44,146 bases of DNA from Microbacterium sp. GTDB lineage: Bacteria > Actinomycetota > Actinomycetes > Actinomycetales > Microbacteriaceae. Below, one piece after another: positions 1 to 44,146 of this stretch. Both the position numbers and the translations under genes were made by a program. Position 1 is the stretch's first letter; the number at the start of each line of letters is the position of its first letter. The DNA is taken from contig NZ_JAFKIP010000008.1 in the NCBI RefSeq assembly GCF_017305435.1, positions 251,216-295,361 on the forward strand, written 5' to 3'. Below the pieces are notes generated by a model. That model was not told where the DNA came from. It did not search any database and saw nothing but the letters and a program-made list of their open reading frames with translations.

Positions 1-1
1 C

Positions 2-769
2 GTCACCGGCACCGTCGAGGCGATCCCGCTCATCGCGTCGAGCATCATGTCGAAGAAGATCGCCGAGGGCACCGACGCGCTCGTCCTCGACGTCAAATTC
101 GGCTCGGGCGCCTTCATGCGCGACGTCGAGAAGGCGCGCGAGCTCGCGCGCACGATGGTCGCGCTCGGCACCGACTCGGGTGTCGCGACGACCGCCCTCC
201 TGACCGACATGAACACGCCCCTCGGGCTCGCGATCGGCAACGCCAACGAAGTCCGGGAGTCGGTCGAGGTGCTCGCCGGCGGCGGCCCCGCCGACATCGT
301 CGAGCTGACGGTCGCGCTCGCGCGCGAGATGCTCGCGCTCGCCGGCCAGCCCGACGCCGACGTCGAGCGCGCGCTGCAGGACGGGCGTGCGATGGACGCC
401 TGGCGCGAGATGATCCGAGCGCAGGACGGCGACCCGGATGCCGCGCTCCCGACCCCGCGCGAGACCCACACGGTCGTCGCGCCGTCGTCGGGCGTCGTCA
501 CCCGGATGGACGCCCTGCCGTTCGGCGTCGCCGCCTGGCGCCTCGGCGCGGGGCGCGCGCGTGCGCAGGACCCCGTGATCCACGCCGCCGGCATCGATCT
601 GCTCGTCAAGCCGGGCGACGAGGTCGCGGAAGGTCAGCCGCTGTTCACCTTGTCGGCGGATGATGACAAGCGGTTCGCCCGCGCGCTCGACGCCCTCGAG
701 GGAGCGTACGAGATCGGGGCGGAGGCCCCGGCATCCACCCCGCTCGTCCTCGAGCGCATCACCGCCTGA
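2..769 (+). CDS. deoA: Thymidine / pyrimidine-nucleoside phosphorylase, 3' part
   Basis: C-terminal 255 residues of a pyrimidine-nucleoside phosphorylase; the 5' part lies left of the window and the frame is open from base 2. These enzymes split thymidine, deoxyuridine or uridine with phosphate into base and (deoxy)ribose-1-phosphate in the cytoplasm. The visible start runs through the conserved segment IASSIMSKKIAEGTDALVLD and VKFGSGAF, where the family binds phosphate and base. The C-terminal alpha/beta domain is present (RLGAGRARAQDPVIHAAGI, then VKPGDEVAEGQPLF). Full-length relatives are about 430 residues, so roughly 40% is missing. The adenosine deaminase gene follows 53 bases downstream on the same strand, and a purine nucleoside phosphorylase and phosphosugar mutase lie further along, consistent with nucleoside salvage. 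DeoA versus Pdp specificity cannot be settled from this part. Confidence 0.93.
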   Translation, partial: VTGTVEAIPLIASSIMSKKIAEGTDALVLDVKFGSGAFMRDVEKARELARTMVALGTDSGVATTALLTDMNTPLGLAIGNANEVRESVEVLAGGGPADIVELTVALAREMLALAGQPDADVERALQDGRAMDAWREMIRAQDGDPDAALPTPRETHTVVAPSSGVVTRMDALPFGVAAWRLGAGRARAQDPVIHAAGIDLLVKPGDEVAEGQPLFTLSADDDKRFARALDALEGAYEIGAEAPASTPLVLERITA

Positions 770-781
770 TCTTTACCCACC

Positions 782-805
782 GGTCCCTGAGCTCGTCGAA
801 GGGCC
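782..805. repeat. Intergenic near-palindrome of a REP-like type
   Basis: The 53-base gap between deoA and add contains CCCTGAGCTCGTCGAAGGG, an imperfect palindrome flanked by GG on the left and CC on the right. Very similar words (CCTGAGCTTGTCGAAGGG) are, from memory, frequent intergenic repeats in many actinobacteria and alphaproteobacteria. It is placed just upstream of the add ribosome-binding site. Only one copy is visible in this window. Confidence 0.5.
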
Positions 806-822
806 ACCCGAAGGAGCCCCTC

Positions 823-1947
823 ATGGCCATCGCACAGCACGGCGACCCCACGCTCGAGGGCGTCTCGATCCGGTCGCTCCCGAAGGTGTCGCTGCACGAC
901 CACCTCGACGGGGCGCTGCGCCCGCAGACGATCATCGAGCTCGCCGACGAGATCGGTCACGAGGTGCCGACCGGCGACGCCGATGACCTCGCGGACTGGT
1001 TCGAGGACCAGAGCGACTCGGGGTCGCTCGTCGAGTACTTGAAGACGTTCGACCTGACGACAGCCGTCATGCAGACCGCCGACGGGCTGCGTCGCGTCGC
1101 GCGGGAGTTCGTCGAGGACCTCGCCGCCGACGGCGTGATCTACGGTGAGGTGCGCTGGGCGCCCGAGCAGCACCTCGCCCGCGGCCTGTCTCTCGAAGAG
1201 GCGGTCGAAGCCGTCCAGGAGGGCATCGAGGAGGGGGAGGATGCCGCCTCCTCCGACCGTCGAGGCGGCCGCGACATCCGCGTCGGCCAGCTCATCACGG
1301 CGATGCGGCACACGAACCGGTCGCTCGAGATCGCCGAGCTCGCGGTCGCGTTCCGCGGGCGCGGGGCGGTCGGGTTCGACATCGCCGGCCCCGAGGACGG
1401 CTTCCCCGCGTCGAATCACCGGGTGGCGTTCGACTACCTGGCATCCGAGTTCTTCCCGGTGACGGTGCACGCGGGGGAGGCGGCGGGTCTCGATTCGATC
1501 CGCTCAGCGCTCATCGACGGGCGTGCGCTGCGGCTCGGCCACGGCGTGCGCATCGCGGAGGACCTCGAGATCGTGCAGCAGAAGGGTGACGAAGTGCTCG
1601 TCACCTTCGGCGACCTCGCCCGGTGGGTGCGCGATCGCGAGATCCCGCTCGAGCTGTCGCCGTCGTCCAACCTGCAGACCGGCGCGATCGCGAAGTGGGG
1701 GACGGCCCTCGAGGACCACCCCTTCGATCTGCTGTACCAACTCGGGTTCGCGGTGACGGTCAACGTCGACAACCGCACGATGAGCCGCACCTCACTGACC
1801 CGCGAACTGGCTCTTCTGGCGGAGACGTTCGACTACCGCCTGGAAGACCTGGAGGCCTTCCAGCTGAACGCCGCCGCCGGTGCCTTCCTCTCCGTCGAGG
1901 AGCGGGAGGAGCTCATCGAACTGATCGGTGAGGGCTTCGCCGGCTGA
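823..1947 (+). CDS. add: Adenosine deaminase
   Basis: 374-residue zinc hydrolase that deaminates adenosine and deoxyadenosine to inosine and deoxyinosine in purine salvage. Metal ligands of the family are visible: SLHDHLDG near residues 23-30 (H25, H27), VHAGEAAG with its His near residue 216, and the Asp of VNVDNRTMS near residue 316. The substrate region LSPSSNLQTG is also present. Length matches actinobacterial Add (about 360-380). The ATG at 823 is supported by an AAGGAG ribosome-binding site about 7 bases upstream. The gene probably belongs to a unit with deoA. The product inosine can be taken by the purine nucleoside phosphorylase encoded at 18576-19406. Confidence 0.96.
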   Translation: MAIAQHGDPTLEGVSIRSLPKVSLHDHLDGALRPQTIIELADEIGHEVPTGDADDLADWFEDQSDSGSLVEYLKTFDLTTAVMQTADGLRRVAREFVEDLAADGVIYGEVRWAPEQHLARGLSLEEAVEAVQEGIEEGEDAASSDRRGGRDIRVGQLITAMRHTNRSLEIAELAVAFRGRGAVGFDIAGPEDGFPASNHRVAFDYLASEFFPVTVHAGEAAGLDSIRSALIDGRALRLGHGVRIAEDLEIVQQKGDEVLVTFGDLARWVRDREIPLELSPSSNLQTGAIAKWGTALEDHPFDLLYQLGFAVTVNVDNRTMSRTSLTRELALLAETFDYRLEDLEAFQLNAAAGAFLSVEEREELIELIGEGFAG

Positions 1948-1969
1948 GCCGCGTGCGGCAGGGCCGGCC

Positions 1970-2024
1970 GCGGTTATCGCCGCGAAAACTCCGGTGATCC
2001 GGCGGCGATCAGGACGATAACCGC
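1970..2024. repeat. Inverted repeat between convergent genes (possible bidirectional terminator)
   Basis: GCGGTTATCG (1970-1979) and CGATAACCGC (2015-2024) are a perfect 10-base inverted repeat. They enclose a partly self-complementary loop with GCCGC and GCGGC segments. The structure spans the gap between the 3' ends of add (+) and the DUF559 gene (-) and includes the stop codon of the latter. The position suits a bidirectional terminator, but there is no U-rich tract. Confidence 0.5.
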
Positions 2025-2893
2025 CCGCGAAGCCGCGATGATCGCCGAGATGGTGGAGTTGTCGCGTGCCGCTGGTCGAGCGTGCGCCGGAGCATCTCGA
2101 AGACCACTTCGGGCCGATCGAACACGTCCTCTGCGATCGGCCGGACCGTCGTGTACCCGAGGGCCGCCGCGGCGAGATCCCGACGTGTGTCGCGTCGACG
2201 ATCCTCCCACGATCCGTGGTGGGCGCGGCTGTCGCACTCGACGATCAGCCAGCCGTCGACGAGGAGGTCTACGCGCCCCACGCTCTGAATGTCGACCTGG
2301 AGCTCGACGGTGCAGCCCAGAGCGCGCACCATCAAGCGAACCAGACTCTCGGATCCCGCTTCGGCACGACGATCGAGGAGAGCTCGGAGCACCCGGTAGC
2401 GGCGGGGGAGTCGCGCGAATACCGCCGCCACCCCCGCTTCGTCGACGAAGCCGAGGTGCCAGGCGCTGTCCAACGTGGCGATGGCGTCGCGCGGCGCCTG
2501 GCAGCGGCACGCCTGAGCCAGCGCCTCGATGATGTCCGCGGCCAGACGGGTGCGGTCACAGGCGGTGTGGCGCCAGTGGCGACGGATGGCGGCATCAGGT
2601 GCAGGCAGCCGACTGGAGTCGGCGTCGATCTGGACGTGCAGCGGACCGTGGCGTTCGCGCACGAATATGCCGAGCGCGGTCAGCAGCGACACGCAGTCGA
2701 GGCGCCCGCCCGCGCGGGCCGCGGCCGCGAGCGCCGGAAGACAGTCCGGGCCGACGTAGCGACCGTTGCGAAGACGGATCAGCGCACCAGACTGCACGAG
2801 CCGTCGTATCCGGTGCGGGCTGAGCCCATGCGACGCGAGATCGGACGGCGAGAGGTATCGGGCGAAGAGAACCGCCGCGGTGTTGTCGGACAT
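2009..2893 (-). CDS. DUF559-like PD-(D/E)XK-fold protein with AbiEi-like N-terminus
   Basis: 294 residues. The N-terminal part (roughly 1-60) looks like the winged-helix AbiEi antitoxin N-terminal type (LSPHRIRRLVQSGALIRLRN, then GRYVGP). The C-terminal 100 residues resemble DUF559/Vsr-like endonuclease-fold proteins, with VDLLVDGWLIVECDSRAHHG giving the D-x(n)-E-x-D core and an Arg-rich stretch after it. Proteins with this arrangement are common, often single-copy and of unknown function in Microbacteriaceae. No toxin or partner gene adjoins it, so a toxin-antitoxin role is not supported. Start choice: the ATG at 2893 has TCGACT exactly 6 bases upstream, a weak match to the leaderless pattern seen in this window; an upstream in-frame GTG at 2995 would add 34 residues. 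Confidence 0.7.
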   Translation of the reverse strand: MSDNTAAVLFARYLSPSDLASHGLSPHRIRRLVQSGALIRLRNGRYVGPDCLPALAAAARAGGRLDCVSLLTALGIFVRERHGPLHVQIDADSSRLPAPDAAIRRHWRHTACDRTRLAADIIEALAQACRCQAPRDAIATLDSAWHLGFVDEAGVAAVFARLPRRYRVLRALLDRRAEAGSESLVRLMVRALGCTVELQVDIQSVGRVDLLVDGWLIVECDSRAHHGSWEDRRRDTRRDLAAAALGYTTVRPIAEDVFDRPEVVFEMLRRTLDQRHATTPPSRRSSRLRGRLSS

Positions 2894-3082
2894 TCCCGTA
2901 GTCGACACGGTCAGGGGACCGGGCGGGCGCCGGAGGAGACTTCTGTGGACGGTTCGACGAAATCCCGCGTTGGGGAGGAGTCGATGAAACTCCACCGATT
3001 CGGGGGTGCAACGACACGATCGGCGGGTTATCGGCCGTAGGAGGGTCCGATGGGTGGAGTTTCGCGCAGCGGCGGGCGCCGA

Positions 3083-4036
3083 TCAGCGGCGGGCGACGCC
3101 GGGATGGGCGGCCAGGTAGGCGTCGAACGCCTCGGCGGAGGTGAGGCGGGGGGTGTAGCCGAAATCGCGCTTCAGCGCGTCGTTCGCGAGGACGGGCCGG
3201 TAGCGCAGAAACCCGACCTGCTCGGGTCCGTGCACGGTCAGGCGCAGGGCGCGGCCGATGCGCAGCCCCGCCGCGAGGACCGATGCCGGAACCACCAGCA
3301 GGGGCTTGCGCAGCCGCGCCGCGATCTCACGCACCGTGAGTCGACCGTCGCCGGCGACGTTGTAGATGCCCGGCGGGCCGTCGGTGGCGGCGCGGGCCAT
3401 CGCCCCGGCGACGTCGTCTACCCAGACGAACACGAAGGGCGAGTCCGATCCGCGCACGGCGAGGATCCGGCGGCCGTCCCACAGCGCCGTGATCTGGTTC
3501 CGCACCGTCTCGCCGAGGATCGTGCCGATCCGGAAGACGACCTGCTCGAGCTCGGGATGGGCGCTGCGATAGCCCGCCAGCATCTCTTCGACGAGGCGCT
3601 TGTGTCGCGAGTAGGCGAACTCGTCATTGCCGCGCACGGGGTCGCTCTCGCGCAGCCAGTCCGGGTTGTCCGGGTGGTAGCCGTAGGCCGCGCCCGACGA
3701 CGAGACGACGATGCGGCGGACCCCCGCGTCCACGCAGGCCTGCAGGACATGTCGCGTGCCGTCGACGTCGACGCGGTACTCGAGGTCATGGTCGCGGCCC
3801 GGGTTGACGATCGCCGCGAGATGGACGACCACGTCGATCCCGTGGCGCTGCAGCAGCGGCGCGAGCGCGCCCGCGCGCGTCACGTCGCACGTCTCGTAGA
3901 CGACGCCCGGCACGAGGTCGGCGGGCATCCGCACGTCTCCCGCGACCACCAGCTCGACATCGGCACGGGCGGCGAGGGCGGATGCCACGTGCCCGCCCAG
4001 GAACCCGGCTCCGCCGGTGATGAGCACCCGTGTCAC
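3083..4036 (-). CDS. NAD-dependent epimerase/dehydratase family protein
   Basis: 317-residue extended short-chain dehydrogenase. The Rossmann motif GGAGFLG lies at residues 8-14, a Ser cluster (VVSSSGAAYG) near 111-119, and the catalytic pair YSRHK at Tyr142/Lys146. Such enzymes epimerise, dehydrate or reduce nucleotide sugars or other alcohols/ketones with NAD(P); the substrate cannot be read from sequence. The GTG start at 4036 overlaps the TGA of the upstream transporter gene (GTGA), so translation is coupled. It is the last gene of the monooxygenase-transporter-epimerase operon. That context suggests a small-molecule oxidoreductase rather than a nucleotide-sugar enzyme, which is inference. 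Confidence 0.85.
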   Translation of the reverse strand: MTRVLITGGAGFLGGHVASALAARADVELVVAGDVRMPADLVPGVVYETCDVTRAGALAPLLQRHGIDVVVHLAAIVNPGRDHDLEYRVDVDGTRHVLQACVDAGVRRIVVSSSGAAYGYHPDNPDWLRESDPVRGNDEFAYSRHKRLVEEMLAGYRSAHPELEQVVFRIGTILGETVRNQITALWDGRRILAVRGSDSPFVFVWVDDVAGAMARAATDGPPGIYNVAGDGRLTVREIAARLRKPLLVVPASVLAAGLRIGRALRLTVHGPEQVGFLRYRPVLANDALKRDFGYTPRLTSAEAFDAYLAAHPGVARR

Positions 4037-4986
4037 GCCGCCGCCCCCGCACGCGCGCGCCGCGTCGCGTCCCCCGATGCGGATCCCGTCCGCACCTTCG
4101 TGTGCCGCGCCCAGAGGCCGGCGACGACGAGCCCGGCGATGATGTCCCAGATGCCCCACCAGCCGGCGACGATCGCCATGCCGCCGAGCCCACCGAAGAA
4201 CGTGAAGATGAGGCCGAGGCCCAGTCCGGCGTTGCGGATGCCGACTTCGAACGTCATCGCCTTGCGTTCGCGTGTGCCGAGCCCGCCGACGGTCGCCGTC
4301 GTCCATCCGATCGCGAGGGCGACGGCGTCGTGGATCGTGACGGCGAGGAGGATGAGGCCGAGGAAAGCGACGAAGTACTGCCAGTTCCCCGCGAGCGCCG
4401 CGACGATGAAGGCGAGGAGTGCGAGGAGTGAGAACCACTTCACGAACGGCTGCACGCGCCCCGCGAGCCTCGGCGCCCGGTGTCGCACCCACAGCCCGAC
4501 CGCGAACGGCACACCGATGACCAGGAGGATCTCGAGGAGCATCTGCCAGCCGTTGAGCGACACGACGTGCAGGAGCTGCTTCGTGTCGGGCCGCAGTGAT
4601 CCCCAGAAGGCGACCGAGAGCGGCAGCACGAAGATGTAGATGAGGTTCGACACCGCGGTCATCGACACGGACAGCGCGACGTTTCCGCCCGCCCGATGCG
4701 TCAGGACTTGCGAGATGTTGCCCGGCGGGCAGCAGGCGACGAGGATCATCCCTAGCGCCATCGACGGCGTCACCGGCAGCACCAGGGTGAGCCCGAAGGT
4801 CACGGCCGGCAGGACGACGAGCTGCGCGATGATCGCGATGATCATGGGTTTGGGCTTGCGCGCGACGATCCGGAAGTCGTCGACCGTCACGTCGAGGGCG
4901 ACCCCGAGCATGATGAGCGCGAGCACGACGTTCAGAGCGACGAGCGTGCCGGGGGTGAAGTTCAGGAGGACGTCGTCCGGGTTCAT
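4033..4986 (-). CDS. Bile acid:sodium symporter (BASS) family transporter
   Basis: 317-residue polytopic membrane protein with about eight to nine hydrophobic segments. The family-defining stretch VACCPPGNISQVLTHRAGGN is present, followed by NVALSVSMTAVSNLIYIF, which contains the residues that coordinate sodium in BASS transporters. Members move organic acids (bile acids, steroid sulphates, pantoate, 2-keto acids) with sodium; the substrate here is unknown. The ATG at 4986 overlaps the stop of the monooxygenase gene by 4 bases (ATGA), and its own stop overlaps the epimerase start. The coupling implies uptake or export of a compound handled by those two enzymes. Confidence 0.9.
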   Translation of the reverse strand: MNPDDVLLNFTPGTLVALNVVLALIMLGVALDVTVDDFRIVARKPKPMIIAIIAQLVVLPAVTFGLTLVLPVTPSMALGMILVACCPPGNISQVLTHRAGGNVALSVSMTAVSNLIYIFVLPLSVAFWGSLRPDTKQLLHVVSLNGWQMLLEILLVIGVPFAVGLWVRHRAPRLAGRVQPFVKWFSLLALLAFIVAALAGNWQYFVAFLGLILLAVTIHDAVALAIGWTTATVGGLGTRERKAMTFEVGIRNAGLGLGLIFTFFGGLGGMAIVAGWWGIWDIIAGLVVAGLWARHTKVRTGSASGDATRRARAGAAA

Positions 4987-6344
4987 CGCCGTGCCTTCCG
5001 GGAGGGGGAGGGGATGCTGCCGCGCCGCGCCGAGGCGCCGGGTGCCGACCCGCGCAGAGCCGTGACCGCGCGGCGCACGGCCGCCCGGTAGGCATCCTTA
5101 TTCACGTAGTAGGACATGCGCGCGAGCCCGAGGTAGCGGTACCCGCCGGTGAGATCGGGCCAGGCGTCCTCGCGCACGGCGCGACGGAACTCCGTCTGCG
5201 CCGCGGGCGTCGCGGTGAGGTAGGCGGCGATGAGGTCGGCCTGCTCGTAGCGGCCCTGCCAGCCGATGCCCGACGCCTCGATCATGCCCATGACGTAGAG
5301 GCCGTCGAACGCGGGCGGGAAGACGTTGAGGTAGAGCCGCGGCGACGCCCCCGTCCAGTTCAGCGCCGCACGGTCCACGAACGGGTAGTCGAGGGTGTAG
5401 CCGGTGGCCAGCAGGACCGTGTCGTACTCGCCGCTCGATCCGTCCCGGAAGTGCACCGTGGTGCCGTCGAAGCGGTCGACGTCTCCGCGGATGCCGAGGT
5501 CGCCCTGGCCGAGGTGGTTCAGCACGAGGGTGTTGACGATCGGGTGCGATTCGTAGATGCGGTAGTCGGGCTTCGGGAATCCGAACCGCACCGGGTCGCC
5601 CGTGAACGCCCGGAGCACGCGCGTGTCGACGAACTGCTTGATGCGCGCCGGCAGCGGACGGCCCTGATTGAGCGTGTCGGAGGGTTTGCCGAAGAGGTAT
5701 CGCGGCACGAAGTAGTACCCGCGCCGGACGCTCATGTCGACGGATGCCGCGTGGTGCACCGCGTCGACGGCGATGTCGCAGCCGGAGTTGCCCGCGCCGA
5801 CGATGAGGACGCGCTTGCCGTCCAGCTGCCGTGCGTTCTTGTACTGCGACGTGTGGAAGATCTCGCCCGTGAACTCGCCTCGGAAGGCGGGCACCTGCGG
5901 CTCGGCGAGCGTGCCGTTCGCGAGGATCACGGTGTCGAAGTGCTCGGTGCTCTCGCCGGCCGGTCCGCTGGAGGCCACGTCCCATCCGCCGCCCGCGGCG
6001 GCCGTGACGGCGGTGACCTTCGTCTCGAAGCGGAAGTGCGCCGTGAGGCCGAAGCGGTCGGCGTAGCCGCGGAAGTAGTCGATCAGCTCGCGGTGGCTCG
6101 GGTAATCGGCATCCGTCTGCATCGGGTACTCGGCGAACTGGGTCGTCGTCCGCGAGGAGATGAGGTGCGCGGACTCGTACATCGTCGAGCGCGGGTTGTC
6201 GATGTCCCAGAGCCCGCCGACGCCGGTGGATGCCTCGAAACCCGTGAAGGCGATGCCGGCGCGTTGCAGAGCGCGGGCGGCGGCGAGACCGGACGGGCCC
6301 GCGCCGATGATCGCGCATCGCGCCGTGATCTGCGTGTCAGTCAT
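4983..6344 (-). CDS. Flavin-containing monooxygenase
   Basis: 453-residue class B flavoprotein monooxygenase. The FAD Rossmann motif GAGPSG is at residues 14-19. The FMO signature FTGEIFHTSQY (F-x-G-x3-H-x3-Y type) is at 158-168, the NADPH Rossmann motif GAGNSG at 183-188, and an ATGYTLDYPF stretch marks the second FAD contact. Such enzymes use NADPH and O2 to oxygenate nitrogen, sulphur or ketone substrates. The signature favours an N-hydroxylating/FMO type over a classical Baeyer-Villiger enzyme, but this is not decisive. It is the first gene of a three-gene overlapping operon with a BASS transporter and an epimerase. The start ATG at 6344 has no clear ribosome-binding site; a possible -10 GAAACT lies 4 bases upstream. 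Confidence 0.9.
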   Translation of the reverse strand: MTDTQITARCAIIGAGPSGLAAARALQRAGIAFTGFEASTGVGGLWDIDNPRSTMYESAHLISSRTTTQFAEYPMQTDADYPSHRELIDYFRGYADRFGLTAHFRFETKVTAVTAAAGGGWDVASSGPAGESTEHFDTVILANGTLAEPQVPAFRGEFTGEIFHTSQYKNARQLDGKRVLIVGAGNSGCDIAVDAVHHAASVDMSVRRGYYFVPRYLFGKPSDTLNQGRPLPARIKQFVDTRVLRAFTGDPVRFGFPKPDYRIYESHPIVNTLVLNHLGQGDLGIRGDVDRFDGTTVHFRDGSSGEYDTVLLATGYTLDYPFVDRAALNWTGASPRLYLNVFPPAFDGLYVMGMIEASGIGWQGRYEQADLIAAYLTATPAAQTEFRRAVREDAWPDLTGGYRYLGLARMSYYVNKDAYRAAVRRAVTALRGSAPGASARRGSIPSPSRKARR

Positions 6345-6405
6345 GTGCAGTTTCCCCAGCCTTGCCCGCGACGGTGCGGGATCGTGTCGACGTCGACCGC
6401 TCCAG

Positions 6406-6421
6406 GTTAGTGGTTCATAAC
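6406..6421. promoter_or_regulatory. Possible operator upstream of the monooxygenase operon
   Basis: GTTAGTGGTTCATAAC carries 4-base inverted ends (GTTA/TAAC) in an AT-rich island within very GC-rich surroundings, about 60 bases before the monooxygenase start. Read on the minus strand it contains TTATGA and TAACCT, which could be promoter elements. No regulator gene is adjacent. The call is tentative. Confidence 0.3.
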
Positions 6422-6441
6422 TGAAATGCGGAATCAGCGCG

Positions 6442-7164
6442 TCAGGACGACAGCGCCGCGGCGCCGCGCACGATGACGAGGACCGCCCCGCCCCAGGCGA
6501 TGACCAGCATCGCGCGGCGCGCGATCCCCGGCGGGACGGCGCGCGCGAGGAGGGATCCGGCGACGATCCCCACGGCGGTCGCCGCCGCGAGGAGCGCCAA
6601 CTCGGTCGGCGGCTCGGCCGGGAGGCCGCGCAGCGCGACCGTGATCACGCCGAACGCCGCGAAGATGACCTGCACGCTCGCCGAGAAGGACCGTTGCGGC
6701 CAGCCGTCGCCGACGGCGTGTGCGGCCAGCGGGGGGCCGGCCAGCCCGCTCGCGACGTTCATGAAGCCGGCCGCCGCGCCGGCCGCGACCGCGCCCGAGC
6801 GCCCCGTGAGGGCACGCGCGAACTGCGGGATCCGCCCCGCGACGAGGGCGAACACCGCCAGGGCGCCGATGACGAGGAGGAGCGCGGGCTCGGGCAGCAG
6901 CCGCACGAGCAGGAGGCCGGCGGGCGCCGCGACGAGACCGGGCCAGACGAGCCAGGCCGTGCGACGCCAGTCGACCTCCCGCCACACGAGCGGCACCGCG
7001 ATCGCGGCGGCGACGAGGGCGAGCAGCACGCCGACCGTCACGCCCTCGATGCCGCCGTAGATGAGGACGAACGGGCCGATGAGCACGAGCATGAAGCCGA
7101 GGCCGGTGATGCGCTGGATGACGGCGGCGACGAACGCCGTGAGCGCGGCGACGATGAGGAGCAC
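6442..7164 (-). CDS. TauE/SafE family sulfite exporter-like permease
   Basis: 240-residue membrane protein with about eight hydrophobic helices. It begins with LIVAALTAFVAAVIQRITG and has a repeated half in the C-terminal part (AAAGFMNVASGLAGPPLAAH), the typical internal duplication of TauE/SafE (PF01925) permeases. Members export sulfite, sulfoacetate and other organosulfur anions, or are of unknown substrate. The GTG start at 7164 is 10 bases after the stop of the upstream alpha/beta hydrolase gene, so the two are cotranscribed. Nothing nearby names the transported anion. Confidence 0.88.
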   Translation of the reverse strand: MLLIVAALTAFVAAVIQRITGLGFMLVLIGPFVLIYGGIEGVTVGVLLALVAAAIAVPLVWREVDWRRTAWLVWPGLVAAPAGLLLVRLLPEPALLLVIGALAVFALVAGRIPQFARALTGRSGAVAAGAAAGFMNVASGLAGPPLAAHAVGDGWPQRSFSASVQVIFAAFGVITVALRGLPAEPPTELALLAAATAVGIVAGSLLARAVPPGIARRAMLVIAWGGAVLVIVRGAAALSS

Positions 7165-7174
7165 GGTCGGGCGC

Positions 7175-7948
7175 TCAGCCCAACAGTCGGGCGAGATCGG
7201 CGACGCGCGTCGTCACGACGGCGCGGACCTCGGCATCCGTCGCGGTGGCGACACCGTCGCCGGGCTGCGCGCCGTAGTCGCCGAACGAGGCGTGCGACGC
7301 CCCCGGGATCGCGACGAGGACGGCATCCGCGGGCAGCAGCGGGCGCGCCGCGTCGATCTTCTCGGGGGTGGACAGGCCGTCCTCCGTGCCGCTGATGCTG
7401 AGCACGGGCAGCCCCGAGCTCGACAGGTCGTTCGCGCAGTACGAGCCGAGGAGCAGGAGCGCGTCGGCATCCGTCGCGAGCTGGCACGCGCGCACGCCGC
7501 CGAGGGAGTGCCCGCCGACGATCCAGCTCGTGACCTCCGGGGCGAGATCGGTGAAGCTCGAGAGCGGCCGCAAGTCGAAGAAGGCGAGGTTCAGCCACGG
7601 CTTCGTGATGACCACGGTCAGGCCGTCGTCGGTGACGAGCCCCGACAGGATCGACGCGTACGCCCACGGGTCGACTTTCGCGCCCGGGATGAAGACGAGC
7701 CCGACGTCGCCCGCGGGGTCATCCGCGTCGGATGCCGGGGAGGCGGGCGTCATCACGATCGCCCCCGCGTCGTCGGTGATCGCGACACGGTCGTCGGCGC
7801 GGACGGCCGCGAGCGGCTCGGGCTCGGCGGCCATGACGCCGACCTGGCTGTAGACGAGGATGCCGATGACGGCGGCCACGAGGAGACCCCCGACGATCCC
7901 GAGGGTCCAGCGCAGGATTCGGCGGCCCCGGGATCGCTTCTTCGTCAC
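7175..7948 (-). CDS. Membrane-anchored alpha/beta hydrolase
   Basis: 257 residues. A basic N-terminus (KKRSRGRR) is followed by a single hydrophobic segment near residues 15-35, so the catalytic domain is probably outside the membrane. The nucleophile elbow GGHSLGG is clear; the likely acid lies in the SISGTEDGL region and the catalytic His in PGASHASFGDYG. This matches the dienelactone hydrolase-like/PF12695 type. The substrate is unknown. The GTG start is fixed by a TAGACT -10 hexamer exactly 6 bases upstream, implying a leaderless mRNA. It is first in a unit with the TauE/SafE permease. Confidence 0.85.
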   Translation of the reverse strand: MTKKRSRGRRILRWTLGIVGGLLVAAVIGILVYSQVGVMAAEPEPLAAVRADDRVAITDDAGAIVMTPASPASDADDPAGDVGLVFIPGAKVDPWAYASILSGLVTDDGLTVVITKPWLNLAFFDLRPLSSFTDLAPEVTSWIVGGHSLGGVRACQLATDADALLLLGSYCANDLSSSGLPVLSISGTEDGLSTPEKIDAARPLLPADAVLVAIPGASHASFGDYGAQPGDGVATATDAEVRAVVTTRVADLARLLG

Positions 7949-7954
7949 CGCGGC

Positions 7955-7960
7955 AGTCTA
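7955..7960 (-). promoter_or_regulatory. -10 element of leaderless promoter, alpha/beta hydrolase
   Basis: On the minus strand TAGACT ends 6 bases before the GTG start at 7948. This spacing puts the transcription start at or next to the start codon. Confidence 0.6.
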
Positions 7961-8011
7961 CGGCGCTCCCACGACACCGCGGTGACGCAGCTCAGCCGGG
8001 ATCCGGGGCGT

Positions 8012-8059
8012 CGGGCGAAGAGCCGGGATCCGGGCCCGGGCTCCGGGCGAAGAGCCGGG
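8012..8059 (-). terminator. Repeated hairpin sequence after mtlD (likely operon terminator)
   Basis: The 16-base word CGGGCGAAGAGCCGGG occurs at 8012-8027 and 8044-8059, immediately after the mtlD stop. Together with the intervening GGGCCCGGGCTC it forms GC-rich stems (CCCGG-CTC paired with GAGCCGGG). This would end the mannitol operon, although no U-tract follows. Confidence 0.5.
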
Positions 8060-8060
8060 C

Positions 8061-9212
8061 TCAGTCGAGCTCCGCCTGCCGGGCGCGCACGACCTCCTCG
8101 ACCTGTGCGAAGAGGGGGTGGTCCTCGTCGAGCCCCGTGACCGACGCGGTGAAGGCCGCGGCATCCTCGTCGCGCAGCCGCTGCTGCAACTCGACGGACT
8201 GGGGGTCGTCGGGCTCGTCGAAGGCGAGCGCGGCACCCATCGCTGCGACGAGCGCGCGGGTCGGGAGTCCTCGCTCGGCCGCCGCGGCGGCGGGACCGAC
8301 GAAGCGCTCGTGGCGGGAGAGCTTGCGCAGGGGCTGTCGCCCGACGCGCTGCGCGGTGTCGGGGAGCTCCGGGTTCGCGAACCGGCGCAGGATCGTCGCG
8401 CGGTACTCGGCCAGCTCGGCGGCATCCAGCCCGTGCACCGCGTGCAGCAGCGCCGAGGTCTCCTCGAGCGTCGCCGTGACCTTCGCGGCGATCGCGGGGT
8501 CGGCGAGGGCGTCGGAGATCCTCTCGATGCCGGCCTGCGCGCCGTAGTACGCGGTCGTCGCGTGACCGGTGTTGACGGTGAAGAGCTTGCGCTCGATGTA
8601 CGGCGCGAGGTCGTCGACGAAGTGCGCGCCAGGGATGTGCGGCGGGTCATCGCCGAAGGGGCCGCGCTCGATCGCCCACTCGAAGAACGGCTCGACCGTG
8701 ACGTCGATGCCGGACCCCTCCGGCTGGGCCGGCACGATCCGGTCGACGGCGGTGTTCGCGAAGACCGCGCGGGCGGCGAGCCCGTCCCACGCGTCCCCGG
8801 CGAGGGCGCGGATCTCCTCGTGCAGCAGATCGGTCGCGCCGATCGCGTTCTCGCACGCCATCACCTGCAGCGGCGCCCGAGAAGGGTCTCGCAGGGCGAG
8901 GCCCGCGAGCACGTGCGGTGCGACGAAGCGCAGCACGGTCGGTCCGACCGCCGTCGTGACGACGTCGGCGGTGGCGATCTCGTCGGCGACGGCGGCGGGG
9001 TCGGCCTGGCTGTCGACGGCGCGGAAGCCCGTCACGACCTTGTCCGAGCCCCCCTCGCCGACTTCGTGCACCGTGTACTCGTCGGCGGCGTTGAGGGCGT
9101 CGACGAGGGCCGTCGCGACGTCGGAGAAGACGAGCTCATAGCCGCCTTCGGCCAGGAGCAGTCCGACGAACCCGCGGCCGATGTTGCCGGCGCCGAAATG
9201 GACGGCCTTCAT
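8061..9212 (-). CDS. mtlD: Mannitol-1-phosphate 5-dehydrogenase
   Basis: 383-residue NAD-dependent polyol dehydrogenase that oxidises mannitol-1-phosphate, the product of the PTS, to fructose-6-phosphate. The N-terminal nucleotide-binding motif GAGNIGRG is at residues 7-14, and the C-terminal mannitol dehydrogenase domain carries [16 protein letters not shown]. Length matches E. coli MtlD (382). The ATG start is 12 bases after the stop of the EIIA gene, and it is the last gene of the operon. Function follows directly from family and context. Confidence 0.96.
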
Positions 9213-9224
9213 GATCCGGTCCCC

Positions 9225-9656
9225 TCAGTCGTTCACGGAAGAGAGCAGGGCGTACAGGTCTTCGGGCGTCGCCGCCGCCTTGAGGCGCTCGACCTCCTCA
9301 TCTTCGGAGAAGATGAGGGCGATCTGGGAGAGGATGTCGAGGTGCTCGTCGCCCTTGCCGGCGATGCCGACGACGAAGGTCACCTTCTCGCCGTCCCAGT
9401 CCACGCCTCCGTCGTAACGCACGAACGACAGCGCCGAGGCGAGGATCGCGTCCTTCGTCTCGTTCGTGCCGTGCGGGATCGCGAGCTCGTTGCCCATGTA
9501 GGTGGAGACCGTCTGCTCGCGCTGGCGCATCGCGTCGAGGTACGCGCCGGTGACGGCCCCGGCATCCTGCAGGATGCCGGCGGCCTCGGCCATCGCGTCG
9601 TCCTTGGCGACCGAGCCGGGGTGGATGCGGATCTGTCCGACGTTCAAGACGCTCAT
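9225..9656 (-). CDS. mtlF: PTS mannitol-specific EIIA component
   Basis: 143-residue EIIA of the fructose/mannitol family (PTS_EIIA_2). It accepts phosphate from HPr on a His and passes it to the EIIB domain of the mannitol permease. The phosphorylated residue is His62 in NELAIPHGTNE. The start ATG at 9656 has a good AGGAGAG ribosome-binding site. It is separated from the EIICB gene by 83 bases that hold a very strong hairpin and short tandem repeats, so its expression may be set independently of the permease. Confidence 0.95.
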   Translation of the reverse strand: MSVLNVGQIRIHPGSVAKDDAMAEAAGILQDAGAVTGAYLDAMRQREQTVSTYMGNELAIPHGTNETKDAILASALSFVRYDGGVDWDGEKVTFVVGIAGKGDEHLDILSQIALIFSEDEEVERLKAAATPEDLYALLSSVND

Positions 9657-9671
9657 GTTCTCTCCTCGGGG

Positions 9672-9695
9672 GATGTCGGGATGTCGGGGTGTCGG
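9672..9695. repeat. 8-base tandem repeat in mtlA-mtlF gap
   Basis: GATGTCGG, GATGTCGG and GGTGTCGG follow each other directly between the EIIA ribosome-binding site and the large hairpin. The run is short and possibly slippage-prone. Confidence 0.55.
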
Positions 9696-9700
9696 GGGTG

Positions 9701-9734
9701 GCGCGGGCCGGGGAGTCACCTCTCCGGCCCGCGC
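9701..9734 (-). terminator. Strong intra-operon hairpin between mtlA and mtlF
   Basis: A left arm at 9701-9715 and a right arm at 9720-9734 form a 15-base-pair stem with one G-U pair and a 4-base loop. The hairpin begins just after the mtlA stop. It lacks a U-tract. It may be a partial terminator or an mRNA-protecting 3' structure that lets the permease and the downstream EIIA-mtlD genes be expressed at different levels. Confidence 0.65.
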
Positions 9735-9739
9735 GTCGG

Positions 9740-11413
9740 TCACTTCTCTTCGTGCTGCCCGCGCACGAGGTCGACGACCTCGTCGTACTTCGGCGAGTTC
9801 ATGAAGTTGTCGACCGAGACGTGCAGCGCGTCCGGCGTGCGCCCCCGGGCGCGGTCGGTGAGCTGCTGCTGGGTGATCACGAGGTCCTCGCTGCCGTCGA
9901 GGTTCGCGATGGCCTTGTTGGTCACCGAGACGTCGTCGAAGCCGGCCTTCTTGATCTTGTTGCGCAGGACGCTCGCGCCCATCGCCGACGACCCCATGCC
10001 CGCGTCGCAGGCGAACACGATGGTCGAGATGTGCTTCACCTCTCCGCCCGCGGCGCCGCCGGCGATCGCGTCGGCCGCGAAGTCGGAGTGCACCGGTGCC
10101 TGACCGCCGCCGACGGCCGCGTTCGACGCCGCGCCTGCGCGCAGATTCGACAGCGCGTCGGACTTCTTGCCCTTGTTGGCCTCGGTCTGCGCGATCGCGG
10201 CCTCGAAGGATGCGGATGCCTCGGCCTCGGCGGCCAGGTCGCGCTTGCGCGAAGCGCGCAGGATCACGCCCGTGATGAGGAAGGTCACCGCCGCCGCGAG
10301 GACGACCGACAGGTACACCACGAGCAGGTTGCCCACGCCGCCGGCCTCGGGGGTCAGCGCCGCGGCCGTGACCGCGATGATGCTGCCCGGGGCGGCGGGG
10401 AAGGACAGGCCGCCGTTGAAGATCATGTTCGTCGTGACGCCCGTGGCACCGCCCGCGATGAGCGCGAGGATGGTCAGCGGCTTGCTGAGGGCGTAGGGGA
10501 AGTAGATCTCGTGGATGCCACCGAGGAACTGGATGATCGCCGCGCCGGGGGCCGAGGCCTTGGCCGCGCCGACACCGAAGAAGGTGAAGGCGAGGAGGAG
10601 GCCGAGACCTGGGCCGGGGTTCGCCTCGATGAGGAAGAGGATCGACTTGCCCGTCTCGGTGGCCTGCTGGATGCCGAGCGGGGTGAACACGCCGTGGTTG
10701 ATGGCGTTGTTGAGGAACAGCACCTTGGCCGGCTCGACGATGATCGACAGCAGCGGCAGCAGGTGCGCGCCGACGAGCCACTCGACGATGCCGCCGAGGA
10801 ACGTCGAGACACCGAGCATGACCGGACCGAAGGCGAAGAAGCCGAAGATCGCGAGGAGCATGCCGAGGATGCCGGCGGAGAAGTTGTTCACCAGCATCTC
10901 GAAGCCGGGCTTGATCTTGCCGTCCCACAGCTTGTCCATCTGCTTGGTGATCCACGCGGCCAGCGGCCCCATGATCATCGCGCCGAGGAACATCGGGATG
11001 TTGGTGCCGACGATGACACCCATCGTCGCGATCGAGGCGACGACACCGCCGCGCTCGCCGTAGACCATCCGGCCGCCGGTGTTGGCGATCAGGAGGGGCA
11101 GCAGGTAGGTCACCATCGGCCCGACGAGGCCGACGAACGTCGTGAAGGTGACGCCGTCCTCGCTCTGGCTCAGGGTGGTCATCGCCCCCTGCCAGCCGAT
11201 CGTGGCTGCATCTCCGAACCCGCCGAGCAGGTTGGAGACCGGGAACCAGCCGCCCAGCCAGCCGGCCGAGATGAAGAGCATCGTGATGAAGCCCCACGCG
11301 ATGAAGGCCGCGATGTTGGGCATGATCATGCCGGAGAGGAAGGTTCCGAACCTCTGTACTCCGACGCGGGCGCGACCTACGCCCGTGTTCGTGGTGGCTG
11401 ACGCCGTTGTCAT
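9740..11413 (-). CDS. mtlA: PTS mannitol transporter subunit EIICB
   Basis: 557-residue membrane permease that takes up mannitol and phosphorylates it. The N-terminal EIIC part (about residues 15-345) is polytopic: FGTFLSGMIMPNIAAFIAWG opens it, and GGIHEIYFPYAL holds the conserved GI-x-E sugar-site motif. The C-terminal EIIB part carries FACDAGMGSSAMGAS, with the phosphorylated Cys at about residue 469. The EIIA domain found in the E. coli protein is absent and is encoded separately by the gene at 9225-9656. The linker of roughly 100 residues between EIIC and EIIB is charged and Ala-rich. The ATG at 11413 is backed by an AAGGAG ribosome-binding site. Confidence 0.96.
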   Translation of the reverse strand: MTTASATTNTGVGRARVGVQRFGTFLSGMIMPNIAAFIAWGFITMLFISAGWLGGWFPVSNLLGGFGDAATIGWQGAMTTLSQSEDGVTFTTFVGLVGPMVTYLLPLLIANTGGRMVYGERGGVVASIATMGVIVGTNIPMFLGAMIMGPLAAWITKQMDKLWDGKIKPGFEMLVNNFSAGILGMLLAIFGFFAFGPVMLGVSTFLGGIVEWLVGAHLLPLLSIIVEPAKVLFLNNAINHGVFTPLGIQQATETGKSILFLIEANPGPGLGLLLAFTFFGVGAAKASAPGAAIIQFLGGIHEIYFPYALSKPLTILALIAGGATGVTTNMIFNGGLSFPAAPGSIIAVTAAALTPEAGGVGNLLVVYLSVVLAAAVTFLITGVILRASRKRDLAAEAEASASFEAAIAQTEANKGKKSDALSNLRAGAASNAAVGGGQAPVHSDFAADAIAGGAAGGEVKHISTIVFACDAGMGSSAMGASVLRNKIKKAGFDDVSVTNKAIANLDGSEDLVITQQQLTDRARGRTPDALHVSVDNFMNSPKYDEVVDLVRGQHEEK

Positions 11414-11442
11414 TGTTCCTGTCTCCTTCGGGTGGTCCGCGG

Positions 11443-13119
11443 CTATGCGGCGTTGGTGGGTTCGCTGGACTGGGCCGCAGCCTGAGCTGTGGATCGTGCG
11501 GATGCCGCGTCGTCGGCGGCGAGAGCGGCCGCGGCGATGCGCTCGGCATCCTCGCGGGTGTAGTGCAGCAGCGACGCGCGGACGTCGGCGAGCGCCGTCG
11601 GCGCCATCGACAGCGTCGTCGCCCCGATCCCCACGAGGACGACGGCCAGGAGCGGATCGGCGGCGGCCTCGCCGCAGATCCCGACCGGCTTGCCGTTGCG
11701 CTTCCCGCCCTCGGCGGTCGCCTGGATGAGACGGAGGACAGCGGGATGCCACGGATCCTGGTAGGAGGCGACCGAACCGAGCAGACGGTCGGCGGCCATC
11801 GTGTACTGCGTGAGGTCGTTCGTGCCGATCGAGGCGAAGTCGGCCTCGGCGAGCACGCGGTCGGCCATGAGGGCGGCGGACGGTACCTCGACCATGACGC
11901 CGGCCGTCTTGATGCCGTAGTCCTTCGCGAGGGCGACGAAGTACTCCGTCTCCTCGACGGTCGACACCATGGGCGCCATGACCCAGAGGTCCGCCTCGGT
12001 CGCCGCGTCGGCGTTCGCGAGGGCCGTGAGCTGCTCGCGCAGGATGTCCTCACTCGCGCGGAGCGCGCGGAGACCCCGCAGGCCCAGCGCCGGGTTGTCC
12101 TCGTGCGCGTCGTTGAGGAACGCGAGCGGCTTGTCGGCACCGGCATCCAGAGCGCGGACGACGACCTTCTTGCCCGGGAACGCCTGCAGCAGCTCGGTGT
12201 AGGCCGTCGTCTGCTCCTCCACGGTCGGGGCCTGCGTCGCGGAGAGGAAGAGGAACTCGGTGCGGAAGAGGCCCACGCCCTCCGCCCCCAGTTCCACGGC
12301 CTCGGCGGCACCGCCGGGCTTGCCGAGGTTCGCCAGGAGCGGCACGGCGGTGCCGTCCTTCAGCGCACCGGGAGTGAGCGGTGCGGAGGCGGCCGCCGCG
12401 CGCGCGTCGGCCCGGTTCTGCGCCTGCGCGAGCTCGTCGGGGGTCGGGTTCGTCGTGACGACGCCCTTCGCGGCATCCACGATCACCGTCTCGCCGTCGG
12501 TGAGGTCCTTCGCGGCGGCCGCGCCCACGATCGCGACGATCGACTTCTCGCGCGCGAGGATCGCGGTGTGCGAGGTCGGGCCGCCGTCGGTCGTGATGAG
12601 CGCGAGCACCTTGTCGAGGTCGAGGAGCGCGGTGTCGGCCGGAGCGAGGTCCTTCGCGACGAGGACGAACGGATGCCCCGGGTCCGGCACGCCCGGCGCC
12701 GGCAGCCCGCGCAGGCGCGCGATGACGCGCTGGGCGACGTCATCGAGGTCGGCGGCGCGCTCGCCGAGGTAGCCGCCCATCTTCGCGAGGGTGTCGCGGA
12801 AGCTCGCGAACGCGTCGGAGACGGCGAACTCGGCGGTCTTGCCGACCGATGTGCGGGACTCGACCTCGGCATCCAGCGTGGGATCCTCGGCCATCATCGC
12901 CTGCGCCTCCAGCACCTCGCGGGCGAGGCCGCCGGCCTTCGACCCGCGCTCCTCGAGCTCGCGCGCGACCACCTGCACGGCGTCGCGCACGCGGGCGAGC
13001 TCCTCCGCGGGGGTGAGGGTGCTGGGCGTGTCCGCGGGGGCCGGGAGGTGCTCCGCCATGCGGGCCACCGGGCCCTGGGCGACACCGAGTCCGATGCCCA
13101 CTCCGCGCAGTTCGGTCAT
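11443..13119 (-). CDS. ptsI: Phosphoenolpyruvate-protein phosphotransferase (enzyme I)
   Basis: 558-residue general PTS enzyme that moves phosphate from phosphoenolpyruvate to HPr. Domains run in the usual order: HPr-binding helical domain, swivelling phospho-His domain with GGPTSHTAILARE (His184), and a C-terminal PEP-binding TIM barrel with GLFRTEFLFL, the substrate stretch SIGTNDLTQY and active-site Cys in GICGEAAADP. Length matches actinobacterial EI. The ATG start has an AAGGAG ribosome-binding site upstream. Its place inside the mannitol operon, rather than in a stand-alone pts operon, suggests that mannitol is a main PTS sugar for this organism. Confidence 0.96.
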   Translation of the reverse strand: MTELRGVGIGLGVAQGPVARMAEHLPAPADTPSTLTPAEELARVRDAVQVVARELEERGSKAGGLAREVLEAQAMMAEDPTLDAEVESRTSVGKTAEFAVSDAFASFRDTLAKMGGYLGERAADLDDVAQRVIARLRGLPAPGVPDPGHPFVLVAKDLAPADTALLDLDKVLALITTDGGPTSHTAILAREKSIVAIVGAAAAKDLTDGETVIVDAAKGVVTTNPTPDELAQAQNRADARAAAASAPLTPGALKDGTAVPLLANLGKPGGAAEAVELGAEGVGLFRTEFLFLSATQAPTVEEQTTAYTELLQAFPGKKVVVRALDAGADKPLAFLNDAHEDNPALGLRGLRALRASEDILREQLTALANADAATEADLWVMAPMVSTVEETEYFVALAKDYGIKTAGVMVEVPSAALMADRVLAEADFASIGTNDLTQYTMAADRLLGSVASYQDPWHPAVLRLIQATAEGGKRNGKPVGICGEAAADPLLAVVLVGIGATTLSMAPTALADVRASLLHYTREDAERIAAAALAADDAASARSTAQAAAQSSEPTNAA

Positions 13120-13187
13120 GTCCGTAATCTCCTTCGATCGCTGTCGTGCGTGTCGTATGTCGGGGTTCGTCTGCGGCCGGGGCCCGG

Positions 13188-13463
13188 TCAGGCCTCGTCG
13201 TGGTCGGTCGTCAGCAGCTCGGCGAGGTGATCGAGGACCTCCACCGCGTGGTCGCCGTCGGCCGTGAGGGTCACGTAGTCGCCCTTCTCGGCGCCGAGCG
13301 AGATGACGCCGAGGATGCTCGCGGCGTTCACGGGCGCACCCGAGCCCTTCGAGATCGTCACCGGGATGCCGGAGTCCTTCGCCGCCTGTGCGAAGAGCTT
13401 CGCGGGGCGTGCGTGCAGTCCGTTCGACGATCCGACGCGGATCGTGCGGCTGGCCTCGGTCAT
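13188..13463 (-). CDS. ptsH: Phosphocarrier protein HPr
   Basis: 91 residues, the normal length. Phosphorylated His17 lies in SSNGLHARPA. The region of the regulatory Ser is APVNAASILG (Ser49), although HPr kinase regulation is uncertain in actinobacteria. HPr passes phosphate from EI to the EIIA proteins and to PRD regulators such as the one encoded divergently. The ATG overlaps the stop codon of the upstream EIIB gene by 4 bases (ATGA), indicating coupled translation. Confidence 0.96.
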   Translation of the reverse strand: MTEASRTIRVGSSNGLHARPAKLFAQAAKDSGIPVTISKGSGAPVNAASILGVISLGAEKGDYVTLTADGDHAVEVLDHLAELLTTDHDEA

Positions 13464-13846
13464 GCGGGTGTCCTCTCCGTGGGGGTGTCTGTTGCGCGCG
13501 GCGCGGGGTCCGTCGGCGCGTTCGTGCTCGATGCGCGGCCCCGCGCGCCGAGCGCCTCGTCGACGATCGCCAGCGTGCGGGAGCCGTCGACGTCCGCGAA
13601 CACGTCCGCCGGCAGCAGCACGACGATCACGCCGCGCGGCGCTGCGGCCGCGCGGATGCGGTCCAGCGCGGTGTTCAGATGGGGTCCGACGAGCACGATG
13701 TCCGCCGCATCGAGGTCGATCGGCAGGGACTGCTCCGTGCCGGCGACCGCGCTCACCGTCCGCCCCGCCGCCTGAGCGGCGTGCCGGACGCGCTGCGCCA
13801 CGAACGTGCTCGACGCTCCCGCGCCGCACACCACGAGGATCCTCAT
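13460..13846 (-). CDS. Orphan PTS EIIB, lactose/cellobiose type
   Basis: 128 residues. The N-terminal 100 residues fit PTS_IIB of the lactose/cellobiose group, with phosphorylatable Cys7 in VVCGAGASSTF and the P-loop after it. The last 25 residues are a Pro/Thr-rich tail. No EIIC or EIIA of the cellobiose type is in the window. The gene opens the operon and overlaps the HPr gene by 4 bases, so it is made together with the general PTS proteins. It might serve a distant EIIC or act in regulation; both are inference. The start is supported by a GGAGG ribosome-binding site and by a canonical promoter at 13867-13895. Confidence 0.88.
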   Translation of the reverse strand: MRILVVCGAGASSTFVAQRVRHAAQAAGRTVSAVAGTEQSLPIDLDAADIVLVGPHLNTALDRIRAAAAPRGVIVVLLPADVFADVDGSRTLAIVDEALGARGRASSTNAPTDPAPRATDTPTERTPA

Positions 13847-13866
13847 CGATCCGCCTCCATGTCGCC

Positions 13867-13895
13867 ATTCTTGTGAAAGCGCTGAGAAGAGACAA
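13867..13895 (-). promoter_or_regulatory. Sigma-70-type promoter of the mannitol/PTS operon
   Basis: On the minus strand a -35 TTGTCT (13890-13895) and a -10 AAGAAT (13867-13872) are separated by exactly 17 bases. The spacer contains AGCGCTTTCAC, a half-site resembling LacI-family and catabolite operators (AAGCGCTT core). A leader of roughly 15-20 bases with a GGAGG ribosome-binding site follows. Confidence 0.65.
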
Positions 13896-13903
13896 CCAGT
13901 CCG

Positions 13904-13923
13904 CCTTCCGCGGGGGCGGAAGG
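13904..13923 (+). promoter_or_regulatory. 8-bp hairpin in the mtl divergent region
   Basis: CCTTCCGC and GCGGAAGG form a perfect 8-base-pair stem with a GGGG loop. It lies between the operon promoter and the regulator gene. It would hide the GGAAGG ribosome-binding site of the alternative ATG start at 13927 of the regulator. Confidence 0.45.
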
Positions 13924-13953
13924 GCGATGAGGTCGCCGTGGTTGACTGGTCGC

Positions 13954-15900
13954 GTGAGCAGAGCGCGCCAGGACCGGGTGATGGGGGTCCTCGTGCGCGG
14001 CGGCGGTTGGGTCACGGCCGCTGAGCTCGCCGACATCGTGGGTGTGACGCCGCGCAGCATCCGGACCTATGTCGCAGCGCTCGCCGCGCGCGTCCCGGGA
14101 GGAGTCGTCGTCGAGTCGGGACCGCTCGGCTACCGCGCGGGAACGGATGCCGCGGCGGCGCTGCGCACCCAGACCGACGCCGACTCGCCGCGCGAGCGCG
14201 TGCATCGGCTCGTGCGCGCGCTCGTCGCCGACCCGGACGGCATCGATGTGTTCGACGAAGCGGAGCGCTTCCACGTGAGCCCGGCGACGCTCGAGGGCGA
14301 CCTCGGGCGCGTGCGCGCGCTCCTCGGCGGTGGTGCCAGTGGTGGTGACGGCGGGGGACTCGTGCTCGAGCGCAGCGGGGCGCGGGCGCGGCTCCGCGGC
14401 ACCGAGATGGCCCAGCGACGTCTTCTCTCCCACCTCGTGCACGAGGAGACCGATGAGGTCGGTTTCGACCTCGTGGCGGTGCGCCGCACGCTCGGCGAGG
14501 ATTCGATCGGCGCCGCCGCCTTCGGGCCGTTCAAAGCCGACCTCGTCGCCGGGCTCGGCGAGCTCGGCTACTTCGTCAATGAGTTCGGCATCGGCGACGT
14601 CATGCTGCACATCGCGATCACCGCCGATCGCGTCGCGCACGGCCGAGCCCTCGACGTCACCTCCGAGACGCCGCCGCCACCCGCCTACGAGCGGGTCGGA
14701 CAGCTCGTCGACCGTCTCTGCGACGAGCACCTCGGCGTGCGCCTCGGGGCGGGCGACCGACGCCACCTCGCCGCCCTCGTCATGAGCCGCGTCGTCGCAC
14801 CCGGTGCGGATGCCGCGGCATCCGATGTCCGCTCCCGCCTGCCGGCGGACGTGGAAGCGGCCGTCCGTGACGTCGTCCGGCGCGCCTCGACCGCCTTCCT
14901 CGTCGATCTCGACCACGACGAGTTCGTGCTGCGTCTCGCGCTCCACGTGCAGAACCTGCGTCTGCGCGCGCGAGAGCAGGCGTGGTCGCGGAACCCCCTG
15001 ACGCGATCGCTCAAGTCGACCTACCCGATGATCTTCGAGATCGCGGTGTTCATCGCCGACGGGCTCAGCGACCTGCTCGGCATCCCGCTGATGGACGATG
15101 AGATCGCGTACATCGCGATGCACGTCGGCGGGCGGCTCGAACGCAGCCGGCACGCCGGCGCGGTGCTCACCGCCACGATCGTCTGCCCCGGGTACTACGA
15201 GCTGCACGAGCTGCTGCGCTCGAGCGTCGACCGCTCACTCGGCCAGGCCGTCGACGTCGTCGGCGTCGAGACGCGCGCCGACCCGGACTGGAGCGCGATC
15301 GACACCGATCTCGTGCTGACGACGATCGACCCGCCGATCGTGTCGGACCGGTTCGTGCGGATCCAGCCGTTCCTCACCGAGAGCGACATCGAGCGCGTGC
15401 AGGCCGCGGCCGGCCGCGTGCGCCGTGGGCGCCGGCTCGCGCGGCTGCAGGGCGAGCTCGGGCGCTATTTCTCGCCGGATGCCTTCATCGGGCGCATCGA
15501 CCCCGCCGCGACGCCGGACGAGGTGATCCGCGCGCTCGGAGCGCGCCTGGTCGCGCAGGGGGTCATCGACGACGACTACGTGGAGCGGACGCTCGAGCGC
15601 GAGCGCCTGTCCTCGACGGCGTTCACCGATGCGCTCGCCGTGCCGCACGCGCTCGGGATGACCGCGACGCGCACGGCGATCGCCGTCGGCGTCGCCGACC
15701 CGGCGATCGCGTGGGGCGACGGGCGGGTGCACGTCGTGGCGATGGTGGCGTTCTCGGCGAGCGATCGCGAGGCGTTCCAGACCGTGTTCGAGCAGCTCGT
15801 CGAGGTCTTCAGCGAGCGCGACAGCGTGCAGCGGATCGTCCGCCGCGGCACGACCTTCGGCGCATTCCTCGACGAGCTCGTCGCCGTCATCGACGGCTGA
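13954..15900 (+). CDS. mtlR: PRD-domain transcriptional regulator with EIIB/EIIA domains (MtlR type)
   Basis: 648 residues. N-terminal HTH (about 1-55, VTAAELADIVGVTPRSIRTY), two PTS regulation domains (roughly 70-400), an EIIB-like segment (TIVCPGYYELHELLRSS) and a C-terminal EIIA_2 domain with His565 in LAVPHALGMT. This is the BglG/MtlR activator type, whose activity is set by phosphorylation from HPr and EII proteins. It is divergent from the mannitol operon, its likely target. Note that the second PRD keeps conserved His residues (AYIAMHVGGRLERS). The start is uncertain: the GTG at 13954 has TTGACT 6 bases upstream, fitting the leaderless spacing of this window, while an ATG at 13927 adds nine residues and has its ribosome-binding site inside a hairpin. 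Confidence 0.9.
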   Translation: MSRARQDRVMGVLVRGGGWVTAAELADIVGVTPRSIRTYVAALAARVPGGVVVESGPLGYRAGTDAAAALRTQTDADSPRERVHRLVRALVADPDGIDVFDEAERFHVSPATLEGDLGRVRALLGGGASGGDGGGLVLERSGARARLRGTEMAQRRLLSHLVHEETDEVGFDLVAVRRTLGEDSIGAAAFGPFKADLVAGLGELGYFVNEFGIGDVMLHIAITADRVAHGRALDVTSETPPPPAYERVGQLVDRLCDEHLGVRLGAGDRRHLAALVMSRVVAPGADAAASDVRSRLPADVEAAVRDVVRRASTAFLVDLDHDEFVLRLALHVQNLRLRAREQAWSRNPLTRSLKSTYPMIFEIAVFIADGLSDLLGIPLMDDEIAYIAMHVGGRLERSRHAGAVLTATIVCPGYYELHELLRSSVDRSLGQAVDVVGVETRADPDWSAIDTDLVLTTIDPPIVSDRFVRIQPFLTESDIERVQAAAGRVRRGRRLARLQGELGRYFSPDAFIGRIDPAATPDEVIRALGARLVAQGVIDDDYVERTLERERLSSTAFTDALAVPHALGMTATRTAIAVGVADPAIAWGDGRVHVVAMVAFSASDREAFQTVFEQLVEVFSERDSVQRIVRRGTTFGAFLDELVAVIDG

Positions 15901-15920
15901 GCGCCGCCCCACCCCCGTCG

Positions 15921-16030
15921 TCCCACTTCGGGCAGGCGTTGTCCCACTTCGGGCGAGGGCTGTCCCACATTCGGTCGTTCCCGGGCCTCGAAACCGACCA
16001 TAAGTGGGACAAGGGTGGGGATAGTGGGAC
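15921..16030. repeat. Cluster of GTCCCAC words with inverted copies
   Basis: The gap between the convergent mtlR and acetyltransferase genes holds three direct copies of GTCCCAC (within 15920-15967) and two inverted copies GTGGGAC (16004-16010, 16024-16030). TTGTCCCACTT (15939-15949) and AAGTGGGACAA (16002-16012) are a perfect 11-base inverted pair. TGTCCCACATTCGGTCG (15961-15977) pairs with CGACCATAAGTGGGACA (15995-16011) at 14 of 17 positions. The result is a large potential hairpin, at a place where terminators of both genes would be expected. Confidence 0.6.
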
Positions 16031-16045
16031 GGGGTTGCGAGCGGC

Positions 16046-16110
16046 GGGATGCCGGAGCGCTCAGCGGGGCGGGATGCCGGAGCGCTCAGCGGGGCGGGAT
16101 GCCGCGCGCT
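16046..16110. repeat. 25-base tandem repeat, about 2.6 copies
   Basis: The unit begins GGGATGCCGGAGCGCTCAGC and ends GGGGC. Full copies are at 16046-16070 and 16071-16095, and a diverged partial copy follows from 16096. It is non-coding and lies next to the GTCCCAC hairpin cluster, just beyond the acetyltransferase stop. Each copy includes the heptamer GGATGCC that is frequent in this chromosome. Confidence 0.75.
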
Positions 16111-16132
16111 CAACCCCGAGGTCAGCCCGAGC

Positions 16133-16705
16133 TCAGCCCCGCGCGAGACGCGCGTCCAGGCCCCGGCGTACGGCGGGCCACTCGTGCGGCAGGATCGAGT
16201 AGACCACCGTGTCGCGGAGGGTCCCGTCGGGGCCGAGGCGGTGGTTGCGCAGCACCCCGTCCTGCTTCGCGCCCAGGCGCTCGATTGCGGCACGCGACTG
16301 CCGGTTGTGCCAATGCGTGCGGAACTCGACGGCGATCGCGTCGCACGTCTCGAAGGCGTGACCGAGGAGCAGCCGCTTCGCCGCGGTGTTGACCGCGGTG
16401 CGCTGCACCGTCGGGGAGAGCCACGTGTAGCCGATCTCGACATGCCGATCCGCCTGGGCGATGTTGCAGAAGGTCGTCATGCCGACGGGGCGGTCGCCCG
16501 CGACGACGGCGAAGGGGTTCATCCGCCCCGCGTCGCGCTCGCCGAGCCGGCGGCCGATCTCCTCGACGGCCGACGCGGGCACGGAGGTGTACCACGCGTA
16601 CTCGAGCCCGCGGCTCGCGACGTCGAGGTCTTCCGCGTGCGCGGTATCCAGCGGTTCGAGGCGGACATGGGGGTTTTCGAGGACGACGGGGTCGGTCAGC
16701 AGCAC
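16133..16705 (-). CDS. GNAT family N-acetyltransferase
   Basis: 190-residue acetyltransferase of the RimJ/RimL-like GNAT group (ENPHVRLEPLD start; VEIGYTWLSPTVQRTAVNTA; then AKRLLLGHAFE and NRQSRAAIERLGAKQDGVLR). These regions form the acetyl-CoA site and the conserved S-x-x-A-I-x-x-L-G-F/A loop. Such proteins acetylate N-terminal or small-molecule amines; the substrate is not known. The GTG start is fixed by TAGGCT 6 bases upstream. It is a single-gene unit behind an unusual 19-base inverted repeat. Confidence 0.88.
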   Translation of the reverse strand: MLLTDPVVLENPHVRLEPLDTAHAEDLDVASRGLEYAWYTSVPASAVEEIGRRLGERDAGRMNPFAVVAGDRPVGMTTFCNIAQADRHVEIGYTWLSPTVQRTAVNTAAKRLLLGHAFETCDAIAVEFRTHWHNRQSRAAIERLGAKQDGVLRNHRLGPDGTLRDTVVYSILPHEWPAVRRGLDARLARG

Positions 16706-16711
16706 GGTCAG

Positions 16712-16717
16712 AGCCTA
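16712..16717 (-). promoter_or_regulatory. -10 element of leaderless promoter, GNAT gene
   Basis: Minus-strand TAGGCT is followed by 6 bases and the GTG start at 16705. The -35 region falls inside the adjacent inverted repeat arm (16720-16738), so a protein bound to the repeat could control this promoter. Confidence 0.6.
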
Positions 16718-16719
16718 CG

Positions 16720-16823
16720 CGCGTTCACAATTCAGTCTGCGCGGCGCCCCGGCCGCGGTCGACCGACGAGATTCCGCGGCCGCGCGTCGCTGCGCACGGC
16801 GAGGAGACTGAATTGTGAACGCG
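16720..16823. repeat. 104-base element with perfect 19-base inverted ends
   Basis: CGCGTTCACAATTCAGTCT (16720-16738) is exactly inverted at 16805-16823. The AT-rich arms contrast with a GC-rich core that has a further GGCCGCGG/CCGCGGCC pair. It sits between the 3' end of the phosphosugar mutase gene and the promoter of the acetyltransferase gene. It could be a MITE-like element, an operator pair, or an mRNA hairpin. No direct target duplication is evident. Confidence 0.7.
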
Positions 16824-16854
16824 GCGCGGGGGTGACCGGACCGGACCGGCTGGG

Positions 16855-18579
16855 TCAGCCCTGCGCCGCGGCGATGAGGGCGCGTGCACCCTCATCGAGG
16901 GCCGCGAGCCGCGCGGCGGCGTCGGATGCCGAGTCGCCGCGCACGTCGAGGTACGCCTTGAGCTTCGGTTCCGTTCCGCTCGGGCGCACGATGACGCGCG
17001 ATCCGTCGGCGAGCCACAGGCGCAGGACGTCGCCGGGCGGGTAGTCGGCCACGCCGGCGAGCAGGTCGTCGATGCGCTCGACGGCGACCCCGCCGATCGC
17101 TGCGGGCGGGTCCGCGCGCAGCGCCGCCATGATGCGGCCGATGATCGAGGTGTCCTCGACCCGCAGCGACACCTGCCCGGACTGGAAGAACCCGAACGTC
17201 TCGGCGAACTGCGCGAGCACATCGGCGAGCGTGCGTCCTTCCTCTCGGGCCTCGGCGATCATGCCGAGAATCGCGACGGCGGCGGAGATGCCGTCCTTGT
17301 CGCGCACGGTCTCGGGGTTGACCAGGTAGCCGAGTGCCTCCTCGAACCCGAAGACGATCCCGGGCGCGCGCGAGATCCACTTGAAGCCGGTCAGCGTCGC
17401 GTGGAAGTCGAGACCGTAGTGTGCCGCGACGGCCTCCAGGCCGGGGGAGGAGACGAGCGAGCAGGCGAGGGATGCCGGGGCATCCGCCGCGCCCGCTGCG
17501 CCGCCCGCCGCGCCACTCGACAGGGCGGCGCGCTGCGCCGCCCGCCACCCGAGGAGCAGCCCCGTCTCGTTGCCCGTGAGGCGGCGCCACCCGCCGTCGG
17601 CGTGTGCGTCGGGGATCGCAACCGCGAGGCGGTCGGCGTCGGGGTCGTTCGCGAGGATGAACTCCGCGCCGGCGTCTCGGGCCGTGGCGAAGGACAGGTC
17701 CATCGCCCCGGGTTCCTCGGGGTTCGGGAAGGCGACCGTCGGGAAGCGCCCGTCGGGCTCGATCTGCTCCGCGACGACGACGGGCAGCGGATAGCCCGCG
17801 AGCTCGAGGATCGCGCGGAGCGTCTCGTACCCCACGCCGTGCATCGCCGTGTAGACCCAGTTCATGCTCGCGGCTCCCGCCGGCGCCGGGGCCACTGTGG
17901 CGGTCGCGGCGACGTAGGCGGAGACGACCGCCTCGTCTGCGACCTCGTATTCTCCGCGGGGAATATCGGGAACCGCGGTCGCCGCGGCGACGCGCTCGAT
18001 GTGCGCGGCGATCTCGGCATCGGCGGGCGCGACGATCTGCGACCCCTGGTCCGCGCCCCCGAGGTACACCTTGTATCCGTTGTCGTCGGGCGGGTTGTGC
18101 GACGCGGTCACCATGACGCCCGCCGCGGCATCCAGATGCCGCACGGCGAAGGCCAGCACGGGCGTCGGGAGGAGGCGCGGCAGCAGCACCGCCCGCAGCC
18201 CCGCACCGGCGAAGATGGCCGCCGAGTCCGCCGCGAAGACGTCCGAGTTCCGCCGCCCGTCGTAGCCGATGACGACCGTCGGCGTGGCATCCGGCCCCGC
18301 CTTCTCGCGCAGGTAGGCGGCGAAGCCCGCCGCCGCCTGCGACACGAGCACGCGGTTCATGCGATTGCTGCCGGCGCCGAGGCGCCCGCGCAGACCCGCC
18401 GTGCCGAACTCGAGGCGCGCGCCGAAGCGGTCGTCGAGGTCGGCGGATGCCGCGGCATCCCCGCCCTCGGCCGCCGCGATGATCGCGGCGAGCTCGCCCC
18501 TCGTCACCTCATCGGGGTCCTGTGCGAGCCACGCGCGCGCGGCCTGCAGCGAGGAGGGCGCGGACACCGGGCTGGTCAC
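16855..18579 (-). CDS. Phosphosugar mutase (phosphoglucomutase/phosphomannomutase family)
   Basis: 574-residue alpha-D-phosphohexomutase. The catalytic phospho-Ser is Ser160 in MVTASHNPPDDNGYK. The metal loop is DPDADRLA, the sugar-specificity loop is GFEEALGY, and the phosphate loop is RPSGTEPKLK. The length and the GFEEALGY loop suit the PgmB/phosphopentomutase-like actinobacterial group. It overlaps the purine nucleoside phosphorylase gene by 4 bases. That coupling suggests it converts (deoxy)ribose-1-phosphate from nucleoside breakdown to the 5-phosphate, although glucose- or mannose-phosphate activity is also possible. Confidence 0.92.
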   Translation of the reverse strand: MTSPVSAPSSLQAARAWLAQDPDEVTRGELAAIIAAAEGGDAAASADLDDRFGARLEFGTAGLRGRLGAGSNRMNRVLVSQAAAGFAAYLREKAGPDATPTVVIGYDGRRNSDVFAADSAAIFAGAGLRAVLLPRLLPTPVLAFAVRHLDAAAGVMVTASHNPPDDNGYKVYLGGADQGSQIVAPADAEIAAHIERVAAATAVPDIPRGEYEVADEAVVSAYVAATATVAPAPAGAASMNWVYTAMHGVGYETLRAILELAGYPLPVVVAEQIEPDGRFPTVAFPNPEEPGAMDLSFATARDAGAEFILANDPDADRLAVAIPDAHADGGWRRLTGNETGLLLGWRAAQRAALSSGAAGGAAGAADAPASLACSLVSSPGLEAVAAHYGLDFHATLTGFKWISRAPGIVFGFEEALGYLVNPETVRDKDGISAAVAILGMIAEAREEGRTLADVLAQFAETFGFFQSGQVSLRVEDTSIIGRIMAALRADPPAAIGGVAVERIDDLLAGVADYPPGDVLRLWLADGSRVIVRPSGTEPKLKAYLDVRGDSASDAAARLAALDEGARALIAAAQG

Positions 18580-19406
18580 AGCGCGCCGACCACGCGCGCG
18601 AGGAGGTCCGAGATGACGGGCTCCGCCAGCTGGCCCGCCTCGATGACTTCGGCGTGGCTGAGAGGGGTCGTCTGGATGCCGGCGGCGAGGTTCGTGATGA
18701 GCGAGAACCCGAGGATCTCCATGCCCGCCTGACGCGCCGCGATCGCCTCGAGCGCGGTCGACATGCCGACGATGTGACCGCCGATCGTCTTCGCCATGCG
18801 CACTTCGGCGGGGGTCTCGTACTGCGGCCCGCGGAACTGGCAGTACACGCCCTCGTCGAGCGACGGGTCGATCCGGCGGGCGACGTCGCGCAGCCGCGTC
18901 GAGTAGAGGTCGGTGAGGTCGATGAAGGTCGCGCCCTCGAGCGGCGAGTCGCCCGTGAGGTTGATGTGGTCGCTGATGAGGACGGGCGTCCCGGGCGTCC
19001 AGGTGTGCTTGATGCCCCCGGCGCCGTTCGTCAGCACCATCGTCTTCGCTCCCGTCGCGGCGGCGGTGCGGACGCTGTGCACGACGCGGCGGACGCCGTG
19101 GCCCTCGTAGTAGTGCGTGCGTGCGCCGATCACGAGCACCCGCTTGCCGCCCGGCGTGAGGATCGAGCGCAACGACCCGACGTGGCCGGCCAGGGCGGGC
19201 TTCGAGAAGCCGGTGACCTCGGTGGCGGGGATCGTGGTCGTCGTCTCACCGATGAGGTCGGCGGCCTTGCCCCAGCCGCTGCCGAGGGTGAGCGCGATGT
19301 CGTGACGCTCCACGCCGGTGAGGCGAGCGATGTCGGATGCCGCCTGCGCGGCGACCTCGAAGGGGTCTGCCGCGGGGTCGTCGAGAGGATTCGTGTACGA
19401 GGACAT
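18576..19406 (-). CDS. punA: Purine-nucleoside phosphorylase
   Basis: 276-residue trimeric-type (class II) purine nucleoside phosphorylase that splits inosine and guanosine with phosphate. Conserved parts are LGSGWGKAADLI (phosphate loop), TNGAGGIKHTWTPG with the family's TNA/TNG motif, the QFRGPQYETPAEVRM segment with the base-binding Glu, and GMSTALEAIAARQ. Length matches mycobacterial PunA (about 268). The ATG at 19406 is preceded by TAAAGT 6 bases upstream. The gene is first in the operon with the phosphosugar mutase, completing a salvage route with add and deoA. Confidence 0.94.
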   Translation of the reverse strand: MSSYTNPLDDPAADPFEVAAQAASDIARLTGVERHDIALTLGSGWGKAADLIGETTTTIPATEVTGFSKPALAGHVGSLRSILTPGGKRVLVIGARTHYYEGHGVRRVVHSVRTAAATGAKTMVLTNGAGGIKHTWTPGTPVLISDHINLTGDSPLEGATFIDLTDLYSTRLRDVARRIDPSLDEGVYCQFRGPQYETPAEVRMAKTIGGHIVGMSTALEAIAARQAGMEILGFSLITNLAAGIQTTPLSHAEVIEAGQLAEPVISDLLARVVGAL

Positions 19407-19412
19407 CCCCCT

Positions 19413-19418
19413 ACTTTA
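19413..19418 (-). promoter_or_regulatory. -10 element of leaderless promoter, punA
   Basis: Minus-strand TAAAGT, then AGGGGG, then the ATG at 19406. The G-rich 6-mer could also act as a ribosome-binding site, but the distance to the -10 would leave it untranscribed. Confidence 0.6.
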
Positions 19419-19454
19419 GGAACCCGGGCGTCGGTGGGCCAGGCGACGGCCTGG

Positions 19455-19460
19455 AAGAAT
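19455..19460 (+). promoter_or_regulatory. -10 element of leaderless promoter, lpdA
   Basis: AAGAAT, then GGAGGA, then ATG at 19467. The region is divergent from the punA promoter, about 40 bases away. Confidence 0.5.
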
Positions 19461-19466
19461 GGAGGA

Positions 19467-20918
19467 ATGTCCGCGAGCTTCGTCCATTCCCAGTCGGTCG
19501 CCGTGCTCGGCGGCGGCCCCGGCGGCTACGAAGCCGCGCTCGCCGCGGCGCAGCTGGGGGCTGAGGTGACGCTCGTCGAGCGCGCCGGAGTCGGGGGCGC
19601 CGCGGTCATCACCGACGTCGTCCCCTCCAAGAGCCTCATCGCGACGGCGGATGCCGCGGTCGCGATCTCCGAGGCATCCGACCTCGGCGTCGAGTTCTTC
19701 GCGAAGGGCGAGTCCGGCCGCCCCCTGAAGCCGGAGGTGGCGATCAACCTCGCCGCCGTCAACAAGCGTCTGCTCTCCCTCGCGCGGCAGCAGTCCGACG
19801 ACATGCGGGCGCAGCTCGTGGATGCCGGGGTGCGCATCATCTCGGGCCACGGCCGCCTCGAGGACCACCACTCGATCGTCGTCGCGACGGGCCCCGGTGG
19901 GACGGACTTCGACCGCGTCGAGGCGCACACGCTCGTCGTCGCGGTTGGCGCGGCGCCCCGCGAGCTGCCGAGCGCGCAGCCCGACGGCGAGCGGATCCTC
20001 ACATGGACCCAGCTGTACGACATGAAGGCCCTTCCCGAGCACCTCATCGTCGTGGGGTCGGGTGTCACCGGCGCCGAGTTCGCGTCGGCGTACATGAACC
20101 TCGGCGCCGCGGTGACGTTGATCTCGTCGCGCGAGCACGTGCTCCCCGGCGAGGACCGTGATGCGGCCGCGGTGCTGGAGAAGGTGTTCCGTCGCGGCGG
20201 GATGACGGTGCTGTCGCGCTCGCGCGCGGAGCGCGTGGAGCGGGTCGGCGACGGAGTCGTCGTGACGCTCTCCGATGGCCGCACCGTCGAAGGCAGCCAC
20301 TGCCTGATGGCGGTCGGGTCGATCCCGAACACCGCGGGGATCGGTCTGGCCGAGACGGGCGTCGAGCTCACCGATTCGGGTCACATCCGCGTGAACCGCG
20401 TCGCCCGCACCTCGGTGCCCAACATCTACGCCGCCGGCGACTGCACGACGTTCGTGCCCCTGGCATCCGTCGCCTCCATGCAGGGGCGCACCGCCATCTT
20501 CCACGCGCTCGGCGACACCGTGATTCCGCTCGAGCGTCGCCGCATCACGGCGAATATCTTCACGGCGCCCGAGATCGCGACGGTCGGGCGCCAGGAGAGG
20601 GACCTCGAGACCGGCGCCATCAACGGCTACGTGCACAAGCTCCCGCTCGCGGCGAACGCCCGCGCGAAGATGATGGGCATAGGGGACGGCTTCGTCAAGA
20701 TCATCGCGCGCGAGGGGTCGGGCACGGTCATCGGCGGCGTCATCGTCGCGCCGCGCGCGTCGGAGCTCATCTACCCGATCGCGATCGCCGTCGAGCGCCG
20801 CCTCACGGTCGACCAGGTCTCGCGCGTGTTCGCGGTGTTCCCCTCGCTCACGGCATCCATCACGGATGCGACGCGCGCGATGCATCAGGTGAACCGCGAC
20901 GACGACTTCTTCGGCTGA
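19467..20918 (+). CDS. lpdA: LpdA-type NAD(P)H-quinone dehydrogenase
   Basis: 483-residue FAD-dependent pyridine-nucleotide oxidoreductase of the dihydrolipoamide dehydrogenase fold. FAD motif GGGPGG is at residues 15-20, the second Rossmann motif is VVGSGVTGAEFAS, and an IYAAGDCT segment closes the FAD site. The redox Cys pair of true dihydrolipoamide dehydrogenases is missing: the equivalent stretch reads GGAAVITDVVPSKSL. That is the hallmark of the mycobacterial LpdA (Rv3303c) group, which reduces quinones with NAD(P)H instead of disulfides. The start ATG is fixed by the leaderless spacing. The gene is monocistronic and convergent with a lipoprotein gene. Confidence 0.9.
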   Translation: MSASFVHSQSVAVLGGGPGGYEAALAAAQLGAEVTLVERAGVGGAAVITDVVPSKSLIATADAAVAISEASDLGVEFFAKGESGRPLKPEVAINLAAVNKRLLSLARQQSDDMRAQLVDAGVRIISGHGRLEDHHSIVVATGPGGTDFDRVEAHTLVVAVGAAPRELPSAQPDGERILTWTQLYDMKALPEHLIVVGSGVTGAEFASAYMNLGAAVTLISSREHVLPGEDRDAAAVLEKVFRRGGMTVLSRSRAERVERVGDGVVVTLSDGRTVEGSHCLMAVGSIPNTAGIGLAETGVELTDSGHIRVNRVARTSVPNIYAAGDCTTFVPLASVASMQGRTAIFHALGDTVIPLERRRITANIFTAPEIATVGRQERDLETGAINGYVHKLPLAANARAKMMGIGDGFVKIIAREGSGTVIGGVIVAPRASELIYPIAIAVERRLTVDQVSRVFAVFPSLTASITDATRAMHQVNRDDDFFG

Positions 20919-20933
20919 GCAGCGCGGCTCTGC

Positions 20934-20998
20934 GCTCGCGCGGCCGAAAACTGCTCGCGCGGCCGAAAGTTCGATGGCGCGTGCAGCATTCGACCGCG
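20934..20998. repeat. Direct and inverted repeats between convergent genes
   Basis: GCTCGCGCGGCCGAAA occurs at 20934-20949 and 20953-20968, a period of 19. The overlapping word CGCGGCCGAAAACTGC (20939-20954) has an inverted counterpart GCAGCATTCGACCGCG (20983-20998), matching at 13 of 16 positions. It lies between the stops of lpdA and the lipoprotein gene, where a bidirectional terminator would sit. Confidence 0.6.
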
Positions 20999-21014
20999 TC
21001 AGGTTCCGCAGGGG

Positions 21015-21473
21015 CTACTTCTGCAGGGCCGCGACCCAGTAGCCCTCGCCGTCGGGCGAGGTGGCGGATGCCGCGAACCGCGTGAGATCGCCGACGGCGA
21101 TCGGGATCGCGATCGGGGTCAGCGCGCCGCCCTGGTGACAGACGATCTCCTGCGTGACGGTCGTGGCCTCACCCGTGCCGGTGTAGGTCAGGGTGAACGT
21201 CGCGCGGTCGGTCCCATCGCAGCGGAGCTCCACGGCGCGATACGGCTGCGCGGGCGAGACGTCGACCGGGGTCGCGTCGTCGGGCGCGGAGAACGCGGCG
21301 CCCGTCGCGATGCCGCCCCCGGCCTCCATCGCCTGTTCGAACCACGCGCGCCACGCGGCCCGGTCCTCAGCGGTCGGGCCCGCCAGTGCGGCGCAGCCGC
21401 CGAGCGCGATCAGCAGGGCCGCCAAAGCGGTGGTGGCCAAAGCGGTGGTGGCGGTCAGGGGGCGGCGGGACAC
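21015..21473 (-). CDS. Small putative lipoprotein of unknown function
   Basis: 152 residues. The N-terminus is a lipoprotein signal: a basic start (SRRPL), a hydrophobic stretch (TTALAALLIA) and the lipobox LGGC, giving a mature lipid-anchored protein on the outer face of the membrane. The remainder is a small beta-rich domain with two further Cys (RCDG and VCHQGG) that could form a disulfide. I do not recognise a family. The GTG at 21473 is chosen because TACCCT lies exactly 6 bases before it; another GTG two codons upstream abuts that hexamer and is less likely. It is convergent with lpdA. Confidence 0.75.
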   Translation of the reverse strand: MSRRPLTATTALATTALAALLIALGGCAALAGPTAEDRAAWRAWFEQAMEAGGGIATGAAFSAPDDATPVDVSPAQPYRAVELRCDGTDRATFTLTYTGTGEATTVTQEIVCHQGGALTPIAIPIAVGDLTRFAASATSPDGEGYWVAALQK

Positions 21474-21479
21474 CGTCAC

Positions 21480-21485
21480 AGGGTA
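21480..21485 (-). promoter_or_regulatory. -10 element of leaderless promoter, lipoprotein gene
   Basis: Minus-strand TACCCT lies 6 bases before the GTG at 21473 and lies directly against the alternative GTG at 21479, which argues for the shorter protein. Confidence 0.55.
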
Positions 21486-21492
21486 CGCCCGC

Positions 21493-23331
21493 TCAGGAGA
21501 TCGTGAGCAGCTGGTGCCCGGCCGACACCGTCGTGCCGGGGGTCGCGTCGATCGCGCCGATCACGCCGTCCTTGTGGGCCTGCAGGGGCTGCTCCATCTT
21601 CATGGCCTCGAGGACGACGACGAGGTCGCCCTTGACGACCTGCTGGCCCTCCTCCACCGCGACCTTGACGATCGTCGCCTGCATCGGCGCCTTGACGGCG
21701 TCTCCCGAGGCGCCCGCGTTCACGGTGGTCGCGTGCGAGCGGCGCGAGGGCGGCGCGGCCGCGGGGCGCCCGATCTTCACGGGCGCGACCGCGATGCGGT
21801 CGGGGAGGCTCACCTCGAGGCGCTTTCCCGAGACCTCGACGACGACGGTGTGCCGCGGTTCGGCCTCTTCCGGCGACTCGAGCTCGCCGTCCCACGGCGG
21901 GATGTCGTTCTCGAACTCGGTCTCGATCCATCGGGTGAACACGCCGAAGTCGCCGTCCTCCGCCGTGAACGCGGGATCGCGGACGACCTTGCGGTGGAAG
22001 GGGATCACCGTCGGCATGCCGGAGACCTCGAACTCGTCGAGGGCGCGGCGGGCGCGCTGGAGCGCCTCGGCGCGGTCGCGGCCGGTGACGATGAGCTTGC
22101 CGAGGAGCGAGTCGAACGCGCCCGAGACGCTGTCGCCCGCGGTGACACCCGAATCGAGGCGGATGCCGGGGCCGCCGAACGTCTTGAACTGGTGGATGCG
22201 CCCGGGCTGCGGCAGGAAGCCCCGGCCCGGGTCCTCGCCGTTGATGCGGAACTCGATCGAGTGCCCGACGGGCTCGGGGTCGCGGTCGTCGAGGAGCCCG
22301 CCCTCGGCGAGGCGGAACTGCTCGCGCACGAGGTCGAGGCCCGTGACCTCTTCCGACACGGGGTGCTCGACCTGCAGGCGCGTGTTGACCTCGAGGAACG
22401 AGATCGTGCCGTCGGCGCCGATGAGGAACTCGCACGTGCCCGCGCCGACGTAGCCGACCTCCTTGAGGATGGCCTTGGATGCCGCGTAGAGGATGCGGTT
22501 CTGCTCGTCGGTGAGGAACGGCGCCGGGGCCTCCTCGACGAGCTTCTGATGGCGGCGCTGCAGCGAGCAGTCGCGCGTCGAGACGACGACGACCGTGCCC
22601 GCGGCATCCGCGAGGCACTGCGTCTCGACGTGCCGCGGCTTGTCGAGGTACTTCTCCACGAAGCACTCGCCGCGACCGAAGGCGGTGATCGCCTCGCGCG
22701 TCGCCGACTCGAAGAGCTCGGCGACCTCATCGAGCTCGCGCGCGACCTTGAGGCCGCGTCCGCCGCCGCCGTAGGCCGCCTTGATGGCGATCGGCAGGCC
22801 GACCTCTTCCGCGAACGCGATGACCTCGTCGGCGCCGGCGACGGGGCCGGGCGTCCCCGGGGCGAGCGGGGCGCCGACCTTCTCGGCGACCGCGCGGGCG
22901 GTGACCTTGTCGCCGAGGGCCTCGATCGCCTCGGGCGTGGGGCCGATCCAGACGAGGCCCGCGCCGATCACCGCGCGGGCGAAATCGGCGTTCTCGGCGA
23001 GGAAGCCGTAGCCCGGGTGCACGGCGTCGGCGCCGGAGCGGCGTGCGACGGAGAGGATCTTCTCGATCGAGAGGTACGTCTCGGCGCTCGTCGCGCCCTC
23101 GAGCGCATAGGCCTCGTCGGCCAGCTTCGCGTGCATCGCATCGCGATCCTGATCCGCGTAGACGGCGACCGAGCCTTTGCCCGCGTCGCGGGCGGCGCGG
23201 ATCACGCGCACGGCGATCTCGCCGCGGTTCGCGACGAGCACCTTCGTGATCACTCGCTGGGTGTTCACGCGGGGGGCGGTCGGGCGCGCCCCGGATTCGA
23301 CGGTCTCGGGCGCAGGCACGGAAAGCGGCAT
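21493..23331 (-). CDS. accA: Acyl-CoA carboxylase alpha subunit (biotin carboxylase + BCCP)
   Basis: 612 residues. Biotin carboxylase part: [19 protein letters not shown] at the N-terminus, the ATP-grasp glycine loop [10 protein letters not shown], and [20 protein letters not shown] with catalytic residues. The C-terminal biotin-carrier domain has EAMKMEQ, with the biotinylated Lys at about residue 578. The protein carboxylates its own biotin, which then feeds the beta subunit encoded at 29108-30706 to make malonyl- or methylmalonyl-CoA for fatty acid synthesis. Biotin would be attached by BirA (30998-31786). The ATG at 23331 follows TAGGCT by 7 bases. Alpha, beta and epsilon genes are split here by a methyltransferase and a signalling operon. 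Confidence 0.95.
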
Positions 23332-23338
23332 GGATGCC

Positions 23339-23344
23339 AGCCTA
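23339..23344 (-). promoter_or_regulatory. -10 element of leaderless promoter, accA
   Basis: Minus-strand TAGGCT, then 7 bases, then the ATG at 23331. The 7-base spacing is shared only with the beta subunit gene in this window. Confidence 0.55.
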
Positions 23345-23408
23345 CTCAGCACACCCCACCCGTTTTTGGATCCCTCGCACAAGATCCGCGAGAAAACATG
23401 GTGTGAAC

Positions 23409-24065
23409 CTACGAGGCGTCAGGGGAGGCCCACAGATCGGTCCAGCGGACGCCGAGCTCCGTGCACAGGTGTCGCAGCGTCGACAGCGACATCCCGACGA
23501 CCGTGGACGGGTCGCCCTCGACCCGTTCGATGAAGGCTCCGCCGAGGCTGTCGACCGTGAACGCGCCGGCGACCTGCAGGGGCTCGCCGGTGGCGACGTA
23601 GGCGTCGATCTCGGCATCCGCCACGTCCGCGGCGAAGGTGACGGATGCCTCCGCGACGGCGTGCGCCTCACGCGGTGTCGTGCCCGGGGCGAGGCGGAAC
23701 ACGCTGTGGCCCGAGTGCAGGACGCCCGTGCGCCCGCGCATCTCGTGCCAGCGCGCGGTCGCGACCTCGGGGCGGTGCGGCTTGCCGAGGATCCGCCCGT
23801 CGAGCTCGAACATCGAGTCGCCGCCGATGACGATGCCGTCGAAGCCCGGATCCTCCGCCGCGACGGCTGCCGCGACGTCCTGGGCCTTGCGGCGCGCGAG
23901 CAGCAGGACGTGCTCGTCCGGGGCGAGCGTGCGGCCCTCGCCCGATTCGACCGCCGCGATGACCGCCTCCTCATCGACCTGCGGCGCGCGGGTCACCGGT
24001 TCGATGCCCGCCTGCCGCAGCAGCATGAGACGGGCGGGGGAGGTGGAGGCCAGGCACACGCGCAT
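23409..24065 (-). CDS. maf: Maf family nucleotide pyrophosphatase
   Basis: 218 residues. The conserved N-terminal [17 protein letters not shown] and the acidic [11 protein letters not shown] motif identify the Maf/HAM1-like fold. Maf proteins hydrolyse dTTP, UTP or modified pyrimidine nucleoside triphosphates, and are linked to cell-division control in some bacteria. The ATG at 24065 has TACGCT 6 bases upstream. Its neighbourhood with acyl-CoA carboxylase genes is conserved in many actinobacteria. It is divergent from the RNA methyltransferase gene. Confidence 0.92.
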
Positions 24066-24071
24066 GGCTCC

Positions 24072-24077
24072 AGCGTA
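24072..24077 (-). promoter_or_regulatory. -10 element of leaderless promoter, maf
   Basis: Minus-strand TACGCT ends 6 bases before the ATG at 24065. Confidence 0.6.
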
Positions 24078-24124
24078 CGAGGCCGGGGGTGCGCGGTCCG
24101 GAGAAACTGCCCGGCCCGGTGTGC

Positions 24125-24130
24125 GACCAT
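24125..24130 (+). promoter_or_regulatory. -10 element of leaderless promoter, RNA methyltransferase
   Basis: GACCAT, then CGGGGG, then the ATG at 24137. The hexamer is a weak match (A at position 2, T at position 6), but the spacing is the same as in neighbouring genes. Confidence 0.45.
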
Positions 24131-24136
24131 CGGGGG

Positions 24137-25522
24137 ATGCAGGATGGCGATCACCTCGACCTCGAGATCACTGACGTGGCCCACGGGGGCGTCTTCATCG
24201 CCCGGCACGACGGACGGGTCGTGTTCGTCGAGGGCGCGATCCCGGGAGAACGGGTGCGCGCCGTGCTCACCGACACCTCCAAGGCCGCTTTCTGGCGTGC
24301 CGACGTCGTGGACGTCGTGGATGCCTCGCCGCACCGCCGCCCGCACGTCTGGGCCGCGGCCGATGTCGCCGTGCCGCCGGAGGACCGCCCGGGAGGTGCC
24401 GACTTCGGTCACATCGACCTGGCCCACCAGCGCACGCTCAAGAAGCAGGTGCTCGACGACGCGCTGCGCCGCTTCGCGGGCATCGATGCGCCCGACACGA
24501 CCATGGCCGCCGCCGGAGCGGCCGGCGCCGACGACCGCTCGGACGGGCTGCACTGGCGGACGCGCGTGAGCCTGCACGTCGACGACGAGGGCCGCATCGG
24601 ACCGTTCGCGGCGCGCAGCCACCGCGTCACCCCGACCCCCGATCTGCCGCTCGCGACGGAGGCGATCGCGGAGGTCGCGCGCGGCCTCGAGGGGTTCGCC
24701 CCCGGCCGCGTGGATCTCGTCGAGCCGTCCGAGGGTGGCGTGCACGTCATCGTGCGCCCCGCTCCGCAGCCCCGCGCGCCGCAGAGCGCAGCCCCGCAGC
24801 CCCGCAGCCCCCGCGGTGGCGCCGGAGCGCGCCGCCGGGGCGGCCCGCGCCCCACGTCGCGGCCCACGCCGCACCGCGCGCCGGAGGACCCGACAGCTCG
24901 CGAGGTCATCGTCGAGCGGGTCGGCGCGCGGCGCTTCGCGGTGGATGCCGGCGGCTTCTGGCAGGTGCACCGCCTCGCGGCATCCACGCTCACCGCGGCG
25001 GTCCGCTCGGCTCTCGACGCGGCGGGCGGGGTCGATCCGGACGGGGCGCACCTCGACCTGTACGGAGGCGTCGGGCTGTTCGCCGCCACGATCGCCGAGA
25101 TCGGGGGCCCGACCACGCGGGTCACGAGCGTCGAGGCGGACGCGCGGGCCACCGAACACGCGGGGGCCAACCTCGCGGAGTGGGTCGGTGCCCGCGCCGA
25201 GACTGAGCGCACCGACCGCTTCCTCGGGCGTCTCGTCGCGCAGGCGAGCGCCGCGGAGCGGGCGCGACTCGCCCGTGGCGTGGTGCTCCTCGACCCGCCG
25301 CGCGCGGGCGCGGGGCGCGAGGTCGTCGAGCGGATCGCCGCGCTGACCCCGGCATCCGTCGTCTACGTCGCGTGCGATCCCGTGGCCCTCGCGCGGGATC
25401 TCGGCACGTTCCGCGCTCTCGGGTACGAGGCTGCGCGCATCGACGCCTTCGACCTGTTCCCGCACTCGCACCACCTCGAGGCCGTCGCCGTCCTGCGCGC
25501 CACGGGCGCCGGCGCTCGCTAG
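24137..25522 (+). CDS. TrmA/RumA-family RNA (uracil-5-)-methyltransferase
   Basis: 461 residues. An N-terminal TRAM RNA-binding domain (about 1-60, LEITDVAHGGVFIARHDGRV) precedes a class I SAM methyltransferase domain: SAM loop LDLYGGVGLFAATIAE, then LLDPPRAGAG and VYVACDPVALARD with catalytic Cys413. These enzymes form 5-methyluridine in tRNA or 23S rRNA. Between the two parts, about residues 208-255, lies a Pro/Arg/Ala-rich low-complexity insert (RPAPQPRAPQS, later RGGPRPTSRPTPHR) that is probably disordered and basic. Whether the target is tRNA U54 or an rRNA uridine is not decidable here. Confidence 0.9.
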   Translation: MQDGDHLDLEITDVAHGGVFIARHDGRVVFVEGAIPGERVRAVLTDTSKAAFWRADVVDVVDASPHRRPHVWAAADVAVPPEDRPGGADFGHIDLAHQRTLKKQVLDDALRRFAGIDAPDTTMAAAGAAGADDRSDGLHWRTRVSLHVDDEGRIGPFAARSHRVTPTPDLPLATEAIAEVARGLEGFAPGRVDLVEPSEGGVHVIVRPAPQPRAPQSAAPQPRSPRGGAGARRRGGPRPTSRPTPHRAPEDPTAREVIVERVGARRFAVDAGGFWQVHRLAASTLTAAVRSALDAAGGVDPDGAHLDLYGGVGLFAATIAEIGGPTTRVTSVEADARATEHAGANLAEWVGARAETERTDRFLGRLVAQASAAERARLARGVVLLDPPRAGAGREVVERIAALTPASVVYVACDPVALARDLGTFRALGYEAARIDAFDLFPHSHHLEAVAVLRATGAGAR

Positions 25523-25525
25523 GCT
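25520..25525 (+). promoter_or_regulatory. -10 element of leaderless promoter, response regulator operon
   Basis: TAGGCT, overlapping the end of the methyltransferase gene, followed by CGGGGC and the GTG at 25532. Confidence 0.6.
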
Positions 25526-25531
25526 CGGGGC

Positions 25532-26212
25532 GTGTCCAGCGTCGCACTCATCGATGACCACGAATCCGTGCGTCTCGGGCTCGAGGCCGCCTGCGCACGC
25601 GCCGGTGTCGGCGTGGTCGTCCACTCGAGCGCCTCGGTGCGCGCCTACCTCGCGTGGCGTCGCGCCGTCGCGGCACCTCCTGCCGATGTCGTCGTGCTCG
25701 ATCTGACGCTCGGCGACGGCACGACCGTCACGGAGAACGTCGATGCGCTCGTGCGCGAGGGATCAGCCGTGCTCATCCACAGCGTCGCGGACCGGCCCGC
25801 TGCGGTGCGCGAGGCGCTCGCCGCCGGAGCCGCCGGCGTCATCAGCAAGGCCTCCCGCACCGACGACGTCATCGCGGCGATCCGCACGATCGCGAGCGGG
25901 CAGCCGCTCGAGAACCTCGAATGGGCCACGGCGATCGACGGTGATCGCGCGTTCGCGGATGCGCAGCTGGCCAACCGTGAGCGGGAGGTGCTGCGGCTGT
26001 ACGCGGCCGGGCTGCCGCTGAAAGCGGTCGCCGAGCGTCTGGGTATCTCCTACAACACCGCGAAGGAGAACATCACACGCATCCGCGTGAAGTACATCGA
26101 GGTCGGCTGTCCCGCGCCGACCAAGATCGACCTGCTGCACCGCGCGATCGAGGACGGACTCGTCGACGGGCGCGGCCGCGACGACGCGCATGACGACCTC
26201 GCCGCCCGCTGA
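25532..26212 (+). CDS. NarL/FixJ-type response regulator
   Basis: 226 residues. Receiver domain (1-115) with acidic pocket Asp8-Asp9, phosphoacceptor Asp57 in VVVLDLTLGDG, the Ser/Thr switch in LIHSV and Lys106 in GVISK. The C-terminal LuxR-type HTH (about 150-205) has NREREVLRLYAAGLPLKAVA and ERLGISYNTAKENITRIRVK. It would bind DNA as a dimer once phosphorylated by the kinase encoded next. The start codon GTG has TAGGCT 6 bases upstream. It is the first gene of a three-gene operon; the regulated genes are unknown. Confidence 0.93.
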   Translation: MSSVALIDDHESVRLGLEAACARAGVGVVVHSSASVRAYLAWRRAVAAPPADVVVLDLTLGDGTTVTENVDALVREGSAVLIHSVADRPAAVREALAAGAAGVISKASRTDDVIAAIRTIASGQPLENLEWATAIDGDRAFADAQLANREREVLRLYAAGLPLKAVAERLGISYNTAKENITRIRVKYIEVGCPAPTKIDLLHRAIEDGLVDGRGRDDAHDDLAAR

Positions 26213-27530
26213 CCCCGCCGACCGCGCCGGTCACGACCCCGCAGGCGCGGCGGTCGCGGCGTCCCCCGCCGCGACCGTAACGGTCCCGGCCATCGCATCG
26301 GGTGCGCCGCGGCTCCCGCCGACGGGTCTGCGCGCGGAGAGCGGCGTCGCCGCGGAGCGCTTCACCGAGCGACGCATCGAGCGCATCCTGGCACTCGTCG
26401 TCGCCCTCGGCAGCGCCGTTCTCGGGACGCAGGCCTTTCTCAACGCACTCACCTCGACCCAGGAATCGGCCGCCTGGCACGTCGGGCTCATGATCGGGGC
26501 GTTCGCGCCGCTGGTGCTCATGATCGTCGCGCTCGCGGGCGGCGTGCTCACCCGTGCCGCCTCCGGGGTGTGCGCCGTCGCGCTCGCTCTCGTCTTCGTG
26601 TGCTGGCCGTTCGCGGCCGCGGGCGGTACGCCCGTTCCCGGCGTCGATCCATGGATCTGGTACTTGCTCAACGTCGCGTCGGCGGCCGCCGCGATGGCGT
26701 TCCCGCTGGCGTTGCAGATCGGCTGGACGGTCCTGGTCCCGGCCCTCTACGTCGCTGCACGGCTGTCTCCGTTCGGCCCGGCGACGGCGGACACCGTGAC
26801 GCTCGTGCTGGATGCCGCCTTCGCACTCATCCTCGGCGGTGTCATCGTCGCGCTCGCATGGATGCTGAGGTCGGTCGCCGTCGGCATCGATCGCGCACGT
26901 CGCGACGCGATCATGTCATATGCGGCCGCGGCCGAGGCCGACGCCGTCGAGGCCGAGCGTGTCGCGGTCGCCGCCCTCATGCACGACAGCGTGCTCGCCG
27001 CCCTCATCGCCGCCGAGCGCGCCGCGACCCCGCGCGAGGAGGCTCTCGCCGTCGCGATGGCGCGCGAGGCGCTCACCCGACTCGCCAACGCCGAGCAGGA
27101 TGCCGGCGAGGGCCCCGACGAACCCGTGCCGATCGCCGCTCTCGCCGGCGGCATCCGCCGGTCGGTCGGCGCCCCCCTCGACAGCGAGGATCGCGCGCTC
27201 GACGTGCGCGAGGACATCGGCGACGACGCGGGGGAGATCCCCGGGCGCGTCGCACGTGCGATCGTGCTCGCCGCGACGCAGGCGATCGCCAATGCGGTGC
27301 AGCACGCCGATGGCGCCGGCCTCGCCGTGACGGTGCGGGCGGATGCCGCCGGCGTCGCCGTGCGGATCGTCGACGCCGGCCGGGGCTTCGATCCCACCGA
27401 CGTCGCGCAGGACCGCCTCGGCATCCGGGGGTCGATCGTCGCGCGCATGGCCGCGGTCGGCGGCCGTGCGCGCGTCAAGACGGGGCCTGCCGGAACGAGC
27501 GTGCTGCTCGAGTGGGAGCGGACGCGATGA
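26190..27530 (+). CDS. Sensor histidine kinase, NarX/DesK-like
   Basis: 446 residues. An Ala/Pro-rich cytoplasmic N-terminus (about 1-70) is followed by roughly six hydrophobic helices (about 70-230) with no extended extracellular domain. The dimerisation helix has the phosphoacceptor His265 in ALMHDSVLAALIAAER, the H-D motif typical of HisKA_3-like kinases. The C-terminal ATPase holds AIANAVQHADG (N box), IVDAGRGFDP (G1) and DRLGIRGSI (G2). The start overlaps the response regulator by 23 bases. Signals sensed inside the membrane, such as envelope state, are a reasonable guess only. Confidence 0.9.
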   Translation: MTTSPPADPADRAGHDPAGAAVAASPAATVTVPAIASGAPRLPPTGLRAESGVAAERFTERRIERILALVVALGSAVLGTQAFLNALTSTQESAAWHVGLMIGAFAPLVLMIVALAGGVLTRAASGVCAVALALVFVCWPFAAAGGTPVPGVDPWIWYLLNVASAAAAMAFPLALQIGWTVLVPALYVAARLSPFGPATADTVTLVLDAAFALILGGVIVALAWMLRSVAVGIDRARRDAIMSYAAAAEADAVEAERVAVAALMHDSVLAALIAAERAATPREEALAVAMAREALTRLANAEQDAGEGPDEPVPIAALAGGIRRSVGAPLDSEDRALDVREDIGDDAGEIPGRVARAIVLAATQAIANAVQHADGAGLAVTVRADAAGVAVRIVDAGRGFDPTDVAQDRLGIRGSIVARMAAVGGRARVKTGPAGTSVLLEWERTR

Positions 27531-28624
27531 CGGCGCGCGCGGTGCACCGACCGCGTTCCGTCGGGCGAGGCGGGGACGGCGGCGTCGGCGGGCGGAGCGG
27601 CTTCCGCGTGGCGCTCTCGCTCCTCGCGGTCGCGTTCACGACGTATCTCGCCGTCGGCGGTCTCGTCTGGACGACGGAACCCGAGCACCCGATCGTCCAG
27701 ATCGGGACGGTCATCCTCTACGTGCTCACGACGTGGGTCTGCATCTTCTGGAACGCGCGCAGCGAAGACCCCGCCGACCCCGTCCGGTCGCGGCTCGGAC
27801 CGCGGCGGATCATGCCGGCATGGGCGGCCGTCCTCGCCCTCGCCGCCGCCGCGACGGTGCCCAACGCCAGCTGGTACGCCGCGGACGCCTCCGGCCGACT
27901 CGAGGGCTACGCCACCTGGAGCCTCGGTGCGATCGGAGCCCTCGGCGCGATCGTGATGGTGCGCCGCCGGCCCGTCGCCGCGTGGGCCTGCGTCTTTCTG
28001 GCGGCGGTGTCGGCGGCCGCGTGGATCGGCCCGCTCGACGCCCTCGCGCTGGGCGCGGTCGGCGCCGCCCTCTGGGTGGGGGTCGCGCAGCTCATCTCGT
28101 GGCTCATGGATCGCGCCGCCCGTGACACGGCCCAGCTCACCGAAGCGCAGCGCGAGGCGTCGGAGTGGCTCGCCTCGCAGGAGGGCATGCGGCGGGAGCG
28201 ACGCACTCAGGTCCAGCGCGCGCTCGCCGTCGCCGGTCCCGTGCTCGCGCACACGATCGCGGTCGGCGGTCATCTCGACGCGCGCGAACGCGAGCTCGCG
28301 CGCGTCGCCGAGGCGACGCTGCGCGACGAGCTGCGCGGGGCGGCGCTCCTCGACGACGATGTGCGCGCCGCGCTGGCCGCGGCGCGCAGTCGGGGGGCGA
28401 CCGTTTCGGTGCTCGACGAAGGCGGGCTCGACGAAGTGGATGCCGACGCGCGAGCGGAGCTCCGCGCCGAGCTCGCCGCGGTCCTCGACTCCGCCCGCTC
28501 GGAACGGCTCTACGTCCGCACGTCGACGCACGCGGACGTCGCCGTCACCGTCGTCGGCCGCTCCGAGGGGGAGGACGGCGAGGAAGAGGTCGACCTCTGG
28601 CACGAGGTGCGACGGCGACCCTGA
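27527..28624 (+). CDS. Membrane protein with degenerate kinase-like cytoplasmic domain
   Basis: 365 residues, coupled to the kinase gene by an ATGA overlap. After a Gly/Arg-rich N-terminus come about four to six hydrophobic helices (roughly 28-205). A helical linker (residues 205-235, rich in Arg, Glu and Gln) leads to a cytoplasmic domain with VLAHTIAVGGHLDARERELA and VAEATLRDELRG. This resembles a part found next to the kinase core in other actinobacterial sensors, but there is no H-box with a following ATPase N, G1 or G2 motif. It is probably an accessory sensor or a decoy partner of the kinase encoded upstream. I do not recognise a named family. Confidence 0.7.
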   Translation: MTARAVHRPRSVGRGGDGGVGGRSGFRVALSLLAVAFTTYLAVGGLVWTTEPEHPIVQIGTVILYVLTTWVCIFWNARSEDPADPVRSRLGPRRIMPAWAAVLALAAAATVPNASWYAADASGRLEGYATWSLGAIGALGAIVMVRRRPVAAWACVFLAAVSAAAWIGPLDALALGAVGAALWVGVAQLISWLMDRAARDTAQLTEAQREASEWLASQEGMRRERRTQVQRALAVAGPVLAHTIAVGGHLDARERELARVAEATLRDELRGAALLDDDVRAALAAARSRGATVSVLDEGGLDEVDADARAELRAELAAVLDSARSERLYVRTSTHADVAVTVVGRSEGEDGEEEVDLWHEVRRRP

Positions 28625-28671
28625 GAAAGACAGGGGTCTCTGGGAGACTCGCGGTCTCCGGGGGAGAAGGA

Positions 28672-28704
28672 GGCGAGGGGCGGCGAAGCCGCCCGCCCCT
28701 CGCC
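28672..28704. terminator. Strong hairpin, terminator of the signalling operon (and possibly accE)
   Basis: GGCGAGGGGCGG (28672-28683) and CCGCCCCTCGCC (28693-28704) form a perfect 12-base-pair stem with a 9-base loop. It lies about 50 bases after the last gene of the signalling operon and between convergent transcription units. No U-tract is visible. Confidence 0.65.
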
Positions 28705-28859
28705 GTGCGAGCCGGTTACCCGAAAACCTGCTCGCGAGGGTGCGGCGCGCCGCACGGAGTGCGAGCGCGTGCACCGAACGCAGAAGCGTTCCAGCACGAC
28801 AAGTCTCTCGCGGCATCCCGCGTCTGTCTGTAGGTAGTTCGGGTGACAAAGATCAAGTG
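28705..28859. other. Non-coding gap between convergent genes
   Basis: About 150 bases with small palindromes (GTGCGGCGCGCCGCAC at 28750-28765) but no convincing gene, tRNA or promoter. It could hold the terminator of the acyl-CoA carboxylase epsilon gene. Confidence 0.4.
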
Positions 28860-29111
28860 CTACCCGCCGAAGCGGCCCCAGCCGATCTCCCGCCGCAGCG
28901 GTGCGCGCAGCGAACGTGCCGAGATCCGCCACGCCGAGGGGCGTGGTTCGGTGTCGGCGATCGCGCCGGCGGCTTCGTGGGTGTACGCCTCGGTCACGAC
29001 GGCGACGACGGCGGCGAGCTCCTCCGGCGTCGGATCGCCGCTCCGGATCTCGACGCGCACCGTCGCCGGAGCGGCGGCTGCGGCATCCACCGACGTGTCC
29101 GCGGCGCTCAC
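28860..29111 (-). CDS. accE: Acyl-CoA carboxylase epsilon subunit
   Basis: 83 residues. The C-terminal half has the actinobacterial epsilon signature: [20 protein letters not shown] followed by [13 protein letters not shown]. An Ala-rich N-terminal tail precedes it. Epsilon stabilises the alpha-beta acyl-CoA carboxylase complex and raises its activity in actinobacteria. The GTG start at 29111 overlaps the stop of the beta subunit gene (GTGA), so the two are translated together. Confidence 0.88.
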
Positions 29112-30706
29112 AGCGGAATGTTCCCGTGCTTCTTCGCGGGCAGGCTGGCGCGCTTGCCACGGAGCGCGCGCAGCGCCTTGGCGACCGAGACCCGCGTCTG
29201 CGCGGGCTCGATGATGCCGTCGAGCTCGCCGCGCTCGGCGGCGAGGAACGGCGAGGCCACGTTGTAGGTGTACTCGTTGGCGAGCTTCGTGCGGACGGCG
29301 GCGACGTCCTCGCCGGCCTCCTCGGCCTTCTTGATCTCGCCCCGGTAGAGGATGTTGACGGCGCCCTGGCCGCCCATCACGGCGATCTCCGCCGTCGGCC
29401 ACGCGAGGTTGACGTCGGCGCCGAGCTGCTTCGAGCCCATGACGATGTACGCGCCGCCGTAGGCCTTGCGCAGGATCACCGTGACGAGCGGCACGGTCGC
29501 CTCGGCGTAGGCGTAGAGCAGCTTCGCGCCGCGGCGGATGACACCCGTCCACTCCTGGTCGGTGCCGGGCAGGTAGCCGGGGACGTCGACGAGGGTGAGG
29601 ATCGGGATCGAGAACGCGTCGCAGAACCGCACGAACCGGCTCGCCTTCTCGCCCGCCTCGATGTTGAGCGTGCCCGCCATCTGCGAGGGCTGGTTCGCGA
29701 TGATGCCGACCGTGCGCCCCTCGATGCGGCCGAAGCCGATCGCGATGTTGGGGGCGAACAGCGGCTGCACCTCGAGGAAGTCGCCGCCGTCGACGACGTG
29801 CGAGATCACCTGCTTGATGTCGTACGGCTGGTTCGGGGAGTCGGGGATGACGGCGTTGAGCACGCGGTCGTCGTCCGTGGTCTCCCACTCGAAGGCGCTC
29901 TCGTAGACGGGGATCTCCGACATGTTGTTGTCGGGCAGGAAGCCGATCAGGGTCCGCGCGTAGTCGATCGCGTCGTCCTCGTCCTCGGCGAGGTAGTGTG
30001 CGACGCCCGACCGGGTGTTGTGCGTGTACGCGCCGCCGAGCTCCTCCATGCCGACGTCCTCGCCCGTGACGGTCTTGATGACGTCGGGGCCCGTGACGAA
30101 CATCTGCGAGGTCTTGTCGACCATGATGACGAAGTCGGTGAGGGCGGGGGAGTAGACCGCGCCGCCCGCGGCGGGTCCCATGATGAGCGAGATCTGCGGG
30201 ATGACCCCGGATGCCGCGGTGTTCAGGCGGAAGATCTCGCCGTACTTGCCGAGGGCGACGACGCCCTCCTGGATGCGCGCGCCGCCGGAGTCGAGGATGC
30301 CGATGATCGGCATCCCGCCGCGGAGGGCGAACTCCACGACCTTGATGATCTTCTCGCCCGCGACCTCGCCGAGCGAGCCGCCGAAGGTCGTGAAGTCCTG
30401 TGCGTAGACGGCGACCGTGCGTCCGTGAATGGTTCCGACGCCCGTGACGACGGAGTCGCCGTAGGGCCGTGAGCGGTCCATGCCGAAGGCGCTCGTGCGG
30501 TGACGGACGTACTCGTCGAGCTCGACGAACGACCCCGGGTCGACGAGCAGCTCGATCCGCTCGCGCGCGGTCATCTTGCCCTTGGCGTGCTGCTTCTGCT
30601 GCGCCGTGACTTCCGCGTCGACGACGGCTTCCTGGTACCGCGCGCGAAGGTCGGCGATCTTGCCGGCGGTGGTGGAGAGGTCGCCGTGGATGGTCTGATC
30701 TGTCAC
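29108..30706 (-). CDS. accD: Acyl-CoA carboxylase beta subunit (carboxyltransferase)
   Basis: 532-residue carboxyltransferase of the propionyl/acetyl-CoA carboxylase type. It has [19 protein letters not shown] near the N-terminus, [19 protein letters not shown] with the first oxyanion Gly-Gly, and SMAGTL-type and [13 protein letters not shown] segments of the C-terminal crotonase-like half. It moves CO2 from biotin on the alpha subunit to acyl-CoA. The GTG at 30706 follows TAGGGT by 7 bases, the same spacing as the alpha gene. Actinobacteria often carry several paralogues, so acetyl versus propionyl preference is open; the adjacent epsilon subunit suggests an essential fatty-acid complex. Confidence 0.94.
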
Positions 30707-30713
30707 GCGTTCC

Positions 30714-30719
30714 ACCCTA
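30714..30719 (-). promoter_or_regulatory. -10 element of leaderless promoter, acyl-CoA carboxylase beta
   Basis: Minus-strand TAGGGT, then 7 bases, then the GTG at 30706. Confidence 0.5.
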
Positions 30720-30812
30720 GCGAGCGGCGTGCGCGCTCGGTTGGGAGACTTCCACAACGGCTCGTGTGATCCGCTGTGGCATCCCGCCAGCAGGTCGATG
30801 CTCGGTTCCGTG

Positions 30813-30948
30813 CGCAGATATGCCGCGATCCGTCGTGAAGGCTCAGGGGTGGCGACCCGTCGTGACATGTCTGCGTAGCGGAGTTGGACAGATGTGGCGC
30901 GTTCGGTCGCTGAGCGGTGGTCTGGCGACGCTTCGCGACATGTCTGCG
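30813..30948. repeat. Interspersed direct and inverted repeats in divergent region
   Basis: GACATGTCTGCG occurs at 30864-30875 and again at 30937-30948. An inverted relative, CGCAGATATGCCGCGA at 30813-30828, matches the complement of 30933-30948 at 14 of 16 positions. The region separates the divergent acyl-CoA carboxylase beta and biotin ligase genes. It is 291 bases long in total and has no coding potential I can support. Confidence 0.55.
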
Positions 30949-30985
30949 CCGAGAATCCGTGGATGCCACGGGGCTCCGCGGCGCA

Positions 30986-30991
30986 TAGTGT
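30986..30991 (+). promoter_or_regulatory. -10 element of leaderless promoter, birA
   Basis: TAGTGT, then GGCCGC, then the ATG at 30998. Confidence 0.6.
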
Positions 30992-30997
30992 GGCCGC

Positions 30998-31786
30998 ATG
31001 ACGATCCCTGCCGAAGGCTACCCGCTCGCCGCCGCCGTCAGCCCGCGGGTCCAGGTGCTCGATCACACCGATTCGACCAACGCGAAGCTGCTGCGGGATG
31101 CCGCGGAGAGCCCCGACGACCATCCGCACCTGTCGCTCGTGCTCACACGCGATCAGCGCGCGGGGCGCGGACGCCTCGACCGCGTCTGGTCCGCGCCACC
31201 GGGGACGGCGCTCGCCGTCTCGGTGCTGCTGCGCGTCGGCGCGGTCGCGATCGCCGACCGGGGATGGATCCCGCTCGTGGCGGGCGCTGCGCTGCGCAGT
31301 GCGATCGCGGCGCAGCTTCCGGGCGAGGACGTGAGCCTCAAGTGGCCCAACGACGTTCTCGTCGGCACGGGTGCGGGAGCGCGGAAGATCAGCGGCATCC
31401 TCGTCGAGGTGCTGCCCTCGGACCCGCAGACGGTCGTCGTCGGAGCCGGCGTCAACACCACGATGGCCGCGGTCGACCTGCCCGTCCCGACGGCGACCTC
31501 GTTCGCCGACCAGCGGGCGCAGGCCGATGAGGACGAGCTGCTCGCCGCCTTCCTCACCGCCCTCCGCGACGGCATCGCCGATCTCGCCGTCGGCGGGGGT
31601 GCCGCCGTCGCGGACCGCCTCGCGGCGCACTGCAGCACACTCGGCACCGAGGTCGTGGTGTCGCTGCCGGACGACACGACCCTCCGCGGCCGCGCCGTGC
31701 GGCTCGATCCCGCCGGGCGCCTCGTCCTCGAGGCACAGGGCGTCGAGATGGTCGTCGGGGCGGGAGACGTCGTCCACGTGCGCTGA
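30998..31786 (+). CDS. birA: Biotin-[acyl-CoA carboxylase] ligase
   Basis: 262 residues. It activates biotin with ATP and attaches it to the Lys of biotin-carrier domains, here the alpha subunit encoded at 21493-23331. Motifs are [11 protein letters not shown], the biotin/ATP loop [20 protein letters not shown], and [12 protein letters not shown]-terminal SH3-like domain ([20 protein letters not shown]) ends it. It lacks the N-terminal DNA-binding domain of E. coli BirA, so it is a group I, non-repressor enzyme. Its position beside the carboxylase genes fits its role. Confidence 0.94.
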
Positions 31787-31801
31787 GGCGAGCTCTCGCC
31801 T
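31786..31801 (+). terminator. Short hairpin at the birA stop codon
   Basis: AGGCGAG-CT-CTCGCCT is a perfect 7-base inverted pair, starting at the last base of the birA stop codon. A stem of 6-7 pairs without a U-tract makes it a weak terminator candidate. Confidence 0.4.
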
Positions 31802-31817
31802 GAGCGCGCTGGCCGCG

Positions 31818-31906
31818 CCGATTCGTTCCGAAAGCAGGGCGGATCGGCCGTCGGCGCCGCGAACCGCTGCGAACCACCGCGAATCGGCCGGATGAGCCTG
31901 CTTTCG
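31818..31906. repeat. Two interleaved inverted repeats between birA and the PH-domain gene
   Basis: CCGATTCG (31818-31825) pairs with CGAATCGG (31880-31887), and CGAAAGCAGG (31829-31838) pairs with CCTGCTTTCG (31897-31906). The order A-B-A'-B' is not nested, so both stems can form only as a pseudoknot or alternately. Confidence 0.5.
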
Positions 31907-31920
31907 ACCCGGATGACCGC

Positions 31921-31926
31921 CACAAT
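31921..31926 (+). promoter_or_regulatory. -10 element of leaderless promoter, PH-domain gene
   Basis: CACAAT, then GGAGGG, then the GTG at 31933. Confidence 0.5.
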
Positions 31927-31932
31927 GGAGGG

Positions 31933-32508
31933 GTGACTCAGCCGACCGCGTACACGGGCCGCCCGGTGACGCCGGCCCCCGGCGCCGAGGCGCGCGAGCT
32001 GCGTGTCGCGCGGGTGCGTGGTCACGCGCGCCGATTGTTCTGGTGCGCGGCGGTTCTCGTCGTCGCCAGCGCCGCCGTCGGCTACTTCACCGGGAACCTT
32101 CCCGCACCCTTCGAGGACTGGATGCTGTGGGCGGCGGCCGGGCTCGTCGTGCTGCTGCTCGTCGTCGTCCCGTTCCTGCGCTGGTTCGCCCGCACGTACA
32201 CCGTCACGACGCGGCGGGTCGTCGCGCAGTCCGGGGTCCTGCGGCGCACGCGCACCGAGATCGGGCATGCCCGCGGCTACACGATCAGCGAGCGGCGTGG
32301 GCCGATCCAGCGGATGTGGGGCGCGGGGACCCTCACTCTCTCCAACGGCGTGGATGCGCCGCTGCGGATGGTCGACATCCCCTCGGTGCGTCTCATGAAC
32401 GAGGCCCTCGCCGACCAGGTCGAGGTGAGCCAGATCCTCGCTCACCGCGACTCCCATGTGATGCCGATCGTCCCCGGTCCGCCCCCGCCCCTCCCGACCG
32501 ACCTCTGA
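31933..32508 (+). CDS. PH-domain (bPH2) membrane protein
   Basis: 191 residues. Two transmembrane segments near residues 35-53 and 63-85 are followed by a cytoplasmic bacterial PH-like domain (formerly DUF304). The domain has [38 protein letters not shown] and [15 protein letters not shown]. This family is usual in actinobacteria between birA and purK; its role is not established. The GTG start is set by the leaderless spacing. Confidence 0.85.
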
Positions 32509-32576
32509 GCGGGCGCACGTCGGTCTCAGTGGCCTCCGCCGACCTGGGAAGATGGATGCCGACGGAAAGGGATGCC

Positions 32577-33692
32577 ATGGCGTTGACACTCGGAATCGTC
32601 GGAGGCGGCCAGTTGGCGCGCATGATGATCGCACCCGCCGTCGAGCTCGGCATCGACGTGCGCGTGCTCGCGGAGGAGCCGGGCATGTCGGCCGCGCTCG
32701 CCGAAGCCGCGACGGGCGATTACCGCGACCTCGAGACGGTGCGCGCGTTCGCCCGCAGGGTCGACGTCGTGACCTTCGACCACGAGCACGTGCCGCAGGA
32801 GGTGCTGCGGGCCCTCGTCGCCGACGGGGTGGCCGTGCACCCGGGGCCCGACGCGCTGCAGTTCGCGCAGGACAAGCTGCGCATGCGCGCGCGCCTCGCC
32901 GAGCTCGGTGCGCCGCAGCCCGAATGGGCGGAGGTGTCGGATGCCGCGCAGCTGCGGGCCTTCCTCGACGCGAACGGAGGCCGTGCCGTCGTGAAGACCC
33001 CGCGCGGCGGCTACGACGGCAAGGGCGTGCGTGTCGTGTCGCACCCGGACGAGGTCTCCGACTGGTTCGGCGACGGGCCGCTGCTGGCGGAGGAGCTCGT
33101 CGAGTTCTCGCGCGAGCTCGCGCAGCAGGTCGCGCGCCGCCCCTCGGGCGATCTCGTCGTGTATCCCGTCGTGGAGACCGTCCAGCGCGGCGGCGTCTGC
33201 GCCGAGGTCATCGCGCCGGCCCCGCCCGGCGCTCCGCGCCTCGCGGAGGTCGCCGCCCGCATCGGCACGTCGATCGCGGAGGGCCTCGGCGTCACCGGCA
33301 TGCTGGCAGTGGAGCTCTTCGAGACGACCGACGAGCGCCTGCTCGTCAACGAGCTCGCGATGCGCCCGCACAACAGCGGGCATTGGGGCCAGGACGGAGC
33401 GATCACGGGGCAGTTCGAGCAGCACGTGCGGGCCGTGCTCGACCTGCCGCTGGGTGACCCGTCGCCACGGCAGCCGTGGACGGTCATGGTCAACATCCTC
33501 GGCGGACCGGTCTCCGACACGCTCGAGAGCCGGTTCCCCGCGGCGCTGGCGGCGCACCCCGAGGTCAAGGTGCACACGTACGGCAAGGCGCCGCGCCCCG
33601 GCCGCAAGGTGGGTCATGTGAACGCCGTCGGCGACGACCTGGATGCCGTGGTCGAAGGCGCCCGCGCCGCGGCGGCGTTCTTCGCCGGCTGA
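32577..33692 (+). CDS. purK: 5-(carboxyamino)imidazole ribonucleotide synthase
   Basis: 371-residue ATP-grasp enzyme of purine synthesis. It converts aminoimidazole ribonucleotide, bicarbonate and ATP to N5-carboxyaminoimidazole ribonucleotide. The N-terminal motif LGIVGGGQLARMM, the ATP-grasp segment VVKTPRGGYDGKGVRVV and NELAMRPHNSGHW are diagnostic. The ATG at 32577 has a GGAAAGGG ribosome-binding site; an in-frame ATG seven codons upstream (32556) is possible but lacks one. The product is used by PurE, encoded 55 bases downstream. Confidence 0.95.
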   Translation: MALTLGIVGGGQLARMMIAPAVELGIDVRVLAEEPGMSAALAEAATGDYRDLETVRAFARRVDVVTFDHEHVPQEVLRALVADGVAVHPGPDALQFAQDKLRMRARLAELGAPQPEWAEVSDAAQLRAFLDANGGRAVVKTPRGGYDGKGVRVVSHPDEVSDWFGDGPLLAEELVEFSRELAQQVARRPSGDLVVYPVVETVQRGGVCAEVIAPAPPGAPRLAEVAARIGTSIAEGLGVTGMLAVELFETTDERLLVNELAMRPHNSGHWGQDGAITGQFEQHVRAVLDLPLGDPSPRQPWTVMVNILGGPVSDTLESRFPAALAAHPEVKVHTYGKAPRPGRKVGHVNAVGDDLDAVVEGARAAAAFFAG

Positions 33693-33735
33693 CGCCGGCT
33701 GCGCGCCGTTGCGGGGTTTCCCCAGGGTGTCGCCC

Positions 33736-33741
33736 TAGCCT
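33736..33741 (+). promoter_or_regulatory. -10 element of leaderless promoter, purE
   Basis: TAGCCT, then TGTCGG, then the GTG at 33748. This suggests purE can be transcribed apart from purK. Confidence 0.6.
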
Positions 33742-33747
33742 TGTCGG

Positions 33748-34263
33748 GTGACCTCGCCGCTGCACTCCTCGCCCTCCCCGCTCATCGGCGTCGTCATGGG
33801 GTCGGACTCGGACTGGCGTGTCATGAGCGACGCGTCGCAGGCCCTCACCGACTTCGGCATCGCGCACGAGGTCGAGGTCGTGTCCGCGCATCGCACGCCC
33901 GACAAGCTCATCTCGTACGGCCGCACGGCCCGTGCGCGCGGGCTCAAGGCGATCATCGCGGGTGCGGGCGGCGCCGCGCACCTGCCCGGCATGCTGGCAT
34001 CCGTCACCGCGCTTCCGGTGATCGGGGTGCCCGTACAGCTCGCGACGCTCGACGGGATGGACTCGCTGCTGAGCATCGTGCAGATGCCCGCCGGTATCCC
34101 CGTCGCGACGGTGTCGATCAACGGGGCGAAGAACGCCGGGCTCCTTGCGGCGCGCATCCTCGGCGCCTCGGACGCCGACATCGCTGATCGCGTCGAGCAG
34201 TACGCGCGTGACCTGGAGGCCCAGGTCGAGGAGAAGAACCGCCGCCTGAAGGAATCGCTGTGA
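33748..34263 (+). CDS. purE: 5-(carboxyamino)imidazole ribonucleotide mutase
   Basis: 171-residue class I PurE, which moves the carboxylate from N5 to C4 of the imidazole in purine synthesis. The signature parts [18 protein letters not shown] and [15 protein letters not shown], with the catalytic His, are all present, and the length is normal. It precedes the LCP gene by 16 bases, so purine and envelope genes are cotranscribed here, as in several actinobacteria. Confidence 0.95.
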
Positions 34264-34279
34264 GCGCGGGGGAGTCGCT

Positions 34280-35779
34280 GTGAGCGTGTCGGCCCCGCCC
34301 CGCCCGGGCATGCCCGGCGGTGCGCCGCGCGGCCCGTCGTCGCAGGGCGCACGACAGGCCGGGGTCATCCTGGGCGACCAGCCGCTCCGGCGCCCCGATA
34401 CGCGCTCGCCTCAGGTGATGACGCGGCGGGCGTGGTGGCTCGTCGTGCTGAACTTCCTGCTGCCGGGTGCGGCGCAATCGCTCGCGGGCAGCCGCCGGCT
34501 CGCGCGGGTGGGGCTGACGGCGACGCTCGTCATGTGGCTGCTCGTCATCGCCGGCATCGGCGTGACGATCGTGTCGCCGGGTCTTCTCACGTCGCTCATG
34601 ACGAACGGGTTCTTCCTGCTGCTCGTGCAGATCGTGCTGCTCGCGTACGCGGTCCTCTGGGTCGTGCTCACGATCGACACGCTCCGACTCGTGCGGCTCG
34701 TGAAGCTGAAGCCGAAGGCGCGGCCGCTCGTGGCGCTCCTCGCGATCGTGGGGCTCGTGATCGGGGGCGGTGGGGTGACGTATGCCGCGCAGCAGCTCAT
34801 CGCGCCGGCGCGTGAGGCCCTGGCATCCATCTTCACGAACAACGATCCGCCCGTGCCGCCCTCCAACGGGTACTACAACTTCCTGCTGCTGGGTGCCGAT
34901 TCGGGCCTCGGGCGCGACTCGATGCGGTTCGACAGCATCTCGGTGGTCTCGGTGAACGCGGAGACGGGCGGGGTGCACATCACCGGCATCCCGCGCGATC
35001 TCGCGTACGTGCCGTTCGCCGACGGGCCCATGCACGACCTCTACCCCGACGGTTTCGAGGGTCACTACTCGGAGACGTGCGGGTGGGGTCCCGGGATCAA
35101 CCAGCTCATGAACGCCGTCGAAATCTGTCAGGACGACGGCGGCACAGGCCTGTATCCGGATGCCGCGGCGCACTCCTCGACGCCGGCGATCGAGGCGACG
35201 AAGTCTGCCGCGGAGGGCATCCTCGGCATCGAGATCCCGTACTACGTCTTCGTCGACATGAAGGGCTTCGCCGACATCGTCGACGCGCTCGGCGGGGTCG
35301 ACATCACGGTGCAGGAGCGGCTGCCCGAGGGCGGCGGGCCGTCGTATGAGGGCGAGCCCGCCGAGGACTGGGCGATCGGCTGGATCGAGGCCGGTCCTCA
35401 GCACATGGACGGCGACACCGCGCAATGGTACGCGCGGTCGCGCTACACGACGAGCGACTGGGACCGGATGCGCAGGCAGCGCGAGCTGCAGCAGGCGATC
35501 CTCGCGCAGGCGAACCCGGCGAACGTGCTCCTGCGGTTCCAGCAGGTCGCGGCGGCGGGCGAAGACCTCGTGCAGACCGACATTCCGAACGGGCTGCTGT
35601 CGTTCCTCGTGCCCCTCGCGGCGAAGGCGAAGGAACTGCCCGTGCAGACGCTCGAGCTCACTCCCGAGGGTGCCGGGATCGACACCGACGAGCCGACCGC
35701 GGATGAATACGCGCACGTGCGCGACCTCGTCCAGCAGAACCTGTACCCGCCGTCGCCGACGCCCACGCCGGAGGGCTGA
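34280..35779 (+). CDS. LytR-CpsA-Psr (LCP) family glycopolymer ligase, polytopic
   Basis: 499 residues. Instead of the single anchor of most LCP proteins, it has four or so hydrophobic helices (about 50-180). The extracellular LCP domain (about 195-420) has YYNFLLLGADSGLGRDSMRF, HITGIPRDLAYVPF and ARSRYTTSDWDRMRRQRELQ, containing the Arg and Asp residues that bind the polyprenyl pyrophosphate. LCP enzymes transfer wall polymers such as teichoic acid or arabinogalactan from lipid carriers to peptidoglycan. The GTG start has a GGGGGAG ribosome-binding site. It is followed after 4 bases by a glycosyltransferase gene, so it may attach the glycan made by the downstream cluster. Confidence 0.9.
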   Translation: MSVSAPPRPGMPGGAPRGPSSQGARQAGVILGDQPLRRPDTRSPQVMTRRAWWLVVLNFLLPGAAQSLAGSRRLARVGLTATLVMWLLVIAGIGVTIVSPGLLTSLMTNGFFLLLVQIVLLAYAVLWVVLTIDTLRLVRLVKLKPKARPLVALLAIVGLVIGGGGVTYAAQQLIAPAREALASIFTNNDPPVPPSNGYYNFLLLGADSGLGRDSMRFDSISVVSVNAETGGVHITGIPRDLAYVPFADGPMHDLYPDGFEGHYSETCGWGPGINQLMNAVEICQDDGGTGLYPDAAAHSSTPAIEATKSAAEGILGIEIPYYVFVDMKGFADIVDALGGVDITVQERLPEGGGPSYEGEPAEDWAIGWIEAGPQHMDGDTAQWYARSRYTTSDWDRMRRQRELQQAILAQANPANVLLRFQQVAAAGEDLVQTDIPNGLLSFLVPLAAKAKELPVQTLELTPEGAGIDTDEPTADEYAHVRDLVQQNLYPPSPTPTPEG

Positions 35780-35783
35780 GGCC

Positions 35784-36911
35784 GTGCCCGCGGTGCTGAG
35801 GGTCGTGCTCGACCAGCTGGTCGCGCCGACGCATGCCGATCTGGGCATGGCGTCGCGGGAGCTGACGCGCGCTCTCGTACGGGCGGCGCCTGCGGGGTGC
35901 GTCGTCGCGGGGATCGTGCCCGCGGCATCCGACGTCGCGGGGGTTGTCGAGGGCGCGGTGCCGGGTCTCGCGGATCTCTCGCGGATGGCGCTTCCGCGGC
36001 GGGAGCTCGCGGCGTCGTGGCAGCTCGGGGTCGCGCCAGGGGTGGGCGGCGGCATGATCCATTCGCCGACGCTCCTCGCTCCGCTCGTCAAACACGATCG
36101 CGTGCACGCGAGCGATCAAACCGTCGTCACGCTGTGGGATCTGGATGCCTGGGACCGGCCCGCCGAGCTCGCGCGCGGCGCCGTCACGTGGCACAAGGCG
36201 ATGCTGAAGCGCGCGGTGCGCTTCGCGGACGCCGTCGTCGTGCCGACGCACGCCATGGCGGTGCGGGTGTCGGAACTCGGATCGTTCGGCGATCGGGTGC
36301 GGGTGATCGCGGGCGCCGCGCCCGAGGGGTTCGCCGTGCCGGTCGATGAGATCGGTCGACGGCGTGCGCTGGACCTGCCGGAGGGCTTCGTGCTGGTATC
36401 GGGGTCGTCGGCACCGTCGGCGGGCGTGTCGGATGCCTTCGCTGCCGTCGTCGCCTCCGGCATCGATCTGCCGGTCGTGGTGCTGGACGCGCCCGAGGGG
36501 GATGAGCCAGGGGTGTTGGATCTCGCCGCGGCGGCGGGTCTCGGCGAGGGGCACGTGCACGTGCGAGGCGCGCTGGAGGATGCCGATCGCGCGGCCGTAC
36601 TCGGCGGTGCGGTTGCGCTTCTCGCGCCGTCACGGCTGTCGGCGTTCCCGTGGCGGGTCGTGGAGGCGCTCGCGGCGGGGGTGCCGGTCGTGGCATCCGA
36701 CACCGACGTGCACCGCGAAGTCGTGCTCGACGGCGGAGTCTTCGCGGATGCGGCGGAAGGCTTGGGGGAGGCGCTCGCCGGCGTGCTGGCCGGCGTGTTG
36801 GCCTCGACGACGGCGGTCGAGCGCTTCGGCGTGCTCGCGGCGGACCGCGGGAGGGCGTTCTCGTGGGCTGGTGCTGCCGAGCGTGTGTGGCAGCTGCACG
36901 CTGACCTGTAG
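35784..36911 (+). CDS. GT4-like glycosyltransferase
   Basis: 375 residues with a GT-B fold. The N-terminal acceptor half ends in WHKAMLKRAVRFADAVVVPT. The C-terminal donor half has LLAPSRLSAFPWRVVEALAA and GVPVVASDTDVHREVV, equivalent to the E-x7-E donor site of GT4 enzymes. The donor sugar is unknown. The GTG start follows the LCP stop by 4 bases. Base composition, and the presence of several GGATGCC words, match the host chromosome, unlike the genes that follow. Confidence 0.85.
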   Translation: MPAVLRVVLDQLVAPTHADLGMASRELTRALVRAAPAGCVVAGIVPAASDVAGVVEGAVPGLADLSRMALPRRELAASWQLGVAPGVGGGMIHSPTLLAPLVKHDRVHASDQTVVTLWDLDAWDRPAELARGAVTWHKAMLKRAVRFADAVVVPTHAMAVRVSELGSFGDRVRVIAGAAPEGFAVPVDEIGRRRALDLPEGFVLVSGSSAPSAGVSDAFAAVVASGIDLPVVVLDAPEGDEPGVLDLAAAAGLGEGHVHVRGALEDADRAAVLGGAVALLAPSRLSAFPWRVVEALAAGVPVVASDTDVHREVVLDGGVFADAAEGLGEALAGVLAGVLASTTAVERFGVLAADRGRAFSWAGAAERVWQLHADL

Positions 36912-36932
36912 GGGCGCCGATAAACTGCCCCT
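36911..36932 (+). promoter_or_regulatory. Promoter with small hairpin ahead of the glycan cluster
   Basis: TAAACT at 36921-36926 is 6 bases before the GTG at 36933, the leaderless spacing. It is flanked by AGGGGC and GCCCCT, which form a 6-base inverted pair around the -10. This is also about where composition changes, so it may be the entry point of transferred DNA. Confidence 0.5.
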
Positions 36933-37877
36933 GTGGGTCATCGAGTCGCTGTAGTCGTTCGTACCAAGAACCGCCCGGAGTTCTTGAGACGAGCCCTTGC
37001 CGATATCGCGGCGCAGACGTACGGCGACCTCGAGATCATCGTCGTGAACGATGGTGGCGATCACGCGTTGGTGACTCGGGTGATCGCCGAATCAGACGTC
37101 GCTGAAAATGTCACGGTATGCGACACCGACCACCCCAGCGGACGCAGCGCTGCCGCGAACCTCGGCGTGAGCGCTGCCCAAACCGAGTTCATCGCATTGC
37201 ACGATGATGACGACCTGTGGCATCCCGACTTTCTCGCCGACGGTGTCGCGTGGCTTGATGCTCATCCGGGATACGGCGGTGTCTCGATGACCACCGAGAT
37301 TGTCTACGAGGAGCTTCGGGACGGCGCGTGGGGTGAGATCGAGCGGGTGCCGTTCTGGAATGGCATGACGCACATCTCGCTCGGAGAGATGCTCGTCGTC
37401 AATCGGATCGTCCCGATCTCCTTCCTCTACCGTCGGGCATTGCACGATGAGCATGGCGGCTACGACGTCACTTTGGATGCTGTGGAGGATTGGGATTTCT
37501 ATCTTCGCGTGATGTGCACACATCCGATCGGATACCTGGCGGGGCCGCCGCGTGCATTCTGGACTCAGCGTCCGTCTGCCAGTGGTGCGGCAGCAAACAG
37601 CATGTTCGAGCTGGCTTCAGAGCACGCGCGGGACGACGCTATCGTCCGCGACAGAGCGCTCTCTAGGTGGATAGCCGACAACGACCTGGCACTGCCGCTC
37701 TACATTGGATCTGTCGAGAAGCGACTGCGTCACGAGTTCTCGGTCGAGCTCGCATCGCAGCTGGAGCGACAGCGCCATGAGATCGTGGGCTCGATGTACG
37801 ACCACCACCCATTGTGGAGGCGGCTGCGCAAGCTTCGTGCGCGCTTCAGTCGGTCCCGCAGCACAGACGGCCAATGA
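36933..37877 (+). CDS. GT2 family glycosyltransferase
   Basis: 314 residues with a GT-A fold. AVVVRTKNRPEFLRRALADI opens the nucleotide-sugar domain, IIVVNDGGD follows, and HDDDDLWHPDFL contains the DxD metal motif. VEDWDFYLRVM is the likely catalytic-base region. The donor and acceptor are unknown. Its stop overlaps the next gene's start by 4 bases. GC content is lower than upstream genes and codon use is less biased, a sign of transfer. Confidence 0.9.
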   Translation: MGHRVAVVVRTKNRPEFLRRALADIAAQTYGDLEIIVVNDGGDHALVTRVIAESDVAENVTVCDTDHPSGRSAAANLGVSAAQTEFIALHDDDDLWHPDFLADGVAWLDAHPGYGGVSMTTEIVYEELRDGAWGEIERVPFWNGMTHISLGEMLVVNRIVPISFLYRRALHDEHGGYDVTLDAVEDWDFYLRVMCTHPIGYLAGPPRAFWTQRPSASGAAANSMFELASEHARDDAIVRDRALSRWIADNDLALPLYIGSVEKRLRHEFSVELASQLERQRHEIVGSMYDHHPLWRRLRKLRARFSRSRSTDGQ

Positions 37878-40162
37878 TCGGCAGCAAAGTGAGGTCGCGG
37901 GTTCGTGCGATGCGCGATGCTCCGATCGTGGGTGCGCTCGTGCGGCTGGTGGACCGCGTCTGGTGGTACCGAAAGATTCGGCGATCCGGCCTGGTCGATC
38001 GGGATTTCTATGCCGCCCAACTCGGCTGGCGGTCGATCTCCGCCAGCGCGGCCACGTGGCACTATGTCTCTCGCGGATTCCGCCGAGGTCTCAGCTTGAA
38101 CCCACTCTTCGATGAGATTTTCGCGGGAGGAGGGTTGCCGGAGGTCTTTCGGGTGCCCGCCCTTTACGCGTACCTGGTCGGCGAACGCGATACGATCGCG
38201 GTCAATCCGTGGTGGGATGCTGTTGGCGCAGGAGGCGCCGTGGAAGGTCCGGCACTGGAACACGTGTGGACGAACCGTGGGCTCGAACTCATCTTGCGGG
38301 CGGGTGATCGAGAGCGACGAATGACGGTCACGGCCCTCCGGGAACTGGCCATCCGCGCGGCTCGGGAGTGGTCGTCGATGCGATGGTCGTCAGGCAGCGA
38401 AGATGTAGCTGCAGAATCCACGGCTCCGTATACCTTGGTGCGCTTCGTCCAGGCTCGCGATCGCAGGTACCACCGCAAGCTCGAACAGGTCGCACGGCTC
38501 GTGCAAGCAAACAAAATAGCGGCGTCGGCCGCGATGATCGAAGCCGATGCCTCGCAGTGGGTTTCCGCGACGGTGCTCTCTGAGATCGAGCCGGGTATCC
38601 GCTTCACGCTTTACAGAGCCCCCAACTCTTGGGGCGAAGTCGTTGCCTCCGAGACAAGGACAGTGCCAACGATCAATCCTCTTGTCGTCCTCGACGCACG
38701 GGCAGATTTCGACGACGTCGAAGTTGAGTCGCTCGCGCGTGAGGGGGGAAGTTCGGTGGCATTCCCGGCTCATCGAGCTCAGGATGGGACGCTCGTCGGA
38801 TTGGGTGCCGCGAGAATTGGCGCGCGTACCTACCGCATCCTCCGCGGCCATCCGGTCGAGGATGCTTCGGTGATAGCGATGCGAGTGCTCGACGTGCCGA
38901 TCGCGGTCGGGCGCAGCTTCGCTATGCCCTTCTCCCAGCTCTTCGAAGGGGGTGGCATTCAGGACGATGACGAGGACATCGAGGCGCTTTCGCTCCGCAT
39001 GAATCGACGAGGCGCGATGCCCCGGGTTCTGCTCGACATCGTTCCCGTCTTGGAGGAGCCGGATCTGCCCGATTGGACCACACGTCACGCGTACGCTCAC
39101 GGTATACAACCGGCGGCCGAGGACGATCGGCAGCGAGCTGAGGAGATCATTTCCTTTGCGGGGTTCGATGTTCGCGGCTGGAGCACTACGCGATCGGGAC
39201 GGCCAACTCCGGCGCTGGAATGGCGGCGTCCACATTCGGACGCGCAACGCTGGGCCATCAAGATCTGTGCTCCGGCCGGCCGAGCAGGAGCTGTCTGGGG
39301 GGACACTCATTTTGCTCGCGGTCTGGCCAGTGCTCTGCGACGTCGTGGACACATGGTCGTGATCGATGCCTACGACGCCCGGGATCGTGACTCGGGCTAC
39401 CTCGACGACGTAAGCGTTGCAATCCGTGGGCCCTACCGGATGAATCCGCCGCGATGGGGAGTGTCGTTGGAGTGGATCATCAGCCACCCGGACGAGGTGT
39501 CTCGCTCGGAGGTCGCGCGCCACGACGGTGTGTTCGCCGCCTCATCCGGATGGTCCGAACGCATGAGCAAGAAATGGGGGCTCAGCATCCGATCCCTTCT
39601 CGAGGCGACCGACACCGATCTCTTCCATCCACGTGGGCTCGAGCGCGGGTCGGACATCGTCTTCGTGGGCACAGCTCGAGGCATCGCGCGCCCTAGTGTG
39701 GTCGCGCCTTTGTCGGCCGGCATCCCCGTTAAGGTTTATGGTCCGGACTGGCGACCATTCATCTCTCAGTCCGCGATTGCTGCCCGCTCGATCCCGAACG
39801 TCGAGTTGCCTGCCCGATACGAGACGGCCGCGGTTGTGCTCAACGATCAGTGGCCTGCCATGCGCCGCGAGGGTTTCATCGCGATGCGTCCTTTCGATGC
39901 CGTTGCGGTCGGTGGCCGGGTGATCTCCGAGGAGGTCGAGGACATCGAGGAGATCTTCCACGGCGCGGTCGTGACCTACCGAGATGCATCCCATCTTGTG
40001 GAGCTGCTTCGAACGGATCCGTCGGAGCTCTTCCCCTCGGACGAGCGCTTGCGCGAGATCGCCGCGGATGTTCGACGCGAGCACTCGTTCGACGCGCGCG
40101 CGGCCGTTCTGGCCGCAGCAGCCCAAAGTGCTGCGCCCGTCGTCGACCGTGCGCGAGGATAG
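37874..40162 (+). CDS. Large multidomain glycosyltransferase (CgeB/GT4-like C-terminus)
   Basis: 762 residues, coupled to the GT2 gene (ATGA). The N-terminal 70 residues include DFYAAQLGWRSIS and WHYVSRGFRRGLSLNPLFDE, similar to a short module found ahead of many polysaccharide glycosyltransferases. The middle (about 170-430) is not recognised. The C-terminal third is GT-B-like: VWGDTHFARGLASALRRRGH, then SLLEATDTDLFHP, the nucleotide-sugar region VFVGTARG, and GFIAMRPFDAVAVGGRVISE, which resembles the Glyco_trans_1_2/CgeB domain. It may combine two activities. It lies between GT2 and GT9 enzymes in the putative heptose-glycan cluster. No signal peptide or membrane helix is seen. Confidence 0.75.
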   Translation: MIGSKVRSRVRAMRDAPIVGALVRLVDRVWWYRKIRRSGLVDRDFYAAQLGWRSISASAATWHYVSRGFRRGLSLNPLFDEIFAGGGLPEVFRVPALYAYLVGERDTIAVNPWWDAVGAGGAVEGPALEHVWTNRGLELILRAGDRERRMTVTALRELAIRAAREWSSMRWSSGSEDVAAESTAPYTLVRFVQARDRRYHRKLEQVARLVQANKIAASAAMIEADASQWVSATVLSEIEPGIRFTLYRAPNSWGEVVASETRTVPTINPLVVLDARADFDDVEVESLAREGGSSVAFPAHRAQDGTLVGLGAARIGARTYRILRGHPVEDASVIAMRVLDVPIAVGRSFAMPFSQLFEGGGIQDDDEDIEALSLRMNRRGAMPRVLLDIVPVLEEPDLPDWTTRHAYAHGIQPAAEDDRQRAEEIISFAGFDVRGWSTTRSGRPTPALEWRRPHSDAQRWAIKICAPAGRAGAVWGDTHFARGLASALRRRGHMVVIDAYDARDRDSGYLDDVSVAIRGPYRMNPPRWGVSLEWIISHPDEVSRSEVARHDGVFAASSGWSERMSKKWGLSIRSLLEATDTDLFHPRGLERGSDIVFVGTARGIARPSVVAPLSAGIPVKVYGPDWRPFISQSAIAARSIPNVELPARYETAAVVLNDQWPAMRREGFIAMRPFDAVAVGGRVISEEVEDIEEIFHGAVVTYRDASHLVELLRTDPSELFPSDERLREIAADVRREHSFDARAAVLAAAAQSAAPVVDRARG

Positions 40163-40298
40163 AATCGAACCCGGTCTGGCTTAGCGCTCCGCGCTTTCGA
40201 GGACTGCGGCTGCGTGACCCGGACGAACCGCCGCGAGCACGCTCGAGGGCCGGCCCGCGAGGTTCTCGACTCATAGACTCCGCGTCGTCTCGGGCGCG
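40163..40298. other. 136-base gap ahead of the GT9 gene
   Basis: It contains TAGACT at 40274-40279, a plausible -10 that would give a leader of about 13 bases before the ATG at 40299, and TAGAAT just after the previous stop. No gene or stable hairpin is evident. Confidence 0.35.
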
Positions 40299-41561
40299 AT
40301 GGAGATGAACGAACGAATGACGATACGAACTGCGCTCCGAAAGATCGAATGGCATGTGAACGCCATTCGTCACCGAGATCCGCTGTCACCGCGAACATTC
40401 TTGCGCCTCTTCGGTAGCGTGCGCAGACGACCGTGGGATACCCGTCGTAGCCCGAAAAGAGTTCTCGTGCTGCGCAGCGACGAGATCGGCGACACGGTCG
40501 CGACCCTCGCCTTGTTGGCGCCGATCCGAGCTCAGTGGCCGGACGCGGCAATCCACCTCCTGGTGAAGCCCGGTCCTGCGACTGTGTTCCACGCCATCAC
40601 GACCATCGATCGGATCATTCCATGGACGCCCATCGGCGAAGGCTCTGCTCTCAAGCGTCAGGTTCTCACCGCGCGGCAGGCTGTTCGGCGGTTCGGTCTA
40701 CGGGGATATGACCTCGCTGTGCTTCCGCGGTGGGACTTCGATGACACACCGATCCGTTACCTGGCCGCGGCTTCGCGGGCGCGCTCAGTCGTAGGCTTCG
40801 CCCCGGTTCCCGAACGCGAGCCAGTATGGCTGGGCGATCAGAGTCAACTGCTCACCGACGTAATCCCTCGCGGTGATGCGCCACTGCTCTCAGTCCAGCA
40901 GCTGGAACGCATTGGCCAGTATCTGGGACTTACGTGGTCGGACCCTGCCGACCAGCCAGTCGGTCGCGAGCTCTTCGACGTGGAGGATGAGCGCCGCGCG
41001 ACTGAGTTGGCGGCGCTTCCGCCAGCGCCCGGTCTGGTGGTCGGGATTGGCATCGGTGCCCGCAATGCGAAGCGGCAGTGGCCTGTGTCGGAGATCGCCT
41101 CCGCGCTTTTCCAGCTTTCTGCCGCAGGACCTGTTTCCGCGCAGATCCTCGGCGGCGAGGTAGATACGGAACGGGCGAAGGAGCTGGCCGGCCTGCTGAG
41201 AGAGCGCGGCGTCTACGCCGCGGATCTGGCAGGTGCGCTCACGTTGAGCGAGAGTGCCGCGGCCATTTCCACGTGTGCTGTCTTCTTGGGCAACGACTCC
41301 GGGCTGCAACACATCGCCAGCAGTCTCAACATCCCCACGGTGGTCGTCACCTGCCATCCAGCAACCGGATCACCGTGGAGTGACAATGCGCCCGAGCGCT
41401 TCGGACCGTGGTCTCAACGTGCCGCCGTCCTTCAACCAGCGCAGCCGGCGGACGGATGTGCTGACGAATGCCTGGCTGACGAGCCGCACTGTATAACGGC
41501 AGTCCGCGCTTCAGACGTCGCCACGGCCATCAACAACGTGCTCAGCTCGGCTGCAGGCTGA
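40299..41561 (+). CDS. GT9 family (heptosyltransferase-like) glycosyltransferase
   Basis: 420 residues. It matches the ADP-heptose:LPS heptosyltransferase family: VLVLRSDEIGDTVATLALLA at the N-terminus, GIGIGARNAKRQWPVSEIAS for donor binding, and FLGNDSGLQHIASSLNIPTV with the conserved D-S/T-G-x-x-H motif. GT9 enzymes usually transfer L-glycero-D-manno-heptose from ADP-heptose; monoderm members are rarer and poorly studied. The neighbouring hldE and gmhA genes make a heptose donor likely. In-frame ATGs at 40305 and 40317 make the exact start uncertain. Its C-terminus has a Cys-rich patch (CADECLADEPHC). Confidence 0.88.
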   Translation: MEMNERMTIRTALRKIEWHVNAIRHRDPLSPRTFLRLFGSVRRRPWDTRRSPKRVLVLRSDEIGDTVATLALLAPIRAQWPDAAIHLLVKPGPATVFHAITTIDRIIPWTPIGEGSALKRQVLTARQAVRRFGLRGYDLAVLPRWDFDDTPIRYLAAASRARSVVGFAPVPEREPVWLGDQSQLLTDVIPRGDAPLLSVQQLERIGQYLGLTWSDPADQPVGRELFDVEDERRATELAALPPAPGLVVGIGIGARNAKRQWPVSEIASALFQLSAAGPVSAQILGGEVDTERAKELAGLLRERGVYAADLAGALTLSESAAAISTCAVFLGNDSGLQHIASSLNIPTVVVTCHPATGSPWSDNAPERFGPWSQRAAVLQPAQPADGCADECLADEPHCITAVRASDVATAINNVLSSAAG

Positions 41562-41624
41562 GTCGGATACTCTCTTTCGGTCGGCACCGAGCGTGCTGGC
41601 CCCGTCAACGTCTGGACCCATCTG

Positions 41625-43109
41625 ATGCCTGCGCCCTCACCAGTCACGCCGCACGATGTCCTCGCTTTCGAGTCGGCGCGGGTGATCGTCATCGGCGACG
41701 CGATGCTCGATAGGTATGTCGACGGCGCAGTGACGCGGATCTCTCCTGAGGCTCCGATCCCGGTGCTGCAGGTCCGGGAAGATCGTAGTGTGGCCGGTGG
41801 CGCTGCTAACGCCGCGATGAACATCGCAGGGCTGGGGGCGACGACGACGCTCATCGCTTCGTGGGGTGTGGATGAGTCGGGTCGCGAGCTAGAGCGTCTG
41901 CTCATTGGCGCGAACGTCGCTTTCACCCGGATTACGCGCGGGTCGGCGCCGACGATCGAGAAGCTCCGCGTGGTGGCGGGGCAACAGCAGATCGTGCGCG
42001 TTGATCGTGAGGACATCGCTCCCCTGGATCCAGACGGTGAGACCGCGGTTCTCGATGCGCTGACGGACGCGCTGAGCTCGCGGAGGGGCGGGACCGCCAT
42101 CGTCATCTCGGACTATGCGAAGGGTATGCTCGCGGAGTCGACCGTCGCGAAGATCATCGCCGTCGCCGACGCGCACGCCATTCCCGTCGTTGTCGACCCA
42201 AAGTCCGTCGACATCGGAAAATACCGTGGCGCAGCGGTCGTCAAGCCGAACTTCGCCGAGGCGGTGCAGATGGCGAGAGTCGCGGCGGCGCCACCGGACG
42301 AGGCAACACTCGGCGTCATCGCTGACCGTCTCTCCTCCGACGGGATCGGAGCGCTCGCGGTGTCGATGTCCGCACTTGGCGTCGAGGTCATCGAGGGCGA
42401 CACCCGGACGCGGATCCCCACGCGCGCGCGACTCGTCTCCGATGTTTCTGGCGCCGGCGATTCGATGATTGCGGGCATCGCGGTCGGTCTGGCGAGCGGG
42501 TTGAGTACGCTCAAGGCTGTCCAGGTCGGGAACATGGCCGCGGGTATCGCCTGCGGGCGTCCGGGTACGGCGGTAGTGACCAGAGCGGACCTCCTCGATG
42601 AAATGTTGGTGGAAGCGTCGCCGGAGCGTCGCCCGGGGACAATTGAGGATTGGGGCGAGCTTGCGAGATTGGTCAGCGTCGAGAAGGCAGCCGGCAGGAC
42701 TGTCGTGTTCGCGAACGGCGTCTTCGACCTCCTGCACGCCGGTCACGTAACGCTTCTGAAGGCGGCGCGCGCGCTCGGTGACGTGCTCGTCGTGGGCGTG
42801 AATTCCGATGCATCGACGGGGCGCCTCAAAGGCCCGACGCGTCCGCTTCAGCCTCAATCGGATCGCATGGCTGTCCTGGATGCGGTCCGATACGTCGACT
42901 TCGTCACCGTTTTTGAGCAGGACACCCCGCGCGAGTTGATCCGTACCATTCAACCCGACGTCATCGTCAAGGGCTCCGACTATCGTGCAGAAGAGGTCGT
43001 CGGCGGGGAAGACGCCAAGGAATGGGGGGGACGCGTCCATATCGTGGACCTACTCGATGGAGTGTCGACGACGCGGCTGGCTCATGGCGAGCAGGTTCGC
43101 CGCAGCTGA
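41625..43109 (+). CDS. hldE: Bifunctional heptose-7-phosphate kinase / heptose-1-phosphate adenylyltransferase
   Basis: 494 residues. The N-terminal PfkB-type kinase (about 10-325) has GDAMLDRYVDG, GGAANAAMNIAGLGA, the anion hole DVSGAGDSMIAG and VVVDPKSVD. It would phosphorylate D-glycero-beta-D-manno-heptose-7-phosphate at C1. The C-terminal nucleotidyltransferase (about 355-490) has FANGVFDLLHAGHVTLL with the HxGH motif, and VKGSDYRAEEVVGG; it would add AMP after the C7 phosphate is removed. Both halves appear intact and the length matches E. coli HldE (477). It implies the ADP, not GDP, branch of the heptose pathway. The start has no clear ribosome-binding site; a GATACT -10-like sequence lies about 55 bases upstream. 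Confidence 0.92.
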   Translation: MPAPSPVTPHDVLAFESARVIVIGDAMLDRYVDGAVTRISPEAPIPVLQVREDRSVAGGAANAAMNIAGLGATTTLIASWGVDESGRELERLLIGANVAFTRITRGSAPTIEKLRVVAGQQQIVRVDREDIAPLDPDGETAVLDALTDALSSRRGGTAIVISDYAKGMLAESTVAKIIAVADAHAIPVVVDPKSVDIGKYRGAAVVKPNFAEAVQMARVAAAPPDEATLGVIADRLSSDGIGALAVSMSALGVEVIEGDTRTRIPTRARLVSDVSGAGDSMIAGIAVGLASGLSTLKAVQVGNMAAGIACGRPGTAVVTRADLLDEMLVEASPERRPGTIEDWGELARLVSVEKAAGRTVVFANGVFDLLHAGHVTLLKAARALGDVLVVGVNSDASTGRLKGPTRPLQPQSDRMAVLDAVRYVDFVTVFEQDTPRELIRTIQPDVIVKGSDYRAEEVVGGEDAKEWGGRVHIVDLLDGVSTTRLAHGEQVRRS

Positions 43110-43141
43110 CGCTGCGAGCTGGGAGAGGGAAAGGCAAGAGT

Positions 43142-43723
43142 ATGGGACTCGTTCAGGAAAACCTCCGGGAGAACGCCCGACGGATGAGCGCATTGGCGGA
43201 CGACGCCGAGTTCGCCGCGGCGTTCGATAGCGCCGCGCACATCATGGTGTCGGCACTGCGCGGCGGCGGAACATTGTTCGCGTGTGGCAACGGCGGATCG
43301 ATGACGAACGCGCAGCACTTCGCAGAGGAACTCACGGGTCGATTCCGAGGGAACCGGCCGCCGCTGCGAGCCATGGCGATCTCCGACCCCTCCCACCTGA
43401 CATGCGTAGCGAACGATTACGGGTACGAGTTCGTCTTCTCGAAGTTCGTTGATGCATTCGCAAAGCCTGGCGATGTGTTGTTCGCGCTGAGCACGAGCGG
43501 CAAGTCTCCCAATGTCCTCCGCGCTGCGGAGTCTATGAAGGCGGCCGGTGGACTCGTTATCGGATCATCAGGTGTCGTGTCCTCGCCCCTCGCTCAGGTG
43601 GCGGATGTCACATTCGCGCTCGGCTCGAGCCGGTGGGCCGACCGTATCCAGGAATCGGAGCTCGTCGTGATTCATTCATTGATGCAGGCGATTGAGCACG
43701 GGCTGGGCTACTCCGCCGAGTGA
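43142..43723 (+). CDS. gmhA: Sedoheptulose-7-phosphate isomerase
   Basis: 193 residues, SIS-domain isomerase that turns sedoheptulose-7-phosphate into D-glycero-D-manno-heptose-7-phosphate, the first heptose-specific step. Diagnostic parts are FACGNGGSMTNAQHFAEELT, GRFRGNRPPLRAMAISDPSH and ALSTSGKSPNVLRAAESMK, with zinc and phosphate ligands. The start ATG has a GGGAAAGG ribosome-binding site. It lies 32 bases after hldE, whose kinase uses its product. Confidence 0.94.
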   Translation: MGLVQENLRENARRMSALADDAEFAAAFDSAAHIMVSALRGGGTLFACGNGGSMTNAQHFAEELTGRFRGNRPPLRAMAISDPSHLTCVANDYGYEFVFSKFVDAFAKPGDVLFALSTSGKSPNVLRAAESMKAAGGLVIGSSGVVSSPLAQVADVTFALGSSRWADRIQESELVVIHSLMQAIEHGLGYSAE

Positions 43724-43733
43724 ATCCAGGGAG

Positions 43734-44056
43734 CTACCCCTCCAGCGCGCTGCCCACCCCGCGTGCGAACTCCGCAAGACTCGCGAATGTCACGTCTGCT
43801 TCCGGGTCGTTCCGATGGTCGATCCGAAACACTGCGCATCCCCCCGTCTCGGCGGCGAGCCGACGACCCATCTCGACGTCGGAATCTGTGTCGCCAATCA
43901 TCACGGAGAGCGATGCTCTGATTTCGGGGTGGGCTTCGAGGTACTCAAGAGCCATGCCGGGATTGGGCTTTCGGCAAGGACAGTTGTCGCTTGCGAGGGG
44001 TGAGTCCCATAGCGTGGTGTCACTTCCCGCGGGGGTCTCGTCGTTGTAGACGATGG
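43734..44056 (-). pseudogene. gmhB: GmhB-like HAD phosphatase, C-terminal fragment, apparently interrupted
   Basis: Reading the minus strand from near 44056 gives VYNDETPAGSDTTLWDSP, then NCPCRKPNPGMALEYLEAHP and MIGDTDSDVEMG, ending at a TAG at 43734. CxCRKPxPGM and GDxxSD are the zinc-loop and acidic motifs of HisB/GmhB-type phosphatases, which remove the C7 phosphate of heptose-1,7-bisphosphate. The N-terminal half with the nucleophile (DxDGT) and the VTNQ motif is missing. Upstream of VYND the frame stays open but no longer resembles the family, and it runs into a different element. The simplest reading is an insertion at about 44055; the rest of the gene should lie beyond the element. 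An internal ATG at 43955 would give only 73 residues. Confidence 0.65.
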
Positions 44057-44146
44057 GGGGCCACCGTGGGATGACCAGTTGTTTCCGGCAAGAAGCAAAG
44101 AAGAGATCCCACGATGACCCAGAACCAGTCTGCCTTGACGACCCTG
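44057..44146 (+). mobile_element. Probable left end of an insertion sequence
   Basis: From about 44057 the gmhB-like reading stops. A G-run (GGGGGGCC) is followed by a short AT-richer leader containing the 8-base inverted pair CGTGGGAT (44065-44072) and ATCCCACG (44106-44113), then an ATG at 44114. An IS is the simplest cause of a broken gene with a new start codon facing inward from the break. The exact terminal inverted repeat cannot be fixed with only one end visible. Confidence 0.45.
44114..44146 (+). CDS. Start of a putative transposase, truncated by the window end
   Basis: Eleven codons (MTQNQSALTTL) are visible. The start resembles, from memory, N-termini of IS256-type transposases, but eleven residues do not allow a firm call. 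The ATG follows the inverted pair directly, with no clear ribosome-binding site. Confidence 0.3.
   Translation, partial: MTQNQSALTTL

Follow-up and report, generated by a model that had tools for sequence, protein, structure and literature searches.

Why does a Microbacterium-like actinobacterium carry a set of genes resembling the Gram-negative ADP-heptose pathway, and where would its heptose go? The genes lie towards the right end of the stretch of 44,146 nucleotides analyzed here (the window), downstream of an LCP-family ligase (Table 1). Profile and Pfam searches of the window showed that GT9, HldE and GmhA are adjacent and intact at 40299-43723. Judging from the sequence, we consider it likely that they form a heptose cassette within a cell-wall glycopolymer locus.

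Table 1. Positions of the genes and insertion-sequence features of the locus in the window
Feature	Position	Strand	Remarks
PurK	32043..33692	+	left neighbour of the locus; ATP-grasp and PurK_C domains; the gene probably begins further downstream than the ORF
LCP-family glycopolymer ligase	34280..35779	+	PF03816 8.4e-23; TIGR00350 68.2 bits, above cut-off 62.3
GT4-like glycosyltransferase	35916..36911	+	start uncertain; matched by weak GT4 models only
GT2 glycosyltransferase	36933..37877	+	PF00535 2.7e-21
Large glycosyltransferase, C-terminal Glyco_trans_1_2 domain	37814..40162	+	PF13524 1.2e-12; start uncertain
GT9, probable heptosyltransferase	40299..41561	+	PF01075 5.9e-14, above gathering score
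HldE, putative bifunctional heptose 7-phosphate kinase/heptose 1-phosphate adenylyltransferase	41625..43109	+	PF00294 and PF01467; 494 aa, two domains
GmhA, putative sedoheptulose 7-phosphate isomerase	43142..43723	+	4.8e-53, 179.7 bits, full-length, below cut-off 265
gmhB-like phosphatase, C-terminal piece	43734..43997	-	87 residues; HAD-IIIA/GmhB models
8-bp target-site duplication, left copy	43990..43997	.	same 8 bp after the right IS end where contig C5 terminates
IS256-family element, left end	43998..44146	.	contig stops inside the element

The names that the first-pass annotation had given to GmhA, HldE and GT9 were upheld by profile models, Pfam and sequence matches to solved structures, and by sequence the three are clear full-length homologues for which chance similarity is ruled out. 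The HldE protein matched the HldE model over its full length (8.6e-129, 430.2 bits) without reaching the strict cut-off of 521; its adenylyltransferase domain scored above the cut-off (183.3 versus 181.5) and its kinase domain below (282.4 versus 345). The best solved-structure matches of GmhA were the phosphoheptose isomerases 1x94 and 2i22; the listed ORF, beginning at 43022, is longer than the gene. GT9, the genome's sole PF01075 match at E<=0.01, is 62-70% identical to its relatives and aligns with heptosyltransferase II 1psw, although it reached no curated equivalog cut-off for LPS heptosyltransferase I, II or III (best, heptosyltransferase II, 57.4 versus 134.6 bits). Its GD, KxxWP and NDSGxxH stretches, which we take to be important in GT9 heptosyltransferases, were invariant across a six-member alignment.

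It is very improbable that this HldE acts on another sugar, yielding for example ADP-beta-D-mannose, with a different role for GmhA. ADP-beta-D-mannose has been made by HldE in vitro (the available part of PMC10948575), but GmhA, gmhB and GT9 stood alongside HldE in all eight related loci examined. Published commentaries define the STTR5 signature of promiscuous nucleotidyltransferases by the motif (F/L)XXGXSTT, and one adds that the Arg is not strictly required for promiscuity. The window protein and two orthologues have LLDGVSTT, and no Arg was found at position 5 in the window HldE.

The cassette was found in eight of 149 genomes of the genus, and the nearest named relatives were from Microbacterium. 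In the eight related loci, GT9-HldE-GmhA with a convergent gmhB lies downstream of LCP-GT4 (the contig scan used two peptide patterns and was not exhaustive, and six named close loci may overlap the genus genomes). For comparison, 14 genomes were hand-picked from 32 genus genomes without the cassette, one of which (G031) has a different HldE elsewhere. All 14 had homologues of LCP, GT4, Wzm and Wzt, and their 20-kb stretches gave no match to HldE, GmhA or GT9 at E<=1e-6. The GT4 homologue was downstream of LCP in these 14 genomes as well as in the eight loci with the cassette; PurK was left of LCP in 13 of the 14, with a BPL-like gene in its place in the other (L157); and each of the 17 genus genomes searched had exactly one LCP match at E<=1e-60. 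The cassette is thus an optional module within the LCP-GT4-Wzm/Wzt locus of the genus. Of the GT2 and GT4-like enzymes initially noted downstream of LCP, Pfam confirmed the LCP, GT2 and large glycosyltransferase genes, the GT4-like gene being matched by the weak models only. Genes like GT2 and the large glycosyltransferase occur without HldE in some of the cassette-free genomes and are therefore not heptose-specific.

The cassette had been thought surprising, as a pathway foreign to actinobacteria. This does not hold: the adenylyltransferase domain was present in 52 of 396 sampled actinobacterial genomes, and according to two commentaries NDP-heptose enzymes are widespread and septacidin in Streptomyces has ADP-heptose as a precursor, so that the surprise was overstated. 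A heptose cassette for Microbacterium walls was not found described in the literature searched (titles and abstract openings, with subscription journals thinly covered).

An intact GmhB-like phosphatase gene had also been assumed here, and in this strain the locus has none. The ORF at 43734-44144 was rejected as a complete GmhB; it is a chimera with IS sequence, and only the part up to 43997 is phosphatase. The N-terminal piece of gmhB is on contig C5 (L033:9522-9842), and matching 8-bp duplications join the contig of the window (C9) to C5, as they match in all five IS pairs. The IS end, of which 147-149 bp are common to five contig ends of the assembly, matched a single plasmid record, from Arthrobacter, with 76.8% identity to a stretch annotated there as IS256-family transposase. 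The gmhB of this strain is therefore cut by an IS256-family insertion.

Contig C5 carries, besides the gmhB N-terminus, a Wzm/Wzt exporter, genes of RmlB, RmlC and RmlA type, and acyltransferase genes. The exporter is of the ABC polysaccharide type, and its Wzt has a C-terminal domain. We regard rhamnose only as a probable part of the polymer, because RmlC was under the cut-off (79.1 versus 155.75), the RmlA call comes from a nucleotidyltransferase domain of general type, and no RmlD model matched the SDR close to RmlC at E<=0.001. The heptose might instead go into a secreted capsule, a glycoprotein or a natural product: according to commentary, Streptomyces makes septacidin from ADP-heptose and E. 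coli uses it to heptosylate proteins, and two further actinobacterial loci (L119 and L121) have weak GT9-like matches close to a different HldE. This seems unlikely to us, since the LCP ligase and the ABC exporter with the Wzt C-terminal domain anchor the locus whether or not the cassette is there, which favours a wall-anchored glycan.

It had earlier been suggested to look past 44146 for hldD and export genes: the window ends at the contig end, the exporter is on the linked C5, and hldD was not found above the cut-off in the assembled genome of 10 contigs (best match 94.6 versus 274.6 bits). The profile search thus bore out the missing HldD. None of eight genus genomes, this one and two other cassette carriers included, had an HldD over the cut-off, which was passed in two of 14 control genomes. 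An SDR on C5 (L033:41-907) was rejected as HldD (29.9 bits against the same cut-off).

Homology, synteny and the presence of the ABC exporter and LCP ligase in the same locus support both the proposed use of D,D-heptose and a connection with a wall glycopolymer. We propose that the HldE kinase domain would form the beta-1,7-bisphosphate, from which GmhB would strip the 7-phosphate, and that without HldD, D,D-heptose would be the form used. GT9 would put heptose on a lipid-linked glycan, which the other transferases of the locus may lengthen, probably with rhamnose; Wzm/Wzt would export the glycan and the LCP enzyme would join it to peptidoglycan, from which we infer heptose in the wall. In this strain the phosphatase step would be lost or carried out by another enzyme, because the IS cut gmhB.

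The simplest candidate is a second, intact GmhB-like gene (GmhB2) in a separate GDP-heptose-type operon on contig C3 of the same genome. Of the two gmhB pieces, one shares 58% and the other 42% identity with GmhB2. The operon has an HddA-like gene (317.7 bits, cut-off 600) and an HddC-like gene (156.3 bits, cut-off 300), and the GDP-heptose-type kinase was found in this genome alone among the 149 of the genus. This kinase beside a whole GmhB2 that could back up the cut gmhB is the new observation here.

It is possible, though we would not favour it, that the locus no longer functions in this strain, the insertion halting ADP-heptose synthesis so that the bisphosphate accumulates or the polymer is made without heptose. 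The gene is split with a duplicated target here, and gmhB is one open frame in the seven other genus carriers and uninterrupted in the eight loci read (G007 and G034 are counted in both sets). However, GmhB2 is intact, the GT9, HldE and GmhA frames are still open, and in the available text of PMC9302095 E. coli and Klebsiella lacking gmhB had only a partial defect. We tentatively suggest that GmhB2 may have taken over the phosphatase step and relaxed the selection on gmhB before the IS destroyed it, a sequence of events that we hold to be rather doubtful. If it is true, one Gram-positive bacterium would make both ADP-beta- and GDP-alpha-heptose, each for a different surface glycan, and a single phosphatase would serve both. 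A genome that has another GmhB besides the one cut by the IS offers a natural test of the strictness with which GmhB prefers one anomer.

The cassette resembles the Gram-negative ADP-heptose pathway in its GmhA, didomain HldE (42% identical to E. coli HldE over 473 positions), GmhB-like gene and GT9, but differs in having no HldD over the cut-off, an actinobacterial LCP/Wzm-Wzt setting and an IS-cut gmhB. In 2018 and 2022, Tang et al. reportedly described ADP-heptose genes for septacidin and NDP-heptose synthetases with three domains (tridomain) from actinobacteria. These likewise place ADP-heptose enzymes in actinobacteria, whereas here GmhA is a separate ORF, HldE is didomain and the setting is that of a wall glycan. 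With GDP-heptose systems the locus would share heptose from sedoheptulose 7-phosphate and Gram-positive or mycobacterial surface glycans (for Mycobacterium, see the accessible part of PMC7705670); unlike them, the window cassette has a PfkB/adenylyltransferase HldE, and the profile search found neither HddA nor HddC in it.

These results suggest that some Microbacterium species may build LPS-type heptose into a cell-wall polymer via an optional sugar cassette, for which wall-heptose analysis is a direct test; M. testaceum and M. enclense have the locus intact. If so, ADP-heptose, the ALPK1 ligand, would also have a Gram-positive source. The sections of PMC12137129 at hand connect the effects of ADP-heptose with gut bacteria that are Gram-negative and report antibiotics against Gram-positive bacteria to be without effect, so that a Gram-positive source is not favoured in that setting. 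As for published heptose glycans, a heptose-containing S-layer glycan is named in the reference list of PMC2943079, the only place in its available text, and no heptose data were found in the available portion of PMC10978784.

Most of the other actinobacterial HldEs sampled group apart from the window HldE. In a careful 47-row tree, nine Microbacterium HldEs fell into a 21-row set with Gram-negative rows (99/93), which also contained one long-branched actinobacterial MAG row (L118), while a 38-row tree did not resolve this tie. L043, which is the window itself, was removed ahead of both trees and L142, with a branch of 3.61, ahead of the second; eight duplicates were also dropped. The motif filter missed the HldEs of several loci, such as the pair of G039, and neither tree contains these. 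An AU test did not reject a single actinobacterial clade (35 rows versus 11, L118 left out; P = 0.221). The phylogeny therefore favours a Gram-negative donor of HldE without proving one. The G+C content of the genes from GT2 to GmhA is 61-66%, compared with 72% in positions 1-36000 of the window. A recent foreign origin from G+C alone was rejected, as GT9, HldE and GmhA have 70-72% in G007, and hldE has 71% in M. hominis and 68% in G034.

The first-pass annotation had regarded an ADP-heptose pathway in a Gram-positive actinobacterium as surprising. The genes are real, and the surprise was overstated, since actinobacterial ADP-heptose genes are already in print and are common in our phylum sample. 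The adenylyltransferase domain was found at E <= 1e-25 in 52 of its 396 genomes (47 above the domain's cut-off); on that count, this enzyme cannot be called rare among actinobacteria. What is new is the wall-locus setting of the heptose cassette in Microbacterium, its distribution as an optional module, and the cutting of gmhB by an IS in the sole sampled genome with a second heptose pathway. The features are summarized in the table.

Coordinates of the heptose-related genes and neighbouring features in the study genome (L033, stretch of contig C5; L108, stretch of contig C3)
Feature	Position	Strand	Remarks
GT9	40299-41561	+	first of three head-to-tail genes
HldE	41625-43109	+	middle of three head-to-tail genes
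GmhA	43142-43723	+	last of three head-to-tail genes
IS256-family element end	43998-44146 of the window		also at ends of C1-C6, C8, C10
N-terminal part of GmhB-like protein	L033:9522-9842		at the C5 end paired with C9
692-aa protein	L033:7244-9322 (C5)		long hydrophobic stretches
LGFP-repeat protein	L033:4735-6912 (C5)		725 aa, six LGFP repeats
Predicted GDP-heptose-type operon	L108:7638-11321 (C3, about 429638-433321)		low-G+C stretch

The match to the bifunctional HldE model covered the full length of the window HldE, at 430.2 bits against a strict cut-off of 521, and the protein was 42% identical to E. coli HldE across 473 positions. The score of its adenylyltransferase domain was slightly above the curated cut-off; its kinase domain, GmhA and GT9 did not reach the strict cut-offs set for the LPS equivalogs, but each matched its family clearly. 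NF001628 was the top-scoring model for GmhA, and the top PDB matches were 1x94 and 2i22, from Vibrio and E. coli. The GT9, the single PF01075 match in the study genome, was alignable with heptosyltransferase II (1psw). The translated HldE has HAGH and SGAGD stretches, and its STT motif, LLDGVSTT, is without Arg5, described in two commentaries as the mark of CTP/UTP-accepting enzymes; the nucleotide to be expected is ADP.

The gene of the GmhB-like phosphatase is split by an IS, and its N-terminal part lies on contig C5. The window runs to where contig C9 stops, and the sequence from 43998 onward is common to five contig ends and has 76.8% identity to one annotated IS256-family element. The assembly is broken by five copies of one such element, whose five left and five right ends were all paired by 8-bp target duplications with none left over (C9-C5, C4-C2, C1-C8, C3-C10 and C6-C2), the partner of C9 being the end of C5 by the duplication CTTGCGAG. 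The reading frame of both gmhB pieces is open as far as the IS, in keeping with a recent insertion. The gene is one open frame in all seven other cassette-bearing genus genomes and whole in 8/8 loci read (G007 and G034 are counted in both sets).

The gene order on C5 from the IS is the 692-aa protein, the LGFP-repeat protein, a GT2, an SGNH-domain acyltransferase, an SDR, an RmlC-like protein, a permease of the Wzm type, an ATPase bearing a Wzt C-terminal domain, RmlB (above its cut-off) and an RmlA-type nucleotidyltransferase. These genes look like an ABC-exported polysaccharide locus beside the LCP ligase. The 692-aa protein had no match at E <= 0.001 in Pfam or NCBIfam, and has about 26% identity to proteins of related loci.

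A non-exhaustive contig scan for HldE relatives found 36 loci, six of them at 73-75% identity (M. hominis, M. enclense, M. testaceum, Microbacteriaceae PS02066 and two Microbacterium MAGs) and the next best at 44%. The assignment of the study genome to Microbacterium is drawn from these relatives. The order LCP-GT4-GT2-...-GT9-HldE-GmhA-gmhB was kept in all eight loci (those six, G007 and G034); the large GT between GT2 and GT9 was absent solely from the related locus L115. Including the study genome, 8 of the 149 genus genomes have cassette-type HldE at >=74%, six more have only a different HldE (36-40%), with both kinds present in G007 and G484. In 14/14 chosen cassette-free genus genomes, LCP, GT4, Wzm and Wzt homologues lie within 20 kb, and at E <= 1e-6 these 20-kb stretches held no match to HldE, GmhA or GT9; therefore, the cassette is an optional sugar module within a fixed locus. 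In 13 of these 14, the wall locus has an LGFP-type homologue, whole or partial, next to it.

We reconstructed two HldE trees (38 and 47 rows). In both, the nine Microbacterium HldEs grouped together (100/100), outside the groups holding most other actinobacterial rows. The 47-row tree placed them inside a set of 21 rows (99/93) that also holds E. coli, Edaphobacter, Planctomyces and alphaproteobacterial sequences, together with a single long actinobacterial MAG row. The 38-row tree gave no resolved tie to Gram-negative rows, and a single actinobacterial HldE clade was not rejected by the AU test (P = 0.221). A Gram-negative donor is the favoured candidate. Any transfer of the cassette was probably old, because its G+C content is 68-72% in relatives and low in the study genome. 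Clusters in four genomes (L089 of G007, L092 of G031, L093 of G057 and L094 of G039) each have GmhA and two HldE-like paralogues with about 34-44% identity to the window HldE, and represent a putative heptose system other than the window cassette; the G057 pair is split between different HldE groups of the 47-row tree.

The C3 operon comprises GmhA2, GmhB2, a kinase resembling HddA (317.7 bits against a cut-off of 600), a guanylyltransferase resembling HddC (156.3 against 300) and a transferase of the WecB/TagA/CpsF family, and is predicted to be of the GDP-heptose type. Among solved relatives of the kinase, 3k85 and 4n3o bear the title heptose phosphate kinase and rank after entries titled putative sugar kinase. 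The HddA model at E <= 1e-50 matched only the study genome among the 149 genus genomes and 0/14 control genomes. GmhB2 has 58% and 42% identity to the two gmhB pieces. Published studies describe GmhB enzymes as preferring one anomer, with both accepted by the H. pylori enzyme (PMC8204981), the second domain of HldE as strict for anomeric form (PMC10948575), and gmhB loss in E. coli and Klebsiella as only partial in effect (PMC9302095). On these grounds, GmhB2 is a plausible candidate to stand in for the IS-cut phosphatase.
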